A program made the translations under genes and the position numbers. From positions 807,275 through 871,274 of the forward strand of contig NZ_LMMV01000001.1 of the NCBI RefSeq assembly GCF_001422405.1: a stretch of DNA of 64,000 bases, in the 5' to 3' direction. Position 1 is the stretch's first letter. Each line of letters begins with the position of its first letter. This document shows positions 1 to 64,000 of the stretch, piece by piece. Source of the stretch: Pseudorhodoferax sp. Leaf267. Its GTDB lineage: Bacteria; Pseudomonadota; Gammaproteobacteria; Burkholderiales; Burkholderiaceae_C. The notes beneath the pieces were generated by a model. The model had not been told where the DNA came from. It made no database searches and saw only the letters and a program-made list of their open reading frames with translations.

Positions 1-306
1 GCCTGGAGCGGGCGCGGCAAGGTCCGGCGCGTTGACGTCGCGGTGGATGGCGGGCGCAACTGGCGGCCGGCGCGGCTGCAGGCGCCGGTGCTGTCCAAAT
101 GCCTCACACGGTTCCAGTGCAACTGGGCCTGGCACGGCGAGGCCGCCCTGCTGATGAGCCGCGCCGTCGACGAGACCGGCCATGTGCAGCCGACCTATGC
201 GGCCCTGCGCCAGCGGCGCGGCACGCGCAGCATCTACCACAACAACGCGAGCCAGACCTGGCTGGTGGAGCCTGGCGGCGAGGTGCGCAATGTCCAGCTG
301 TCGTGA
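1..306 (+). CDS. soxC: Sulfite dehydrogenase SoxC, C-terminal part (cut by window start)
   Basis: This is the C-terminal end of the molybdenum-cofactor subunit of the Sox sulfane dehydrogenase SoxCD. The frame is open from base 1 and covers about 100 residues of the molybdenum oxidoreductase dimerisation domain, including VDVAVDGGRNW and RFQCNWAWHG, which are typical of this family. SoxC is periplasmic and works with SoxD to oxidise the sulfur carried on SoxYZ. The last 17 bases overlap the start of soxD, which indicates translational coupling. The N-terminal pterin-binding part lies outside the window, so cofactor ligands cannot be checked. Confidence 0.88.
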   Translation, partial: AWSGRGKVRRVDVAVDGGRNWRPARLQAPVLSKCLTRFQCNWAWHGEAALLMSRAVDETGHVQPTYAALRQRRGTRSIYHNNASQTWLVEPGGEVRNVQLS

Positions 307-1336
307 TGCGCTGCTGCTGGCGTGCGCCTTGGCCGGCACGGCTGCGCTGGCGCAGGCAACGCGCTTTGACGGCATCGGCCGCGGTGCCACGCCGGCCGAG
401 GTTGCGGCCTGGGACATCGACGTGCGGCCGGACTTGCAGGGCCTGCCGCGAGGGCAGGACACGGTGCGGCGCGGCGAGCAGATCTGGGAGGCGCAGTGCG
501 CGTTCTGCCACGGCAGCTTCGGCGAGAGCAACGAAGTCTTCCCGCCCCTGGTGGGCGGCACCACGCCCGATGACATCCGCCAGGGCCGCGTCGCCGGCCT
601 GCTGCCCGGCGCCAACACGCCAGTGCGCACGACCATGATGAAGGTGGCCCACGTCTCCACGCTGTGGGACTACATCCGCCGCGCCATGCCGTGGACCGCG
701 CCCCGGTCGCTGACGGTGGACGAGGTCTATGCCGTGACGGCCTACATGCTGAACCTGGCACACGTGCTGCCCGACGACGGCGCGCTGTCGGACCGCAACA
801 TGCGCGAGGTGCAGCAGCGCATGCCGAACCGCGAGGGCATGGACACGCGCCATGCCATGTGGCCGGGCCAGGCGTTCGGCGCGCTGTCGAAGCCCGACGT
901 GCAGGGCTCGGACTGCATGCGCGACTGCCCGGGCCAGGCCCACGTGGCCGGCCGTCTGCCGGACCATGCACGTGACGCGCATGGCAACCTGGCCGAACAG
1001 TCGCGCGGCATCGGTGCCACGCGCGGTGTGCAGACCACGGCACAGGCGCAGGGCGCAACGCCTGTCCCCGCCACCGAAGGCGCGGCGCTGATGCCCATGC
1101 TGCAGAGGAACGCGTGCCTGGCCTGCCATGCCATGGACGCGAGGCTGGTCGGCCCCTCGTTCCGCGAGATCACAGCCCGTCACGCGGGCCAGGCCGATGC
1201 CGCTGCCTACTTGGCCGGCAAGACCCAGGCCGGCAGCCAGGGCGCGTGGGGCAATGTGCCCAAGCCCGCCCAGACCCTGCCCGAGGCCGATGCCCGGCGG
1301 ATCGCGCAGTGGCTGGCGGCAGGGGCCGCGCCATGA
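290..1336 (+). CDS. soxD: SoxD, dihaem c-type cytochrome subunit of sulfane dehydrogenase
   Basis: About 348 residues. SoxD is the electron-accepting cytochrome of the SoxCD complex. The chosen ATG overlaps the end of soxC and is followed directly by a signal peptide (hydrophobic stretch to about residue 21, cleavage near LAQA). Two haem-binding motifs are visible: CAFCH near residue 70 and CLACH near residue 276, matching the two-haem architecture of the family. A longer frame runs upstream inside soxC, but it has no signal peptide and is not preferred. It sits between soxC and soxYZ as in most complete sox clusters. Confidence 0.88.
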   Translation: MSSCRDALLLACALAGTAALAQATRFDGIGRGATPAEVAAWDIDVRPDLQGLPRGQDTVRRGEQIWEAQCAFCHGSFGESNEVFPPLVGGTTPDDIRQGRVAGLLPGANTPVRTTMMKVAHVSTLWDYIRRAMPWTAPRSLTVDEVYAVTAYMLNLAHVLPDDGALSDRNMREVQQRMPNREGMDTRHAMWPGQAFGALSKPDVQGSDCMRDCPGQAHVAGRLPDHARDAHGNLAEQSRGIGATRGVQTTAQAQGATPVPATEGAALMPMLQRNACLACHAMDARLVGPSFREITARHAGQADAAAYLAGKTQAGSQGAWGNVPKPAQTLPEADARRIAQWLAAGAAP

Positions 1337-1402
1337 CAAAGCCTTCTGCGGCCCTGGCCCGCACCCGGTTACTAGAATCCCCGCCCTTCACTAGGAGCCC
1401 CC

Positions 1403-1873
1403 ATGGAACGTCGTGAATTCATGAACAAGAGCACCGGCGCCGCGGCGTTGGGCCTGGCGGTCGGCAGCGGCCTGCTGCCCGCCACGGCTGCAGCGCAGGA
1501 TGCAGCCGGCTGGAACAAGGCGGCCTTCGACTCGAAGTCGCTGGCCGAGGCCGTGAAGGCACTGGGCGGTGGCACGGCGGTCGAGAGCAAGGACCTGGTA
1601 CTGCAGGCGCCCGAGATCGCCGAGAACGGTGCCGTGGTGCGCATCGGCGCGCAGAGCAACCTGGCCTCCACGACGCAGATCGCGCTGGTCGTCGAGAAGA
1701 ACCCGAACGCCCTTGCCGCGCTGTTCGACCTGCCGGCCGGCACCGATGCCAACGTGTCGACCAACGTGAAGATGGGGCAGTCGTCCAACGTCTACGCAGT
1801 GGCCAAGGCGGGCGACAAGTTCTACTACGCGGTCAAGGAAGTCAAGGTCACGCTCGGTGGCTGCGGCGGCTGA
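1403..1873 (+). CDS. soxY: SoxY, sulfur-carrier subunit of the Sox system
   Basis: 156 residues. SoxY forms SoxYZ, the periplasmic carrier on which thiosulfate is bound and oxidised. The C-terminus ends in GGCGG, the mobile arm whose cysteine carries the substrate. The N-terminus (MERREF plus an Ala/Gly-rich hydrophobic stretch) resembles a Tat-type signal, consistent with folded export of SoxYZ. A TAGAAT hexamer at 1373-1378 could be a -10 element, and AGGAG precedes the ATG. soxZ follows after 12 bases. Confidence 0.93.
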   Translation: MERREFMNKSTGAAALGLAVGSGLLPATAAAQDAAGWNKAAFDSKSLAEAVKALGGGTAVESKDLVLQAPEIAENGAVVRIGAQSNLASTTQIALVVEKNPNALAALFDLPAGTDANVSTNVKMGQSSNVYAVAKAGDKFYYAVKEVKVTLGGCGG

Positions 1874-1885
1874 AAGGAAGACGAG

Positions 1886-2197
1886 ATGAGCGATCCGATG
1901 CGAATCCGGGCCCAGGCCCAGGGCGACAAGACCACGGTGCGTGTGCTGGTCAGCCACGAGATGGAAAGCGGCCAGCGCCGTGACGCGGCCGGCAAGCTGA
2001 TTCCGGCCTGGTTCATCCAGAACATCCAGGCCACGCACGACGGCAAGGTCGTCATGCGTGCGCAATGGGGCCCGGCGGTTTCCAAGAACCCGTTCATGCA
2101 GTTCGCGTTCAGGGGCGGCAAGGCCGGCGACAAGGTGGTCGTGAGCTGGGTCGACAACCGCGGCGACAAGCGCAGCGACGAGGCCACGATCGCCTGA
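1886..2197 (+). CDS. soxZ: SoxZ, partner of the SoxY sulfur carrier
   Basis: 103 residues with no signal peptide, as expected for a protein co-exported with SoxY through the Tat system. The sequence fits the immunoglobulin-like SoxZ fold: MRIRAQAQGDKTTVRVLVSH at the start, a SKNPFMQFAF segment in the middle, and VSWVDNRGDKRSDEATI at the end. AAGGAAGACGAG precedes the ATG. It lies between soxY and the damaged soxA. Confidence 0.93.
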   Translation: MSDPMRIRAQAQGDKTTVRVLVSHEMESGQRRDAAGKLIPAWFIQNIQATHDGKVVMRAQWGPAVSKNPFMQFAFRGGKAGDKVVVSWVDNRGDKRSDEATIA

Positions 2198-2262
2198 GGC
2201 GGGGTGCCCTGCAAAGCGCCGGCACAGGCGCCCCGCACAACGACAGCACGAGGAGACGCACG

Positions 2263-2870
2263 ATGAGATGGACCACCGCCTTGCTGGCAGCGGCGCTGCT
2301 ACCGCTGGCTGCGCAGGCGCACAAGAGCACAGCCGAAGGCATCGCCGAGTACCGCGCCATGCTGGCCGATGGCAACCCGGCCGAGCTGTTCGAAGCGCGC
2401 GGCGAGGACCTGTGGAAGCAGCCACGCGGCCCGAAGAACGCGTCGCTGCAGCAGTGCGACCTGGGCCAGGGGCCGGGCGTGGTCAAGGGCGCCTTCGTCC
2501 AGCTGCCGCGCTGGTTCGCCGACACGCAGCGCGTGCAGGACCTCGAATCGCGATTGCTCACCTGCATGGAAAGGCTGCAGGGCCTGAACGCCGCGGCCAT
2601 TGCCGCCGAGCGCTTCGGCGTCGGCGAGCAGAAGAACATGGAGTCGCTCGTGGCCTGGATCTCGGCCGAGTCGCGCGGCATGAAGTTCGACCTGCCTACC
2701 GCGTGTCCAGCGGCGAGCTGTGGAGCATGCAGCGCCGCCTCAACGATTGCTACCGGCAGCAGCGCTTTCCGTACCCGGGTTTCGGCTCGGACGCGACGAT
2801 CGCGCTGTCGGTCTACATGGGTGTGAACGGCCGGGGTGGCGAATCCATCGCGCCCGCGCTCAAACGCTGA
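2263..2870 (+). pseudogene. soxA: soxA with internal frameshifting deletion, haem site lost
   Basis: SoxA is the haem c subunit of SoxAX, which joins thiosulfate to the SoxY cysteine. The reading frame starts at an ATG preceded by AGGAG, has a signal peptide ending near AQA, and keeps the first SoxA domain (QQCDLG, LLTCMERLQG) as far as MKFDLP at about 2696. The rest of SoxA then continues in a different frame, from PAYRVSSGELW through NDCYRQQR, with the conserved persulfide cysteine, to LKR and the stop. The segment between DLP and PAY, which in SoxA carries the CxxCH haem motif, is absent. The joined parts encode only about 202 residues, against roughly 270-290 usually. CCTGCC at 2691-2696 is read as the end of DLP in one frame and as PA in the other, as expected for a deletion between two CCTGCC repeats. 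An assembly error is the main alternative. Confidence 0.85.
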
Positions 2871-2880
2871 AGGGGCGTCC

Positions 2881-3522
2881 ATGCAAAGCATCTACCTGCC
2901 CCTCGCCGCCGTGCTGCTGTCCGCCTGCGCGAGCGCTCCCACCCCGCAGGACGTGGACGCCGCCACGCGCGCGGCCATCGCATCCTCGTTCCGCGCGCAG
3001 GGAATTGCCGGCATGGACCGGCTGGCGAACCTGCAGAACCAGTCGAACCAGGCCTGTTCCGAAGCCATGGGCCAGCCGCTGGAGGCCAGCCTGGCCAAGG
3101 CCATCGAAGAGGCCAACCAGAAGACCGTTCGGCCGCCCGCCGATGGCCGCTATGTCGGAGACTGGCGTGAGGGCGAGCGCATCGCGCAGAACGGCCGGGG
3201 CCTGACCTGGACCGACGCGCCCGGCGCGCTGAACGGCGGCAGTTGCCACAACTGCCACCAGATCGGCAAGGCCGAGCTGTCGTTCGGCAGCATCGGCCCC
3301 AGCCTGTACCAGTACGGCCGGCTGCGCGGCGTGGCCGACCCGGCCGCGCCCGACAGCCGCGCCATCGTCGAATACACCTGGGGCAAGCTGTGGAACGCCA
3401 AGGGCACGAACGCGTGTTCCGGCATGCCGCGCTTCGGCCACGCCGGTATCCTGAACGAGCAGCAACTGCGCGACGTGATGGCGCTGCTGCTGGACCCGCA
3501 GTCGCCCGTGAACGCCCAATGA
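2881..3522 (+). CDS. soxX: SoxX, monohaem cytochrome c subunit of SoxAX
   Basis: About 213 residues. SoxX passes electrons from SoxA to a downstream cytochrome. The chosen ATG (preceded by AAGGGG) begins a signal sequence with an LSAC lipobox near residue 16. An upstream in-frame ATG exists but would displace the signal. CHNCH near residue 122 binds haem c, and CSGMPRFG near residue 186 supplies the distal methionine. An extension of about 100 residues before the haem domain matches the longer SoxX type. The gene itself is intact, but its partner soxA is not. Confidence 0.9.
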   Translation: MQSIYLPLAAVLLSACASAPTPQDVDAATRAAIASSFRAQGIAGMDRLANLQNQSNQACSEAMGQPLEASLAKAIEEANQKTVRPPADGRYVGDWREGERIAQNGRGLTWTDAPGALNGGSCHNCHQIGKAELSFGSIGPSLYQYGRLRGVADPAAPDSRAIVEYTWGKLWNAKGTNACSGMPRFGHAGILNEQQLRDVMALLLDPQSPVNAQ

Positions 3523-3583
3523 GCGCCGCGCTGGGCCGCCCCAGGAAAGCTCGCTCACGCCTGGCGGGACAGGCCGCAGGCCG

Positions 3584-5314
3584 ATGGGTGCACCAGTGAC
3601 GCTGTCGCGCCGCGAGTTCACGGGCGTGCTGGCCGCGGCCATGGCCTCGGGCCTGCCGATGGGTTGTGCCATCCAGCCCGAGCGGGCGGCCAGCACGCTG
3701 TACGACCTGCCGCGCTTCGGCAACGTGCACCTGCTGCACATGACGGACTGCCACGCGCAACTGCTGCCCGTGTATTTCCGCGAGCCCTCGGTAAACCTGG
3801 GCGTGGGTGGCATGCAGGGCCAGGTGCCGCATCTGGTCGGCGAACACCTGCTGCGCGCCGCGGGCTTGCAGGCCGGCAGCCGCGAAGCCCATGCCTTGAC
3901 TTACCTGGACTTCGAACGCGCCGCGCGGCAGTACGGCAAGGTGGGCGGCTTCGCGCACCTGGCAACGCTGGTGCAGCAACTCAAGGCCACGCGGCCCGGC
4001 GCGCTGCTGCTCGATGGTGGCGACACCTGGCAGGGCAGTGCGACCGCGCTGTGGTCGCAGGGCCAGGACATGGTGGACGCGACCCGGCTCCTGGGCGTGG
4101 ACATGATGACCGGCCACTGGGAGTTCACCTATGGCGCCGAACGCGTGCAGCAGGTCGTCGAGCGCGACCTGGCCGGCCACATCGAGTTCCTCGCGCACAA
4201 CGTGAAGACGCGTGACTTCGGCGACCCGGTGTTCAAGCCCTACAGCCTGCGCCAGATGAACGGCGCGACGGTCGCCGTGATCGGCCAGGCCTTCCCCTAC
4301 ACGCCGATCGCCAACCCCGGCTGGCTGGTGCCCGACTGGACCTTCGGCATCCAGGAGCAGGAGCTGCAGGCCCTGGTCACCGAAGTGCGCGGCAAGGGCG
4401 CGCAGGCTGTCGTGCTGCTGAGCCACAACGGCATGGACGTGGACCTCAAGCTGGCCGGCCGCGTGCGCGGCATCGACGCGATCCTGGGCGGCCACACGCA
4501 CGACGGCGTGCCCGTGCCCGTCGTCGTGCGCAACCCGGGTGGCCAGACCGTGGTCACCAACGCCGGCAGCAACGGCAAGTTCCTCGGCGTGCTGGACCTG
4601 CAGGTGCAGGGCGGCAAGGTGAGCGACTTGCGCTACCGGCTGCTGCCCGTGTTCGCCGACCTGCTGCCGGCCGACCCGGCGATGGCCGCGTTGATCGACC
4701 GCATCCGTGCGCCGCACGAAAGCCGGCTGGCCCACAAGCTGGCCGTGAGCGACGAACTGCTGTACCGCCGCGGCAATTTCAACGGCAGCTTCGACCAGTT
4801 GATCCTGGACGCCATGATGGATGTGCGCGGCGCCGAGATGGCGTTCTCCCCCGGCTTTCGCTGGGGCACCAGCCTGCTGCCCGGGCAGGCCATCACGCGC
4901 GAGCATGTGATGGACCAGACCGCCATCACCTACCCCTGGAGCACGCTCACCGACATGCGCGGCGACATGCTCAAGACCGTGCTCGAAGACGTGGCCGACA
5001 ACCTGTTCAACCCCGACCCGTACTACCAGCAAGGTGGTGACATGGTGCGCGTGGGCGGGCTCACGTATGCCTGCGAGCCGGCTGCCGGCATGGGTGCACG
5101 CATCTCCGACATGCGGTTGAACGGGCGGCCCATCGAGGCCGACAAGACCTACAGGGTGGCCGGCTGGGCGCCCGTTGCGCAGGCCAGCCGCAATGCCGGG
5201 CCACCGATCTGGGAGGTCGTGGAGACGTGGCTCGCGGCGCACCCGGTGGTCGCGCCGCGCCGTCTGAACAACCCGCTCTTGCGCGGTGTGCAAGGCAACG
5301 CGGGGGTGGGCTGA
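3584..5314 (+). CDS. soxB: SoxB, thiosulfohydrolase
   Basis: 576 residues. SoxB is a periplasmic dimanganese enzyme of the 5-prime-nucleotidase family that hydrolyses the sulfone from SoxY-bound thiosulfate. The N-terminus has a twin-arginine motif (SRREF) followed by a hydrophobic stretch. Metal-site motifs are visible: HMTDCHAQ near residue 52, LLDGGDTWQG near 142, LSHNGMD near 282 and GGHTHDG near 303. No strong ribosome-binding site precedes the ATG, and a GTG four codons later is an alternative start. It closes the sox cluster, which otherwise contains every core component. Confidence 0.92.
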   Translation: MGAPVTLSRREFTGVLAAAMASGLPMGCAIQPERAASTLYDLPRFGNVHLLHMTDCHAQLLPVYFREPSVNLGVGGMQGQVPHLVGEHLLRAAGLQAGSREAHALTYLDFERAARQYGKVGGFAHLATLVQQLKATRPGALLLDGGDTWQGSATALWSQGQDMVDATRLLGVDMMTGHWEFTYGAERVQQVVERDLAGHIEFLAHNVKTRDFGDPVFKPYSLRQMNGATVAVIGQAFPYTPIANPGWLVPDWTFGIQEQELQALVTEVRGKGAQAVVLLSHNGMDVDLKLAGRVRGIDAILGGHTHDGVPVPVVVRNPGGQTVVTNAGSNGKFLGVLDLQVQGGKVSDLRYRLLPVFADLLPADPAMAALIDRIRAPHESRLAHKLAVSDELLYRRGNFNGSFDQLILDAMMDVRGAEMAFSPGFRWGTSLLPGQAITREHVMDQTAITYPWSTLTDMRGDMLKTVLEDVADNLFNPDPYYQQGGDMVRVGGLTYACEPAAGMGARISDMRLNGRPIEADKTYRVAGWAPVAQASRNAGPPIWEVVETWLAAHPVVAPRRLNNPLLRGVQGNAGVG

Positions 5315-5371
5315 CGCGTTGCATGCCGTTGCCCTTGCGCATCAGATTGCCGCACGGGCCCGAGTTTTCAG

Positions 5372-5380
5372 TGTGATAAT
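5372..5380 (+). promoter_or_regulatory. Candidate extended -10 promoter element of sucA
   Basis: The sequence TGTGATAAT is a TGn extension plus a hexamer matching TATAAT at five of six positions. It is the only good promoter-like element in the 194-base gap between soxB and sucA and would give a leader of about 120 nt. No clear -35 box is seen. Confidence 0.4.
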
Positions 5381-5476
5381 CGCCGCCGAACTCGGCCCTT
5401 CCCCAGCCACAGTCGCATCCGCCAACCGGTTCAGCCGTGCCGCGGAAGGTTAATCAAACAGCTTTAACCAGCTAAT

Positions 5477-5493
5477 GTTCCCTCAAGGGGAAC
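5477..5493 (+). promoter_or_regulatory. Hairpin directly upstream of the sucA ribosome-binding site
   Basis: GTTCCC and GGGAAC form a perfect 6-bp inverted repeat with a five-base loop. GGAGGT, the sucA Shine-Dalgarno sequence, begins at the next base. The position is suitable for influencing translation of sucA, but no regulator is evident. It may equally be a fortuitous stem. Confidence 0.35.
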
Positions 5494-5508
5494 GGAGGTC
5501 AGCGGAAT

Positions 5509-8388
5509 ATGAGCGACTCGACATCGTCGGTCTACAGCGCCTATTTGGGCAACACTTATCTCTTCGGGGGCAACGCGCCCTATGTCGAAGAGCTCTACGA
5601 AAACTACCTCGCCAACCCTGGCAGCGTGCCCGACAACTGGCGCGAGTATTTCGACGCCCTGCAGCATGTGCCCGCCGTCGACGGCAGCAACATGCGCGAC
5701 GTGCCCCACCTGCCGGTGGTCAACGCCTTCGCCGAGCGCGCCAAGCAGGGCCAGACCAAGGTCGTGGTGGCCAGTGCCGATTCCGAGATGGGCCGCAAGC
5801 GCACGGCCGTCCAGCAGCTGATCGCCGCCTACCGCAATGTCGGCGCCCGCTGGGCCGATCTCGACCCGCTCAAGCGCGACGTGCGCGATGACATTCCCGA
5901 GCTCGAACTGTCGTTCTACGGCTTCTCCGACGCCGACCAGGAGACCGTGTTCAACACCAGCAACACGTTCTTCGGCAAAGACACCATGTCCCTGCGCGAC
6001 CTCACGAACGCGCTGCGCGAGACCTACTGCGGCACGATCGGCGCCGAGTACATGTACGCGACCGACCAGACCGAAAAGCGCTGGTGGCAGCAACGCCTGG
6101 AAAGCATTCGCAGCAAGCCCAACTTCGACGCACAGAAGAAAAAGGACATCCTGGACCGCCTGACCGCGGCCGAGGGCCTGGAGCGCTTCCTGCACACCAA
6201 GTACGTGGGCCAGAAGCGCTTCTCGCTCGAAGGCGGCGAGAGCTTCATCGCCTCGATGGACGAGCTGGTCCAGCTGGCTGGTACGCGCGGCGTGCAGGAG
6301 GTCGTGATCGGCATGGCCCACCGTGGCCGCCTGAACGTGCTCGTGAACATCCTGGGCAAGATGCCCGCCGACCTGTTCGCCGAGTTCGACCACACCGCGC
6401 CGGAGGAACTGACCTCGGGCGACGTGAAGTACCACCAGGGCTTCTCGAGCGACGTGGCGACCCCCGGCGGCCCGGTGCATTTGTCGCTGGCCTTCAACCC
6501 CTCGCACCTGGAAATCGTGAACCCCGTGGTCGAAGGCTCGGTCAAGGCTCGCCTGGACCGCCGCGGCGACACCGAAGGCGACACCGTGTTGCCCGTGCTG
6601 GTGCACGGCGACGCGGCCTTCGCCGGCCAGGGCGTGATCATGGAAACGCTGGCGCTGGCGCAGACGCGCGGCTACTACACCGGCGGCACGGTCCACATCG
6701 TCATCAACAACCAGATCGGCTTCACGACCAGCGACCCGCGCGACAGTCGCTCCACGCTGTACTGCACCGACGTCGTCAAGATGATCGAGGCGCCCGTGCT
6801 GCACGTGAACGGCGACGACCCGGAGGCCGTCGTGCTGGCCACGCAACTGGCCCTGGACTACCGCCAGGAGTTCAACAAGGACGTGGTCGTCGACATCGTC
6901 TGCTTCCGCAAGCTGGGCCACAACGAGCAGGACACGCCCAGCCTGACGCAGCCGCTGATGTACAAGAAGATCGCCCAGCACCCCGGCACGCGCAAGCTGT
7001 ACGCCGACAAGCTGGCCACGCAGGGCCTGGGTGACACGCTGGGCGACGACATGGTGAAAGCCTTCCGGGCCGCCATGGACGCCGGCAAGCACACCGAAGA
7101 GATCACGATCAGCAACTTCAAGAGCAAGTACGCCGTCGACTGGGCGCCGTACCTGAACAAGCGCTGGACCGATGCGGCCGACACCGCGATCCCGTTGACC
7201 GAGTGGAAGCGCCTGTCCGAGCGCATCACCACCATCCCCGCCACCGTCACGCCGCACCCGCTGGTCAAGAAGGTCTATGACGACCGCGCCGCCATGGGCC
7301 GTGGCGAGATCAATGTGGACTGGGGCATGGGCGAGCACATGGCTTTTGCCTCGCTGGTGGCCAGCGGCTATCCGGTGCGCCTGTCGGGCGAAGACTGCGG
7401 CCGTGGCACCTTCAGCCACCGCCATTCCGTCATCCATGACCAGAACCGCGAAAAGTGGGACACCGGCACCTACACGCCGCTGCACCACGCGGCCGATGGC
7501 CAGGCGCCATTCGTCGTGATCGACTCCATCCTGTCCGAAGAGGCGGTGCTGGGCTTCGAGTACGGCTACGCCTCCAACGACCCGAACACGCTGGTGATCT
7601 GGGAAGCCCAGTTCGGCGACTTCGTGAACGGTGCGCAGGTCGTGATCGACCAGTTCATCGCGTCCGGCGAAGTGAAGTGGGGCCGGGTCAACGGCATCAC
7701 GCTGATGCTGCCGCACGGCTACGAAGGCCAGGGCCCCGAGCACAGCTCGGCCCGCCTGGAGCGCTTCATGCAGCTGTCGGCCGATACCAACATGCAGGTG
7801 GTGCAGCCCACGACGGCCAGCCAGATCTTCCACGTGCTGCGCCGCCAGCAGATCCGCAATCTGCGCAAGCCGCTGATCATCATGACGCCGAAGTCGCTGC
7901 TGCGTAACAAGGACGCGACCTCGCCGCTGACCGAGTTCACCAAGGGCACGTTCCAGACCGTGATCCCGGACCAGAGCGATGCCGTGGCCAAGAACGCGGC
8001 CAAGGTCAAGCGCGTGATCGCCTGCTCGGGCAAGGTCTACTACGACCTGGCCAAGAAGCGCGAGGAGCGCGGTGCCGACGACGTGGCCATCATCCGCGTC
8101 GAGCAGCTCTACCCGTTCCCGCACAAGGCGTTCGCGACCGAGCTCAAGAAGTACCCGAGCCTGGTCGACGTGGTGTGGTGCCAGGACGAGCCGCAGAACC
8201 AGGGCGCCTGGTTCTTCGTGCAGCACTACATCCACGAGAACATGAGCGACGGGCAGAAGCTGGGCTACTCCGGCCGTGCGGCCTCGGCCTCGCCGGCGGT
8301 GGGCTACGCGCACCTGCACCAGGAGCAGCAAAAGGCCTTGGTGGATGGCGCGTTCGCCAAGCTCAAGGGCTTCGTGCTGACCAAGTAA
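5509..8388 (+). CDS. sucA: 2-oxoglutarate dehydrogenase E1 component
   Basis: 959 residues, normal for the family. E1 uses thiamine diphosphate to decarboxylate 2-oxoglutarate in the TCA cycle and transfers the succinyl group to the lipoyl arm of SucB. The N-terminal E1 segment (YLGNTYLFGGNAPYVEELY), GMAHRGRLN near residue 269, HGDAAFAGQG near 366 with the NNQIGF segment after it, and a transketolase-like C-terminal half are all present. GGAGGT lies 9 bases before the ATG. sucB follows after 35 bases and lpdA completes the complex. Confidence 0.97.
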   Translation: MSDSTSSVYSAYLGNTYLFGGNAPYVEELYENYLANPGSVPDNWREYFDALQHVPAVDGSNMRDVPHLPVVNAFAERAKQGQTKVVVASADSEMGRKRTAVQQLIAAYRNVGARWADLDPLKRDVRDDIPELELSFYGFSDADQETVFNTSNTFFGKDTMSLRDLTNALRETYCGTIGAEYMYATDQTEKRWWQQRLESIRSKPNFDAQKKKDILDRLTAAEGLERFLHTKYVGQKRFSLEGGESFIASMDELVQLAGTRGVQEVVIGMAHRGRLNVLVNILGKMPADLFAEFDHTAPEELTSGDVKYHQGFSSDVATPGGPVHLSLAFNPSHLEIVNPVVEGSVKARLDRRGDTEGDTVLPVLVHGDAAFAGQGVIMETLALAQTRGYYTGGTVHIVINNQIGFTTSDPRDSRSTLYCTDVVKMIEAPVLHVNGDDPEAVVLATQLALDYRQEFNKDVVVDIVCFRKLGHNEQDTPSLTQPLMYKKIAQHPGTRKLYADKLATQGLGDTLGDDMVKAFRAAMDAGKHTEEITISNFKSKYAVDWAPYLNKRWTDAADTAIPLTEWKRLSERITTIPATVTPHPLVKKVYDDRAAMGRGEINVDWGMGEHMAFASLVASGYPVRLSGEDCGRGTFSHRHSVIHDQNREKWDTGTYTPLHHAADGQAPFVVIDSILSEEAVLGFEYGYASNDPNTLVIWEAQFGDFVNGAQVVIDQFIASGEVKWGRVNGITLMLPHGYEGQGPEHSSARLERFMQLSADTNMQVVQPTTASQIFHVLRRQQIRNLRKPLIIMTPKSLLRNKDATSPLTEFTKGTFQTVIPDQSDAVAKNAAKVKRVIACSGKVYYDLAKKREERGADDVAIIRVEQLYPFPHKAFATELKKYPSLVDVVWCQDEPQNQGAWFFVQHYIHENMSDGQKLGYSGRAASASPAVGYAHLHQEQQKALVDGAFAKLKGFVLTK

Positions 8389-8423
8389 TTCGTTGACTGA
8401 ACAAAAAAACCGGAAGCAGAAAA

Positions 8424-9695
<1,272 letters not shown>

Positions 9696-9696
9696 C

Positions 9697-9800
9697 CCAC
9701 CCCCGTTTCTTGCTCACTTCGTGTGGCCGAATCCCCCCTCAAGGGGGCGCCACCAGCGGCCTGGCAGAGCCAGTTCCGCGGTGGCTCCCGAACTGGCCTG
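9697..9800 (+). repeat. Intergenic palindromic repeat, copy A (between sucB and lpdA)
   Basis: The core at 9734-9786 carries a CCCCCTCAAGGGGGCGCC hairpin, then CTGGCAGAGCCAG (a second small hairpin) and CAGTTCCGCGG. It is nearly identical to copy C at 59538-59590 (53-base core, about two differences) and related to copy B at 17831-17893. It starts a few bases after the sucB stop. The form resembles REP-like elements dispersed in Comamonadaceae genomes (from memory, not searched). Confidence 0.8.
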
Positions 9801-9866
9801 GCTGCGCCGGCCCTTGATGTTGCGGTTGGCACTCGACGTGCGCACGAGCATCAACAGAGATCCAAC

Positions 9867-11294
9867 ATGTCCAAACAATTCGACGTCATCGTGATCGGTG
9901 GCGGCCCTGGCGGCTACATCGCTGCCATCCGCGCCGCGCAACTGGGCTTCAACGTGGCCTGCATCGACGAGTGGAAGAACGGCAAGGGCGGCCCCGCACC
10001 GGGCGGCACCTGCACCAACGTGGGCTGCATCCCGTCCAAGGCGCTGCTGCAGTCGTCCGAGCACTACGAGCACGCCGGCAAGCATTTCGCCGACCATGGC
10101 ATCGAGGTCAAGGGCCTGGGCCTGGACGTCGCCAAGATGCTGGCGCGCAAGGACAACGTCGTGAAGCAGAACAACGACGGCATCCTGTATCTGTTCAAGA
10201 AGAACAAGGTCACTTTTTTCCATGGCCGTGGCTCGTTCGTGAAGGCTGCCGAAGGCGGTTACGAGCTCAAGGTCGCGGGTGCGGCTGAAGAGAGCATCAC
10301 CGGCAAGCACATCATCGTGGCGACCGGCTCCAACGCCCGTGCGCTGCCTGGCACGCCGTTCGATGAAGAACTGGTGCTGTCCAACGACGGCGCGCTGCGC
10401 GTGGGCACCGTGCCCAAGAAGCTGGCATTGATCGGCTCCGGCGTGATCGGTCTGGAAATGGGCTCGGTCTGGCGCCGTCTGGGCGCGGACGTCACCATCC
10501 TCGAGGGCCTGCCGACCTTCCTGGGTGCGGTCGACGAGCAGATCGCCAAGGAAGCCAAGAAGGCCTTCGACAAGCAGGGTCTGAAGATCGAGCTTGGCGT
10601 GAAGGTCGGCGAGGTCAAGACCGGCAAGAAGGGCGTTTCCATCGCCTACACCAACGCCAAGGGCGAAGCGCAGACGCTGGAGGCCGACAAGCTCATCGTC
10701 TCGATCGGCCGCGTGGCCAACACCATCGGTTTGAACGCCGAGGCCGTGGGCCTGAAGCTGGACGAGCGCGGTGCCATCGTGGTTGATGACGACTGCAAGA
10801 CCAGCCTGCCCAACGTGTGGGCGGTCGGCGACGTGGTGCGCGGCCCGATGCTCGCGCACAAAGCCGAGGAAGAAGGCGTAGCCGTGGCCGAGCGCATCGC
10901 CGGCCAGCATGGGCATGTGAACTTCAACACCGTGCCCTGGGTGATCTACACCAGCCCGGAGATCGCCTGGGTCGGCCGCACCGAGCAGCAGCTCAAGGCC
11001 GATGGCGTGGCCTACAAGGCTGGCACCTTCCCGTTCCTGGCCAATGGCCGCGCACGCGCGCTGGGCGACACGACCGGCATGGTCAAGTTCCTGGCCGATG
11101 CCAAGACCGACGAGATCCTGGGCGTGCACATGGTGGGCCCTCAGGTCAGCGAGCTGATCTCCGAGGCCGTCGTGGCCATGGAGTTCAAGGCCAGCGCCGA
11201 GGACATCGCCCGCATCTGCCACGCGCACCCGTCGCTGTCAGAGGCGACCAAGGAAGCCGCGCTGGCCGTCGACAAGCGCACGCTGAACTTCTGA
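9867..11294 (+). CDS. lpdA: Dihydrolipoyl dehydrogenase (E3)
   Basis: 475 residues. This FAD enzyme reoxidises the dihydrolipoyl groups of SucB and passes electrons to NAD+. Visible features are the FAD-binding GGGPGGY at the N-terminus, the redox disulfide in [10 protein letters not shown] near residue 50, the NAD-binding [11 protein letters not shown] segment near 190, and a C-terminal dimerisation domain with the HAHPSLSEA active-site histidine. The chosen ATG gives a standard N-terminus. A longer upstream frame crosses the intergenic repeat and is not credible. Confidence 0.96.
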
Positions 11295-11307
11295 ACCCTT
11301 TCCCCGC

Positions 11308-12417
11308 ATGACGGTGATCGGTCCGGTCCGCGCGGCTTATGACGCGGAACTGAAGACCCGTGGCTACCAGAGCGATCCCGCGCAACTGCGCGCGGTGGAC
11401 GCGCTGGAGCGCTGCGCGGCCGAATGGGCGGCCTATAAGGACAAGCGGTCGAATGCGCTCAAAAAGCTCATCAACCGCCTGCCCGTGCCGAAAGGCGTCT
11501 ACATGTATGGCGGGGTGGGGCGCGGCAAGAGCTTCCTGATGGATTGCTTCTTCAACGCCGTGCCGATCAAGCGCAAGACGCGGTTGCACTTCCACGAGTT
11601 CATGCGTGAGGTGCACCGCCAGTTGGTGGACTTGCAGGGCACGGTGAATCCGTTGGACGAATTGGGCAAGCGCATGTCCAAGCGCTACAAGCTCATCTGC
11701 TTCGACGAATTCCATGTGGCGGACATCACCGACGCGATGATCCTGCACCGCCTCCTGGCCGCGCTGTTCGAAAACGACGTGGGCTTCGTGACCACCTCCA
11801 ACTTCGAGCCGAACGGCCTGTACCCGGACGGCCTGCACCGCGACCGCATCCTGCCGGCCATCGCGCTGCTGAACGAGCGCATGGAAGTGGTGAACGTGGA
11901 CAACGGCACGGACTACCGGCGCCGCACCATGGAACAGGTCAAGCTGTACCACACGCCGCTGGGGCCGCAGGCCGACGCGGAGATGGCCGACGCCTTCAAC
12001 CGCCTGGCCGAGACGGCCGACGAAGACCCGGTACTGCACATCGAATCACGCGAGATCAGGTCGCGGCGCAAGGCCGGCGGCGTGGTCTGGTTCGACTTCC
12101 GTACGCTGTGCGGCGGCCCGCGTTCGCAGTACGACTATCTGGAGCTGGCAACCCAGTTCCACACCGTGCTGCTGTCCGATGTGCCGGCCATGCCGGTGCG
12201 CATGGCGTCCGAGGCACGGCGATTCACCTGGCTGGTGGACGTGCTGTACGACCGGCGCGTCAAGCTCATCATGTCGGCCCAGACGGTGCCCGAATTGCTG
12301 TATACCGAAGGCCCTTTGTCGCACGAGTTTCCGCGAACCGTGTCACGCTTGAACGAAATGCAATCGGTCGAATTCCTGGCGCTGGAGCGCCGCACCGTGG
12401 ACACGGGGCTCACATGA
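11308..12417 (+). CDS. zapE: ZapE, AFG1-like cell division ATPase
   Basis: 369 residues. This is a P-loop ATPase of the AFG1/ZapE family; in E. coli ZapE associates with the Z-ring under some conditions. Walker A is GGVGRGKSF near residue 67 and Walker B is LICFDEFHV near residue 130. The family segment TTSNFEP follows. It lies 13 bases after lpdA on the same strand, a proximity seen in related genomes without an obvious functional link. Its stop overlaps the start of the next gene. Confidence 0.92.
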   Translation: MTVIGPVRAAYDAELKTRGYQSDPAQLRAVDALERCAAEWAAYKDKRSNALKKLINRLPVPKGVYMYGGVGRGKSFLMDCFFNAVPIKRKTRLHFHEFMREVHRQLVDLQGTVNPLDELGKRMSKRYKLICFDEFHVADITDAMILHRLLAALFENDVGFVTTSNFEPNGLYPDGLHRDRILPAIALLNERMEVVNVDNGTDYRRRTMEQVKLYHTPLGPQADAEMADAFNRLAETADEDPVLHIESREIRSRRKAGGVVWFDFRTLCGGPRSQYDYLELATQFHTVLLSDVPAMPVRMASEARRFTWLVDVLYDRRVKLIMSAQTVPELLYTEGPLSHEFPRTVSRLNEMQSVEFLALERRTVDTGLT

Positions 12418-13052
12418 AGCGCCTTGCGTCTCGGCTGTGCCTGCTGCCTGCGCTGCTTGCGGCGGCTTGTGCCTGGGCCCAGCCCGACGAGGTGCAGGCC
12501 GAGCGCGCGCACATCGCAGCCGAGCGCGGCCGGATCGCACAGCGGGTGGCGGCCGAGCAACGGGCCTGCCACCAGCGCTTTGCGGTCAACGATTGCCTGA
12601 AGGCCAGCCGCGCCGTCGAGCGCAAAGAGCTCGATGCATTGCGCAGGCGTGAGGTCGTGTTGAACGACCAGGATCGCCAGCGCAAGGCGACCGAGCAACG
12701 GGCCAAGCTGCAGGACAAGCGCGATGCCCAGCAAGCCGATCAGGCCACGCGCGAGACCGTACCCGCCGCCGCCCCGAACCAGCCACCGCAGCCTGCCGGT
12801 GGCCGACTGCCGGCCTCGCCCGTGCCACGCGCACCTGACGCGGAGCAGGTCCAGAAATACGAAGAGACCATGCGCCGCAAGCACGAGCGCAACGTGCAGG
12901 ACAACGCCCGCCGCGCCGAGCACGCGGCCAGGGCGGCCGAAGAGACGCAGCGCTATGAGGCGCGGCAGCGCGAGGCAGCCGATTACAAGGCACGCATCGA
13001 GCAGCGCAACGCGGCCAAGCCCAGCACGGCGCAGCCCCTGCCCGCACCATGA
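12414..13052 (+). CDS. Secreted coiled-coil hypothetical protein
   Basis: About 212 residues, no recognised function. A signal peptide (hydrophobic core ending CAWAQ near residue 22) is followed by highly charged, alanine/arginine/glutamate-rich helix predicted to form coiled coil, split by a proline-rich linker around residues 118-142. Two cysteines (QRACHQRF and NDCLK) lie about ten residues apart and could form a disulfide. The ATG overlaps the zapE stop as ATGA, so it is probably translationally coupled. Confidence 0.72.
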   Translation: MKRLASRLCLLPALLAAACAWAQPDEVQAERAHIAAERGRIAQRVAAEQRACHQRFAVNDCLKASRAVERKELDALRRREVVLNDQDRQRKATEQRAKLQDKRDAQQADQATRETVPAAAPNQPPQPAGGRLPASPVPRAPDAEQVQKYEETMRRKHERNVQDNARRAEHAARAAEETQRYEARQREAADYKARIEQRNAAKPSTAQPLPAP

Positions 13053-13057
13053 GGGCC

Positions 13058-13076
13058 GACCTGGTCAGGCCAGGTC
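13058..13076. terminator. Hairpin between convergent genes
   Basis: GACCTGG and CCAGGTC form a 7-bp stem with a five-base loop, six bases after one stop codon and spanning the stop codon of the opposing gene. There is no T-run, so intrinsic termination would be weak. Confidence 0.35.
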
Positions 13077-13469
13077 TTCGATCACCAGCATGCGGTACTT
13101 CTCGGCGAAGGAGAACGGTGCGGTGCGCACCACGTCCATGACCGCCTCGGTCTCGTCGGCATCGGGTGCGTGGACCATCAGGGCCCAGTGGCCCTGGCCG
13201 GCCAGGGCCGCGTACTGGCGCACGGTGGCCGCTTCGGTGCCGGCCGAAGGAAGAGGGATGTCAGCGCTGCCCACCGTTCGCACCACCTTTTCCAGCACGT
13301 CCTGCGGGCTGAGCAGGATCACCGGTTCCTTGGACAGCGATGCGCGCTCGATCGTCTGGCCCACACTCTTGGCATCAGCTTCCGTCGGAAACATGGCGAA
13401 GATGTACCCGGTGGGGTAGAAAACGCCCGCCATGGTGAGCATGTTGGGCTGCAGGTCGAGGGCTTGCAT
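13065..13469 (-). CDS. Hypothetical protein, about 134 residues
   Basis: I do not recognise a named family. The sequence looks like a small soluble alpha/beta protein, with no signal peptide or membrane segment. A good ribosome-binding site (AAGGAG) precedes the ATG. Codon use and start signal support a real gene. It is convergent with the coiled-coil gene and lies downstream of, and co-oriented with, the M14 peptidase gene. Confidence 0.7.
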   Translation of the reverse strand: MQALDLQPNMLTMAGVFYPTGYIFAMFPTEADAKSVGQTIERASLSKEPVILLSPQDVLEKVVRTVGSADIPLPSAGTEAATVRQYAALAGQGHWALMVHAPDADETEAVMDVVRTAPFSFAEKYRMLVIEDLA

Positions 13470-13548
13470 GGCAACTCCTTAAGGTTGCCTCGATTGCAGC
13501 CGGTTGCGGCCATTGCCGCTGTCGGCGCGATTGGCCGAACGCTGTAGG

Positions 13549-15381
13549 TCAGAGCCCCGGCAGGGTAGGCAGGGGCTCCAGGCGCATCGTGGGCTCACCA
13601 ACGATGCGCGCCTGGTTCTGCAGGGCGTCCTGCACGCCATTGGCGAAGTAGCTGTTCTGCGTGTCCGGCTCCAGCGCAGCCACGACCAGGTTGGCCAGTG
13701 GCTGGGACAGCGGCACGTAGTAGCTGCCCATTGGGGTGTCCAACAGGCCACGCACCAGCTCGACCTGCACGCGCACGACGGGTGCGGCGTCGGCGATGCT
13801 GCCGCGCACATCGCTGCGCTCTCCTGTGCTGCGCGTGGTCTCGCGGTAGGTCTCGCCCAGCACGGCGCCAGGCTCGGCGATGCGCATGACCTGCACGCCC
13901 AGCAGCTGCAGCCGCTCTGCGGTGGCGGTGGACGCGGCCGACAGCCAGTAGCCGCAGGGGCGCGGGCGGCTCTTTTGCACCCGCAGCTCCAGCGCCGAAT
14001 ACCACTCGACGTCGATGCTGCGGTCGGCGCCCGTGGCCGGGTCCAGCATCATGAGCGCTCGCCGCTGCGGCGTGGCGCCGGCGGCCGTCACGACATCGCC
14101 GCGGCAGGCGTTGCCGGCCATCTCGCGGTCCATGTACGAGCGCAGCTTGATCAGGTCGTCGGCACGCTGCGAGGTGCTTTGCAGCACGCTGGCGATCGCC
14201 GTCACGTGCGTGTGCACGCGGCGCTGGATGTGCAGCCGGCCGATGCCCACGCCACGCGTCTCGATCAGCAGGCTGACCGCATTGCGCAAGCCGTAGACGT
14301 TGCGGCCGGTGTCGGGCTGGGTGCCGCCCATGGAGATGCGCAGGTCCTGCGGATCGGTCGACGTGGTGTAGTACCACTCGTTGCTGAGCTGCTGCTTGGT
14401 CAGCGCGGCGACCAGCGGGCGGCGGAACCATTCTTCGGAGGCGCGCGGCATGAACTCCGACAGGTTGGGCGTCGTGGCGTATTGCAGCAGCGCGTCGAAC
14501 TTCTGCACCGCGCCGAACTTCTCCAGGAAGCGCCCGACCACGGTGTACTCATGCGCGTCCACGGTCACGATGGGCTGGTAGTCGCGCTGCAGGCGCGCCA
14601 GGGCGCGGGCCTCGGGCGTGCGCAGCAGCAGGTGATCGCGGTTCACGTCGATGCCGCCGGCTGTGACGCGCTTGCCCGCGGCCGCGCCGTCGGGGTTGGC
14701 ACGCGGCACGACGATCACGTTCATGCGCTCGAGCACCGGCGTCAGCACGCCTTGCGCGAGTTCTCGCGCCACGACCAGCAGCGCCTCGGCCGGCGCCGGC
14801 TCGTCGCCATGCTGCTGGCCGATGAGCAACACCGTGGGCCTGCCCGAGGCCATGAGGCTGGCCGGGTCGGTGCCAGCGGCGCGCGTCAGCACCAGTGCCT
14901 CCAGCGGCACGCCGCTTTGCGACTGGCCCAACGAGAGCACGCTGCTGCGCGGCGACTGCGCGCCGCCGCGCGTGGCGGCCAGGTCGCGCAGCCACGTGGC
15001 GATCTCGCCGTTGCTCGTGAAGTTGTCGCGGCCTGGCGCCAGGCCGGGTGTGCTGTAGGCGATGGCCGGGTCCGGAAAGCGCGCCGCCACCTCGGGGCCG
15101 TAGGGCGGGGCCGGCTCTGCCGGCGCCGCGGCGGCCGGGGCGGCGCTGGAAGCGGCGCCGGGCGGCAGCACGGGTGCGATCTCCACTGCGGCCTGCGGCG
15201 GCTCCGGCGCGCGCTGGGCCGAGGTGCCCATGTCGGTCACGGCAGGGGCCGTGCGGACGCCGGTGGTGCCTTGGCCCGGCCAGGGCGGCAGCGGCGTGGA
15301 ACCGCAGGCGGCCAGCAAGGCCAGCAGCAGGGGCGCGAGCGCGCGCGCGGCAGGGATCGGGGTGGGGATGCGGTGCGTCAT
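13549..15381 (-). CDS. M14-family zinc carboxypeptidase-like lipoprotein
   Basis: 610 residues. The N-terminus has a lipoprotein signal (LLALLAACGS). A proline/alanine-rich linker of about 80 residues precedes an M14 metallopeptidase domain, recognised by IGQQHGDEPAPAEALL (zinc ligands His and Glu), VDAHEYTV and a later THVTAIAS histidine. Such proteins remove C-terminal residues or act as murein-type amidases in the envelope; the substrate is not deducible. The domain is followed by a beta-rich C-terminal region. Confidence 0.8.
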   Translation of the reverse strand: MTHRIPTPIPAARALAPLLLALLAACGSTPLPPWPGQGTTGVRTAPAVTDMGTSAQRAPEPPQAAVEIAPVLPPGAASSAAPAAAAPAEPAPPYGPEVAARFPDPAIAYSTPGLAPGRDNFTSNGEIATWLRDLAATRGGAQSPRSSVLSLGQSQSGVPLEALVLTRAAGTDPASLMASGRPTVLLIGQQHGDEPAPAEALLVVARELAQGVLTPVLERMNVIVVPRANPDGAAAGKRVTAGGIDVNRDHLLLRTPEARALARLQRDYQPIVTVDAHEYTVVGRFLEKFGAVQKFDALLQYATTPNLSEFMPRASEEWFRRPLVAALTKQQLSNEWYYTTSTDPQDLRISMGGTQPDTGRNVYGLRNAVSLLIETRGVGIGRLHIQRRVHTHVTAIASVLQSTSQRADDLIKLRSYMDREMAGNACRGDVVTAAGATPQRRALMMLDPATGADRSIDVEWYSALELRVQKSRPRPCGYWLSAASTATAERLQLLGVQVMRIAEPGAVLGETYRETTRSTGERSDVRGSIADAAPVVRVQVELVRGLLDTPMGSYYVPLSQPLANLVVAALEPDTQNSYFANGVQDALQNQARIVGEPTMRLEPLPTLPGL

Positions 15382-15466
15382 GGTTGCATGGGGCTATGCG
15401 CGGGACGGGCTGCGCGGGTTCTGCGTGCGCGAGAGTCGATCGGTGCGACCGATGGCCCTCGCGGGG

Positions 15467-15706
15467 TCAATACTGGCTCTGGCTCGGTGGGGCCAGCACG
15501 GCCATCAGCGCTTCGGCCGTGACCTCGAACGACAGCAGCTTGCGCTCCGTGCCTTCGACCGAGGCCAGCAGGTCGCGCGTGAGATCGAGCTCGTGGCGCA
15601 AGCCCTTGATGGAGTCCAGGTCGCCCCGGTGGGGTGCCAGCAGCAGTTTCACAGCGGCAAGCAAGGCCAGCTGCGAGCCTGCAGAGTCGTCGTGGGTGTG
15701 AGGCAT
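15467..15706 (-). CDS. Small hypothetical protein, 79 residues
   Basis: Begins MPHTHDDSAGSQ, with GGAG upstream of the ATG at a sensible distance. It is helical and leucine-rich with alternating charges and has no signal peptide. I do not recognise the family. Longer upstream extensions of the frame run antisense through another gene and are rejected. It sits upstream of the M14 peptidase on the same strand. Confidence 0.6.
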   Translation of the reverse strand: MPHTHDDSAGSQLALLAAVKLLLAPHRGDLDSIKGLRHELDLTRDLLASVEGTERKLLSFEVTAEALMAVLAPPSQSQY

Positions 15707-15835
15707 GGTGAGCTCCGGTATGAGGCGCACAGTATGCCCTGGGCCGTGGCCCGCCTGCCCCTGCGCCGCGCCGGACAAACCCGCGTGCCGCATGGGCAAA
15801 ATGGCAGGCCCGCCGCTTTGCTGCCCCTTGCCACC

Positions 15836-16561
15836 ATGTCCGCCATTTCCCTGCCGCGCGTGCACGCGCGCCGCCTGCGCGAGGTCTACCGCTCGGCAGG
15901 CTGGCCTTACCAAGACCCGCTGGAGCTCGAGCTGCTGGCCGGCGGCCTGCTCGAACGCAGCTGCGACGGCGGCCGCGAGACCGTGCGCCTGACAGAGACC
16001 GGCATCCAGGCAGTGGCGCAGAGCCTGGCGGCGGGCCGGCGTGCGCGCTCGGCGCACGAGGACCTGGTCGACCTGGTGGCCCGCGCGATGGGCCGGGAGG
16101 GCCGCATCGTGTGGCGCGGGCTGTCCTTGCGGGCCCTGGTGCCGGGCCAGGAGCCGGACGCGCCCCGGGCCTGGTGCATGGCCTGCCCGGATGTCTTCTC
16201 GATTCGCAACACCTCGGTCGCGACCTACGTGGAGCCCGTGGTGCACGAGGTCAAGGTCAGCCGGGCCGACCTGCTGGGCGACCTGCGCAAGCCGGCCAAG
16301 CGCGCGGCCTACCTGGACCTGGGCGGGCAGTGCTGGTACGTGCTGGGCAACGACGCGCGCGGCCGTGCCATCGGCGATGCCGACGACGTGCCGCCGGAAT
16401 GCGGCGTGATGGCGCTGCAGGCGGGCAGCCTGGCCGTGCTGCGCAACGCGCCGCGGCGTGAGGTGGCGGCCTTGCCGTTCCATGTCTGGATGTCCCTGGC
16501 ACGTGCCACGCCCTGTGCTGGTGCCGACCCCGAGGCGCAACAGGTGCTGCAGGCACTTTGA
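15836..16561 (+). CDS. Predicted PD-(D/E)XK-like protein, MmcB-like
   Basis: About 241 residues. The C-terminal half contains VVHEVKVSRADLLGDLR followed by KRAAYLDLGGQCWYVL. This resembles the acidic-x-lysine core and following segment of MmcB-like and related PD-(D/E)XK nuclease-fold proteins (family resemblance judged by eye). The N-terminal 70 residues look like a winged-helix domain. A DNA repair or restriction-like role is possible but unproven. It is transcribed divergently from the 79-residue gene. The start before SAISLPRVHAR is chosen because the frame upstream has no gene-like sequence. Confidence 0.68.
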   Translation: MSAISLPRVHARRLREVYRSAGWPYQDPLELELLAGGLLERSCDGGRETVRLTETGIQAVAQSLAAGRRARSAHEDLVDLVARAMGREGRIVWRGLSLRALVPGQEPDAPRAWCMACPDVFSIRNTSVATYVEPVVHEVKVSRADLLGDLRKPAKRAAYLDLGGQCWYVLGNDARGRAIGDADDVPPECGVMALQAGSLAVLRNAPRREVAALPFHVWMSLARATPCAGADPEAQQVLQAL

Positions 16562-16655
16562 CGGTGCCCAAGACCTTTGCTGCGCCCGAGGAATCGCCGC
16601 GCAGCCGCGAGGCGCTCGCCTACACTTTGCTTTTCCCGAGAGACGCGACGGCCAC

Positions 16656-17285
16656 ATGATCCGGACACCACGCCGCACTGCCATCCCCCTGCTGGTCTGC
16701 CTCGCCGTCCTGGCCGGCTGCCAGTTCCCCCGCGCGCCCTTGCCGCCGCAGGAGCAGTTCGACTCCAGCTCGACGTTCTCGCGCTCCTTCGGCGCCACGC
16801 CCACCGAGACCTGCGAGGCCGCGCGGCGCGCGCTGCTGAGCCAGGGCTATGTGATCAATGCGGCGACCAAGGACCTGGTCCACGGCCGCAAGAATTTCCA
16901 GCCCGCCATGGACACCCATGTGGAGATGGAGATCCGCGTCGTCTGCGCGCCCGAGACGCGCAGCGGCAAGAGCACGCTGGGCTTCGTGACGGCGCAGCAG
17001 GACCGCTTCGCGCTCAAGAAGAGCAACACCGCGGCGAGCCTGGGCGTGGGGGCGGTGGGCTCGGTGTCGCTGCCGTTCTCGCAGAGCGACGACTCGCTGG
17101 TGCGCATCGGCAGCGAGACCATCTCCACAGAAGACTTCTACGAACGCCTGTTCGTGCTGATCAACCGCTTCCTGCTGGACGAGGAAGAAGAGGAGCAGCA
17201 GCAGCAGGGCGGCGGCCGTGCCCCTCACCCTGACGCGCCCAGCTTTGCGCCATTCGCGGCGCCGTCCTCGAGTCAGCGGGGATGA
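16656..17285 (+). CDS. DUF2242 lipoprotein
   Basis: About 209 residues. A lipoprotein signal (VCLAVLAGCQF, cysteine near residue 22) is followed by the DUF2242 domain, seen as FDSSSTFSRSF, TCEAARRALLSQGYVI, GRKNFQP and SETISTEDFYERLF. The tail is acidic and glutamine-rich (EEEEEQQQQ). The family is common in betaproteobacteria and its function is unknown. TACACT at 16621-16626 could be a -10 box. A palindrome follows the stop within six bases. Confidence 0.82.
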   Translation: MIRTPRRTAIPLLVCLAVLAGCQFPRAPLPPQEQFDSSSTFSRSFGATPTETCEAARRALLSQGYVINAATKDLVHGRKNFQPAMDTHVEMEIRVVCAPETRSGKSTLGFVTAQQDRFALKKSNTAASLGVGAVGSVSLPFSQSDDSLVRIGSETISTEDFYERLFVLINRFLLDEEEEEQQQQGGGRAPHPDAPSFAPFAAPSSSQRG

Positions 17286-17290
17286 GGTGC

Positions 17291-17315
17291 CGGTGTAGGG
17301 AAATTTCCTACACCG
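17291..17315. promoter_or_regulatory. 25-bp palindrome upstream of flhDC
   Basis: CGGTGTAGG and CCTACACCG form perfect 9-bp arms around GAAATTT. The core reads TAGGGAAATTTCCTA, close to the inverted heptads (TTTCCTA type) bound by the NarL/FixJ-family regulator BvgA in Bordetella. It lies about 150 bp before flhD and six bases after the DUF2242 stop, so an RNA stem acting as a terminator is the alternative, though no T-run follows. Confidence 0.5.
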
Positions 17316-17464
17316 TGCGATTCCCGAAGAGACGCGGCGCACATCCGTCTCCCGACTCAAATCTTTTTAGGCGGCAACCACAATTCATTTCAACGGATCG
17401 AGACGGAGTGACTGCAGTAAGTGCAGCAACCGAAGACCCGGGGAAATGTCCAAGGAGTGCAGCC

Positions 17465-17791
17465 ATGAACACCGAGCAGATGATTGCGGAAATCCGCGAA
17501 GCCAACCTCACCTACCTGATGCTGGCGCAGAACCTGATCCGCCAGGACAAGGCCGCCGCGCTGTTCCGCCTGGGTATCCAGGAAGAGGCCGCCGACATCC
17601 TCGGCGCGCTCTCCGCCGCGCAGATCCTCAAGCTGGCCTCGGGCAACATGCTGCTGTGCCACTTCCGCGTGGACGACAACCTGGTCTGGAACCTGTTGAC
17701 CAACCACGACGTGAAGAAGGTCGGCAACGAAGCCACCAACAAGCTGCACGCCAACATCCTGATGGCAGGCCGCCTGGCCGAGATCATCTAG
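17465..17791 (+). CDS. flhD: FlhD, flagellar master transcriptional regulator subunit
   Basis: 108 residues, the normal size. FlhD joins FlhC in the FlhD4C2 complex that activates class II flagellar promoters with sigma-70. The sequence has the FlhD features EIREANLTYLMLAQNLIRQDK and the conserved AAALFRLGI and CHFRVDDN segments. AAGGAG lies about ten bases before the ATG. The 179-base upstream region holds a palindrome and no other gene. A repeat separates it from flhC. Confidence 0.95.
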   Translation: MNTEQMIAEIREANLTYLMLAQNLIRQDKAAALFRLGIQEEAADILGALSAAQILKLASGNMLLCHFRVDDNLVWNLLTNHDVKKVGNEATNKLHANILMAGRLAEII

Positions 17792-17798
17792 AGAAACA

Positions 17799-17893
17799 AC
17801 CCCCAGGCTGCGCACTGCGCGCTTCGCCAGCCCCCTTCTGCTGCGCGAAGGGGGCGCACCCAACGGAGTGGCAGGGCCAGTTCCGCGGGTGCC
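17799..17893 (+). repeat. Intergenic palindromic repeat, copy B (between flhD and flhC)
   Basis: This is the same repeat type as copies A and C, with flanking CCCCCAGGCTGCGCACTGCG. The hairpin is longer (CCCCCTTCTGCTGCGCGAAGGGGGCGC), followed by GTGGCAGGGCCAGTTCCGCGG. It begins eight bases after the flhD stop and lies entirely within the flhDC operon gap. Confidence 0.75.
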
Positions 17894-17975
17894 CCGGCGA
17901 AGTCGCTGCCCTTGCTTGAGACCGGAATCGCGGCACTGCCGTGTTCCCAGACGAGATAGACCCAAGGAGAAATAT

Positions 17976-18521
17976 ATGGCTGCCGCTTCCACCAAGAGTG
18001 TCCTGAACGATTCGCGCCAGATCGAGCGCGCTGCGATGCTGATCCAGATGGGCGCGCGCATGCAAGTGCTGGAGTCCGAGACCGAGCTGTCCTATGAGCG
18101 GCTTCTGCGCCTGTACAAGGAAGTGGCGGGCAAGTCGCCGTCCAAGGGCCAATTGCCGTTCTCCACGGACTGGTTCCTCTCCTGGCAGGAGAACATCCAC
18201 TCCTCGCTGTTCCTGAACATCTACGAGTACCTGTCCAAGAGCCTGGACATCGACTCGATCGACAACCTGACCAAGGCCTACCGGCTGTACCTGGAGCAGG
18301 TGGAAGCAGCCGAGATCGACCCTTTGCTGTCCTTCACGCGCGCCTGGCGCCTCGTGAAGTTCGTCGACGCCAACATGCTCAACATGACCAAGTGCAGCAG
18401 CTGCGGCGGCAATTTCGTCTCGGAGCTCTACGAGAACCCGCGCAGCTACGTCTGCGGCCTGTGCAACCCGCCGGCGCGTGCGGGCAAGTGCAAGGGCGAG
18501 CGGTCGCTGATGCTGCAGTAA
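17976..18521 (+). CDS. flhC: FlhC, flagellar master transcriptional regulator subunit
   Basis: 181 residues. FlhC is the DNA-contacting subunit of FlhD4C2. Conserved sequences include the RQIERAAMLIQMGARMQVLE helix near the start, FSTDWFLSWQENIHSSLF near residue 68, and four zinc-binding cysteines in KCSSCGG (near 139) and YVCGLC (near 159). AAGGAG precedes the ATG at normal distance. The 184-base gap from flhD, filled mostly by the repeat, is larger than in many flhDC operons. Confidence 0.95.
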   Translation: MAAASTKSVLNDSRQIERAAMLIQMGARMQVLESETELSYERLLRLYKEVAGKSPSKGQLPFSTDWFLSWQENIHSSLFLNIYEYLSKSLDIDSIDNLTKAYRLYLEQVEAAEIDPLLSFTRAWRLVKFVDANMLNMTKCSSCGGNFVSELYENPRSYVCGLCNPPARAGKCKGERSLMLQ

Positions 18522-18527
18522 GCGGCT

Positions 18528-19217
18528 TTACGTCCAGAGATCGAGCGGCGGGTCCTGCGCCACGGCGCGCACGATGTCGCCGCGCGTGACCACCCCGGTC
18601 ACCATGCCGGCCTCGTCCACCACCGGCAGGCCGGGCAGGCCGTTGTCGTGCAGCACGCCGGCCACGCGCCGGATCTCGGTGTCGGCCGCGGCGCTCGGCA
18701 CGGGCGTCCACATCACTTCTGCAATCGGCTGAGCCATGGCGGCCTGCCAGGTCGCGGCGTCCAGCTCGGACACGGCCAGGCGCTCGGCGCGCAGCAGGTC
18801 GGTGCGCAGCAGCAGCCCGACCAGCATGCCGGAGGGGCTGACCACCGGCACCTGGCCGTAGCCGTGGTAGCTCAGCAGCTTCCAGGCGTCCAGCACCGAA
18901 GTGTCCTGCACCAGCGTCAGCGCGGGCTGGCTCATGATCTCGGCCACGCGCACCAGGGGTTGGCGCTGCGTCTCGCGCGGCTGCGTCTGGGCGTAGGCGG
19001 CCAGGGCCTGGCGCGCCGCCGGGCCGCCGACCACCGGACCGGGCACGGCCGGCGCACCAGGCAGCAGGGCCGGGTCGGCCGACACGCGTTCCGGCAACTC
19101 GGTCTCATTGGAATCCACGCGCCGCGTGCGCGGCGCGGCGTTGACGCGCTCGATCTGGCGCAGCTGTTCGGCAGAGCCGGTGAACTGGCGCCCGGCGACG
19201 CCGTAGACGGAAAACAT
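18528..19217 (-). CDS. CBS-domain pair protein
   Basis: 229 residues. The N-terminal 80 residues are poorly conserved. Two CBS domains follow, recognised by VAEIMSQPALTLVQDTSVLD with YHGYGQVPVV (first) and IAEVMWTPVPSA with NGLPGLPVVDEAG (second). Paired CBS domains usually bind adenine nucleotides and modulate a partner. No effector domain is attached and the target is unknown. It is convergent with flhC; the stops are six bases apart. Confidence 0.8.
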   Translation of the reverse strand: MFSVYGVAGRQFTGSAEQLRQIERVNAAPRTRRVDSNETELPERVSADPALLPGAPAVPGPVVGGPAARQALAAYAQTQPRETQRQPLVRVAEIMSQPALTLVQDTSVLDAWKLLSYHGYGQVPVVSPSGMLVGLLLRTDLLRAERLAVSELDAATWQAAMAQPIAEVMWTPVPSAAADTEIRRVAGVLHDNGLPGLPVVDEAGMVTGVVTRGDIVRAVAQDPPLDLWT

Positions 19218-19305
19218 GGCAGCCCTCCTTGCGCAAACGCCGTGGGCGCAGTGGCGACAGAAATTATCACAGCCGGCATCGCCCGTACGGGATAGGGGTG
19301 CTTCC

Positions 19306-19311
19306 TACAAT
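19306..19311 (+). promoter_or_regulatory. -10 hexamer of uvrD, likely leaderless transcript
   Basis: TACAAT ends seven bases before the uvrD ATG, so transcription would start at or within a base or two of the start codon. No convincing -35 box or ribosome-binding site is visible. Confidence 0.45.
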
Positions 19312-19317
19312 CGCCCG

Positions 19318-21714
19318 ATGCCTCCATTCGAATCCCCGGGCGCCGTCGACGCGTCGCCGCTGCTGCGCCAGCTCAACCCCGAGCAACTGGCCGCCGTCAC
19401 GCTGCCCGATGAGCACGCGCTGATCCTGGCCGGCGCCGGCTCCGGCAAGACGCGCGTACTGACGACCCGCATCGCCTGGCTGCTGTCCACCGGCCGTGTC
19501 TCGCCCGGCGGCATCTTGGCCGTGACCTTCACCAACAAGGCGGCCAAGGAGATGGTCATGCGGCTTACCGCCATGCTGCCCGTGAACGCGCGCGGCATGT
19601 GGATCGGCACCTTCCACGGCCTGTGCAACCGCTTCCTGCGCGCACACTACAAGCTGGCCAACCTGCCGCAGAGCTTCCAGATCCTGGACACGCAGGACCA
19701 GCTCTCGGCCGTCAAGCGGCTCATGAAGCAGTTCAGCATCGACGACGAGCGCTTCCCGCCCAAGCAGCTGCAGTACTACATCAGCGGCAACAAGGAAGAG
19801 GGCCTGCGCCCGCACAACCTGGTGGCGCGCGACGAGGAGACGCGCAAGAAGATCGAGGTCTACCAGCTCTACGAAGAGCAATGCCAGCGCGAAGGGGTGG
19901 TCGATTTTGGCGAGCTGATGCTGCGCAGCTATGAATTGCTGCGCGACAACGATCCGGTGCGCGAGCACTACCAGCGCCGTTTCCGCCACATCCTGATCGA
20001 CGAGTTCCAGGACACCAACACGCTGCAGTACGCCTGGATCAAGATGCTGGCCGGCAAGGGCGAGGTCGACAAGGATCGCCCGCCGCACGCCGGCAGCGTG
20101 CTGGCCGTGGGCGACGACGACCAGAGCATCTACGCCTTCCGCGGCGCACGCGTGGGCAACATGGCCGACTTCGTGCGCGAGTTCGACGTGCGCCAGCAGA
20201 TCAAGCTGGAGCAGAACTACCGCAGCTTCAGCAACATTCTCGACTCGGCCAACGCGCTCATCGAACACAACAGCAAGCGCCTGGGCAAGAATTTGCGCAC
20301 CGACCAGGGCCCGGGCGAGCCGGTGCGCGTGGTGGAGCAGAGCAGCGACTTTGCCGAGGCGCAGTGGATGGTGGAGGAGATCCGCCAGCTCGTGCGGGAC
20401 GATGTCGAGCGCAAGGAGATCGCCGTGCTCTACCGCAGCAATGCGCAGAGCCGTGTGATCGAGACCGCGCTGTTCAACGCGGCCGTGCCCTACCGCGTGT
20501 ATGGCGGCCTGCGCTTCTTCGAGCGCGCCGAGATCAAGCATGCGCTGGCCTACCTGCGCCTGCTCGAGAACCCGAACGACGACACCAGCTTCCTGCGCGT
20601 GGTGAACTTCCCGCCGCGCGGCATCGGCGCGCGCAGCATCGAGCAGCTGCAGGACGCGGCGCGCGGCGCCGGCTGTTCATTGCACGACGCAGTCAGCACC
20701 ATGACCGGCAAGGCCGGCGCCAACTTGGGCGCCTTCGTCGCCAAGATCGACGTGCTGCGCGAGGAGACGCAGGGCCTGACGCTGCGCGAGATCATCGAGC
20801 AGGTGCTGGAGACCAGCGGCCTGATCGAGCACTACAAGGCCGACCGCGAGGGCGCGGACCGCATCGAGAACCTGGACGAACTGGTCAACGCGGCCGAGAG
20901 TTTCGTGACGCAGGAGGGCTTCGGCCGCGATGCCGTGGCCTTGCCGATCGACGAGCACGGCACGCGGCTCACGCAGTCGCCGGCCAGCCAGGGGCTGGAC
21001 CCGTCGCTGCCTGCGGCGGCGCAGAGCGAAGCCATCGCCGGCATCGTGCCCGACACGGGCGAGACGCTGTCGCCGCTGGCCGCCTTCCTGACCCACGCTG
21101 CGCTGGAGGCCGGCGACAACCAGGCCAAGGCCGGCCAGGACGCCGTGCAGCTCATGACCGTGCACGCCGCCAAAGGCCTGGAGTTCGATTGCGTGTTCAT
21201 CGGCGGCATGGAGGAGGGACTGTTCCCGCACGAGAACAGCATGAGCGACCGCGACGGGCTGGAGGAAGAGCGTCGGCTCATGTACGTGGCCATCACGCGC
21301 GCCCGCAAGCGCTTGTACCTGAGCTTTTCGCAGACGCGGCTGCTGCACGGCCAGACGCGCTACAACCTGCGCAGCCGGTTCTTCGAGGAGCTGCCGGAGG
21401 GCGCGCTGAAGTGGATCACGCCGAAACAGGGTGGCTTCGGCTCGGGCTGGAACGCGCAGCGCGGTGCGTCGCGGCCGGGCGGCTTCGGCATCGAGTCGGG
21501 CAACTTCCCCAGCAGCGCGCCGCTGCCGCCGCAGAAGGCCGAGCCGGCCCATGGGCTGCGCAGCGGCATGAAGGTGTTTCACAACAAGTTCGGCGAGGGC
21601 ACGGTCACGCTGCTCGAAGGGACGGGGGACGATGCGCGCGCGCAGATCAACTTCCCGCGCCACGGCGTCAAGTGGCTGGCGCTCGCCGTGGCCAAGCTGA
21701 CGCCGGTGCCCTGA
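19318..21714 (+). CDS. uvrD: UvrD/PcrA-type DNA helicase
   Basis: 798 residues. This is a superfamily 1A 3-to-5 helicase for nucleotide excision and mismatch repair. Walker A is AGAGSGKTRVL near residue 38, the DEFQDTN Walker B motif is near 230, followed by GDDDQSIYAFRGA, QNYRS, VHAAKGLEFD and VAITRARKRL. A polar insertion of about 60 residues precedes the VHAAKGLEF motif. The C-terminal region has a Tudor-like KVFHNKFGEGTV segment typical of UvrD and PcrA. There is no Shine-Dalgarno sequence. Confidence 0.93.
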   Translation: MPPFESPGAVDASPLLRQLNPEQLAAVTLPDEHALILAGAGSGKTRVLTTRIAWLLSTGRVSPGGILAVTFTNKAAKEMVMRLTAMLPVNARGMWIGTFHGLCNRFLRAHYKLANLPQSFQILDTQDQLSAVKRLMKQFSIDDERFPPKQLQYYISGNKEEGLRPHNLVARDEETRKKIEVYQLYEEQCQREGVVDFGELMLRSYELLRDNDPVREHYQRRFRHILIDEFQDTNTLQYAWIKMLAGKGEVDKDRPPHAGSVLAVGDDDQSIYAFRGARVGNMADFVREFDVRQQIKLEQNYRSFSNILDSANALIEHNSKRLGKNLRTDQGPGEPVRVVEQSSDFAEAQWMVEEIRQLVRDDVERKEIAVLYRSNAQSRVIETALFNAAVPYRVYGGLRFFERAEIKHALAYLRLLENPNDDTSFLRVVNFPPRGIGARSIEQLQDAARGAGCSLHDAVSTMTGKAGANLGAFVAKIDVLREETQGLTLREIIEQVLETSGLIEHYKADREGADRIENLDELVNAAESFVTQEGFGRDAVALPIDEHGTRLTQSPASQGLDPSLPAAAQSEAIAGIVPDTGETLSPLAAFLTHAALEAGDNQAKAGQDAVQLMTVHAAKGLEFDCVFIGGMEEGLFPHENSMSDRDGLEEERRLMYVAITRARKRLYLSFSQTRLLHGQTRYNLRSRFFEELPEGALKWITPKQGGFGSGWNAQRGASRPGGFGIESGNFPSSAPLPPQKAEPAHGLRSGMKVFHNKFGEGTVTLLEGTGDDARAQINFPRHGVKWLALAVAKLTPVP

Positions 21715-21720
21715 AGGCCA

Positions 21721-21744
21721 GGGCAGGGGGCTGCAGTCCTGCCC
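21721..21744. terminator. Weak hairpin after uvrD
   Basis: GGGCAGG and CCTGCCC form a 7-bp stem with a ten-base loop in the gap between the convergent uvrD and lipoprotein genes. No T-run follows. Confidence 0.3.
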
Positions 21745-21758
21745 CCTCGCTCGCACGC

Positions 21759-22538
21759 TCAGCGCATGCCGATCGCGGCCGTGCCGTGCTGACGGCTCGC
21801 GTCGAAGCCGGCGAACATGAATTGCTGGATGCCGTTCGCCAAGGGGTAGGCGAGGGCGATGCCGCTGGCCGATTGGTCCGGCAATGCGCATGGCGCAGGG
21901 CCGAAACGCAGCGACGCGTTGAAGACGTTCTTGCCCGATGGGCGTGGCGTCAGCGTGCCCGTCATGGTGCAGCCCAGGCTGGAGACCCCTGTGACCGAGC
22001 CGTTCGGCGCCACGCTCAGCGTGATGCTTTCGCCCGTGAGCGCGTTGAGAGACCAGTTGCCTGCGACGGAAGCCAGCGTCGCCGGCGTGTCGTACTTGTA
22101 GGGCGCGGTGTTCCCATCGCCCTTGAACGAGACGGCGAAACTGTCGAAGTTGAACTTGCCGTCGATCGTCTTGGCCCGTGCGTCGTAGCGCGCCGTTGCC
22201 GTGGCCGGCATCGCAGGCGATGCGCCGAAGTCGCGCAGATCCGTCGAGGTGTAGTTGCCGTCGCTGGAGTTGCCGCTGCCCTGCAGGAAGCCGCTGATCG
22301 CGAACAGTCCGGACGCCTGCTTGGCCCCGTAGAAGGCCCACACCTCCCCGGTGTCGGTGATCACCGCGCTGAAGGCGTTGAGGTCGTTCGCACCGCTCAG
22401 GGTTCCGACGTAGGCGCCTTCGGCTGTCGGGTTCGAGGGCATGTCGTCATCGCCGTCACCGCCGCCGCCGCCGCAGGCGACCAGGAGAGAGCTGAGCACG
22501 ACGGTGGCCAGCAGATTTTTTTGGAATGCGTGTCGCAT
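21759..22538 (-). CDS. Hypothetical lipoprotein with glycine/aspartate linker
   Basis: 259 residues. A lipoprotein signal ends in SLLVACGGGGGDGDDD, a spacer common in surface or periplasmic lipoproteins of this group. The remainder is beta-rich with repeated G-x-[ST] segments and two further cysteines (SLGCTM and PAPCAL) that could form a disulfide. The function is not recognisable. An upstream gap of about 220 bases to the flippase-like gene is divergent. Confidence 0.72.
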   Translation of the reverse strand: MRHAFQKNLLATVVLSSLLVACGGGGGDGDDDMPSNPTAEGAYVGTLSGANDLNAFSAVITDTGEVWAFYGAKQASGLFAISGFLQGSGNSSDGNYTSTDLRDFGASPAMPATATARYDARAKTIDGKFNFDSFAVSFKGDGNTAPYKYDTPATLASVAGNWSLNALTGESITLSVAPNGSVTGVSSLGCTMTGTLTPRPSGKNVFNASLRFGPAPCALPDQSASGIALAYPLANGIQQFMFAGFDASRQHGTAAIGMR

Positions 22539-22710
22539 GGGTGTCCTATTTGTTGTGGATGCGCCGGCCTGTTCCGGGGTGGCCGGGCGCTGGCAGTCTA
22601 GTGAGAGGGTGGCTCACTTTTCGTTGCGTTTGATACGCTGGATTTGCGGTTGCTTGCAGGCGGATGCGCGCTGCGCGGGGCGGGCGAGGCGCCATCGCAC
22701 AATGCGCGCC

Positions 22711-22779
22711 ATGCTCGTCAGCTTGCCCCCAGATCCTCCGCGTCGTGCGGCTGTTCCATGCAGGCCCGTGTGCGGCTGA
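22711..22779 (+). CDS. Possible short upstream ORF overlapping the flippase start
   Basis: A 22-codon frame starts at an ATG eight bases after a CACAAT -10-like hexamer (22698-22703) and ends inside the following gene, overlapping its ATG at 22758. It could couple translation of the membrane protein to a leaderless initiation. No conservation evidence is available, so it may be chance. Confidence 0.25.
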   Translation: MLVSLPPDPPRRAAVPCRPVCG

Positions 22780-23705
22780 CCGGCTGGGCGCGCCTGGCGC
22801 TCGCACCCGTTCTTTTGCTGGCCGTGCTGTGGACGGTGGACGTCGAGGCCGTGCTGCGCCAGCTGGCCGGTGCGCGACCGCACTGGCTGCTGGCGGGGCT
22901 GGCCAGTGCCATTGCGTCCAATCTGGTGTCGGCCTGGCGCTGGTGTTCGCTGGTGCGCTGGCTCGGCCACGCCGTGCGGCAGGCCTGGGCCCAGACGATC
23001 TACTTCCAGTCCATGGCCGTCGGCGCGCTGCTGCCCGGGGCCGTGGTGGGCGGCGATGTATTCCGCGCCCTGGCGCTGCGGCGCAGCGGGCAGGGCGCGC
23101 TGGAGGCCGGCCTGGCCGTGCTGCTGGATCGGCTCAGCGGCCTTTGGATGCTGTGGGTGCTGGCGGTGTCGGCGGCGGCATGGGGTGGCGCCGAGGCCTT
23201 GCCGGCGCTCGGCGTCGTCCTGGCGCCTGGCGCGCTGCTGGTGCTGGCAGGCGCGCTCGTGCTCATGCCGGCCTTGGCCTTGCTGGGCCTGCGGCGTGCG
23301 ACGCGAGCGGACGCATCGGCAGCCCTGTGGCGCCAGCGCGTGCACCGGCTCGCGCAGCGCGGCAACGGCGGCAGGGAATATGGACGGCAGCTGCTGGCGT
23401 CGCTCGCCGTGCAACTGCTGTCCGTGGGCGCGCTGGCCTGCGCCGGCCGGGCCATGGGGCTGGAGCTGCCGTTCTGGTGCTACGCCGTCGCGGCTGCTCC
23501 GACCTTCCTGATGGCGGCACTGCCGGTCAGCTTCGGCGGCTGGGGCACGCGCGAGGCTGCTGCGGCGTTGAGTCTGGGCCTGTTCGGCGTGGCTGCGCCG
23601 GTGGCCGTGGCGGCCTCACTGCTGTATGGGCTCATGGGTGTGGCGCAGGCGCTGTTCGGGGCGCTGTTGCTGGCGCGCCCCGTGCCGTTTGCAGGCAGCA
23701 CCTGA
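22758..23705 (+). CDS. Flippase-like membrane protein (lysylphosphatidylglycerol synthase TM family)
   Basis: About 315 residues with roughly eight hydrophobic segments. It belongs by pattern to the family represented by the MprF flippase domain and other lipid-handling membrane proteins: ASNLVSAWRWCSLVRWLG, FQSMAVGALLPGAVVGGDVFRALAL and PVSFGGWGTREAAA are characteristic. It probably moves or handles a lipid across the inner membrane; the substrate is unknown. The start is taken at MQARVRLTGWARL because upstream sequence in this frame is not hydrophobic and lacks a start signal. Confidence 0.75.
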   Translation: MQARVRLTGWARLALAPVLLLAVLWTVDVEAVLRQLAGARPHWLLAGLASAIASNLVSAWRWCSLVRWLGHAVRQAWAQTIYFQSMAVGALLPGAVVGGDVFRALALRRSGQGALEAGLAVLLDRLSGLWMLWVLAVSAAAWGGAEALPALGVVLAPGALLVLAGALVLMPALALLGLRRATRADASAALWRQRVHRLAQRGNGGREYGRQLLASLAVQLLSVGALACAGRAMGLELPFWCYAVAAAPTFLMAALPVSFGGWGTREAAAALSLGLFGVAAPVAVAASLLYGLMGVAQALFGALLLARPVPFAGST

Positions 23706-23858
23706 CCGAAGGCAGGGTGTGCCACCTGATTCATGCCCTGGTCCTACAGCCGTTTGCACCTCATCCGACAGCCGTGCGCTGCGCGCGAGCCTAGTCTTGC
23801 GGACGTGGGGCTTCCATGCTCCATTTCTTCACGCTAAAAAACCGCAAAGGAGCACCTC

Positions 23859-24221
23859 ATGCACAACGGCACCACGAGCACCCTCGAAGGCATCGCACAG
23901 GACGGCACGCTGCAGCGCGGCGTGCGTCAGGTCGGCGACACGCTGCACGACACTATCGACAAGGTTGCAGAGCCGGTGCAGAGCGCCGTCAACCGGGTGT
24001 CCAACACAGCGCACGAGAGCGTCAACAAGGTCGCGAATTCCGTGCGATCGGCCGCGAGCAGGGTCGATGAACAGGCACGCCGCGTGCGCGACACCGTGCG
24101 TGAGCTGCCGCACCAGGCCGCCGACCATGCGCGCGACTATGTGCGCATCCGCCCGCTGCAGGCCATCGGGGCGGCGTTCGTGATGGGCTGGTTGATCGGC
24201 CGCCTGGGCGCCTACCGCTGA
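23859..24221 (+). CDS. DUF883/ElaB-YqjD-like membrane-anchored protein
   Basis: 120 residues. Alternating amphipathic helix segments (VGDTLHDTIDKVAEPVQSAV and repeats of this pattern) lead to a C-terminal anchor, RPLQAIGAAFVMGWLIGRLG, that is typical of YqjD/ElaB/DUF883 proteins, which in E. coli bind ribosomes at the inner membrane in stationary phase. AAAGGAG precedes the ATG. It stands alone between the flippase-like gene and the ModE-like gene. Confidence 0.75.
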   Translation: MHNGTTSTLEGIAQDGTLQRGVRQVGDTLHDTIDKVAEPVQSAVNRVSNTAHESVNKVANSVRSAASRVDEQARRVRDTVRELPHQAADHARDYVRIRPLQAIGAAFVMGWLIGRLGAYR

Positions 24222-24247
24222 CCCTGCCGGCGCCTGCGGGGCGCCTG

Positions 24248-24253
24248 CACAAT
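24248..24253 (+). promoter_or_regulatory. -10 hexamer of the ModE-like gene, likely leaderless
   Basis: CACAAT ends eight bases before the ATG at 24261. A 16-base stretch (CACAATGCGCGCCATG) is identical at 22698-22713 before the flippase-region short ORF. No Shine-Dalgarno sequence is present. Confidence 0.4.
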
Positions 24254-24260
24254 GCGCGCC

Positions 24261-24608
24261 ATGAAGTCCAAAGTGCAGTTCCGCATGCGCATCTATCGCG
24301 ATGACAGCATCGCGATCGGGCCGGGCAAGGTCGCCTTGCTGGAGGCCGTGGCGGAGACCGGTTCGATTTCGGCTGCGGCGCGGCAGCTCGGCATGTCGTA
24401 CCGTCGCGCCTGGCTGCTGATCGATGAGACCAACCGCGCCATGGTGCATCCCGCCGTCAACACTGCTGCGGGTGGCGCACATGGCGGCGGCACGGCGCTG
24501 ACGCCGCTGGGTCAGGAACTCATCACGCGCTACCGCGCCGTGGAAAACGCCGCGCGCGTCGCGGCCGCTGCTGACCTGGCCGCGCTCAACCGCCTCATCG
24601 CTCCCTGA
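24261..24608 (+). CDS. ModE-like winged-helix regulator without molybdate-binding domain
   Basis: About 115 residues. The sequence is the N-terminal HTH domain of ModE and LysR-like regulators: GPGKVALLEAVAETGSISAAARQLGMSYRRAWLLID, then the wing and a short helix. The TOBE (mop) domains that bind molybdate in full-length ModE are missing. An ATG three codons earlier is possible; the later one is preferred because of the -10 hexamer. It is adjacent to and co-oriented with modBC, so regulation of that transporter is the natural inference. Confidence 0.78.
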   Translation: MKSKVQFRMRIYRDDSIAIGPGKVALLEAVAETGSISAAARQLGMSYRRAWLLIDETNRAMVHPAVNTAAGGAHGGGTALTPLGQELITRYRAVENAARVAAAADLAALNRLIAP

Positions 24609-24665
24609 CGGATACGGCGCCCGCCTGGTACGCCAGCCTGTGCCAGAATCGCGCGCTGTATCTCG

Positions 24666-25349
24666 ATGGACAGTACGCAGACGCTCCTCGCCGGCATGGA
24701 CTGGTCGCCTTTGATCCTGTCGATCAAGGTGGCTGCGTGGGCGACCGCCGTGGCACTGGTGCTGGGCGTCGCGCTCGGCTGGGTATTCGGCCGGCGCAAA
24801 TTTCTGGGCCGACAACTGCTCGAAGCCGTGTGCATGCTGCCGATGGTGTTGCCACCGACCGTCGTCGGCTACGCGATTCTGGTGCTGGCCGGCCGGCGCA
24901 GCCCGCTCGGGGCCTGGCTGCGCGCGCACTTCGACTACTCGATCATCTTCAGCTGGCATGGCGCGGTCGTGGCCTCTGCAGTGGTGGCGTTTCCGCTGGT
25001 GTTCAAGTCCGCCATTGCGGCGTTTGCAGGTGTCGATCGCTCACTGGAGGCTGCCGCCGCCACGCTGCGCCAGTCGCCGGTGTCGGTGTTCCTGCGCGTG
25101 ACCTTGCCACTGGCGTGGCCGGGCATCCTGGCCGGCACGCTGCTGGCGTTCGCACGGGCCATGGGGGAGTTCGGCGCCTCGTTGATGGTGGCCGGCTCCA
25201 TTTCCAAACAGACCCAGACCCTGTCCATGGCCATCTACGACGCCAGCCAGGCCGGACAGGACGACCTGGCCCTGGTGCTGGTGCTCATCACCTGTGCGGT
25301 GTCGATTGCCGTTCTGGTGCTGTCCAACCGCTTGTTTGCCGCACGATGA
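24666..25349 (+). CDS. modB: Molybdate ABC transporter permease ModB
   Basis: 227 residues with about five transmembrane helices and the EAA-type cytoplasmic loop (EAAAATLRQSPVSVFLRVTLPLAWPGI). The segment ARAMGEFGASLMVAGSI is characteristic of ModB. CAGAAT at 24644-24649 may be the -10 element. Its stop overlaps the modC start (ATGA). No binding-protein gene (modA) is found here, so the solute-binding partner must be encoded elsewhere, or the substrate differs (tungstate or sulfate-like oxyanion). Confidence 0.85.
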   Translation: MDSTQTLLAGMDWSPLILSIKVAAWATAVALVLGVALGWVFGRRKFLGRQLLEAVCMLPMVLPPTVVGYAILVLAGRRSPLGAWLRAHFDYSIIFSWHGAVVASAVVAFPLVFKSAIAAFAGVDRSLEAAAATLRQSPVSVFLRVTLPLAWPGILAGTLLAFARAMGEFGASLMVAGSISKQTQTLSMAIYDASQAGQDDLALVLVLITCAVSIAVLVLSNRLFAAR

Positions 25350-26146
25350 GTCAGGCCCGCATCGACGTCGCCCTGCGCCTGTCGGTCGCCGATGGCCAGC
25401 GTCGGTTCAACCTGTCGGCCAGGTTCGCGACAGACGCGGGCGTCGTGGCGCTGTACGGTCCTTCGGGGTCGGGCAAGTCGCTGAGCCTGCAGGCCATGGC
25501 CGGGCTGCTGCGGCCCGATGCCGGGCATGTGCGCATCGCCGGTCGCACGCTGTTCGACGCGCAGGCCGGCGTGGACCTGCCGCCGCGGGCCAGGCGCATC
25601 GGCTACCTGTTCCAGCACTACGCGCTGTTCCCGCACCTGTCGGTGCGCGAGAACGTGGCGTTCGGGCTGACCTCGTGGCGCCAGCGCAGGCTGTCGGCCG
25701 GGCAGAGTGCCCAGGTGGACGGCCTGCTGCACAGCTTCGGCCTGTCGGCCATGGCCGACAGCCGGCCGGCCACGCTGTCAGGCGGCCAGCAGCAGCGCGT
25801 GGCGCTGGCCCGGGCACTGGCCTGCCGGCCGGAACTGCTGCTGCTGGACGAGCCCTTTGCGGCGCTGAACCCGATGCTGCGCGATGAATTGCGTGGTGAG
25901 CTGCAGCAGGTCTGCCGCAGTGCCGGCGTTCCCGCGGTGATGATCACGCACGACGTGGAAGACGTGCTGGCACTGGCCGAGGTGTGCTTCGTCTACGAGG
26001 AAGGCCATGTAGTGCGCGCGGTGGACCTGCGCGATGCGACGCACCGCGATCTGGCGCGCGAGGCGCTCACGGGCTTGCAGCCTGCGCCCCTGTCGCCGCT
26101 GCGCCAGCGCATGCAGCGCCTGTTGTCCGGCCAAGCGGTCGAGTAG
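25346..26146 (+). CDS. modC: Molybdate ABC transporter ATP-binding protein ModC, short form
   Basis: 266 residues. Walker A is GPSGSGKSLSLQ near residue 38, the signature is TLSGGQQQRVALARAL near 145, and Walker B is LLLLDEPFAAL, followed by the ITHDVED switch histidine. Typical ModC proteins are about 350 residues with a C-terminal TOBE domain, and this one ends before it, as does the adjacent regulator. It overlaps modB and forms a two-gene permease/ATPase unit. Confidence 0.85.
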   Translation: MSQARIDVALRLSVADGQRRFNLSARFATDAGVVALYGPSGSGKSLSLQAMAGLLRPDAGHVRIAGRTLFDAQAGVDLPPRARRIGYLFQHYALFPHLSVRENVAFGLTSWRQRRLSAGQSAQVDGLLHSFGLSAMADSRPATLSGGQQQRVALARALACRPELLLLDEPFAALNPMLRDELRGELQQVCRSAGVPAVMITHDVEDVLALAEVCFVYEEGHVVRAVDLRDATHRDLAREALTGLQPAPLSPLRQRMQRLLSGQAVE

Positions 26147-26147
26147 T

Positions 26148-26921
26148 TCAGGGCAGCGCTGGCGGCTCGGTGGCGGCCGGCCCATCCGCGACGAAGCAGT
26201 CGCGGAAGGTGAAGAAGATCGAGGTGGACATCATCGCCGCCATCAGGAATGCGAACGGCATCATGATGGTGCTGGCCGCCTGTGCGCTGCCCAGCAACGA
26301 GGCGAACACCGCGATGACCATGCCCAGCACCATGACCAGCCCGCCCCAGGCCAGGCCGTACACCAGGAAAGCCCCCGCGTTGCGCAGGCAGGCCACGACG
26401 CTGAAGAACAGGCTCTTCACCGGTGACACGCCATGCCAGTGCACCAGGGCCGGGGCATGCCAGAACATCAGGAACACCGGCAAGTGCAGCAGCAGGGTCA
26501 GCAGCAGCGCAGCGCTGACCTGCTCGTTGGCGCCGCCTTCCGCGCCCGGCGCCGGGCCGGTGGGCACCAGCAGCGAGACGGCGAACGATGCAAGCATGGA
26601 CAGCGCCGTGTAGATCACACCCAGCTGCAGCATGGCCTTGAGCCGTTGCTGGCCGGCGCGGAAGGCGCTCACCAGCACGGTCGGCATCGGGAACTTGCCG
26701 CGGCTGGCCTCCTGTGTGGCGGCCATCAGGCCCAGCGTGCTGGCCGGCACGAGCACGCCGGCCAGCACCACGCCGATCGCTGGCAGCTGCGAGACGATCA
26801 GCATGACCGCCATGTACATGAAAAACAGGCCGATCAGCGCCAGCGGCTGGCGAAAGAACGTCTTCACGCCATCGCGCACCCATTGGACGCCGGTGCGGGC
26901 GGGAACAATGTTGAGGTTCAT
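26148..26921 (-). CDS. BPSS1780-family inner-membrane protein
   Basis: About 257 residues with five or six hydrophobic segments. The N-terminus (NIVPARTGVQWVRDGVKTFFRQPLAL) and the FRDCFV segment near the end are hallmarks of this betaproteobacterial family of unknown function. Its ATG overlaps the thrB stop, so the two are likely co-translated. It is convergent with modC. Confidence 0.82.
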   Translation of the reverse strand: MNLNIVPARTGVQWVRDGVKTFFRQPLALIGLFFMYMAVMLIVSQLPAIGVVLAGVLVPASTLGLMAATQEASRGKFPMPTVLVSAFRAGQQRLKAMLQLGVIYTALSMLASFAVSLLVPTGPAPGAEGGANEQVSAALLLTLLLHLPVFLMFWHAPALVHWHGVSPVKSLFFSVVACLRNAGAFLVYGLAWGGLVMVLGMVIAVFASLLGSAQAASTIMMPFAFLMAAMMSTSIFFTFRDCFVADGPAATEPPALP

Positions 26922-27889
26922 GCGGCGACGGCAACAGGGTGGCTGGCGCGCGCGCGCAGCACCCGTTCGAAATGGGCCGGGTCGTGCGCCTTGAGCATGG
27001 ACGCCTCGCGCGGCAGGTGGTAGTCCCACAGCCGCGAAATCCAGAAGCGCAGCGCACCGGCGCGCAGCATGGCCGGCAACAGCTGGCGCTCCTGCGCGAT
27101 CAGCGGGCGCTCGGCGATGTAGGCGTCGAGCAGGGCGGCCGTGCGCGCGGGGTCGGTGCTGCCGTCGGCCAGATCGATGCACCAGTCGTTCAGGCACACG
27201 GCCAGGTCGAACAGCCAGGTGTCGACCCCTGCGAAATAGAAGTCGAAAAAGCCCGTCAGCTCGGGCCGGCCATCCGCGCCCTGGTCGAACATCACGTTGT
27301 CGCGGAACAGGTCGGCATGCACCGGGCCACGCGGCAGCGCAGCGTAGGCCGACGACTGCGCCACATGGTTCTGGTAGGCCAGCTCGCTGCGCAGCAGGGC
27401 GGCCTGGTCCGGGTCGAGGTAGGGCAGGACCACGGGCATGGTTTCGTTCCACCAGGGCAGGCCGCGCAGGTTGGGCTGGTGGCGCTCGAAGCCGCGCCCG
27501 GCCAGGTGCATGCGGGCCAGCATCGTGCCGACGGCCGCACAGTGCGCAACGCCAGGCGCCAGCTCGCTCTTGCCGCGCAGGCGGTTCACGAGCGCAGCCG
27601 GCTTGCCGTTGACCTTGTGCAGGATGCCGCCGTTGGCGTCGGCCGCCGGGTCGGGCACGGGCACGCCGTGCTGCGCCAGGTGCTGCATGAGGTACAGGTA
27701 GAACGGAAGCTGCTCGAAGCTCAGGCGCTCGAACAGCGTCAGCACATGGCGGCCGCTGTCGCTGTCGACGAAGTAGTTGGTGTTCTCGATGCCGCCCTCG
27801 ATGCCGCGCAGCGACTGCAGCTGGCCCAGCTCCAGGTGGGTCAGCAAGGTCTGGGCGTCGTCGTTCGAGACCTCGGTATAGACAGCCAC
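26918..27889 (-). CDS. thrB: Homoserine kinase (ThrB, APH-fold type)
   Basis: 323 residues, starting with GTG (confirmed from the reverse complement). It phosphorylates homoserine in threonine biosynthesis. It belongs to the aminoglycoside-phosphotransferase fold group rather than the GHMP kinases: GIENTNYFVD near residue 33, VHADLFRDNV (catalytic Asp) near 190, and GFFDFYFAG (metal-binding Asp) near 213. DUF2782 and polA lie just upstream, an arrangement common in Burkholderiales. Confidence 0.92.
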   Translation of the reverse strand: MAVYTEVSNDDAQTLLTHLELGQLQSLRGIEGGIENTNYFVDSDSGRHVLTLFERLSFEQLPFYLYLMQHLAQHGVPVPDPAADANGGILHKVNGKPAALVNRLRGKSELAPGVAHCAAVGTMLARMHLAGRGFERHQPNLRGLPWWNETMPVVLPYLDPDQAALLRSELAYQNHVAQSSAYAALPRGPVHADLFRDNVMFDQGADGRPELTGFFDFYFAGVDTWLFDLAVCLNDWCIDLADGSTDPARTAALLDAYIAERPLIAQERQLLPAMLRAGALRFWISRLWDYHLPREASMLKAHDPAHFERVLRARASHPVAVAA

Positions 27890-27893
27890 AGCG

Positions 27894-28220
27894 TCAGAAA
27901 CCGAAGAGCTTCCAGACGCGCTGCCCGGCGTTGCCGGATGCGCTGTCGCGTTCGCCCTGGGGTCGGGTGCGGGCGCCGTTCTGCGGCACGATTTCGTACG
28001 CCGGCATGGCGCTGTTCAGGGGTTGCACGGTGATGCTCTGGGGTTCGCCGCCGTAACGCAGCTCTTCGATGCGTGCGCCGCGGTCTTCGATGGTGATGTG
28101 TTCGATGCGCTTGTCGCGGCCCTGCGGGGCTGGGTTGTCGCCGACCAGCGGAGCCGGGGCTTGCGACCAGGCCGAAGCCATGGCCGACAGGCAGAAACAG
28201 GTGACGAGAAATGCGCGCAT
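27894..28220 (-). CDS. DUF2782 secreted protein
   Basis: 108 residues. A signal peptide (AFLVTCFCLSAMASAWSQA) is followed by the DUF2782 signature: EHITIEDRGARIEELRYGGE, SITVQP and YEIVP, ending RVWKLFGF. The function is unknown, and the gene is usually found between polA and thrB, as here. It is divergent from polA by about 55 bases. Confidence 0.88.
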   Translation of the reverse strand: MRAFLVTCFCLSAMASAWSQAPAPLVGDNPAPQGRDKRIEHITIEDRGARIEELRYGGEPQSITVQPLNSAMPAYEIVPQNGARTRPQGERDSASGNAGQRVWKLFGF

Positions 28221-28261
28221 CGCGGCATTGTAGGGGGCGGGGATGGCCCTGCTGCCGCAGG

Positions 28262-28267
28262 CACAAT
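28262..28267 (+). promoter_or_regulatory. -10 hexamer of polA, likely leaderless
   Basis: CACAAT ends eight bases before the polA ATG at 28275. No ribosome-binding site fits between them. Confidence 0.4.
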
Positions 28268-28274
28268 GCCGCGG

Positions 28275-31079
28275 ATGAGCGATACGAACACCCTGCTGCT
28301 GGTCGACGGATCCAGCTATTTGTACCGGGCCTACCATGCGCTGCCGGACCTGCGCGGCCCCGACAATTTCCCGACCGGTGCGCTGCACGGCATGGTCGCC
28401 ATGCTGACCAAGCTGCGCGCGCAGTTCCCGTCGGCGCATGCGGTGTGCGTGTTCGATGCGCCCGGCAAGACCTTCCGCGACGACCTGTACGCCGACTACA
28501 AGGCCAACCGCGCCGCCATGCCCGAGCCGCTGGCGCAGCAGATCGCACCGATCCACGAGGTCGTGAAGCTGCTCGGCTGGCCGGTACTGACGATTCCGGG
28601 CATCGAAGCCGACGACGTGATCGGCACGCTGGCGCGCAGCATGGCCGCGCGCGGCGGCAAGGTCATCGTCTCCACCGGCGACAAGGACATGGCACAGCTC
28701 GTGGACGACAAGGTCACGCTCATCAACACCATGAGCAACGAGTCGCTGGACCCGGCGGGGGTGCAGGCCAAGTTCGGCGTGCCGCCGGAGCGCATCGTGG
28801 ACTACCTGTCGCTGATCGGCGATACGGTGGACAACGTGCCGGGCGTCGACAAGGTCGGCCCCAAGACCGCTTCCAAGTGGCTGGCCGAGCATGGCTCGCT
28901 GGACGGCGTGATGGCCGCCGCCGGCAGCATCAAGGGCGTGGCCGGCGAGAACCTGCGCAAGGCGCTGGACTGGCTGCCCATGGGCCGCCAGCTCGTCACC
29001 ATCCGCACCGACTGCGACCTGGCCGAGCACGTGGCCGGCTGGGCGACCGAGGCTCCCTTCGACGCCCTCAAATTCGCCGAACCCGATCCTGCGCATCTGC
29101 TGGCCTTCTACACGCGCTATGGCTTCAAGACCATGGCCCGCGACCTGGAAGCGCGCATGGCTGCGACCAAGCCGGCCCCCGCATCGACCGACGACTTGTT
29201 CGCCGAAGGGCCGGGCGAGGCCGATGAGCCCGCCGCCACCATCTGCGAACCGGCCGCGCCCAGCGGCGACTACCAGACCATCGCCACCTGGGATCAGTTC
29301 GACGCCTGGCTGGCCCGCCTGCGCGCCGCGCCGCTGGCCGCGCTGGACACCGAGACCGATTCGCTGGACCCCATGCGCGCGCGCATCGTCGGCATCTCGT
29401 TCGCGCTGCAAACGCGCGAGGCCGCCTACATCCCGCTGGCCCACAACTACGCCGACGCGCCCGACCAGCTGCCGCTGAACGAGGTGCTGGCCAGGCTCAA
29501 GCCCTGGCTGGAGGACGAGGCCGCGGGCAAGATGGGCCAGAACATCAAGTACGACAGCCACGTGTTCGCCAACCACGACATCCAGGTGCGCGGCTGGCGC
29601 CACGACACGCTGCTGCAGAGCTACGTGCTGGAGGCCCACAAGCCGCACAGCCTGGAGAGCCTGGCCGACCGCCACCTGGGCCGCAAAGGCCTCTCCTACG
29701 AAGACATCTGCGGCAAGGGCGCCAAGCAGATCCCGTTCGCGCAGGTCGACGTAGCGACCGCCACCACCTACTCGGGCGAAGACAGCGAGATGGTGCTGGA
29801 CGTGCACCGCGTGCTGTGGCCCGAGCTCGATGCCGAGCCCGCCGCCGCGCCCAGCCGCCGCTATGTCTACGAGCAGATCGAGATGCCGACCAGCGCACTG
29901 CTGCAGCGCATCGAGCGCCATGGCGTGCTGGTCGACGCCGAGGTGCTGCACAAGCAAAGCCAGGCCCTGGCCGAACGCATGATCGCACTGGAGCAGCAGG
30001 CCTACGAGCTGGCCGGCCAGCCCTTCAACATGGGCAGCCCCAAGCAGATCGGCGAGATCCTGTTCACCAAGCTCGGCATTCCGGGCCAGAAGAAGACCGC
30101 CAGCGGCGCGTATTCGACCGACGAGGAGGTGCTGGAGAAGCTGGCCGCCGACCATCCACTGCCGGCGCGGCTGCTGGAGCACCGCAGCCTGTCCAAGCTC
30201 AAGGGCACCTACACCGACAAGCTGCCGCTGATGGTCAACCCGATCACGGGCCGCGTGCACACCAACTATGCGCAGGCCGTGGCCGTGACGGGCCGGCTGT
30301 CCAGCAACGAGCCGAACCTGCAGAACATCCCGATCCGCACGCCCGAGGGCCGGCGCGTGCGCGAGGCCTTCATCGCGCCGCCGGGGCACCGCATCGCCAG
30401 CGCCGACTACTCGCAGATCGAGCTGCGCATCATGGCCCACATCAGCGAAGACCCGGGCCTGCTGAGCGCCTTTGCCGAGGGCCGCGACGTGCACCGCGCC
30501 ACGGCGTCGGAGGTCTTCGGCGTGGCCGTGGACGAGGTCAGCAGCGAGCAGCGCCGCTATGCCAAGGTCATCAACTTCGGACTGATCTACGGCATGGGTG
30601 CGTTCGGCCTGGCCAGCAACCTGGGCATCGACCAGAAGGCGGCCAAGACCTACATCGACCGCTATTTCGACCGCTTCGCCGGCGTCAAGCGCTACATGGA
30701 CGAGACGCGCGCCAAGGCTGCCGCGACCGGCTACGTGGAAACGCTGTTCGGCCGGCGCATCGTGCTGCCCGAGATCCTGGGCGGCAGCGGCCCGCGCCGT
30801 GCCGGTGCCGAACGCCAGGCCATCAACGCGCCCATGCAGGGCACGGCGGCCGACCTGATCAAGCTGGCCATGATCGCCGTGCAGGCCGAGCTCGACCGCG
30901 CCGGCAAGTCGACGCGCATCGTCATGCAGGTGCACGACGAACTGGTGTTCGAGCTGCCGGAGGACGAGGAAGACTGGGTGCGCACCGAGGTGCCGCGCCT
31001 GATGGCCGGCGTGGCGCAGCTGAAGGTGCCGCTGCTGGCCGAAGTGGGCGTGGGCGCCAACTGGGATCAGGCGCACTGA
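28275..31079 (+). CDS. polA: DNA polymerase I
   Basis: 934 residues with three domains in order: 5-to-3 exonuclease (LLLVDGSSYLYRAYHAL to about residue 300), 3-to-5 proofreading exonuclease with intact acidic site LDTETDSLDP near residue 358, and a family A polymerase with DYSQIELR near 712, the O-helix KVINFGLIYGMGAFGLA near 757, and QVHDELVFELP near 886. The function is replication primer removal and repair synthesis. An ATG three codons earlier is possible but sits in the presumed promoter. Confidence 0.96.
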   Translation: MSDTNTLLLVDGSSYLYRAYHALPDLRGPDNFPTGALHGMVAMLTKLRAQFPSAHAVCVFDAPGKTFRDDLYADYKANRAAMPEPLAQQIAPIHEVVKLLGWPVLTIPGIEADDVIGTLARSMAARGGKVIVSTGDKDMAQLVDDKVTLINTMSNESLDPAGVQAKFGVPPERIVDYLSLIGDTVDNVPGVDKVGPKTASKWLAEHGSLDGVMAAAGSIKGVAGENLRKALDWLPMGRQLVTIRTDCDLAEHVAGWATEAPFDALKFAEPDPAHLLAFYTRYGFKTMARDLEARMAATKPAPASTDDLFAEGPGEADEPAATICEPAAPSGDYQTIATWDQFDAWLARLRAAPLAALDTETDSLDPMRARIVGISFALQTREAAYIPLAHNYADAPDQLPLNEVLARLKPWLEDEAAGKMGQNIKYDSHVFANHDIQVRGWRHDTLLQSYVLEAHKPHSLESLADRHLGRKGLSYEDICGKGAKQIPFAQVDVATATTYSGEDSEMVLDVHRVLWPELDAEPAAAPSRRYVYEQIEMPTSALLQRIERHGVLVDAEVLHKQSQALAERMIALEQQAYELAGQPFNMGSPKQIGEILFTKLGIPGQKKTASGAYSTDEEVLEKLAADHPLPARLLEHRSLSKLKGTYTDKLPLMVNPITGRVHTNYAQAVAVTGRLSSNEPNLQNIPIRTPEGRRVREAFIAPPGHRIASADYSQIELRIMAHISEDPGLLSAFAEGRDVHRATASEVFGVAVDEVSSEQRRYAKVINFGLIYGMGAFGLASNLGIDQKAAKTYIDRYFDRFAGVKRYMDETRAKAAATGYVETLFGRRIVLPEILGGSGPRRAGAERQAINAPMQGTAADLIKLAMIAVQAELDRAGKSTRIVMQVHDELVFELPEDEEDWVRTEVPRLMAGVAQLKVPLLAEVGVGANWDQAH

Positions 31080-31172
31080 CGCGGGCCCGCGCTATCGTCG
31101 CGCGTGGCGCGTCTGCGGAACGATCTGCAGTGGCGACGCTCTGTCTCATTCCATTCACCACAGGAGCCACGC

Positions 31173-32072
31173 ATGCTGCATGACGATCTGAAGTCCGATC
31201 TCGATTCCCTGCTGCCCGGCCGCAGCACCGAGCAGGGCGCCTCGCGCCGCACCGCGCTGAAGGCCGCGCTGGGCGTCGGCTATGCGGCGGCCGCGCTGCC
31301 GATCGCGGCGCAGACCGCGGTCAAGACCTCGGCCGAGGGCCTGACGGCCGGCGAAATCAGCTTCGAGGTCAACGGCTTCAAGGTGCCAGCCTACCGCGCC
31401 GCGCCGGCCGGCAGGACCGGGCTGCCGGTGGTGCTGGTGATCCAGGAGATCTTCGGCGTGCACGAGTACATCGCCGACACGGCGCGCCGCTTTGCCAAGG
31501 CCGGGTACCTGGCCATCGCGCCAGAAATGTTCGCGCGCCAGGGCGACCCCGCACAGTACGGCGAGATCGCCAAGCTGCAGGCCGAGATCGTCTCCAAGGT
31601 GCCCGACGCGCAGGTCATGGCCGACCTGGACGCCGCCGTGCAGTGGGCCGGCGCCAACGGCGGCGACCTGTCCAAGGTCGGCATCACCGGCTTTTGCTGG
31701 GGCGGCCGCATCACCTGGCTGTACAGCGCACACAGCCCGAACGTGAAGGCTGGTGTGGCCTGGTATGGCCGGCTGGTGGGCACGGCCAGCGACATCACGC
31801 CGCGCCACCCGGTGGATGTGGGCGCGAAGCTGAACGGCCCGGTCCTGGGCCTGTACGGCGCGGCCGATACCGGCATTGCGCTGGACACCGTGGAGAAGAT
31901 GAAGGGCGTGCTGGCGGGCGGCAACGCGGCGGCCAAGGCCTCGCAGTTCGTCGTCTACCCGGACGCGCCGCACGCCTTCCACGCCGACTACCGGCCCAGC
32001 TACCGCCAGGCGCCAGCCGAGGACGGCTGGAGGCGCGCGCTGGCCTGGTTCAAGGCCAACGGCGTGGGCTGA
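31173..32072 (+). CDS. Dienelactone hydrolase family protein with Tat-like leader
   Basis: 299 residues. The alpha/beta-hydrolase DLH fold is shown by IQEIFGVHEYIADTARRFAKAGY, the nucleophile elbow GFCWGGR (catalytic Cys near residue 175), and the histidine in PDAPHAFHADYR near 270. The N-terminus (SRRTALKAALGVGYAAAALP) looks like a twin-arginine signal, which suggests export. The substrate is not known. CAGGAGCC precedes the ATG and a strong terminator follows. Confidence 0.88.
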   Translation: MLHDDLKSDLDSLLPGRSTEQGASRRTALKAALGVGYAAAALPIAAQTAVKTSAEGLTAGEISFEVNGFKVPAYRAAPAGRTGLPVVLVIQEIFGVHEYIADTARRFAKAGYLAIAPEMFARQGDPAQYGEIAKLQAEIVSKVPDAQVMADLDAAVQWAGANGGDLSKVGITGFCWGGRITWLYSAHSPNVKAGVAWYGRLVGTASDITPRHPVDVGAKLNGPVLGLYGAADTGIALDTVEKMKGVLAGGNAAAKASQFVVYPDAPHAFHADYRPSYRQAPAEDGWRRALAWFKANGVG

Positions 32073-32093
32073 TCAGCGCCTGCCCGCGCACCG

Positions 32094-32123
32094 AGGCCGC
32101 CTGTGCGCAAGCCCAGGCGGCCT
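32094..32123. terminator. Bidirectional terminator-like hairpin
   Basis: AGGCCGCCTG and CAGGCGGCCT form a perfect 10-bp stem with a ten-base loop, followed by TTGTCGTT. It lies between the convergent dienelactone hydrolase and histidine-rich protein genes and can serve both. Confidence 0.65.
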
Positions 32124-32130
32124 TTGTCGT

Positions 32131-32475
32131 TCAGGAGCGGTGCGGGTTGCTGGGCCGGCGGTCGTGGCGGTTGGGCACGCCGTCACCGTCGCGGTCCCAG
32201 CGCGCGGGTCGGCCCCCGTGGTGGCCATGCCGGGCCTGCATGGGGTGGCCGTAGCGCCAGTCCTGCTGCTGGCGATGCGACGCGCGGCGATCGTCGTGGC
32301 GACCATGGTGGCCGTGCTGCGCGTGGTGGTGCAGTGCCTTGCGTTCGACATGGTGACGGTGGTCGTGGTGGCGGTTGCGCTTGTGCCCGTCGTCGTCGGC
32401 CAGGGCCGCGGGAGCGGCGCCACCCAGGAGGCCGGCCAGTGCCAGCGAGGCCAGGAGGAGGCTGCGATTGATCAT
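32131..32475 (-). CDS. Histidine-rich exported protein
   Basis: 114 residues. A signal peptide ending in AALADDD is followed by a mature region rich in histidine (clusters HHDHRHH, HHHAQHGHHGRH, HGHHGG) and arginine. Near the C-terminus DRDGDGVPNRHDRRPSNP matches a thrombospondin type 3-like calcium loop. A periplasmic metal-binding or buffering role is plausible from composition only. There is no metal transporter adjacent. Confidence 0.65.
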   Translation of the reverse strand: MINRSLLLASLALAGLLGGAAPAALADDDGHKRNRHHDHRHHVERKALHHHAQHGHHGRHDDRRASHRQQQDWRYGHPMQARHGHHGGRPARWDRDGDGVPNRHDRRPSNPHRS

Positions 32476-32755
32476 GGAGTTGCTCGGTTGTTGTGGGAGC
32501 CTTCATTGTGGAAATGGCCCATGAAGCGCCCCACGCCGCGCTGCGAAGAGTTGTGAAGCGATTGCAAGCGTGCGCCACAAGTCGCAGGGCGACGTTGCGG
32601 GTGTGAGCGATCGTGCGGCAGCGCGCGGCCTCTTCCTACGGTTCCACGTGGGCAGGGACGACGACTCAACGCCGCAGCCTGCACCACCATGAAGTGGACG
32701 GGCCCAACGGGAGAGATCCCTGGGGCGATCTCAACACCATGCAAGGAGCATCACC

Positions 32756-33706
32756 ATGGCAGCAGCAGAAGAACGGCACCAGAACCTCGATCCGATCACC
32801 GATGCACCCGGTGCACACCCCGTAGGGACGGGCGTCGGCGCGGCAGGCGGTGGCATGGCAGGAGCAGCCATCGGCGCCGTGGGTGGCCCGGTCGGTGCCG
32901 CCGTCGGCCTGGTGGCTGGCGCCGTGGTCGGCGGCCTGACCGGCAAGACCGTGGCCGAGCGCGTGAACCCGACCGCCGAGGAAGCCTACTGGCGCGAGAA
33001 CTACACGCGTGAGCCCTACTACGAAGCAGGCCGCACCTACGACGACTACGCCCCCGCCTACGCCTACGGCTGGAGCACGCGCTCAGCCTACACGGGTGGC
33101 TTCGATCTGGCGGAAGCCGACCTGGCGCGCGAATGGGAGGGCCGGCGCGGTGCGTCCAGCCTGGACTGGGAGCAGGCGCGACCGGCGACGCGCGCGGCCT
33201 GGGACCGGGTCGACACCACTTATGGCGGCGGCGGTGCCTTCGACGCGGAACCCGTGAGCTATGGCGATGCGCTGGATGCGCTGGACGACCTGCTCAAGAC
33301 GGCGCGCGACGGCGAAAAGGGCTTCAAGGAGTCGGCCGAGCACACGAAGACCAGCACGCTGGCGCAAACCTTCCTGCAGCGCTCACGCGAATGCGCGCGG
33401 GCAGCCGAGGAACTGGCGGCTGCGATCACGCAGTTGGGCGGCAAGGTCAACGACGGCGGCAGTGCCACCGGCGCGCTGCACCGCGGCTGGGTCAGCCTGC
33501 GTGGCAGCGTGGGCGCCCTGAGCGATCTGGCCATGCTGGAGGAGTGCGAGCGCGGCGAAGACACTGCCCTGGCACGCTACCGCAAAGCGCTGAAGCAGGA
33601 CCTGCCCGCCGACATCCGCGCCATGGTGCAGCGGCAACTGGAAGGCGCGCAGCGCAACCACGACCAGATCAAGCAGCTGCGGGACGCCGAGCGCGCACGC
33701 GCCTGA
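32756..33706 (+). CDS. Glycine-zipper plus DUF2383 four-helix-bundle protein
   Basis: 316 residues. Residues 20-65 are a glycine-zipper membrane-associating segment (GTGVGAAGGGMAGAAIGAVG and similar). A tyrosine-rich linker follows. The C-terminal 150 residues match the PA2169/DUF2383 ferritin-like four-helix family (LLKTARDGEKGFKESAEHTK, then the paired helices). The combination suggests a stress-related envelope protein. GCAAGGAG precedes the ATG. The 280 bases upstream hold nothing else that I can identify. Confidence 0.72.
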   Translation: MAAAEERHQNLDPITDAPGAHPVGTGVGAAGGGMAGAAIGAVGGPVGAAVGLVAGAVVGGLTGKTVAERVNPTAEEAYWRENYTREPYYEAGRTYDDYAPAYAYGWSTRSAYTGGFDLAEADLAREWEGRRGASSLDWEQARPATRAAWDRVDTTYGGGGAFDAEPVSYGDALDALDDLLKTARDGEKGFKESAEHTKTSTLAQTFLQRSRECARAAEELAAAITQLGGKVNDGGSATGALHRGWVSLRGSVGALSDLAMLEECERGEDTALARYRKALKQDLPADIRAMVQRQLEGAQRNHDQIKQLRDAERARA

Positions 33707-34603
33707 TCAGCCCCTGGCCACTGGCCGCGTAGGGTCGCTGCACCAGTCGCTCCAGCTGCCGGCATACAGGCCGGCGCGCGGCAGGCCTGCGATCTCCATC
33801 GCCAGCAAGTTCGGCACGGCGCTCACGCCGCTGCCGCACTGGTGCACGACGCCGGCTGGGTCGCGGCCAGCCAGTAGCGCATTGAACTCTGCGCGCAACT
33901 GGGCAGCCGGCTTGAAAAAGCCGTCGGCGCCCAGGTTCTCGGAGAACGGCCGGTTCAGAGCGCCCGGAATGTGGCCCGCCACTGGGTCGAGCGGCTCCGT
34001 CTCGCCACGGTATCGTGGCCCGGCGCGTGCATCGAGCACGGTCTGCTCCAAACCATCCAGGCCTTGCAGCACCTCGCCAGCTGCGACCAGGCGTGCGCCC
34101 GGCGGGCCCAGCTCGAAATTGGTTTGAAAATGCGCCGGCTCCTCGCGGTCCGTGACGGCGCCGCCGGCCGCCTGCCAGGCCTGCAGGCCGCCGTCCAGCA
34201 CGGCGACTGCTTCATGGCCGGCCCACTTGAGCATCCACCACAGCCGGCCGCAATAGTTTGCGCCGTTGCGGTCGTACACGATGGCCTGCATGTCGTTGGC
34301 AAAGCCAACGCTGGACAGCCAGATCGCGAACTTCTCGCGGTTGGGCAGGGGGTGGCGGCCACCGGAGGCGGGGGTGTCGGCCTCATGGGCTGTCAGGGTG
34401 CCGCCAGCACCGGGCGCACCGTGCTTGGCGCTCAGGTGGCGGTCCAGGTCGGCATGCACGGCGCCGGGGATGTGCGAGGCCGCGTAGGCCAGGGCGCCGG
34501 CTTGCGGGCGCATCAGCTCGAAGCTGCAGTCGAACAGCATGTGGCGCTGGCCGCTGCGCTGCAGTTCCTGCAGTTGCGGCACCGAGATCAAGGTGGTGTA
34601 CAT
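33707..34603 (-). CDS. sseA: 3-mercaptopyruvate sulfurtransferase, tandem rhodanese
   Basis: 298 residues with two rhodanese domains. The first is structural and the second has the catalytic loop HQCGSGVSA near residue 250; the CGSG(V/T) loop distinguishes mercaptopyruvate from thiosulfate sulfurtransferases. It may contribute to sulfur transfer alongside the sox cluster, but it lies far from it. Its stop abuts that of the preceding plus-strand gene without any gap. Confidence 0.88.
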   Translation of the reverse strand: MYTTLISVPQLQELQRSGQRHMLFDCSFELMRPQAGALAYAASHIPGAVHADLDRHLSAKHGAPGAGGTLTAHEADTPASGGRHPLPNREKFAIWLSSVGFANDMQAIVYDRNGANYCGRLWWMLKWAGHEAVAVLDGGLQAWQAAGGAVTDREEPAHFQTNFELGPPGARLVAAGEVLQGLDGLEQTVLDARAGPRYRGETEPLDPVAGHIPGALNRPFSENLGADGFFKPAAQLRAEFNALLAGRDPAGVVHQCGSGVSAVPNLLAMEIAGLPRAGLYAGSWSDWCSDPTRPVARG

Positions 34604-34653
34604 GGGCAGTCGGGTGTGGTGGAACGCGCTGCCATTGTGTGCCGGGCGGCCGC

Positions 34654-35577
34654 TCAATGCTCCTCGGCCGGCGCCTTGGGCACGGCACGCTGGCGCAGCA
34701 CTGTGGCTGCGATGCCGCTGGCGATGATCAGTGCCATGCCGACCCAGCCCGCGCCGTCGATGGCATCGCCGAACCACAACACGCTGTACAGGGCCGAGAA
34801 CACGATGCCCGAGTACTGCAGGTTGGCCGCCACTAGCGTGCCGGCCTGGGTCTTGGCCCGGGCGTAGGCCCGCGTCATGCACAACTGGCCCAGCGCAGCC
34901 AGCACGCCCACGGGCAGGAGCCACAGCGCGTGGCGCCAGTTCCAGGGCGACACGCCGGTCGCCAGCATCCAGATGCCGCCGAACACGGCCGCACCCAGCG
35001 CGAAATAGAACACCGTGCGCGTTTCGGGCTCGCCGATCCGTGACAGCGCGATCACCTGCAGGTACGCGAAGGCCGCCGTCAGGCCGGACAGCAGGCCCAT
35101 GATGGCGGCAAAGCCCTGGCTCTGGTTCACGTCGGGCTTGAGGATCAGCACCACGCCGACGAAGCCGACGACGACCGTCAGCGCCAGCGCGCCTTGTAGC
35201 GGCGGAAGCGGCATGCGGCCGTCGCGGCCCGGGATCGGCGCCCAGGCGAGCAGCGCGCCGCCGACCAGGAAGGTGGCGATCCAGATGCTGCTCATGTAGT
35301 TGAGCGTCATGGCCGCGGCCAGCGGCATGTGGGCGATGGCGTAGAACCAGGCGCCCAGCGACAGCGTGCCGATGATGCTGCGCCAGGCGTGCATGCCGGG
35401 GTAGCGCGTGGCCAGCGGCACACGCTGCTGGCGCGCCAGCGCGGCGATGAAGACCATGCCGATGGCGCCGCGCCAGAACACCAGCTCGGCGCTGGAGAAC
35501 CAGTTCGATGCGATCTTCACGCACACGCCCATGGTGGCGAACAGAAACGCGGATGCCACCATCCAGAGGCCTTGCAT
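34654..35577 (-). CDS. EamA/DMT-family membrane transporter
   Basis: 307 residues with ten hydrophobic segments and two EamA repeats (for example MTLNYMSSIWIATFLVGG in the first and ARAKTQAGTLVAANLQYSGIVF in the second). Members export metabolites or take up amino acids; the substrate here cannot be inferred. It is co-oriented with sseA downstream and the Rieske oxygenase upstream. Confidence 0.85.
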   Translation of the reverse strand: MQGLWMVASAFLFATMGVCVKIASNWFSSAELVFWRGAIGMVFIAALARQQRVPLATRYPGMHAWRSIIGTLSLGAWFYAIAHMPLAAAMTLNYMSSIWIATFLVGGALLAWAPIPGRDGRMPLPPLQGALALTVVVGFVGVVLILKPDVNQSQGFAAIMGLLSGLTAAFAYLQVIALSRIGEPETRTVFYFALGAAVFGGIWMLATGVSPWNWRHALWLLPVGVLAALGQLCMTRAYARAKTQAGTLVAANLQYSGIVFSALYSVLWFGDAIDGAGWVGMALIIASGIAATVLRQRAVPKAPAEEH

Positions 35578-35663
35578 GGTGTCTTCCTTGAGAAATCTGT
35601 TGTCGATGGCGCGCAGCCGGCCGCGCGGGCCGCAGGCGCCGGTTCAGGCGCAGTTGGCGAGGT

Positions 35664-36815
35664 TCAGGCGGCGAGGTTGCCCTGCAGCTGGCGCCGGTAC
35701 CACTCGTGGAAGTGCTGCATGCCGTCTTCCATCGGGCTCTGGTAGGGGCCGACCTCGTTGTCGCCGCGCGCCAGCAGGGCCTTGCGGCCCGCGTCCATGC
35801 GCAATGCGATCTCGTCGTCTTCGACGCAGGTTTCCATGTAGGCGGCCTGCTGCGACTCGACGAACTCGCGCTCGAAGGCGGCGATCTCCTCGGGGTAGTA
35901 GAACTCCACCGTGTTCAGTGTCTTTTGCGGCGAGATCGGATGCAGCGTGGACACGGTCAGCACATGCGGATACCACTCGACCATCACGGTCGGGTAGTAG
36001 GTCAGCCAGATCGCCCCATGGCGCGGCGGCTGGCCGTCCCGGTAGGCCAGCAGCGCCTGCTGCCAGCGCTGGTAGGCGGGGCTGCCGGCCTTGCCCAGGC
36101 GGTTGGCCACCCCCACGGTCTGCACCGAGTGGTGGTCGCCGAACTCCCAGCGCAGGTCGTCGCAGCTCACGAAGCCGCCCAGGCCGGGGTGGAACGGGCC
36201 GACGTGGTAGTCCTCCAGGTAGACCTCGATGAACGTCTTCCAGTTGTAGTCGCACTCGTGCAGCTCGACGCGGTCGAACACGTAGCCGTCGAAGTCCAGG
36301 TCGGCGCGCGGCCCCAGGCGGGCCAGCTCGGCCGCGACGCGGCCCGCGGGGGCGCCCTCGAACAGCAGGCCGTTCCAGTTCTGCAGCGGGTAGTTGTGCA
36401 GGTTCAGGCAGGGGTCCTGCGCGAAATGTGGCGCGCCCAGTAGCGTGCCCGCCGGGTTGCCGTGGCCGCCGCTGTAGGTCCAGCGGTGCAATGGGCAGAC
36501 GATGTTGCCGCCCGCGCTGCCGCTCTGCGTCTGCTGCAGCGAGCCGCGGCCCTTCAGGATCAGCGCCTGGCGGTGCCGGCACACGTTGGAGACGAGTTCG
36601 ACGCCGCCTGGCGTGCGCACGAGTGCGCGGCCCTCCCGTTCTTGCGGCAGCGCGTGGTAGTCGCCCACATGGGGCACCAGGAGTTCATGCCCCACGTAGC
36701 GGGGCCCGCGCTGGAAGATGGTGTCCATCTCACGACGAAACAGGGCTTCGTCGAAATAGCTGGAAACGGGGAGTTGGCTTGTGGCCTGCTGAAATTGAAG
36801 ACTTAAATCAGACAT
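35664..36815 (-). CDS. Rieske non-haem iron oxygenase, alpha subunit type
   Basis: 383 residues. The N-terminal Rieske [2Fe-2S] domain has NVCRHR near residue 77 and CPLHRW near 110. The catalytic SRPBCC domain has the iron-site region EVYLEDYHVGPFHPGL near 215. It probably hydroxylates or demethylates a small organic substrate. No reductase or ferredoxin gene is adjacent. The start codon is inside the 12-bp palindrome GACATGCATGTC (36811-36822), with AGGA upstream. About 256 bases separate it from xseB. Confidence 0.88.
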   Translation of the reverse strand: MSDLSLQFQQATSQLPVSSYFDEALFRREMDTIFQRGPRYVGHELLVPHVGDYHALPQEREGRALVRTPGGVELVSNVCRHRQALILKGRGSLQQTQSGSAGGNIVCPLHRWTYSGGHGNPAGTLLGAPHFAQDPCLNLHNYPLQNWNGLLFEGAPAGRVAAELARLGPRADLDFDGYVFDRVELHECDYNWKTFIEVYLEDYHVGPFHPGLGGFVSCDDLRWEFGDHHSVQTVGVANRLGKAGSPAYQRWQQALLAYRDGQPPRHGAIWLTYYPTVMVEWYPHVLTVSTLHPISPQKTLNTVEFYYPEEIAAFEREFVESQQAAYMETCVEDDEIALRMDAGRKALLARGDNEVGPYQSPMEDGMQHFHEWYRRQLQGNLAA

Positions 36816-37071
36816 GCATGTCCTGACCTAGAGACTCCCCCTATGAAGGGGCAGGGTAGGCGCCTGTTCCTCAGGGCGCCATGGCGGCCGTTGGTATGCG
36901 CGGGAAGGGTGAACCGGCGGTGCCGCCGAGGCTCCTTTCGAAAGCGTTGCCGCTTGCAGGAAAAAGGGAGGCGCGATTGTAGCCGCGGGGCATGGCCGTC
37001 CGCGGCGCAGGGAAACGTTTGGCGACGCGCCTAAAATCGCGCGCTTCGCCATCCGATTGCACCGCTTGCCC

Positions 37072-37326
37072 ATGCCCAAGGCTTCCGCCTCGTCCACCCC
37101 TTTAGCGCCCGCGCCCAATGCACCGGCCAGCTACGAGGCAGCCCTGCAGGAACTCGAGGCCCTGGTGGGCCAGATGGAGTCTGGCCAGATGCCGCTCGAC
37201 GGCCTCATGACGGGCTACCAGCGCGGCGCCGAGCTGCTGCAGTTCTGCCGCGGCAAGCTCGACGCGGTCGAGGAGCAGATCCGCGTGCTGGACCAGGGCG
37301 TGGCCAAGCCATGGAGCGGCGAATGA
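37072..37326 (+). CDS. xseB: Exodeoxyribonuclease VII small subunit
   Basis: 84 residues. The conserved XseB helix pair is visible: [24 protein letters not shown] and [22 protein letters not shown]. It is the structural subunit that binds XseA in the single-strand exonuclease VII. TAAAAT at 37032-37037 is a candidate -10 element. Its stop overlaps the ispA start, giving the common xseB-ispA-dxs operon. Confidence 0.92.
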
Positions 37327-38306
37327 GTGCCCGGTTCGATCTGTCGGCCTGGAGCACCGAGGCGCTGGAGCGTGTGGAGCGCGCGCTTTCGGGTTGGGTG
37401 GCGCCCGAGCAGGCAGCCGCGCCGGAGGCAGACAGCGGCTGGGCCGTGCTCGGCCACGAGGCACCGGCCGCGCTGCGCGAAGCCATGCGCTATGCCGTGC
37501 TGGATGGCGGCAAGCGGCTGCGCCCGCTGCTGGTGCTGGCCGCACGCCAGGCCATCGCCACGGGCGAGTCGCCTTCCGTGACCGCCGCGCTGGACGATGC
37601 TGCATTGCGCGCGGCCTGCGCAGCCGAACTGATCCATGCCTATTCGCTCGTGCACGACGACATGCCGTGCATGGACAACGACGTGCTGCGCCGCGGCAAG
37701 CCCACTGTCCATGTGCGCTTCGGCGAGGCCCAGGCCCTTTTGGCCGGCGACGCGCTGCAGGCGCTGGCTTTCGAGTTGATCACGAGCGAGCAGTCGGGCG
37801 CGCCAGCCACCGTGCAATCGTCGCTGTGCCGCCAGCTGGCACGTGCGGCGGGCTACGACGGCATGGCCGGCGGACAGGCCATCGACCTGGCCAGCATCGG
37901 CCTGGCGCTGTCCGAGGAGCAGCTGCGCGGCATGCACCGGCTCAAGACCGGCGCGTTGCTGTGCGGCAGCGTGATGATGGGCGCGACCTGCCGCGATCCC
38001 GCGCGTGCCTGCAGCAACGCCGTGTTGCAGGGCCTGGCGGGCTATGGCGCCGCGCTGGGCCTGGCCTTCCAGGTCGTGGACGACATCCTCGATGTCACGG
38101 CCGACTCGGCCACCCTGGGCAAGACTGCGGGCAAGGATGCCGCGCAGGACAAGCCCACCTATGTATCGGTGCTGGGCCTGGCGCGTTCGCAGGCCTACGC
38201 GCAGGAATTGCTGGCGCAGGCCCTCGCTGCGCTGGACAGCACCGATCTGCCCGATACCCGGGCCTTGCGTGCGCTGGCGGACATGGTCGTGAACCGATCG
38301 AGCTGA
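37323..38306 (+). CDS. ispA: Farnesyl/geranyl diphosphate synthase
   Basis: About 327 residues. This is a polyprenyl synthase of the MEP/isoprenoid pathway. It has the first aspartate-rich motif [10 protein letters not shown] near residue 110 and the second VVDDILD near 250, plus GGKRLRPLL near 60. It overlaps xseB by four bases (ATGA). dxs follows after 29 bases, supplying the precursors. Confidence 0.94.
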
Positions 38307-38335
38307 GCCGCAGCGCACTACGGAGAAGAGATTTC

Positions 38336-40258
38336 ATGGCGACATCGAACGCATCGGCCTACCCGCTGCTGGACAGCATCAACGATCCCGCGGACCTGCG
38401 CCGCCTGGCCCGGGCCGACCTCAAGCCCCTGGCCGACCAGCTGCGGGCCTACGTGCTCGACAGCGTGTCGCAGACCGGCGGCCACCTGAGCTCCAACCTG
38501 GGCACGGTGGAGCTGACCGTGGCGCTGCACTACGTGTTCAACACGCCGGACGACCGCCTCGTCTGGGACGTGGGCCACCAGACCTACCCGCACAAGATCC
38601 TGACGGGCCGGCGCGACCGCATGGGCAGCCTGCGCCAGCTCGGCGGGCTGTCGGGCTTCCCGATGCGCTCGGAGAGCCGCTACGACACCTTCGGCACCGC
38701 GCACTCGTCGACCTCGATCTCGGCCGCGCTGGGCATGGCCATGGCCGCCAAGCAGCTCGGCGAGGACCGCCGCTCGGTGGCCATCATCGGCGACGGCGCG
38801 CTGTCGGCCGGCATGGCCTTCGAGGCGCTGAACAACGCCGGCGTGTGCGACTGCAACCTGCTCGTCATCCTGAACGACAACGACATGAGCATCAGCCCGC
38901 CCGTGGGCGCGCTGAACCGCTATCTGGCGCAGCTCATGAGCGGGCATTTCTACGCCGCCGCCAAGAACGTCGGCAAGCAGGTGCTCAAGGCTGCGCCGCC
39001 GCTGTTCGAGCTCGCCAAGCGGCTGGAGCAACATGCCAAGGGCATGGTCGTGCCGGCCACGCTGTTCGAGCAGTTCGGCTTCAACTACATCGGCCCGATC
39101 GATGGCCACGACCTGGAGTCGCTGATCCCCACGCTGGAGAACATCCGACAGCTCGAAGGCCCGCAGTTCCTGCATGTGGTGACCAAGAAAGGGCAAGGCT
39201 ACAAGCTGGCCGAGGCCGACCCCGTGGCCTACCACGGGCCCGGCAAGTTCGACCCGCGCGTGGGCCTGACCAAGCCCGCGACACCCGGCAAGCCGACCTT
39301 CACGCAGGTGTTCGGCCAGTGGCTGTGCGACATGGCCGAGCGTGACCCGCGCCTGGTGGGCATCACGCCGGCCATGCGCGAGGGCTCGGGCCTGGTGGAG
39401 TTCGAAAAGCGCTTTCCCAAGCGCTACTACGACGTGGGCATCGCCGAGCAGCATGCCGTGACCTTCGCCGCGGGCCTGGCCTGCGAAGGGCTCAAGCCCG
39501 TGGTCGCGATCTACTCGACCTTCCTGCAGCGCGCCTACGACCAGCTGATCCATGACGTGGCGCTGCAAAAGCTGCCCGTGGTGTTCGCGATCGACCGCGC
39601 GGGCCTGGTCGGTGCCGACGGCGCCACGCACGCTGGCGCCTACGACATTCCGTTCCTGCGCTGCGTCCCGAACATGGGCATTGCCTGCCCGGCCGACGAG
39701 GGCGAGTGCCGCGCACTGCTGTCCACGGCCTACGAGCAGGACCACCCCGTGGCCGTGCGCTACCCGCGTGGCGCCGGCGCGGGCGTGGTGCCCGCGGCCT
39801 CGCTGCAGTCGCTGCCCTATGGCAAGGGCGAGGTGCGGCGCATGGCCAAGGCCGGCCCGGGCCGGCGCATCGCGATCCTCGCGTTCGGCACGCTGCTGTA
39901 CCCGGCACTGGCCGCTGCGGAAAAGCTCAACGCCACGGTGGCCAACATGCGCTGGGCCAAGCCTGTGGACCAGGAGCTGCTGCTGCAGCTGGCCGCCGAC
40001 CACGACGCGCTGGTCACGTTGGAAGAGGGCGCCATCATGGGCGGCGCCGGCAGTGCCGTGGCCGAGGCGCTCAACGCGGCCGGCGTGGTCAAGCCTGTGC
40101 TGCAACTGGGCCTGCCGGACCGCTTCATCGAGCACGGCGACCCGGCCAAGCTCATCGCGCTGCAGGGCCTGGATGCGGACGGCATCGAGCGCGCCATCGT
40201 GGAGCGTTTTCCCGCGCTCGTCGAGCAGGCGCAGGCCGCGCTGAAACTCGTCGCCTGA
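38336..40258 (+). CDS. dxs: 1-deoxy-D-xylulose-5-phosphate synthase
   Basis: 640 residues. This thiamine-diphosphate enzyme condenses pyruvate and glyceraldehyde 3-phosphate at the start of the MEP pathway. Motifs seen are [12 protein letters not shown] near residue 42, the ThDP-binding [18 protein letters not shown] near 150, and [15 protein letters not shown] near 368. CGGAGAAGAG precedes the ATG. It completes the xseB-ispA-dxs isoprenoid unit. Confidence 0.96.
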
Positions 40259-40342
40259 CCCTGCGCTACGCAGGGTTGCGCAGGGGTAAACCCGGGCGGA
40301 TCGCCCGACACCGCTTCTTACAATCCGGCGCTGACTTCGGTC

Positions 40343-40373
40343 CCCGTTTCTCCAAAAGGGAAGCGGGTTTTTT
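40343..40373 (+). terminator. Intrinsic terminator between dxs and dctP
   Basis: CCCGTTTC and GAAGCGGG form an 8-bp stem (one G-T pair) with a nine-base loop, followed by TTTTTT. A TACAAT hexamer lies upstream at 40319-40324, so the hairpin could also sit in the leader of dctP and attenuate it. Confidence 0.7.
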
Positions 40374-40397
40374 ATTAGATCTTCGGAGAGTTTTTCA

Positions 40398-41480
40398 ATG
40401 GATCGTCGTTCCGTTATCAAGAATGCAGGCATTGCGGGTGTGCTGGCTGCCGGCATCGCGCCGGCCGTGCACGCGCAGGCAGCCGTGCGCTGGCGCCTGG
40501 CCTCCAGTTTCCCCCGTTCGCTGGACACCATCTTCGGCAGTGCCGAAATGCTGTCCAAGACCGTCAAGGCCCTGTCCGGCGGCAAGTTCGAGATTTCGGT
40601 GCATCCGGCCGGCGAGCTCATGCCCGCCTTCGGTGTGGTCGACGCACTGCAGGGCGACAACATCGACATGGCCCAGACCGCAGCCTACTACTTCACCGGC
40701 AAGGACCCGATCTTCGCGTTCAGCTGCGCCGTGCCCTTCGGCTTGACCACGCGCCAGAACACGTCGTGGAAGGACCACGGCAACGGCCGCAAGCTCCTGG
40801 ACGCCTTCTTCGCGCAGTACAACTTCAAGACGGCCAGCGCCGGCAACACCGGCACGCAGATGGGCGGCTGGTACCGCAAGGAAATCAAGACCGTGGCCGA
40901 CCTCAAGGGCCTGAAGATGCGCATGGGCGGCGGCGTGTTCGGCGAAGGCATGGCCAAGCTGGGGGTGGTGGCGCAGAACATGCCGGCCGGCGATGTCTAC
41001 CAGGCGCTGGAGAAAGGCACGCTCGATGCGGCCGAGTTCGTCGGTCCCTACGACGATGCCAAGCTGGGCTTCAACAAGGTCGCCCCGTACTACTACTACC
41101 CCGGCTGGTGGGAAGGCGGCGCCGACCTGGAGTTCTTCATCAACTTGAAGAAGTTCAACGCGCTATCGGACGAGAACAAGGCCATCCTGAACGCGGCCAT
41201 GGCCGTTGCGGCCACCGACATGACGGCCAAGTACGACGCCTTCAACCCCGTCGCGATCAAGAAGCTGGTGGCCGAGGGCACCAAGCTCGTGGCTTTCCCC
41301 AAGGCCGTGATCGATGCCGGCTTCAAGGCCTGCATGGAGGTGTTCGCCGAGCACGAAGCCAAGTCGGCCGACTTCAAGAAGATCCACCAGGACATGCGCG
41401 CATTCCAGCGCGACCAGATCCTGTGGAACCGCTTCTCCGAATTCCCGTTCAACCAGTACATGAACGGCGTGAAGATCTGA
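40398..41480 (+). CDS. dctP: TRAP transporter solute-binding protein DctP (TakP-like)
   Basis: 360 residues. The N-terminus is a signal with an arginine pair (MDRRSVIKNAGIAGVLAAG), cleaved after AVHA. The mature protein is a DctP-family binding protein of the group that includes the 2-oxo-acid binder TakP (QMGGWYRKEIKTVADLKGLKMRM with the conserved arginine, then MPAGDVYQALEKGTLDAAE). It should deliver an organic acid to the permease genes found convergently downstream. CGGAGAG precedes the ATG. Confidence 0.88.
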   Translation: MDRRSVIKNAGIAGVLAAGIAPAVHAQAAVRWRLASSFPRSLDTIFGSAEMLSKTVKALSGGKFEISVHPAGELMPAFGVVDALQGDNIDMAQTAAYYFTGKDPIFAFSCAVPFGLTTRQNTSWKDHGNGRKLLDAFFAQYNFKTASAGNTGTQMGGWYRKEIKTVADLKGLKMRMGGGVFGEGMAKLGVVAQNMPAGDVYQALEKGTLDAAEFVGPYDDAKLGFNKVAPYYYYPGWWEGGADLEFFINLKKFNALSDENKAILNAAMAVAATDMTAKYDAFNPVAIKKLVAEGTKLVAFPKAVIDAGFKACMEVFAEHEAKSADFKKIHQDMRAFQRDQILWNRFSEFPFNQYMNGVKI

Positions 41481-41499
41481 ACTTCAGGCACCCATGAGA

Positions 41500-41524
41500 A
41501 AGCCGCGCACTGCGCGGCTTTTTC
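41500..41524. terminator. Intrinsic terminator after dctP
   Basis: AAGCCGCGCA and TGCGCGGCTT form a perfect stem continuing into TTTTTC on the plus strand. It lies between the convergent dctP and dctM genes and has A-rich sequence on the opposite side, so it can act in both directions. Confidence 0.75.
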
Positions 41525-41560
41525 GTTGGTGCCGGCGCCGCATGGCGCCGGTGCCGAGGG

Positions 41561-43393
41561 TCAGGGCTTGGACTGCTTGAGCGCTTCCTGCATGGCCTTC
41601 ATCGGGTCGTCGTCGCCTTCGGCCGCGCTCCCGGCGGGCGCATCGCTGGCGGCCCCGGAGGGCTCCTGCGCAGGCTTCTCATCGGCGCCATAGCCGCCAT
41701 CGGAGCCGTAACCGCCGTCGCCCTTGCTGTCGCTGCCGCTGTCGGGGCTCAGCCCTTCGCGCATCTGGTCGCCAATGGCCTTGAGGTCATAGGTCTGCGC
41801 CTTGTCCAGGCTGCCCGTGACCAGGTTGGGGAAGGCGATCATCACGCCCACCATGCACAGCTGGATCAGCAAAAACGGGATCGCGCCCTTGTAGATCTGC
41901 ATGGTCGTGACCGGGTCCATCACCTTCTTGGTCACGCGATCCACGTAGGGCTTGTCCGGCGCCACGGAGCGCAGGAAGAACAGCGCGAAGCCGAACGGCG
42001 GGTGCATGAACGAGGTCTGCATGTTCATGGCCAGCAGCACGCCGAACCAGATCAGGTCGATGCCCAGCTTGTCGGCCACAGGCGCCAGCAACGGCACCAC
42101 GATGAAGGACAGCTCGAAGTAGTCCAGGAAGAATGCCAGGAAGAACACCAGCACGTTGACGAAGATCAGGAAGCCCACCTGGCCACCGGGCAGGGCGGCC
42201 AGCAGGTGCTCCACCCAGATCGGGCCGTCGGCGGCCTGGAACACCAGGCCGAAGACCGTGGCGCCGATCAGGATGAACATCACGAAGCTGCCCAGCTTGG
42301 TGGTGCTGGCCAGCGCCTGCTTGAGCAGCGACAGGCCCAGGCGCCCGCGCGCCCAGGCCATCACCAGCGCACCGATGGCGCCCATCGCGCCGCCCTCGGT
42401 GGGCGTGGCCACGCCCAGGAAGATGGTGCCCAGCACCAGGAAGATCAGCAGCAGCGGTGGGATCAGCACGAAGGTCACGCGCTCTGCCAGTCGCGACAGA
42501 AGGCCGAGCCTGGTGAACTTGTTGAAGAGCGCGATCAGCAGCGCCACCGTGGCGCCGCCGCACATGGCGACGACCACCTTCTCGTCGGTGGCGACCGAGG
42601 TGACCTCCTCGCCGAGCCACCAGCTATGCACCTCGGGCATGTGCCGGGCCAGGAACACCGAGACCAGGAACGAGATCACCATCAGCACCAGGAGCGAGGG
42701 GTAACCGCCGCTGCCGTTGGGCTCGCGGTACACGCGCGCCTCGGGCGGCAGCGCCGGCACGCTGGCCGGCTTGAAGATCGCCAGCGCGGCGATGTAGAGC
42801 ACATAGCAGCCCACCAGCATGAAGGCCGGCACGAAAGCGCCCTTGTACATGTCCCCGACGCTGCGGCCGAGCTGGTCGGCCATGATGATCAGCACCAGGG
42901 ACGGCGGGATGATCTGCGCCAGCGTGCCCGAGGCTGCGATCACGCCGCTGGTGAATTTGCGGTCATAGCCGTAGCGCAACATGATGGGCAGCGAGATCAG
43001 GCCCATGGAGATGACCGAGGCCGCGACCACGCCCGTGGTGGCAGCCAGCAGCGCGCCGACGAAGACCACCGCCAGGGCCAGGCCGCCGCGCATCGGGCCG
43101 AACACCTGGCCCACGGTGTCGAGCAGGTCCTCGGCCATGCCGCTGCGCTCCAGAATCAGCCCCATCAGCGTGAAGAAGGGCACGGCCAGCAGCGTGTCGT
43201 TGGCCATGATGCCGATCAGCCGTTGTGGCAGCCAGGCCAGCACGGAGGCGGGGAACACCCCGAGCTCGATCCCGATGATGCCGAAGGTCAGGCCGCAGGC
43301 GCCCAGGCTGAACGCCACCGGAAAGCCAAGCAGCAAAAAGCAGATCAGCCCCGCGAACATGATCGGGGCGAAGTTGGTGGTGATGAATTCCAT
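41561..43393 (-). CDS. dctM: TRAP transporter large permease DctM with acidic C-terminal tail
   Basis: 610 residues, against about 430 for standard DctM. The first 520 or so residues are the membrane domain with about 12-14 helices (GLILERSGMAEDLLDT, IPPSLVLIIMADQ, GVATPTEGGAMGA). It is of the long DctM type with extra helices. The last 70 residues are a hydrophilic, glycine/serine/aspartate-rich tail (GYGSDGGYGADEK and similar) ending in a charged helix. It follows dctQ by 20 bases. Confidence 0.88.
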   Translation of the reverse strand: MEFITTNFAPIMFAGLICFLLLGFPVAFSLGACGLTFGIIGIELGVFPASVLAWLPQRLIGIMANDTLLAVPFFTLMGLILERSGMAEDLLDTVGQVFGPMRGGLALAVVFVGALLAATTGVVAASVISMGLISLPIMLRYGYDRKFTSGVIAASGTLAQIIPPSLVLIIMADQLGRSVGDMYKGAFVPAFMLVGCYVLYIAALAIFKPASVPALPPEARVYREPNGSGGYPSLLVLMVISFLVSVFLARHMPEVHSWWLGEEVTSVATDEKVVVAMCGGATVALLIALFNKFTRLGLLSRLAERVTFVLIPPLLLIFLVLGTIFLGVATPTEGGAMGAIGALVMAWARGRLGLSLLKQALASTTKLGSFVMFILIGATVFGLVFQAADGPIWVEHLLAALPGGQVGFLIFVNVLVFFLAFFLDYFELSFIVVPLLAPVADKLGIDLIWFGVLLAMNMQTSFMHPPFGFALFFLRSVAPDKPYVDRVTKKVMDPVTTMQIYKGAIPFLLIQLCMVGVMIAFPNLVTGSLDKAQTYDLKAIGDQMREGLSPDSGSDSKGDGGYGSDGGYGADEKPAQEPSGAASDAPAGSAAEGDDDPMKAMQEALKQSKP

Positions 43394-43413
43394 CGAGGTC
43401 GTCTCCGGCGCGC

Positions 43414-44028
43414 TCAGCGGGCCACGGCAGGGGTTTCGGCGGCCGCGGCCAGCTCGCGCTGGCGCAGGATGTCGGCCAGCTCTTCTTCAGCGGTCTTCTC
43501 GCCGGCCTTCACCGTCGGGTCCGGCCCTTTGCCGCCAAGAAAGGCAATGCGCTTGATGAGCTCGGACCAGCCCTGCAGCATCAGCAGGCTGAAGCCGAGC
43601 GGCAGGGCCAGCCACACCGGCCAGCGGATCAGGCCGCCGGGGTTGCCCGACATCTCGCCGCTCTGGTACTGCTGGATCGTCATCGGCACGGTGTAGTACA
43701 GCACCAGCAGGCACAGCGGCGTCAGGAACAAGGCGAAGCCCACGATGTCGATCCAGATCTGAGCCTTCTTGGGCAGGCGGCTGTTCAACACGTCGATGCG
43801 CACATGCTCGCGGTTCAGCAGCGTGAAACCCGCTGCGAGCAGGAAAGACCAGGCGAACAGATACCACTGGACTTCGAGGTAGGCGTTGGAACTGGTATTG
43901 AACACCTTGCGCACCACCGCATTGATGGCGCTGATGGCCGTGGAGGCCAGGATCAACCAGATCACCCACTTGCCGACCTGGGCGTTGAGCCAGTCGATGG
44001 CCCGCGATAGCTTTAACAAGCCTTGCAT
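43414..44028 (-). CDS. dctQ: TRAP transporter small permease DctQ
   Basis: 204 residues with four hydrophobic segments, typical of DctQ (STAISAINAVVRKVFNTSSNAYLEVQWYLFAWSFLLAAGF begins the conserved region). The charged C-terminal 45 residues are cytoplasmic. AAAGAGGAAGAC gives a strong ribosome-binding site. It is co-operonic with dctM and pairs with the dctP-type protein on the other strand. Confidence 0.88.
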   Translation of the reverse strand: MQGLLKLSRAIDWLNAQVGKWVIWLILASTAISAINAVVRKVFNTSSNAYLEVQWYLFAWSFLLAAGFTLLNREHVRIDVLNSRLPKKAQIWIDIVGFALFLTPLCLLVLYYTVPMTIQQYQSGEMSGNPGGLIRWPVWLALPLGFSLLMLQGWSELIKRIAFLGGKGPDPTVKAGEKTAEEELADILRQRELAAAAETPAVAR

Positions 44029-44183
44029 GTCTTCCTCTTTGTGTTGGGTGCCTCCGATACGACTGCACCCGACACACCAGCGTTGTGCGCCAGCGGGGTC
44101 GGGTGCGTGAGGCGGGCGGATTTTATAGGCGAGGGCGGTGCTGTCTTCGGGGCGTACCCTGGGGTCGGTCGATGGCCGCGCAC

Positions 44184-44189
44184 CATAAT
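44184..44189 (+). promoter_or_regulatory. -10 hexamer of the EgtB/SenA-like gene, likely leaderless
   Basis: CATAAT ends seven bases before the chosen ATG at 44196, the same spacing as in uvrD. This supports that start over an ATG eight codons upstream. Confidence 0.4.
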
Positions 44190-44195
44190 CGGCCC

Positions 44196-45449
44196 ATGCC
44201 CGCCAGCCCTCTTGCACCCGACATGCCTGCGCGTGCCGGTGATGCGCTGCACACGCCGGCGGTGCGCCATGCGGGGCCCGATGTCCTGTCCCTGGCGCTC
44301 ATGGATGCGCGCAACCGGGTGCTGCAATGGCTGGCCTTGTGCGAAACCGCGGCGACGGCGCGCGGCGAGGCGCTCACGGCCACACCGGGCGATGTGCTGT
44401 GGTTGGCCGGCCATGCGGGGTGGTTCGCAGAGTTCTGGATCGGACGCAACACGCAGCGTTACCAGGGCCCGGCCTGTCCGGCGCGGCCGCTACGCCTGGC
44501 TTCCACAGAAGCCTGTGCAGACGACTGGTGGGGCGACACGGCGCATGGCGCAGCACGCCGGCCCTTGCCGGACGCCGCAACGACGCGCGCCTTCCTGCTC
44601 GAACAACTCGAAAGCACGCTGGAACTGCTGGGCAAGGCGCCGCAGGACGACGCAGGGCTTTATTTCTATCGGCTGGCCCTCTTGCACGAGGACCTGCGCA
44701 GCGAAGACATGCTGGCGCAGGCCCAGCGCTGCGGCATGCACGTGCCTTTCGCCGCGCGCGAGCAGGGGCGGTCCCTGCCGGCGCTGTCGATTCCGGGGAC
44801 GCGCTGGTCGCCGGGCGCGGTGCCGGGCGGCTTCGTCTTCGACAACGAGCAATGGAGGCACGAAGTCGAGCTGCCTGAATTCGAGATCGATGCGCAGCCC
44901 GTGAGCTGGGCTCAGTTCGTGGAGTTCGTGGACGACGGTGGCTACGACAGGCCGCAATGCTGGCACCCCGAGGGCTGGGCCTGGCTGCAGCAACTCGCGC
45001 AGGGCGATGGGCGCCGCGGGCCGCGCTATGTTGAGCAGATCGGCGGGGCCGGCGGTGCGGTGCTGCAGCAGCGCTTCGGCCGGCCTGTGCGCCTGGCCGG
45101 CCATCAGAGCGCCATGCACGTGACCTGGTGGGAGGCCGATGCCTGGTGCCGTTGGGCCGGGCGCCGGCTGCCGGCCGAGGTGGAGTGGGAATGCGCAGCC
45201 GTCACGGCCGCACGGCGCGGCTTCGACTGGGGGCAGGTGCACGAGTGGACGGCTGGCACCCTGCGGCCCTGGCCGGGCTTTTCGCCTGGGCCCTGGGCGG
45301 ACTACAGCCAGCCCTGGTTCGGGCGCGCGCGCGTGCTGCGCGGTGCGTCGTTCGCGACGCGTGGCCGGCTGCGCGACGCGCGCTTCAGAGGCTTTGCGGA
45401 CCCGGCCGACGACCTGCGCTTCGTCGGGTTCCGCAGTTGCGCGGCCTGA
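44196..45449 (+). CDS. EgtB/SenA-like non-haem iron sulfoxide or selenoxide synthase homologue
   Basis: About 417 residues. An N-terminal DinB-like four-helix domain and a C-terminal formylglycine-generating-enzyme domain (FEIDAQPVSWAQFVEFVDDGGY, then WRHEVELPEFE, WCRWAGRRLPAEVEWECAA, RVLRGASFATR) are the EgtB/SenA architecture used in ergothioneine or selenoneine synthesis. His73 in AGHAGWF fits the first iron ligand. The second motif is HEDLR (His164, Arg168), where family members carry HExxH. The selenoneine partners senB and senC are absent nearby. Confidence 0.72.
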   Translation: MPASPLAPDMPARAGDALHTPAVRHAGPDVLSLALMDARNRVLQWLALCETAATARGEALTATPGDVLWLAGHAGWFAEFWIGRNTQRYQGPACPARPLRLASTEACADDWWGDTAHGAARRPLPDAATTRAFLLEQLESTLELLGKAPQDDAGLYFYRLALLHEDLRSEDMLAQAQRCGMHVPFAAREQGRSLPALSIPGTRWSPGAVPGGFVFDNEQWRHEVELPEFEIDAQPVSWAQFVEFVDDGGYDRPQCWHPEGWAWLQQLAQGDGRRGPRYVEQIGGAGGAVLQQRFGRPVRLAGHQSAMHVTWWEADAWCRWAGRRLPAEVEWECAAVTAARRGFDWGQVHEWTAGTLRPWPGFSPGPWADYSQPWFGRARVLRGASFATRGRLRDARFRGFADPADDLRFVGFRSCAA

Positions 45450-46007
45450 TCAGGGCTTGGCAGCCGGTGCGGGCGCACCAATGGCCGCTTCCAGGCGCTT
45501 GCGGATCGCCTGGTCCAGCACCTTGAGCTTGGGCTCGATCACGCCGCGGCTGTCCTGCACCAGCCGCTCGTTCAGCGGGCGCAGCATCTCGTCGGTGGAC
45601 TGCTGGTACTTGCGAAAGACCGGTGACTCCAGCAGGTCGACCAGTTGCTTGAGCTCGGACTCCGAGAACTTGGCATCGAGCACCGCGCCGGTCACCGTGG
45701 GGTGCAGCTTCAAGGCCTGCTCGCGCAGCACGGCGGTGGCTTCGTCGACGTACTGGCGCAGGTCGCCCTGGATGTCCTTGATGACGGCCTCGCGCTTGTC
45801 CACCGGCACGCGCTGCTGGATGACGACGGCAGCCTGCTGCATCATGGCCGCGGCAGGCCGCTCGCCCAGCGCACGGGCCTGCGCCTCGATCACGGGGCGT
45901 TGCTGCTGCAGGATCTTGGCCACGAGTTCCTTCTTGGCAGCAGATGATTCGGCGTGGGCCAGCGTGCAGCTGGCGGCCAGCAATGCGGCGGCGAGGACTT
46001 TGTTCAA
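45450..46007 (-). CDS. DUF2059 secreted protein
   Basis: 185 residues. A signal peptide ends in LAHAES, and the rest is the DUF2059 helical domain (FSESELKQLVDLLESPVFRKYQQ). It starts with TTG as read on the reverse complement. The function is unknown. Its stop codon immediately abuts the stop of the convergent EgtB-like gene, leaving no terminator between them. Confidence 0.8.
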   Translation of the reverse strand: MNKVLAAALLAASCTLAHAESSAAKKELVAKILQQQRPVIEAQARALGERPAAAMMQQAAVVIQQRVPVDKREAVIKDIQGDLRQYVDEATAVLREQALKLHPTVTGAVLDAKFSESELKQLVDLLESPVFRKYQQSTDEMLRPLNERLVQDSRGVIEPKLKVLDQAIRKRLEAAIGAPAPAAKP

Positions 46008-46091
46008 GAGCGTCTTTCAGGAGGGGAGGAAGAGGGCGCCATCATCCCATGGCGCGCGGGGGCGCCAGTATCGCCTGCCGTGCGTGAGGCC

Positions 46092-46979
46092 TCAAGCCGC
46101 GCCCCGGTGCGCCGCCAGCGCCGCGACGATCTCGGGCAGCAGCCGGTCCGGGCCGGCCTCGCGCACGCCCAGTTCCAGGTTCTGCAACACCGCCTGGGCG
46201 ACGGCCTGCACAGCCCCGGCCTCTTCGGCCATGGCGTTGTAGTAGCCCAGGTCCTTGCATGCGTTCGACAGCGAAAAGCGCAGGCCCGAGGCGTCCTGCG
46301 CCGTGATGTAGGGGCGCAGCCGCTCCAGAGCCGCGCCGCCGCCGCCGCCCTTGGCCAGCACGTCGACGAAGACCTCGGGTGCCACGCCGGCGCGCTGCGC
46401 GCAGGCCGCCGCCTCGGCCAGCAGCGTCACGAAGCCCAGCGACACATAGTTGTGCAGCAGCTTCATGCGGTGGCCGGCGCCGACCGGCCCGGCGTGCGTG
46501 ATGTTCTCGGCAAAGCAGGCCAGCAGCGGCCGGCATTCGGCGAACAGCGCGTCGTCGCCGCCGACCAGCAGGTTGAGCCGGCCCTCGTGCGCCTCCTTGG
46601 GCGTGCGCGTCATCGGCGCGTCCAGGAAGCGGCCGCCGGCTGCGACCACCGCCTCGGCCACGCGCTCAGTGGAGGACGGCACGGCCGTGGAGCAGTCGAT
46701 CACCACGCTGCCGGGTCGCAGGCCCTGCAGTACACCGTCGTCGCCCAGCAGCACGGCCTCGACCTGGGGCGTCCCGGTGACGCACAGGATCACAATGTCC
46801 GAGCCGGCGGCCAGAGCCCGGGCGCTCGTGGCGGTGGTGACGCCGGCTGCCTCGAGCTCGTCCAGCGGCTGGTTGCCCGCATGCTCGAGCACCGTGAGCG
46901 GATAGCCGTGCCTGGCGATGTTGCGCGCAATGCCGTGGCCCATCATGCCGATGCCGACCATGCCGATCTTGTGTTTCAT
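46092..46979 (-). CDS. 3-hydroxyisobutyrate dehydrogenase-family oxidoreductase
   Basis: 295 residues. The Rossmann motif GIGMMGHGIARNI at the start, the substrate-binding DAPMTRTPKEAHEGRLNLLVGG segment, and the catalytic lysine region GAGHRMKLLHNY near residue 171 identify a beta-hydroxyacid dehydrogenase. Relatives include L-threonate, tartronate semialdehyde and hydroxyisobutyrate dehydrogenases. It is divergent from the isopropylmalate-type dehydrogenase across 77 bases and near the apionate-type operon, which suggests sugar-acid metabolism. Confidence 0.82.
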   Translation of the reverse strand: MKHKIGMVGIGMMGHGIARNIARHGYPLTVLEHAGNQPLDELEAAGVTTATSARALAAGSDIVILCVTGTPQVEAVLLGDDGVLQGLRPGSVVIDCSTAVPSSTERVAEAVVAAGGRFLDAPMTRTPKEAHEGRLNLLVGGDDALFAECRPLLACFAENITHAGPVGAGHRMKLLHNYVSLGFVTLLAEAAACAQRAGVAPEVFVDVLAKGGGGGAALERLRPYITAQDASGLRFSLSNACKDLGYYNAMAEEAGAVQAVAQAVLQNLELGVREAGPDRLLPEIVAALAAHRGAA

Positions 46980-47056
46980 GGAGACTGTCCTTCGCTCTGG
47001 GGTGGGGTTGAAAAATTGTCTGGCATATTGCGCCGACATCGAAAGACTGGAGACAT

Positions 47057-48139
47057 ATGCCCATCTACGACATCGCCACCATCGAGGGCGACGGCATCGG
47101 CCCCGAGGTCTGCCGCTCGGCCGTGAACGTGCTCAGCCAAGCCTGCGGCGCCACGCTGCGCTTCACGCAACTGGACGGCGGCGCCGCGCACTATGTGAAG
47201 ACCGGCGCCGTGCTGCCCGACGACACCTTCGCCGCCTGCCGCTCCATGCACGCCATGCTGCATGGCGCGGCCGGCCTGCCGGGCGTGACGTATCCGGACG
47301 GCACCGAGGTCGGCAACGACGTGCACCTGCAGCTGCGTTTCAGGCTCGACCTGTTCGCCAACGTGCGGCCGATCCGCCTTTACGCGGGCGTGCAGTCGCC
47401 GCTGGCGGGCTTTCCGCCCGGCCGTATCGACTACGTCATCGTGCGCGAGAACACCGAGGGCCTGTACGCCAGCCGCGGCGCGGGCGTGAACCTGCGCGGC
47501 GAGGTGGTGACGGACACCCTGGTCGTCACGCGCAAGGGCACCGAGCGCGTGGCCCGCTTCGCGTTCGAACTCGCGCGCCGGCGCAGCGGGGCGCCGCGCG
47601 ACGGCCAGCGCCGCGTGACCGTCTGCGACAAGGCCAACATCCTGCGCAGCTACGCGTTCTTTCGCGCCGTGTGCGACGAGGTCAAGGCCGGCTACGACGA
47701 CGTGGCGATCGACTACGCCTACGCCGATGCGATCACCGTGCACATGCTCAAGAAGCCCGACTTCTACGACGTGATCGTGGCCGAGAACATGTTCGGCGAC
47801 ATCATTTCCGACCTGGGCGCGGGCACCGTGGGCGGGCTGGGCATCGCGGCCTCGGCCGAGCTCGGCGAGCGACATGGCCTGTTCCAGGGCGCGCACGGCT
47901 CGGCGCCCGACATCGCGGGCCAGAACCTGGCGAGCCCGGTCGCCACCGTGCTGTCGGGCGCGTTGATGCTGCGCTGGCTGGGCGAGCAGCATGGCGATGA
48001 GTCGCTGCGCGCGGGCGCCGACCGGGTCGAACAGGCGGTGGAGGCCGTGCTGGCCGCGGGCCAGATCGTGCCGCGCGACCTGGGTGGCAGCGCCAGCTGC
48101 AGCGAGATGACCGAGGCGATCTGCCGGCGCCTGCGCTGA
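47057..48139 (+). CDS. Isocitrate/isopropylmalate/tartrate dehydrogenase-family protein
   Basis: 360 residues. This is a metal-dependent decarboxylating beta-hydroxyacid dehydrogenase: EGDGIGPEV at the start, ENTEGLYASRG near residue 134, CDKANILRSYAFF (catalytic Lys) near 192, the aspartates in FGDIISDL near 250, and GAHGSAPDIAGQN for NAD binding near 278. Substrate specificity cannot be read by eye. It is convergent with the gntR-type gene (two bases between stops) and probably belongs to the same sugar-acid catabolic island. Confidence 0.85.
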   Translation: MPIYDIATIEGDGIGPEVCRSAVNVLSQACGATLRFTQLDGGAAHYVKTGAVLPDDTFAACRSMHAMLHGAAGLPGVTYPDGTEVGNDVHLQLRFRLDLFANVRPIRLYAGVQSPLAGFPPGRIDYVIVRENTEGLYASRGAGVNLRGEVVTDTLVVTRKGTERVARFAFELARRRSGAPRDGQRRVTVCDKANILRSYAFFRAVCDEVKAGYDDVAIDYAYADAITVHMLKKPDFYDVIVAENMFGDIISDLGAGTVGGLGIAASAELGERHGLFQGAHGSAPDIAGQNLASPVATVLSGALMLRWLGEQHGDESLRAGADRVEQAVEAVLAAGQIVPRDLGGSASCSEMTEAICRRLR

Positions 48140-48141
48140 AG

Positions 48142-48876
48142 TCAGGTTTTGCCGCGCAGGCCCTGTTCCTGCGCGATGCGCTGGTACATGACGTTGGAGC
48201 GCGTGAGGTGCGCGCGCATCGCGGCGTCGGCCGCATCGCCGTCGTGCGCCGCGATCGCGTCCACGATGCGCTGGTGTTCGGCCAGCGTCAGCTGCTCGGC
48301 GCCCGGCGCCCGCACCATGGCCTGGTAGTAGTCGCTGCCCCAGCGGAAGATGGCCTCGACCACGGCCGTGAAGATCGGGTTGCCGCTGATGCGCGCGATC
48401 TCGCGGTGAAAGGCCATGTCGCGGTCCACGAACTCGCTGAGCTGCGCCAGCGAGGCGGCCTGCGCATCCAGCCGCTGCTGCAGCAGCGCCACGTCCTCGG
48501 GCGTGGCCAGCGCGGCGGCCATGCGCGCGGTGCCGGCTTCCAAAAAGATGCGCGCGTCTTTCATGTGCTCCAGCGTGTCGGGCTGCATGCTCAACAAATG
48601 GCGCGCGCCGCTGCCGATCTGGCGGATCAGGTCGTCTGCCGTGGGCACCACCACGCGGGCGCGCTCGCCGTGCGAGATCTCCACGATGCCCGAGCGCTCC
48701 AGCGCCTGCAGCGCCTCGCGCACGGCGGGCCGGCCCACGCCGTACTGGTCCATCAGCTCGCGCTCGGGCGGCAGCTGGTCGCCGGGGCGGATCTCGCCGC
48801 TCTCGATGCGGGCCATCAGGCGGTCGACGACCTCCTGGTAGAGCTTGCGTTTCTGGATCGGGCCGGTGGCGGTCAT
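48142..48876 (-). CDS. GntR/FadR-family (FCD) transcriptional regulator
   Basis: 244 residues. The winged-helix domain spans residues 10-75 (YQEVVDRLMARIESGEIRPGDQLPPERELMDQYGVGRPAVREALQALE), followed by an all-helical FCD effector domain with the metal-ligand residues in DMAFHREIA and LAEHQRIVDAI. It resembles NanR-type regulators. As the last gene of the apionate-type operon it is the best candidate for autoregulated local control through a sugar acid. Confidence 0.88.
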   Translation of the reverse strand: MTATGPIQKRKLYQEVVDRLMARIESGEIRPGDQLPPERELMDQYGVGRPAVREALQALERSGIVEISHGERARVVVPTADDLIRQIGSGARHLLSMQPDTLEHMKDARIFLEAGTARMAAALATPEDVALLQQRLDAQAASLAQLSEFVDRDMAFHREIARISGNPIFTAVVEAIFRWGSDYYQAMVRAPGAEQLTLAEHQRIVDAIAAHDGDAADAAMRAHLTRSNVMYQRIAQEQGLRGKT

Positions 48877-48921
48877 GCGGGCTGCGCGGGCGGGCGAGGG
48901 CGGGGGAACGGGGGCCGGCCA

Positions 48922-50310
48922 TTATCCGGGGGGCGGTGGCGCCACCCCGTCGCGCGCGGCAGCGAAGAAATCGGGGCCGCCGAGCTGGCCGCCCTTGAGC
49001 ACGATCTGTAGCCCGTCGCGGCGCGCGTCGGCCGACCAGGCGCGGCACAGCGGCGCGCCAGGCGCCAGGCTGGCGGCCACCGTCAAGGCCTGGATGCCGA
49101 GCGCCGCTGCCACCTCGCCCGAGCTGTCGCCGCCTGCCACCGCGATGCGGCGCAGCGCGGGCGTGCGTTCCAGCAGCCGGCGCATCACGCGGGCCAGGGC
49201 CTCGCCCGTGCGGCGCGCGGCCTGCTCGCGCGTGAGGCCGGCGCGCCGGGCGGTGGCGTCGAAGTCGCGCACCGCCGGGTCGTCCGGCCCCTGCGCCGTG
49301 TAGACCAGCAGGCTGCGGCCCTGCGCCAGCGCGGCGCTGGCCGCGGAGACGGCGCGTTCGATCTCGGCGTCTTCGCCCGCACCGAACAGTTGCGCCAGGT
49401 CGAGCCGCAGCGTGTCGAAACCTTGCTCCGCAGCACGCGCGATCTGCCGCGCCGTGACGGGCGAGCAGCTGCCGCTGACCGCTGCGATGGCGCCGGCCGA
49501 CGTGGCAACGGGCAGGGCGGCCGGCTCCGGCAGCAGCCCGGCCGCGCGCCAGTACGCCGCCAGCGCGTATTGCAGGCCCGACGACGAGGCGCTGAACACG
49601 CCCGCGCCGCGCTGTTCCCAGACCAGCCGGCCGGCTTCGCGCAAGGTGTCCTCGTCCAGCACGTCCACCAGCACGATGGGCGCGGCCTGCGCCACCGCGC
49701 AATGGCTTGCCAGCACCTCTGCCCCACGGCAGGCCTTGAGCTGCGTGAAGTCCACCAGCGCGCGCGGGCGCTCGGTCTGCGCGCCCAGGTGGCGGGCGAG
49801 GTCCGCCTCGGCCATGGGCGTGACCGGGTGGCGCGACATCGTGGGGTGCCGGTCCAGCCGGTGGCCCCGGCCGTCCACCACGGCGAACAGATTGCCGAAC
49901 GCCTGGTAGCGCCCCAGCCGCGGCGCGCCGACCACCATGGGCGACCAGCTGCCTGGCATCAGCGGCACGCCCAGGTCGATGGCGCGGCCAATGGAGCCGA
50001 TGGCGGGCGAGGAATCGAAGGTGGAGCACACCTTGTACTGCAGCAGCGGCGCGCCCAGGGCGGCCAGCGACTGCAGCGCGGGCTGCAAATGCAGGTCCAT
50101 CCAGGCCGGGTCGCGACCGCGCGAGGTGCCGGCCAGGCCCACGCAGCGCACATCGGGGAAGCGCGCGAGCGCCGCCGCGTCGGGTGGCTGCAGGAACAGC
50201 ACGGTCGCCACGCCGGCCCGCGTGAACGCCTCCAGCACATCCGTGGAGCCCGTGAAGTCGTCGCCGTAGTAGGCGAGCAGCAGGCCATCGGGCAGGGCAG
50301 TCGCGGCCAT
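48922..50310 (-). CDS. Four-carbon acid sugar kinase family (DUF1537), OiaK-like
   Basis: About 462 residues. The N-terminal substrate domain shows LAYYGDDFTGSTDVLEAFTRAG, and the C-terminal nucleotide-binding domain shows the GGDSSGEVAAALGIQ loop and LKGGQLGGPDFF. The family phosphorylates four-carbon and branched sugar acids; OiaK acts on 3-oxo-isoapionate. Its place directly after a RuBisCO-like gene and in an operon with an ApnO-like gene favours OiaK. The ATG overlaps the preceding stop (TGATG), with GGGAGC as ribosome-binding site. Confidence 0.85.
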   Translation of the reverse strand: MAATALPDGLLLAYYGDDFTGSTDVLEAFTRAGVATVLFLQPPDAAALARFPDVRCVGLAGTSRGRDPAWMDLHLQPALQSLAALGAPLLQYKVCSTFDSSPAIGSIGRAIDLGVPLMPGSWSPMVVGAPRLGRYQAFGNLFAVVDGRGHRLDRHPTMSRHPVTPMAEADLARHLGAQTERPRALVDFTQLKACRGAEVLASHCAVAQAAPIVLVDVLDEDTLREAGRLVWEQRGAGVFSASSSGLQYALAAYWRAAGLLPEPAALPVATSAGAIAAVSGSCSPVTARQIARAAEQGFDTLRLDLAQLFGAGEDAEIERAVSAASAALAQGRSLLVYTAQGPDDPAVRDFDATARRAGLTREQAARRTGEALARVMRRLLERTPALRRIAVAGGDSSGEVAAALGIQALTVAASLAPGAPLCRAWSADARRDGLQIVLKGGQLGGPDFFAAARDGVAPPPPG

Positions 50311-51590
50311 CACCAGCTCCCCAGCGCCGCCTGCAGTTCCGGGTGCTGCGCGGCATGCGTGGCCAGCGGCACGCCGGCCATGGCCGCGTCCCAGGCCTGG
50401 CGCATGGCGGCCACGCCGGCGCGGATGCCGCCGGGGTGCCCCAGGATGCCGCCGCCGGCCGCGTGGATCAGATCGCAACTGCCGACCTGCTGGTAGGTGG
50501 GCGCGGCCTGCAGCCCGGTCTGGCCCGAGCTGAACACCGGCATGGCCGCCATGGGCTGCTCGTCGAAGGCCGGCGTCAGCACGGCGCGCGCGGCGGCGAC
50601 CACGCTGGCGTCGGGCTCGCTGAACTTGTTGGCCAGGCCGTTCACGTGCAGGTGGTCGGCACCGGCCAGGCGCCAGAACAGCTGCCAGGGCGCGTAGTCC
50701 CAGCCCAGCGCGGCGCAGCGCGACAGGTAGCCCCACCCGGCGCGGTGCGCGTGGATGGGCAGCTGCGTGTGCTTGCGCAGCGCCAGCAAACCGGCCAGGC
50801 CGATGGAGTTCAGGCAGACCATCACGCAGGTGCCGCCCAGCGCCAGCACCAGGTCGTGCCGGGCGCGCATCTCGTCCAGGTCGCCCGTGATGTTGAACGC
50901 GACCATGGCCTTGCGGCCGGTGCGCGCGGCGGCGTCGTGCACCACCTGCATGACGGCGCGGGCGCGCTCGTCGAACGGGCAGTGCGGGCCGTCGGCCTGC
51001 AGTTCGTCGTCCTTGATGAAGTCGATGCCGCCCTCGACCAGCAGGCGCACGGTCTCGGCCGTCTGCGCAGGCGACAGGCCCACGCTGGGCTTGATGATGG
51101 TGCCGATCAGCGGCCGGCCGTGCACGTCCGCCAGTGCACGCGTGCCGGCGATGCCGAAGGCCGGGCCGGGTGACGCGGTGGCGAATTCCTGGGGTAGTCG
51201 CAGCCCCAGCAGCCGCAGCCCCGAGACCTGGCGCAGCTCGAACAGGTTGCCGGCCACCGTGGCCATGAGGTTGGGCAGCGACGGGCCCATGTTGTCGAGC
51301 GGCCACGACAGATCGAGGTGGCAGCGCGTGTAGCGGCTGCTGGCCATGCCGCCGGGCAGGCTGGGGCGGTCGCTGTGGTCGATCACGTCGAGCCGCTCGA
51401 CGCGCGCGCCGGCGCGGGCCTTGAGCTCCGGCGTCTCGCCGGGCACGGCGGTGAAGGTGCCGCTGGACTGCTCGCCTGCGATGACCTCGGCGGCGCGCTG
51501 CGGGTCGTCGCCGGTCTCCAGCCAGTAGCGGGCGTGGATGCGGCCGTCGGCCGATGCGAAGCTGGTGGGCATGCTGGATTCCCCGTTCAT
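50310..51590 (-). CDS. RuBisCO-like protein (OiaX/OiaT-type candidate)
   Basis: About 426 residues. The TIM-barrel RuBisCO large-chain fold is seen from GTIIKPSVGL (167-172, where true RuBisCO has KPKLGL), the carbamylated-lysine segment FIKDDE (193-196), HAHRAGWG, NGLANKF in place of loop 6 GKLEG, and AGGGILGHPGG near the end. It is therefore a form IV protein, not a carbon-fixing enzyme. With a DUF1537 kinase and ApnO homologue, a role in decarboxylating or cleaving 3-oxo-isoapionate 4-phosphate is inferred. The ATG overlaps the dctM stop (ATGA); an ATG at 51572 with GGGGA upstream is an alternative start. Confidence 0.88.
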   Translation of the reverse strand: MNGESSMPTSFASADGRIHARYWLETGDDPQRAAEVIAGEQSSGTFTAVPGETPELKARAGARVERLDVIDHSDRPSLPGGMASSRYTRCHLDLSWPLDNMGPSLPNLMATVAGNLFELRQVSGLRLLGLRLPQEFATASPGPAFGIAGTRALADVHGRPLIGTIIKPSVGLSPAQTAETVRLLVEGGIDFIKDDELQADGPHCPFDERARAVMQVVHDAAARTGRKAMVAFNITGDLDEMRARHDLVLALGGTCVMVCLNSIGLAGLLALRKHTQLPIHAHRAGWGYLSRCAALGWDYAPWQLFWRLAGADHLHVNGLANKFSEPDASVVAAARAVLTPAFDEQPMAAMPVFSSGQTGLQAAPTYQQVGSCDLIHAAGGGILGHPGGIRAGVAAMRQAWDAAMAGVPLATHAAQHPELQAALGSW

Positions 51591-52879
51591 TTGAAGCCCA
51601 GCGCACGCGGCATCCAGGTGGACAGCGCGGGCACGAAGGTCAGCAGCACCAGCACCACGCCGTGCGCCCACAGGAAGGGCACGAGCTCGCGCACCAGCGG
51701 CCCCATGGGCACCTTGGACACGTTGGCCGTCACGAACAGCAGCCCGCCCACGGGCGGCGTGATCATGCCCAGCGTGAGGTTGAAGATCACGACCATCGCG
51801 AAGTGCACCGGGTCGATGCCCAGCTTGATCGCCACCGGCGCGAGGATGGGCACCAGCACCATCACGCCCGGCAGCGGCTCGATGAAGATGCCGAACAGCA
51901 GCAGGAAGATGTTCACGAGGATGAGGAACATCCACGGCGACAGGCTCATGCTCACCAGCCACTCGGCCAGCTGCTGCGGAATGCCCTCGATGGTCAGCAC
52001 CCAGGCGAACGCCGACGACAGGCCGATGATGATCAGCACCGACGCGCTGAGCAGGGCCGAGCGCGACAGGATGTCGGGCAGCGCTTTCCACTGCAGCGTG
52101 CGGTAGACGAACTTGCCGCAGACCAGCGCATAGAACACCGCCACCACCGAGGCCTCCGTCGGCGTGAACCAGCCCGCGCGCATGCCGCCCAGGATCACCA
52201 CCGGCAGCAGGATGGCCGGCAGCGCGCGCCAGGTGGTGGCCAGGATTTCGGGCAGCGAGGGCAACTGCCCGTCGCCCCTGTAGTTGCGCTGCTTGGAGAC
52301 GCGGTAGTTCACCACGCACATCGCGACGGCGATCAGGATGCCCGGCAGGATGCCGGCCACGAACAGCGCGCCGACCGAGACCGTCTCGTCCTGCAGCGCG
52401 TAGATGATCATGGTGATGGACGGCGGAATGATCGGGCCCACGATGGCGGTGGAGGCGGTGAGCGCCGCGGCGTACGGGCGGTCGTAGCCGGCCTTGTCCA
52501 TCATGCGGATCAGCATGGAGCCAGGCCCCGCCGCGTCGGCCAGCGCCGAGCCGGAGATGCCCGAGAAGAAGGTCAGCGACACCACGTTCGTGTAGCCCAG
52601 CCCGCCGCGCTTGTGGCCCACGAACTGGCCGGCGAAGCGCAGCAGCACCTCGGTCAGCGAGCCGCCGCTCATGAGTTCGGCCGCCAGGATGAAAAAGGGC
52701 ACGGCCATGAGCGGGAAGCTGTCCATGCCCGTGAAGGTCTCCTTGAGCAGCACCATGAGCGGATAGTTTTCGGCCAGGATCAGCGTGGCGGCCGTCGCCA
52801 GCCCCAGTGCGAAGGCCACGGGCACGCCGATGGCCAGGAAGATGCAGGCCGAGGTGATGAGGACGACGGCGGCGTTCAT
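51587..52879 (-). CDS. dctM: TRAP transporter large permease DctM (apionate-type operon)
   Basis: About 430 residues with around twelve hydrophobic segments, the standard DctM length. Family segments include FFSGISGSALADAAGPGSML, IVGPIIPPSITMIIYA and TPTEASVVAVFYAL. It overlaps dctQ upstream and the RuBisCO-like gene downstream by four bases each, so the transporter and the catabolic enzymes are translationally coupled. Confidence 0.92.
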   Translation of the reverse strand: MNAAVVLITSACIFLAIGVPVAFALGLATAATLILAENYPLMVLLKETFTGMDSFPLMAVPFFILAAELMSGGSLTEVLLRFAGQFVGHKRGGLGYTNVVSLTFFSGISGSALADAAGPGSMLIRMMDKAGYDRPYAAALTASTAIVGPIIPPSITMIIYALQDETVSVGALFVAGILPGILIAVAMCVVNYRVSKQRNYRGDGQLPSLPEILATTWRALPAILLPVVILGGMRAGWFTPTEASVVAVFYALVCGKFVYRTLQWKALPDILSRSALLSASVLIIIGLSSAFAWVLTIEGIPQQLAEWLVSMSLSPWMFLILVNIFLLLFGIFIEPLPGVMVLVPILAPVAIKLGIDPVHFAMVVIFNLTLGMITPPVGGLLFVTANVSKVPMGPLVRELVPFLWAHGVVLVLLTFVPALSTWMPRALGFK

Positions 52880-53388
52880 AGAGAGGCACTCGCCGTGGCA
52901 TCGAAATGCTCGTCTGACGCGAAGCGGCGCGCCTGCACGTAGCCGCGCACGATGAGCGCGAAGTGCACGATCAGCAGCAGCCCGCCGAACATCATGGCGC
53001 TGTAGATGTAGGCGAACGGGATCTGGGTGACCGGGGTCTGCTGGAACATGGTGCGCTGCATGTAGAGCCAGCCGTACCAGACCATGAACCCGAAGAACGC
53101 GAACAGCAGCGCGGCCACCAGCACGCGCACCGCCATGCCGCCGCCACTCGGAAGCGCGTCCTGCAGGTTCTCCACCGCGATGTGGCCGCCGTAGCGCAGC
53201 ACCGGGCCTGCGCCCAGGAAGGTCAGCCAGATCATCATGTAACGCGCCACCTCCTCGGCCCATTCGAGCGAGGCGTTCGTGGCGTAGCGCATCACCACGT
53301 TGGTGAAGATGATGACCGACATGGAGGCCAGCAGCAGGATCAGCGCCCAGCGGTTGGCGGCGAGGAAATAGCGTTCGAAGGTGGGCAT
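52876..53388 (-). CDS. dctQ: TRAP transporter small permease DctQ (apionate-type operon)
   Basis: 170 residues with four hydrophobic segments and the DctQ signature FTNVVMRYATNASLEWAEEVARYMMIW. Its stop overlaps the dctM start (ATGA). It lies 63 bases after dctP. Confidence 0.92.
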   Translation of the reverse strand: MPTFERYFLAANRWALILLLASMSVIIFTNVVMRYATNASLEWAEEVARYMMIWLTFLGAGPVLRYGGHIAVENLQDALPSGGGMAVRVLVAALLFAFFGFMVWYGWLYMQRTMFQQTPVTQIPFAYIYSAMMFGGLLLIVHFALIVRGYVQARRFASDEHFDATASASL

Positions 53389-53451
53389 GCGCGCGCGGTG
53401 TTCAGCAGGTTGGCCCGGCGCGGGCGGCGCGCCGGGGCGGGGCGCACAGCC

Positions 53452-54429
53452 TCAGCGCACGTCCTGGATCTGCTTGATCCTGTCCGCGCCGAACTCCTTG
53501 GCGTAGGCGACGTAGGCGGGCTTGAGCGCCTCCTGGAACGCAGCCTTGTCCACGTTGCGCACGACCTGCATGCCTTCCTTTTCCAGGAGCGCGACGCCGG
53601 TCGCGTCGTCCTCGTCCACCTTCTTGCGCTGCGCCACCACGCTCAGGCGGGCCGCGTCCTGGAACACCTTTCGGTCAGCCGCGCTGACCTTGTCCCACAG
53701 CCTGTTGGACACCATCAGCAGCGCGGGCGAGTACACGTGGCCGGTCAGCGACAGATACTTCTGCACCTGCGAGAACTTGGCCGTGGTGATGATGGGGATG
53801 GGGTTCTCCTGCCCGTCCACCGTGCCCTGCTGCAGCGCACCGAACACCTCGGGGAAGGACATGGGCGTGGGCATCATGCCGAAGGTGCGGTAGCCGTCCA
53901 TGTGCACCTTGTTCTCCATGGTGCGCACCTTCAGGCCCTTGGTGTCCTCGGGCTTCATGATGGGGCGTTTGCTGTTGGTGATGTGGCGAAAGCCGTTCTC
54001 CGTCCAGGCCAGCGCAATCAGGTTCTTGGAGGGGAACTTGGTCAGCAGGTCCTGCCCGATGGGGCCGTCGAATACCTTGCGCGCATGGTCGTAGTCGCGA
54101 AACAGGAAGGGGATGTCCACCACCTTGATCTCGGGCACGAAGTTGCCGACCGGGCCGGTGGAGGTGATCACGGCGTCCTGCGTGCCCAGCTGCACCGACT
54201 CCACCATCTCGCGCTCGCCGCCCAGCGCCGAGCTGGGGAACTGCTGGCACTTGTAGCGGTTCTGCGTGTTCTTCTCGACCTCGGCGCAGAAGGTGGTCGC
54301 GCCCACTGAATAGTGCGAGCCCTGGGCAGGCGTATAGCCGATCTTGATGGTGGTCTGCGCCTGGGCGCCGGCGGCGAGCAGGGCGAGGGTGGCGGCGAGG
54401 GCGGGGCGGGTCAGATGCAGATGGGGCAT
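53452..54429 (-). CDS. dctP: TRAP transporter solute-binding protein DctP (apionate-type operon)
   Basis: 325 residues. A signal peptide is cleaved near AQAQ. The mature protein is a classical DctP-type binder with ENGFRHITNSKRPIMKPEDTKGLKVRTME (conserved arginine that binds the carboxylate) and PEVFGALQQGTVDGQENP. Its operon partners suggest a branched or four-to-five-carbon sugar acid such as D-apionate as ligand; this is inference. AAGGAGAC lies upstream of the ATG. Confidence 0.9.
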   Translation of the reverse strand: MPHLHLTRPALAATLALLAAGAQAQTTIKIGYTPAQGSHYSVGATTFCAEVEKNTQNRYKCQQFPSSALGGEREMVESVQLGTQDAVITSTGPVGNFVPEIKVVDIPFLFRDYDHARKVFDGPIGQDLLTKFPSKNLIALAWTENGFRHITNSKRPIMKPEDTKGLKVRTMENKVHMDGYRTFGMMPTPMSFPEVFGALQQGTVDGQENPIPIITTAKFSQVQKYLSLTGHVYSPALLMVSNRLWDKVSAADRKVFQDAARLSVVAQRKKVDEDDATGVALLEKEGMQVVRNVDKAAFQEALKPAYVAYAKEFGADRIKQIQDVR

Positions 54430-54466
54430 GGGTGTCTCCTTGGCTGTTGTTGGCGAATGAAAGGGC

Positions 54467-55297
54467 TCAGGTGATGCGGCGGATGCTCTCGGCGATCTCG
54501 TCGCGTTCGAAGACACCCTTCCAGTCGTCCCGCATGAGCCTGGGCTTGCCGAAGGTGATGGCCTTGTTACAGGCGTCGGAGAACTGGCCCGGTATCTCCT
54601 TGAAGATCACGGCCGACAGGATGGTCATGTGGCCCAGCAGGAAGTCGCGTGCCGCATCGGCCGGCACGCCACGGCTGACCACCTCGTCCATGGCCTCGCG
54701 CATCACGTCCAGCAGCGTGGCGCAGACGGTCTCCGACAGGCCAGGCTCCAGCAGCGCCATCTGCTCCACCGTCACGCGGTAGCTGCGCAGGATGGGCGCA
54801 TAGATGGTCTTGGCGATCTCTTCGCCCAGGTCGAAGTCGGCCGGGCTGCCCTGCATCAGCGCGCTCACGACGGACTGCGGCGCGTGGCCACCGCCGAAGA
54901 AGTCGGGCGCGCCGTCCTTGCGCAGGTCGGCGCTGAAGATCGGCGGGTGGCAGGGGTGGGCCACGAAGTACACCAGGTCGGCGCGCTCGGGCAGGTGGCC
55001 GGCGAAGGGCGCGGCAGCGTCCAGCAGCATGACCATGGTGCCGCTCGCCAGGCGCGGCGCGATCGCATGGGCGATCTTGCCGATCAAGGTGTCGGGCACG
55101 GCCAGGATCACGACCTGCGCGCCGTCCAGCGCCGCGGCCTCGTCCACGCACTCGATACCGGCCTCGTCGCGCAGCCGCTTGCGGCCCACTTCGCCCACCT
55201 CCACATGGCGCACCTGGAAGCGCGAACCCTGGAGGTTCTTGGCCAGGCGTACGCCCATCTTTCCGCCTGCGCCGAGCAGGGCAATCGTCGTTGTCAT
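54467..55297 (-). CDS. ApnO-like D-apionate oxidoisomerase candidate
   Basis: 276 residues. An N-terminal Rossmann domain (ALLGAGGKMGVRLAKNL) is followed by a C-terminal domain of the type annotated as phosphogluconate dehydrogenase-like C-terminal, the architecture of ApnO, which converts D-apionate to 3-oxo-isoapionate with NAD+. Internal landmarks are FVAHPCHPPIFSAD near residue 112 and KPRLMRDDWKGVF near the end. It is the first gene of an operon with a kinase and a RuBisCO-like protein, matching the expected pathway order. Confidence 0.75.
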   Translation of the reverse strand: MTTTIALLGAGGKMGVRLAKNLQGSRFQVRHVEVGEVGRKRLRDEAGIECVDEAAALDGAQVVILAVPDTLIGKIAHAIAPRLASGTMVMLLDAAAPFAGHLPERADLVYFVAHPCHPPIFSADLRKDGAPDFFGGGHAPQSVVSALMQGSPADFDLGEEIAKTIYAPILRSYRVTVEQMALLEPGLSETVCATLLDVMREAMDEVVSRGVPADAARDFLLGHMTILSAVIFKEIPGQFSDACNKAITFGKPRLMRDDWKGVFERDEIAESIRRIT

Positions 55298-55322
55298 CGT
55301 GTCTCCGCCACCAGTGAAATAG

Positions 55323-55360
55323 TGACCTGATGGTATGATGACTAGGTCACGATCAGGTCA
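55323..55360. promoter_or_regulatory. AGGTCA half-site array upstream of the apionate-type operon
   Basis: TGACCTGAT (55323-55331) and ATCAGGTCA (55352-55360) are perfect 9-bp inverted arms. A further AGGTCA at 55344-55349 lies 11 bp from the last one, one helical turn. TGGTATGATGA in the middle matches the FadR-family consensus TnGTnnnACnA at all but one defined position. The array sits 26-63 bp before the first gene of the operon. Confidence 0.55.
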
Positions 55361-55397
55361 GCGCTTTCCCTATCCAGGGTATTCCCGAATCAAAAAA

Positions 55398-56531
55398 TCA
55401 GCGCCGTCCGAGCTTGCGGTAGACCGTGGCCCGGCTGATGCCCAGGCGCCGAGCCGCCAGCGCGACGTTGCCGCGCGCATCGGCTACCGCCTTGCGGATC
55501 AGGTCGCTCTCCACTTGTTTGAGCGGCTGGGCGGTGCTGTCCACGCGGCCCCGCGCTCCCACCGCTTGCACCCACAGCCGCAGGCCGGACCATAGCGGCG
55601 CCTCCACGGGCCGGCCGCTGGCGTGTGCGTCGAACAGCGCCGCCTCGGGCATGGCGAACAGCGTGCTGGCGTGCTGGGCCGTGCCCGGCATCGGCGGCAG
55701 GGCCAGCATGTCGCGTGCGCCGGGGTTGGCGGCCACCACGCAGCCCTCGGCATCCAGTGCCAGCAGGCCGTCGGCATCGCCACCCAGGTGCGCGCCATGC
55801 CAGTTCAGGCGCAGCAGCAGCGCATGGGGCCGGGCCAGCACAAGCGCGTTCTCGATGCTGCGCGCCGCCTGGGCGGCCAGGTGCTTGAGCTCGGGCCGCT
55901 CGGCCACGTCGATGCCGGTCAAATCCAGCATGCCGGCGCTGTGGCCATCGGGGCCGCGCAGGGGCGCGCCGGCGCAGCTGTAGGCGCCGGTGTCGGCAAA
56001 GAAATGCTCGGCGCGGTGCAGCCAGACCGGCTGCTGCTCGATCAGCGCCGCGCCGATGGCCGTGGTGCCCACGCGTGCTTCGGACAGATCGGTGCCCGCG
56101 CGCGTGATCAGCGTGGCGCGACGGTCGTCGCGGTCGATGGCGCCCAGCGCGTCCACCACCACGCCGTCGGCATTGGTCAGGATCGGAAAGTAGCGTGTCT
56201 GCGCCAAGGCGCGGGCCAGGTGCTCCAGCACGGGGCGCGCCACGCGGGCCAGGTGGTGGTTGGCCTCGGCCGCGGCGCGTGCGCGGGCCGGCGACACGGC
56301 GTCGAAGTCCAGCCGCTGTTCGGGCCGGTGGCCATGCGCCATGCAGCGCTGCCACGAGCGTTCGATCCAGGGCGCGACGAGGCCGCCCGACGCCGCCAGT
56401 TGCCGGCCCAGCACCTGCTCGCGTGCACGCTGGACGCGCTCGGCGCGGTCGCGCGATGCAGGGGTGGTGGGCAGCAGCATGGTCATCGTGAGGGCCGCGG
56501 GATTGTGCGCCAGCGCGGGGCGCTGTTTCAT
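55398..56531 (-). CDS. GAF-Fis transcriptional regulator lacking the AAA+ domain
   Basis: About 377 residues. Residues 60-220 are an AcoR-like N-terminal GAF region (WIERSWQRCMAHG; GTDLSEARVGTTAIGAAL). A PAS-like segment (LLALDAEGCVVAANPGARDML) follows. The C-terminus is a Fis-type helix-turn-helix (ESDLIRKAVADARGNVALAARRLGISRATVYRKLGR). The sigma-54-activating AAA+ domain (GAFTGA) that normally lies between them is absent. It is divergent from coxS and probably regulates the cox cluster. The start is uncertain; an ATG at 56486 is an alternative. Confidence 0.78.
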   Translation of the reverse strand: MKQRPALAHNPAALTMTMLLPTTPASRDRAERVQRAREQVLGRQLAASGGLVAPWIERSWQRCMAHGHRPEQRLDFDAVSPARARAAAEANHHLARVARPVLEHLARALAQTRYFPILTNADGVVVDALGAIDRDDRRATLITRAGTDLSEARVGTTAIGAALIEQQPVWLHRAEHFFADTGAYSCAGAPLRGPDGHSAGMLDLTGIDVAERPELKHLAAQAARSIENALVLARPHALLLRLNWHGAHLGGDADGLLALDAEGCVVAANPGARDMLALPPMPGTAQHASTLFAMPEAALFDAHASGRPVEAPLWSGLRLWVQAVGARGRVDSTAQPLKQVESDLIRKAVADARGNVALAARRLGISRATVYRKLGRR

Positions 56532-56562
56532 TTTGAGAATTTCAATCCCGCGCGTGCGCCGT

Positions 56563-56578
56563 CTAGGGTTTCGCCTAG
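56563..56578. promoter_or_regulatory. CTAGG-n6-CCTAG inverted repeat between the regulator and coxS
   Basis: CTAGG and CCTAG flank GTTTCG in the 113-base gap between the divergent GAF-Fis regulator and coxS. It is a possible operator for either gene. No sigma-54 -24/-12 promoter is visible. Confidence 0.35.
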
Positions 56579-56644
56579 GTAAGGTCGCGTGCGGCCTCCC
56601 AACAATCGACGCGCGACCCACCCCCACCGATGGAGATACATCCT

Positions 56645-57115
56645 ATGCAGGTTCAATTGACGGTCAACGGCAAGCAGGTCTCGGTCGACGTGCCGCCGAA
56701 CACCTTGCTGGTCCAGACGATCCGCGAACACCTCAAGCTCACCGGCACCCATGTCGGCTGCGACACCGCGCAATGCGGCGCCTGCACCGTGATCCTGAAC
56801 GGGCGGGCCATCAAGTCCTGCAACGTGCTGGCCGCCCAGGTGGCCGGCGCCGAGATCACCACCATCGAAGGCCTGGCCAAGGAAGACGGCACGCTGCACC
56901 CCATGCAGGCCGCGTTCAAGGAATGCCATGGCCTGCAATGCGGCTTCTGCACGACCGGCATGGTCATGAGCGCGGTGGACCTTTGCAACCACCACCCCAA
57001 GGCGGACGAGGGCGAGATCCGCGAGCTGCTGGAGGGCAACATCTGCCGCTGCACGGGCTACCAGAACATCGTAAAGGCCGTGAAGATGGGCCAGACCAAC
57101 ATGGCTGCGGCCTGA
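56645..57115 (+). CDS. coxS: CoxS, [2Fe-2S] small subunit of a form II CO-dehydrogenase-like enzyme
   Basis: About 156 residues. The first iron-sulfur cluster is bound by cysteines in [10 protein letters not shown] (39, 44, 47) plus the SC near 59, and the second by CGFC and CRCTGY. The subunit transfers electrons from the molybdenum centre to FAD. The ATG of MQVQLTV is chosen over one five codons earlier. It begins the cox cluster. Confidence 0.92.
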
Positions 57116-57128
57116 CAAGGGGCATGCA

Positions 57129-59498
57129 ATGGGTGCCTCTGATTTCTCCAAGCTGCCGCACATCGGCGAAGCCCTCCAGCGCAAGGAGGACTACCGCTTC
57201 TTGACTGGCGCCGGCAACTACACCGACGACATCCGCCTGGCCGACGCGGCCCAGGCCGTGTTCGTGCGCTCGCCGCATGCGCACGCCACGATCAACAGCA
57301 TCGACACCACCAAGGCCAGCGCCATGCCCGGCGTGGTGCGCATCTTCACGGGCGCCGATGTGGAGGGCAAGATGGGCGGGCTGCCGTGCGGCTGGCTCAT
57401 CACCAGCACCGATGGCCAGCCCATGAAAGAGCCGCCGCACCCCATCCTGGCCCAGGGCAAGGTGCGCTACGTGGGCGACCACGTGGCCATGGTGGTGGCC
57501 GAGACGCTGGAGCAGGCCAAGAACGCCGCCGAGGCGGTGGAGGTCGACTACGCGCCGCTGCCCGCCGTCGTCAAGGTGACGGACGCGGCCCAGGCCACGG
57601 CCCTGCACGAGGCCGCGCCCGACAACCACTGCTACAAGTGGGCGATCGGCGACAAGGCCCAGGTCGATGCTGCGTTCGCCAACGCCGCGCACGTGACCAA
57701 GCTCGACCTCGTCAACAACCGCCTGGTGCCCAACGCCATGGAGCCGCGCGCGGCCATCGGCGCCTACAACCGCGGCTCGGACGAGTACACGCTGTACGTG
57801 TCCAACCAGAACCCGCATGTGGAGCGGCTGCTGATGACGGCCTTCGTGCTGGGCCTGCCCGAGCACAAGGTGCGCGTGATCGCGCCTGACGTGGGCGGCG
57901 GTTTCGGCTCCAAGATCTTCCTGTACGCCGAGGACGTGGCACTCACCTGGGGCGCCAAGCAGATCAACCGCAGCATCAAGTGGACGGCCGACCGCAGCGA
58001 GGCCTTCGTCTCCGACGCGCACGGCCGCGACCATGTGAGCCATGCCGAGATGGCCATGGACAAGGACGGCAAGTTCCTCGCCATGCGCGTGCACACCGAC
58101 GCGAACCTGGGCGCCTACCTGTCCACCTTCTCCACGGCCGTGCCGACCATCCTGTACGCCACGTTGCTGGCCGGCCAGTACACCTGCCCGCAGATCTATG
58201 TGGAGGTGGATGCCTGGTTCACCAACACCGCGCCGGTCGATGCCTACCGTGGCGCCGGCCGGCCCGAGGCCACCTACCTGCTGGAGCGCCTGGTCAGCCG
58301 CTGCGGCTGGGAGATGAACCTGGGCCAGGACGAGATCCGCAAGCGCAACTTCATCACCCAGTGGCCCTACCAGACGCCGGTGGCGCTGCAGTACGACGTG
58401 GGCGACTACCTGCAGTGCATGACCCGCGCGCAGGCCCTGGCCGACGTCGCCGGCTTCGACGCGCGGCGCAAGGAGAGCGAGGCCAAGGGCCTCAAGCGCG
58501 GCATCGGCTACAGCAGCTACATCGAGGCCTGCGGCATCGCGCCGTCCAACATCGCGGGCGCCCTGGGGGCGCGCGCCGGCCTGTTCGAATGCGGCGAAGT
58601 GCGCGTGCACCCGACCGGCAGCGTCACCGTGTTCACCGGCTCGCACAGCCATGGCCAGGGGCATGAGACCACGTTCGCGCAGGTCGTCGCGGCCCGGCTG
58701 GGCATCGCCGTCGAGGCGGTCGACGTGGTGCATGGCGACACCGGCCGTGTGCCCTTCGGCATGGGCACCTATGGCTCGCGCTCGATCTCGGTCGGCGGCG
58801 CGGCCATCATGAAGGCGCTGGACAAGATCGAGACCAAGGCCAAGAAGATCGCCGCGCACTTGATGGAGGCCAGCGATGCCGACGTGGACTTCGCCAACGG
58901 CGAGTTCACCGTCAAGGGCACGGACAAGAAAGTCACCTTCGGCCAGGTGGCGCTGACGGCCTATGTGCCGCACAACTATCCGCTGGACAAGCTGGAGCCT
59001 GGCCTCAACGAGACCGCCTTCTACGACCCGACCAACTTCACCTTCCCGGCCGGCACCTACATCTGCGAGGTCGAGGTCGACCCGGCCACGGGCGTGGTGC
59101 GCGTGGACCGCTTCAGCGCGGTGGACGACTTCGGCACCATCATCAACCCCATGATCGTGGAAGGCCAGGTGCACGGCGGCATCGTGCAGGGCATCGGCCA
59201 GGCGCTGATGGAAAACTGCGTCTATGACGAGCACACCGGCCAGCTCCTGACCGGCTCGTTCATGGACTACGCCATGCCGCGCGCCGACGACTTCCCGCAG
59301 TTCCAGCTGGAGACCGTCTGCACGCCGTGCACGCACAACCCGCTGGGCACCAAGGGCTGCGGCGAGGCGGGCGCCATCGGCTCGCCACCGGCCGTGATCA
59401 ACGCCGTGCTGGACGCGCTGGCGCCGTTGGGCGTGAAGGACTTCGACATGCCGGCTTCGCCCGCCCGCGTCTGGGACGCCATCCAATCCGCGAAATGA
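57129..59498 (+). CDS. coxL: CoxL, molybdenum large subunit, form II type
   Basis: 789 residues. The xanthine dehydrogenase-family catalytic subunit binds the molybdopterin cytosine dinucleotide cofactor. Its active-site loop reads AYRGAGR (residues 372-378). Bona fide form I CO dehydrogenases have AYRCSFR with the copper-binding cysteine, so this is form II, whose physiological substrate is often uncertain. GGGFGSK and the conserved [19 protein letters not shown] with the catalytic Glu region near the C-terminus are intact. Confidence 0.92.
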
Positions 59499-59500
59499 AC

Positions 59501-59605
59501 CACCCCCAGTCTTCGCGCACTGCGTGTGCTTCGCCAACCCCCTCAAGGGGGCGCCGCCAGCGGCCTGGCAGAGCCAGTTCCGCGGCGGCTGCTGGCATGG
59601 CCTGC
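59501..59605 (+). repeat. Intergenic palindromic repeat, copy C (between coxL and coxM)
   Basis: The 53-base core at 59538-59590 is nearly identical to copy A (9734-9786). The preceding CCACCCCC and CTGCGTGTG stretches also resemble copy A. It begins within a few bases after the coxL stop and accounts for most of the 198-base gap before coxM. Confidence 0.8.
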
Positions 59606-59696
59606 TCCGCGGCCTTCTGCGCCGCCACGATCGAGAAGCCGCTGAACGGACGAGGCGTGGCGGGTGCTGTCAGAGACAAGAACTGAAGGAATCAAC

Positions 59697-60488
59697 ATGT
59701 ACGCATTCACGATCGAACGCCCCGCCAGCGCGGCCGACGCCGCCAAGCTCGCCGCCGCAGGCGCGCGCCCCCTGGCCGGCGGCCAGACCCTGCTGGCCTC
59801 CATGAAGCTGCGCCTGGCCGACCCGGGCCAGCTGGTCGACCTGGGCGGCATTGCCGAACTGGCCGGCATCCAGAAGGAGGGCGACGCCATCGTCATCGGC
59901 GCGATGACCAAGCACATCACGGTGGCCAACAGCGACGTGGTCAAGGCCACGATCCCCGGCCTGGCCGACCTGGCCGCGCACATCGGCGACCGCCAGGTGC
60001 GCGCCATGGGCACGCTGGGCGGCTCAGTCGCCAACAACGACCCTGCGGCCTGCTACCCCAGCGCCGTGCTGGCCCTGGGCGCGACCGTCATCACCACGCA
60101 GCGCGAGATCGCGGCGGATGATTTCTTCACGGGCATGTTCTCCACCGCGCTGGAAGAGGGCGAGCTGATCACCGCGATCCGCTTCCCGATCCCCAAGCGG
60201 GCGGCCTACCTGAAGTTCAAGCAACCGGCCTCGCGCTTCGCGATGGTGGGCGTGTTCGTGGCCCAGTTCGATGCAGGTGCGCGCGTGGCCGTCACGGGCG
60301 CGGGCAGCTGCGTGTTCCGCCACACCGGGCTGGAGCAGGCACTGTCCAAGAACTTCACGCCCGAGGCCGCGGCCGGCGTCAAGATCGACGCGACCGACCT
60401 GAACGCCGACATCCACGCCAGCGCTGCCTACCGCGCCAACCTGGTCAGCGTGCAGGCGCAGCGGGCGGTCGCCAAGGCGCTGGGCTGA
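59697..60488 (+). CDS. coxM: CoxM, FAD-binding medium subunit
   Basis: 263 residues. Two FAD-binding motifs are seen: AGGQTLLASMK near residue 30 and TLGGSVANNDPAACYPSA near 108. AAGGAATC precedes the ATG. It receives electrons from CoxS. It is shorter than typical CoxM (about 285) mainly at the C-terminal end. The repeat upstream may influence its expression relative to coxL. Confidence 0.92.
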   Translation: MYAFTIERPASAADAAKLAAAGARPLAGGQTLLASMKLRLADPGQLVDLGGIAELAGIQKEGDAIVIGAMTKHITVANSDVVKATIPGLADLAAHIGDRQVRAMGTLGGSVANNDPAACYPSAVLALGATVITTQREIAADDFFTGMFSTALEEGELITAIRFPIPKRAAYLKFKQPASRFAMVGVFVAQFDAGARVAVTGAGSCVFRHTGLEQALSKNFTPEAAAGVKIDATDLNADIHASAAYRANLVSVQAQRAVAKALG

Positions 60489-60492
60489 CCCC

Positions 60493-60530
60493 ATCTCCCT
60501 CTCCCTCTGGGGGAGGGCAGGGGTGAGGGC
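60493..60530. repeat. Short CCCTCTCC/GGGGAGGG inverted repeat after coxM
   Basis: A CT-rich stretch and a GA-rich stretch (CTCCCTCTGGGGGAGGG) form an imperfect palindrome of a kind dispersed in many proteobacterial genomes. It fills most of the gap between coxM and the MoxR gene. Confidence 0.45.
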
Positions 60531-60574
60531 GGCGCCGCCACAATGCCCAGCCGCTGCCCTTGAAGGATCACCCG

Positions 60575-61474
60575 TTGACGACACCTTTTTCCACCATCGA
60601 CGCCCTGTCGGCCGCGCTGGCCGATGCCGGCTACTTCGCCGACCGGCGCCTCGCCACGGCCGTGTTCCTGGCCCTGAAGCTGGAGCGCCCACTGCTGCTG
60701 GAAGGAGAGCCCGGCGTGGGCAAGACCGAGCTGGCCAAAGCCCTGGCCGTGGCGCTGCAACGCCAGCTGCTGCGGCTGCAGTGCTACGACGGCCTGGAGC
60801 AGCGCGAGGCTCTCTACGAATGGAATTACGCGGCCCAGTTGCTACACATGCGCGCCGCGGAGGGCCATGAAGACGCGGCGAGCCTGGAGCGCGAGGTCTA
60901 TCAGCCGCGCTACCTCATCCGCCGCCCGCTGCTGCAGGCCTTGCAAACACCCGCACCCGGCGCCGTGCTGCTGATCGACGAGGTAGACCGTGCCGACGAG
61001 CCCTTCGAGGCCTTCCTGCTCGAATACCTGGGCGAGTACCAGGTCAGCGTGCCCGAGATCGGCACCATCCGCGCCATCGCCAGCCCCGTCACCATCCTCA
61101 CCAGCAACCGCACGCGCGAGCTCAACGACGCCGTCAAGCGCCGCTGCCTGTACCACTGGCTGGACTACCCCGAGCGCGCGCGCGAGCTGGCCATCGTGCG
61201 CGCCCAGGTGCCCCAGGCCAGCGAGTCCCTGTCGGCGCAGGTAGCCGAGGTCGTGCACCGGTTGCGCAGCGCGCCGTTCGCGGATGCCTTCCAGCGCGCG
61301 CCCGGCGTCGCCGAGAGCGTGGAATGGGCCAAGGCCCTGGTCGCGCTGGACACGCTGGCCGTGGACCCGGAGGTCATGGCCGACACGGCCGGCATCCTGT
61401 TCAAGCAGCGCGAAGACGTGGCGGCGCTGACCAGCGACATGGCAACGGCCTTGCTCAAACCTCAGGACGCCTGA
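60575..61474 (+). CDS. coxD: MoxR-family AAA+ ATPase (CoxD-like)
   Basis: About 299 residues. Walker A is LEGEPGVGKTELAKAL near residue 37 and Walker B is LLIDEVDRADE near 133, followed by sensor SNRTRELNDAVKRRC. MoxR ATPases in cox clusters help mature the molybdenum active site. The start is taken at a TTG with AAGGA seven bases upstream; a TTG five codons earlier is possible. It overlaps the next gene by one base. Confidence 0.87.
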   Translation: MTTPFSTIDALSAALADAGYFADRRLATAVFLALKLERPLLLEGEPGVGKTELAKALAVALQRQLLRLQCYDGLEQREALYEWNYAAQLLHMRAAEGHEDAASLEREVYQPRYLIRRPLLQALQTPAPGAVLLIDEVDRADEPFEAFLLEYLGEYQVSVPEIGTIRAIASPVTILTSNRTRELNDAVKRRCLYHWLDYPERARELAIVRAQVPQASESLSAQVAEVVHRLRSAPFADAFQRAPGVAESVEWAKALVALDTLAVDPEVMADTAGILFKQREDVAALTSDMATALLKPQDA

Positions 61475-62658
61475 TGCAACTCGGCGACGCCCGCCGCGGC
61501 AAGCTGGCCGACAACATCACCGGCTTCGGCCGCACGCTGCGGCGCGCCGGTGTGCGGCTCGATGCCTCACGCATCGCGCTGGCGCAGCAGGCCGCGCTGC
61601 TGGTGGACATCGGCCGGCGCGACGACCTGGGCGCCGCGCTGGAGGCCGTGATGCTGAGCCGCGAGCAGGACCGCATCGTGTTCCGCGAGCTGTTCGACGC
61701 CTATTTCCGCAACCCGGACCTGGCCAACAAGCTGCTGGCCCAGATGCTGCCCAGCGCCGAAGGCAAGGCCGAGCCCAGCCGCCGCCGGCCGCGCGTGAAC
61801 GAGGCGCTGTCGCCGCAAAAGCCATTGGGCCAGGCGCTGGCGCCCAAGCCGCAGGACAAGGAGATCGAGTTCGACGCCGCCATGACGGCCAGCAACCTGC
61901 AGCGCCTGAAGCACGCGGACTTCAACGCCTTGTCGGCCAGCGAATACCGTCACGTCGAACGCCTGGCGCGCGACATCGCGCTGCCCATCCCCCAGGTGCC
62001 GGGCCGCCGTGTGCAACGCGGCAGCCGCGGCGCGCGGCTTGACTGGGCGCGCGTGCGGCGCGAGGCGGCGCGCACGGGCGGCGAGGTGCTGCGTTTGCCG
62101 CGGCTGCAGCGCCGGCCGCAACCGCTGCCGCTGCTGGTGCTGGTCGATGTGTCGGGCTCGATGGAGCGTTATGCGCGGCTGCTGCTGGCCTTTTTGCATG
62201 CCGCCACGCGCGGCCTGCCGCGGCGCGACGTCCACGCATTCGGCACCCAGCTGACCGACCTGACGCCGGCCTTTCGGCTCGCCGACACGGATGACATGCT
62301 GCTCGCCGCCAGCCAGGCCATCGACGATTTCGCGGGCGGCACGCAGCTGGGCGCCTCGCTGCAGACGCTGCGCCACGAGCACGCGCGCCGCCTGGTCGGC
62401 CGCCGCACGCTGGTGCTGCTGGTGACAGACGGCCTGGACACCGGCGAGCCCGCCGAGCTCGACGAGGCCCTGGCCTGGCTGCACCGCCGTTGCCGGCGCC
62501 TGCTGTGGCTGAACCCGCTGCTGCGCTTCGATGGCTATGCGCCTATTGCGCGTGGGGCCGCCGTGGTGCACCGCCACGCAGACGGCATGCTGGCGGTTCA
62601 CAATCTAAGCCGCCTCGAGGACCTGGCGCGCAGCCTCGCGCAATTGATGAAGCACTGA
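61474..62658 (+). CDS. coxE: VWA-domain protein (CoxE-like)
   Basis: 394 residues. The C-terminal von Willebrand A domain carries the metal-ion-dependent adhesion site LVLVDVSGSMERYARL near residue 225, with further loop residues in GGTQLGASLQTL and LVTDGLDTG. The arginine-rich N-terminal part matches CoxE. It acts with the MoxR ATPase as a chaperone pair for cofactor maturation. Confidence 0.88.
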   Translation: MQLGDARRGKLADNITGFGRTLRRAGVRLDASRIALAQQAALLVDIGRRDDLGAALEAVMLSREQDRIVFRELFDAYFRNPDLANKLLAQMLPSAEGKAEPSRRRPRVNEALSPQKPLGQALAPKPQDKEIEFDAAMTASNLQRLKHADFNALSASEYRHVERLARDIALPIPQVPGRRVQRGSRGARLDWARVRREAARTGGEVLRLPRLQRRPQPLPLLVLVDVSGSMERYARLLLAFLHAATRGLPRRDVHAFGTQLTDLTPAFRLADTDDMLLAASQAIDDFAGGTQLGASLQTLRHEHARRLVGRRTLVLLVTDGLDTGEPAELDEALAWLHRRCRRLLWLNPLLRFDGYAPIARGAAVVHRHADGMLAVHNLSRLEDLARSLAQLMKH

Positions 62659-62674
62659 CAACAAGGACAACACC

Positions 62675-63229
62675 ATGGAAATGCAAGGCAGCCGCCAACT
62701 CGCCGTCACCCAGCAACAGGCCTGGGACGCACTCAACGACCCCGAGGTGCTGAAGATCTGCATCCCGGGCTGCGACAAGGTCGAGCCCAGTGGCGACAAC
62801 CAGTACGCCATCGGCATGGCGCTCAAGATCGGCCCGGTGTCGGCCAAGTTCGCGGGCAAGATCAGCCTGTCCGACATCGTGGCGCCGGCCAGCTACACCA
62901 TCGGCTTCGAGGGGCAGGGCGGCGTCGCCGGCCACGGCAAGGGCACGGCCAAGGTCGCGCTCGTGCCCAACGAGGGCGGCTGCGAGCTGCAATACGGCGT
63001 GACGGCCCAGGTCGGCGGCAAGGTCGCGCAGCTGGGCCAGCGGCTGATCGACGGCGCGGCCAAGTCGCTGTCGGAAGATTTCTTCAAGCGCTTCGACAAC
63101 GAAATGCGCAAGCGCTTCCCGAGCGAGCCGGCCGAGGGCGAAGCCGAGCCTGAGCCCGAAGGCGAAGAAGCGAAGGCCGGCTGGCTGGCGCGCCTGACCG
63201 GCAAGGCCAAGAAGGCCGACAACGCCTGA
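62675..63229 (+). CDS. coxG: CoxG-like SRPBCC protein
   Basis: 184 residues. The SRPBCC/CoxG domain covers residues 1-145 (GSRQLAVTQQQAWDALNDPEVLKICIPGCD), followed by an acidic linker (EPAEGEAEPEPEGEEAK) and a short basic C-terminal helix that may associate with the membrane. In Oligotropha, CoxG anchors CO dehydrogenase to the membrane. Confidence 0.88.
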   Translation: MEMQGSRQLAVTQQQAWDALNDPEVLKICIPGCDKVEPSGDNQYAIGMALKIGPVSAKFAGKISLSDIVAPASYTIGFEGQGGVAGHGKGTAKVALVPNEGGCELQYGVTAQVGGKVAQLGQRLIDGAAKSLSEDFFKRFDNEMRKRFPSEPAEGEAEPEPEGEEAKAGWLARLTGKAKKADNA

Positions 63230-63253
63230 TACCCCAGGACCAAGGACGACGCG

Positions 63254-64000
63254 ATGGAAAACCTCGACGTGATGGTGCTGCGCACGCTGCGCGACTGGCG
63301 CCGTGCCGGCAAACGCGCGCTGCTGGCCACCGTGGTGCGCACCTGGGGCTCGTCGCCGCGGCCGGTCGGCTCCATCATGGCGCTGAACGAAGACGGCGCC
63401 GTGGTCGGCTCTGTCTCGGGCGGCTGCATCGAGGACGACCTGATCTACCGCTACACCCAGGCCTATGCGTCTGCCGCCGCCGCGCCTGCGCAGGACGCCA
63501 CGCACCGCATGCCGTCCGGCCCGCCGGCCTTCGTCAAGTACGGCATCACGGCCGACGAGGCGCACCGCTTCGGCCTGCCCTGCGGCGGCACGCTGGAACT
63601 GCTGCTGGAGCACGACCCCGATGCCGACAGCCTGGCCAGCCTCGTCACGGCATTGGAGGCCGGCCAGCTGATGCTGCGCACCGTGCGCCTGGCCGACGGC
63701 GCCGTGACCACGGCCCAGGCCGAGGCGCCCGCCGAGCTCGCGCTGGGCGATGCCGAGCTGACCAACACCTTCGGCCCCGAATACCGCATGCTGCTGATCG
63801 GCGCCGGCCCGCTGACCGAGTACCTGGCCACCATGGCGCGCTTCAGCGGCTTTGCCGTCACCGTGTGCGACCCGCGCGAGGAATACCGCGGGGCCTGGTC
63901 GGTGCCTGGCGTCACGCTGACCAGCGACATGCCCGACGACGTGGTCCATGCCTTCAAGCCCGACCGCCGCAGCTGCGTGGTGGCACTCACGCACGACCCC
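63254..64000 (+). CDS. XdhC/CoxF-family cofactor maturation protein (cut by window end)
   Basis: The first 249 codons are present. The N-terminal XdhC/CoxI domain has TWGSSPRPVGSIMAL near residue 30, SVSGGCIEDDLI near 54 and GLPCGGTLELLLEHD. The second Rossmann-like domain begins with MLLIGAGPLTEYLATMA near 178. Such proteins load the sulfurated molybdenum cofactor onto the large subunit. The C-terminus lies outside the window. Confidence 0.9.
   Translation, partial: MENLDVMVLRTLRDWRRAGKRALLATVVRTWGSSPRPVGSIMALNEDGAVVGSVSGGCIEDDLIYRYTQAYASAAAAPAQDATHRMPSGPPAFVKYGITADEAHRFGLPCGGTLELLLEHDPDADSLASLVTALEAGQLMLRTVRLADGAVTTAQAEAPAELALGDAELTNTFGPEYRMLLIGAGPLTEYLATMARFSGFAVTVCDPREEYRGAWSVPGVTLTSDMPDDVVHAFKPDRRSCVVALTHDP

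Follow-up and report, generated by a model that had tools for sequence, protein, structure and literature searches.

Genes and predicted control site of the locus

Positions 48142-55297 of the window, by which we mean the whole 64,000-nucleotide stretch of DNA analysed, hold seven genes, all on the minus strand, and the gene calls agree with these boundaries. The series starts with an ApnO-like D-apionate oxidoisomerase (54467..55297, 276 aa), a PGDH_C family protein with a KARI-like N-terminal domain (Pfam KARI_N), followed by a DctP solute-binding protein (53452..54429, 325 aa; Pfam DctP), a DctQ small permease (52876..53388, 170 aa; Pfam DctQ) and a DctM large permease (51587..52879, 430 aa; Pfam DctM), whose gene overlaps dctQ by 4 bp. 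Next come a RuBisCO-like protein (RLP) of the presumed OiaT clade (50310..51572, 420 aa; Pfam RuBisCO_large), the DUF1537 3-oxo-isoapionate kinase OiaK (48922..50313, 463 aa; Pfam SBD_N and NBD_C), whose gene overlaps that of the RLP, and an FCD/GntR regulator (48142..48876, 244 aa; Pfam GntR and FCD). The seven co-oriented, partly overlapping genes of the preliminary description are thereby borne out, with each family confirmed by Pfam, and their spacing suggests a single transcript. As the same set recurs in other species, its composition is not due to chance.

The conserved unit extends beyond these boundaries on both sides. Upstream, at a distance of 30 bp from the start codon of ApnO, lies a predicted operator on the minus strand, TCATCATACCATCA (55328..55341), which is described here for the first time. 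It is the sole match in the window at no more than one mismatch, was recovered in 0 of 100 shuffles and is common to apiose-type loci and to a second group of loci, the MFS-type modules. The regulator that may act on it is NanR-like (NF003011, 316.2 bits; cut-off 260). Downstream of the operon are two linked dehydrogenase genes, namely an isopropylmalate/tartrate-dehydrogenase-like gene, IsoDH (47057..48139, plus strand, 360 aa), and a beta-hydroxyacid dehydrogenase gene, HIBADH (46092..46979, minus strand, 295 aa); a search of the window found no operator copy before either.

Core enzymes and the missing apiose steps

D-apionate is a rare, branched plant-sugar acid, and the D-apionate branch of D-apiose catabolism reportedly consists of ApnO, OiaK and OiaT, the last of which is said to yield 3-phosphoglycerate and glycolate. 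The proposal that the locus encodes this core is supported, most directly by the kinase, which scores 759.1 bits on the OiaK model NF042436 (cut-off 700). The ApnO-like protein has no NCBIfam match at 1e-5, so that its assigned function rests on family and gene context: ApnO presumably belongs to the same PGDH_C-type family, and orthologs at 73-77% identity occur in loci that also hold ApnL. The nearest solved structure is 5t57.

The RLP had been proposed to be either OiaX or OiaT. Its best NCBIfam match is the model of OiaX, the 3-oxo-isoapionate-4-phosphate decarboxylase of the same RLP group (NF042437), but it reaches only 445.7 of the required 700 bits, in contrast to 781.5 for a labelled OiaX (L007), to which it is 46% identical. 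Catalytic-position residues are conserved in 96/96 aligned rows except at His309 (95/96), where L007, the sole OiaX row of the alignment, has Gln. An OiaX identity was thus rejected, as was MtnW (DK-MTP-1P enolase), which the preliminary description had named as contrary to its reading and whose two models were both far below cut-off (TIGR03332, 144.2 vs 513.6; NF007095, 179.1 vs 409). In the tree, the window RLP shares a 68-row clade (100/100) with two Xanthobacter rows and the RLPs of ApnL-bearing loci. The OiaX row falls outside, and its branch is so long that the tree program flagged it. In Paraburkholderia and relatives, orthologs at 72-77% identity share their loci with genes for ApnL, an ApnD-like protein and an ABC importer, and the one neighbour gene scanned in those loci passed the ApnL cut-off (770/750). 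Queried with the RLP, 4 of 14 Xanthobacter genomes returned an ortholog at 69-71% identity, while all other matches at E 1e-30 or better were at 33-35% and were taken for form I RuBisCO (with a PF00016 check in two genomes); no other non-form-I RLP was seen at that threshold in the 14 genomes. In a review, the X. autotrophicus RLP is described as the transcarboxylase/hydrolase (PMC6302742). Clade membership alone does not fix the reaction, since other ApnL-linked RLPs lie outside the clade (L006, L075, L080, L081, L083, L085 and L093). The failure to reach the OiaX cut-off and the grouping with Paraburkholderia apionate-locus and Xanthobacter RLPs make OiaT-type cleavage the best call.

No match to ApnL was found in the organism's own genome at 1e-3 and no ApnD ortholog either, the best ApnD-like match being 25% identical. 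This rules out a complete D-apiose pathway and indicates an acid-only module, so that the term 'self-contained', as originally applied to the operon, holds for the acid and not for D-apiose. MFS-type modules (MFS-ApnO-RLP-OiaK), present in Burkholderiaceae, Herbaspirillum and Xanthobacter, share the same ApnO-RLP-OiaK core but carry a D-galactonate-transporter-like MFS carrier in the TRAP slot; ApnL over cut-off was absent from 17 of the 21 such genomes tested.

The TRAP importer and two linked dehydrogenases

With a solute-binding protein (SBP) and both permeases, the DctPQM set is complete. DctP is 72% identical to 4PDD (Polaromonas JS666 Bpro_0088), 59% to 4PDH, 57% to 4P9K/4PAK and 53% to 4NQ8, entries whose ligands we take to be of the pantoate/D-erythronate type. 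A 'pantoate/D-erythronate' class has been named for such TRAP binding proteins (PMC5812351). Like these EFI proteins, DctP keeps the carboxylate-binding residues. R148, R169, N209 and E72 are invariant; these four and F192 are numbered 4 lower than the positions reported to bind ligand in 4P47 (PMC11668362), as mapped by spacing and not by alignment. Unlike them, it belongs to an ApnO-linked subclade, in which it groups with ApnO-adjacent DctPs (8 rows, 100/100) and is 83-84% identical to those of the same genus. Another genome of the genus has a separate TRAP locus that is also close (DctM 94%, DctQ 84%, DctP 75%), but transfer of the whole TRAP set from it as a unit is ruled out by this grouping of DctP. 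Relatives of the window TRAP sit in erythronate/threonate operons at both loci scanned (L119, L175), so that DctP may have a broad range or transport a different acid. Taken with the identity to 4PDD, a branched sugar acid is a plausible candidate cargo. Of the originally proposed dedicated apionate importer, what stands is that the operon includes a TRAP of the sugar-acid type, with D-apionate as a candidate ligand. A literature search whose scope did not include Carter 2018, the founding paper on the pathway, found no paper combining 'apiose' and 'TRAP transporter'.

At 7 of 15 surveyed Comamonadaceae loci with the apionate core, dctP lies beside ApnO and the retrieved sequence holds no dctM. 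Such modules with DctP but no adjacent DctQM suggest shared membrane subunits, and in all ten dctP-only genomes examined a DctM belonging to either of two subfamilies is encoded elsewhere (76-94%). This gene arrangement is suggestive only: one of the two subfamilies is present in 86/398 Comamonadaceae genomes anyway, and one genome (G138) has such a DctM although there is no DctP match at 1e-130. TRAP SBPs are usually regarded as strictly paired with their own membrane part, yet a non-cognate DctP has been suggested to serve that of another TRAP in Pseudomonas aeruginosa IctPQM/DctP (PMC12599236). The latter resembles what we propose for dctP-only modules, with the difference that it draws on a mutant phenotype and our proposal on gene arrangement alone.

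IsoDH and HIBADH are linked to dctP-type modules, an association that is new here. Of 51 genomes, 14 have an IsoDH ortholog at 73% identity or more; all but one of these are dctP-type, and none of 21 MFS-type genomes has one. Specifically, orthologs are present in 13/19 genomes with dctP/dctM in the cluster vs 1/32 without (Fisher p 7e-7, kinship ignored, and with L015 classed manually as dctP-type on the basis of a partial match). HIBADH is less tied to dctP (12/19 vs 8/32). Both genes join RLP, dctPQM, ALDH, ApnO and OiaK in the alphaproteobacterium Jiella (L084), and in two Limnohabitans loci (L042, L057) the order ALDH-HIBADH-IsoDH-ApnO-dctPQM-RLP-OiaK-FCD is co-directional. ApnO is absent from 4 of 32 genomes, including L015 (cut by a contig edge) and L076 (2.1 Mb). 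In L058 and L062, two draft metagenome assemblies that form sister rows in the tree, HIBADH occupies the usual ApnO place, ending 3 bp before RLP and followed by OiaK, and no ApnO match was found anywhere in either genome. A HIBADH relative (69%) also lies inside the L175 erythronate/threonate cluster. Every NCBIfam model scores below cut-off for both proteins, and the nearest solved structures, tartronate semialdehyde reductase (1vpd), isopropylmalate dehydrogenase (1w0d) and tartrate dehydrogenase (3flk), reach only about 140-220 bits. The D-apionate pathway does not account for either gene.

A proposed acid-only module and competing readings

The gene set, family memberships, orthology, failure to find ApnL and ApnD, conserved operator and co-occurrence are compatible with a model, to which we give a probability of about 0.68, that reads the locus as an acid-only D-apionate module, TRAP-fed, FCD-controlled and with OiaT-type cleavage and accessory IsoDH/HIBADH. 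We infer each enzymatic step, the imported ligand and the control of the operon as follows. In the periplasm, DctP would bind D-apionate or a closely similar branched sugar acid, which DctQM would import. ApnO would then oxidise and rearrange D-apionate to 3-oxo-isoapionate, OiaK would phosphorylate it, and the RLP, as OiaT, would convert the phosphorylated product to 3-phosphoglycerate and glycolate. The NanR-like FCD protein would control the operon via the operator, and IsoDH and HIBADH would probably serve to convert a product or to bring additional acids into the route.

Another branched acid might enter instead, such as isoapionate (2-C-hydroxymethyl-tetronate), with HIBADH oxidising its C3 hydroxyl to give 3-oxo-isoapionate and by-passing ApnO, IsoDH acting on a malate- or tartrate-like relative, and kinase and RLP working as in the apionate pathway. 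The L058 and L062 clusters, with HIBADH where ApnO would normally lie, the skewed IsoDH counts and the Jiella and Limnohabitans clusters speak for this, but we consider it rather unlikely: the two drafts count as no more than a single event and an assembly gap may hide ApnO, HIBADH recurs in the L175 cluster and has the weaker dctP link, the IsoDH test ignores kinship and includes a hand-classed genome, and the window retains ApnO. It is likewise a tentative suggestion that dctP-type modules constitute a separate route for branched tetronates, in which 3-oxo-isoapionate or a relative would be made independently of ApnO by HIBADH, together with the clade-specific IsoDH and in many cases ALDH, and in which two binding proteins, an erythronate DctP and one for a branched acid, would share one DctQM.

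The TRAP genes could also encode a broad C4 sugar-acid (erythronate/threonate) importer merely located in the apionate operon, as the closeness of the separate same-genus TRAP and the relatives at L119 and L175 might suggest; the grouping of DctP with ApnO-adjacent DctPs and the retention of dctP beside ApnO at loci without dctM make this doubtful. A D-hamamelose/hamamelonate-type module, the other reported sugar use of the RLP group, with the RLP as oxygenase, would employ similar enzyme classes, and one study puts the Ochrobactrum RLP at the final step by which hamamelose is assimilated, with a link to 3-phosphoglycerate and glycolate (PMC8914248). We regard this as very improbable at our locus, given a kinase above the OiaK cut-off and RLP orthologs that share loci with an ApnL-positive gene; two Shinella loci with a divergent lactonase (L087, L090), which are possibly hamamelose clusters, fall outside the 68-row clade, and the L087 kinase reaches only 474/700.

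The predicted acid-only D-apionate module combines core enzymes of a known pathway with an importer, a control site and two linked dehydrogenases that make it a distinct variant. It resembles the D-apionate branch in its kinase, RLP clade, ApnO-like oxidoreductase, FCD/NanR-type regulator and operator, and departs from the D-apiose pathway in lacking ApnL and an ApnD ortholog, in the TRAP that replaces the apiose ABC system and in the linked IsoDH and HIBADH. One pathway appears to serve two lifestyles, apiose uptake (ABC, ApnD, ApnL) and a free-acid start (MFS or TRAP), which implies that soil and water contain free branched sugar acids, a pool that merits a search. With the dctP-only and double-DctP arrangements, SBP sharing becomes directly testable, IsoDH and HIBADH provide two definite genes linked to a known pathway with substrates to be assigned, and the operator offers a quick means of finding further members of the module.

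An acid-only operon with a probable OiaT-type protein

The data provide good support for reading the locus as a variant of a known pathway that starts from the acid only; its ligand is a candidate one, and two partner enzymes fall outside the pathway. The preliminary description placed seven co-oriented genes at 48142-55297, and these are present, on the minus strand. The DUF1537 kinase passes the NCBIfam model for OiaK (759.1 bits; cut-off 700), and the FCD regulator belongs to the NanR subfamily by NCBIfam (316.2 bits; cut-off 260). No NCBIfam model matched the ApnO-like protein; in Pfam it matches the N-domain of ketol-acid reductoisomerase, which would be compatible with an enzyme that couples oxidation to rearrangement.

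The RuBisCO-like protein (RLP) had been proposed to be OiaX or OiaT, and OiaT is the more probable of the two. OiaX is its top NCBIfam model, yet the score is 445.7 bits against a cut-off of 700. Both MtnW models failed (144.2 bits against 513.6, and 179.1 against 409), and the MtnW identity, named beforehand as counting against the pathway, is rejected. The best 80 RLP relatives were retained from the named scan. A tree of 96 RLPs, leaving out the own duplicates L002 and L003 and rows shorter than 380 aa, contains a fully supported 68-row clade in which the window protein is joined by two Xanthobacter rows and by the RLPs of the ApnL loci in Paraburkholderia and relatives; the row labelled OiaX has a very long branch and falls outside this clade. 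Residues at the positions of the RuBisCO lysine, the metal ligands and the phosphate are kept in all 96 proteins, save for His309, which 95 retain and the OiaX row replaces by Gln. The predicted structure (pLDDT 87.5) has 3nwr as its best structural match, at 48% identity. In Xanthobacter, orthologs of 69-71% identity occur in 4 of 14 genomes, one with the gene order MFS-ApnO-RLP-OiaK, and the remaining matches reach only 33-35%, which we read as form I RuBisCO. Together with the X. autotrophicus RLP, which a review (PMC6302742) names as the transcarboxylase/hydrolase, these orthologs argue that the window protein is probably OiaT.

In Paraburkholderia and relatives, the ortholog is 72-77% identical, and its loci also hold an apiose-type ABC importer, a Gfo/Idh/MocA dehydrogenase, ApnL, ApnO, OiaK and an FCD regulator; the lactonase of the one such locus scanned scored 770.4 bits (ApnL cut-off 750). 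Seven ApnL-linked RLP rows sit outside the 68-row clade, which is therefore not the sole apiose type. Across 51 genomes (the own genome and those of 50 of the 80 RLP loci), ApnL exceeded its cut-off in 10, with 4 of 21 MFS-type genomes and 1 of the 19 whose cluster includes dctP or dctM. This spread across module types indicates that the core exists in both apiose and acid-only versions. In the own genome, ApnL had no match at 1e-3, and the top ApnD match has 25% identity. One surveyed module, on a contig labelled as an Akkermansia muciniphila MAG (L051), is near-identical to that of Limnohabitans Rim28 and is probably binning contamination of the public record.

Proposed recruitment of the TRAP importer

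The window DctP is 72% identical to 4pdd of Polaromonas JS666, whose TRAP class is reported (PMC5812351) to bind pantoate or D-erythronate. By our own reasoning, adding a hydroxymethyl branch to erythronate gives a drawing of D-apionate, and pantoate too can be seen as an erythronate analogue with a branch. Close DctPs occur in 50 of 399 Comamonadaceae genomes surveyed, around which 52 loci were fetched. The apionate core is missing from 37 of these, 16 of which have a second, distant DUF1537 kinase. The other 15 bear the core: seven have dctP without dctM in the stretch, five have two dctP and one dctQM, and three have their own dctM.

In one Comamonadaceae locus, L119 (1932-18087 of its stretch, G243:C1), an erythronate/threonate operon with dctPQM runs directly into ApnO-dctP-ALDH-SDR-RLP-OiaK-FCD, giving two DctPs and one DctQM, an arrangement also seen in L117, L120, L122 and L167. 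Its upstream half encodes, above cut-off, L-threonate dehydrogenase, 3-oxo-tetronate kinase, 2-oxo-tetronate isomerase and D-erythronate dehydrogenase, and its decarboxylase stays marginally below (229.6 against 250); another locus, L175, has three of these functions above cut-off. These genes point to an erythronate/threonate importer family recruited to apionate modules, a recruitment that may sometimes have involved the binding protein alone. The window DctP clusters with ApnO-adjacent DctPs (support 100/100), and the window DctM shares 94% identity with the DctM of a separate TRAP system in a same-genus genome with a dctP-only apionate cluster, such that the window looks like two TRAP halves joined. 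A related DctM lies elsewhere in the genome in 10 of 10 dctP-only genomes, a figure to be read with the high background of one DctM subfamily (86 of 398 genomes). No paper containing both 'apiose' and 'TRAP transporter' was found in the literature searched, Carter 2018 lying outside it, and the TRAP link is only tentatively new. Elsewhere in the window, a DctQ-like gene (43414-44028, minus strand) followed by a long gene (41561-43393, minus strand) suggests a second TRAP system.

Linked dehydrogenases and a predicted operator

Two dehydrogenase genes lie downstream of the operon. Orthologs of IsoDH (47057-48139, plus strand; at least 73% identity, next best match 51%) occur in 14 of the 51 genomes, 13 of 19 of the dctP type versus 1 of 32 others. 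HIBADH (46092-46979, minus strand; at least 61%) is present in 12 of 19 versus 8 of 32. Neither NCBIfam scores nor the nearest solved structures assigned a substrate to either enzyme. In two sister draft genomes (L058, 9119-12606; L062, 9116-12603), HIBADH occupies the place of ApnO in the order HIBADH-RLP-OiaK, and neither draft has an ApnO match.

Thirty bp before the ApnO start codon, the predicted operator TCATCATACCATCA (55328-55341) is the sole match of its kind in the window, with none in 100 shuffles. Its reverse complement resembles the NanR repeat GGTATA. Across 1,822,959 bases of loci there are 46 copies of the core TCATACCA, against an expectation of 55.6 if all bases were used equally; 28 copies lie at most 350 bp before a gene start, preceding 19 ApnO, five MFS, one ABC binding protein and three unlabelled genes. 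That TRAP, MFS and apiose module types have this core in common argues for one inducer. It also precedes ApnO in two clusters with quite different RLPs, from Cupriavidus pinatubonensis and Labrenzia (L091 and L097).

Other RuBisCO-family genes of the genome

Elsewhere in the own genome, a further cluster with an RLP of another group and a kinase (G000:C12:262000-281000; L088, 7415-14611) comprises LacI, an amino-acid-type ABC importer, a VOC/glyoxalase protein, the RLP and a kinase that scores 311 bits against the OiaK cut-off of 700; relatives in Azospirillum and Roseomonas (L095, L099) have a TRAP system in this cluster. The genome also carries a form I RuBisCO large subunit (G000:C21:355000-368000; L089, 5645-8447), flanked by the RuBisCO small subunit on one side and, on the other, by a gene for a hydrogenase small subunit. 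Its PF00016 match starts only at position 86, and the gene may be truncated, rearranged or an assembly join.
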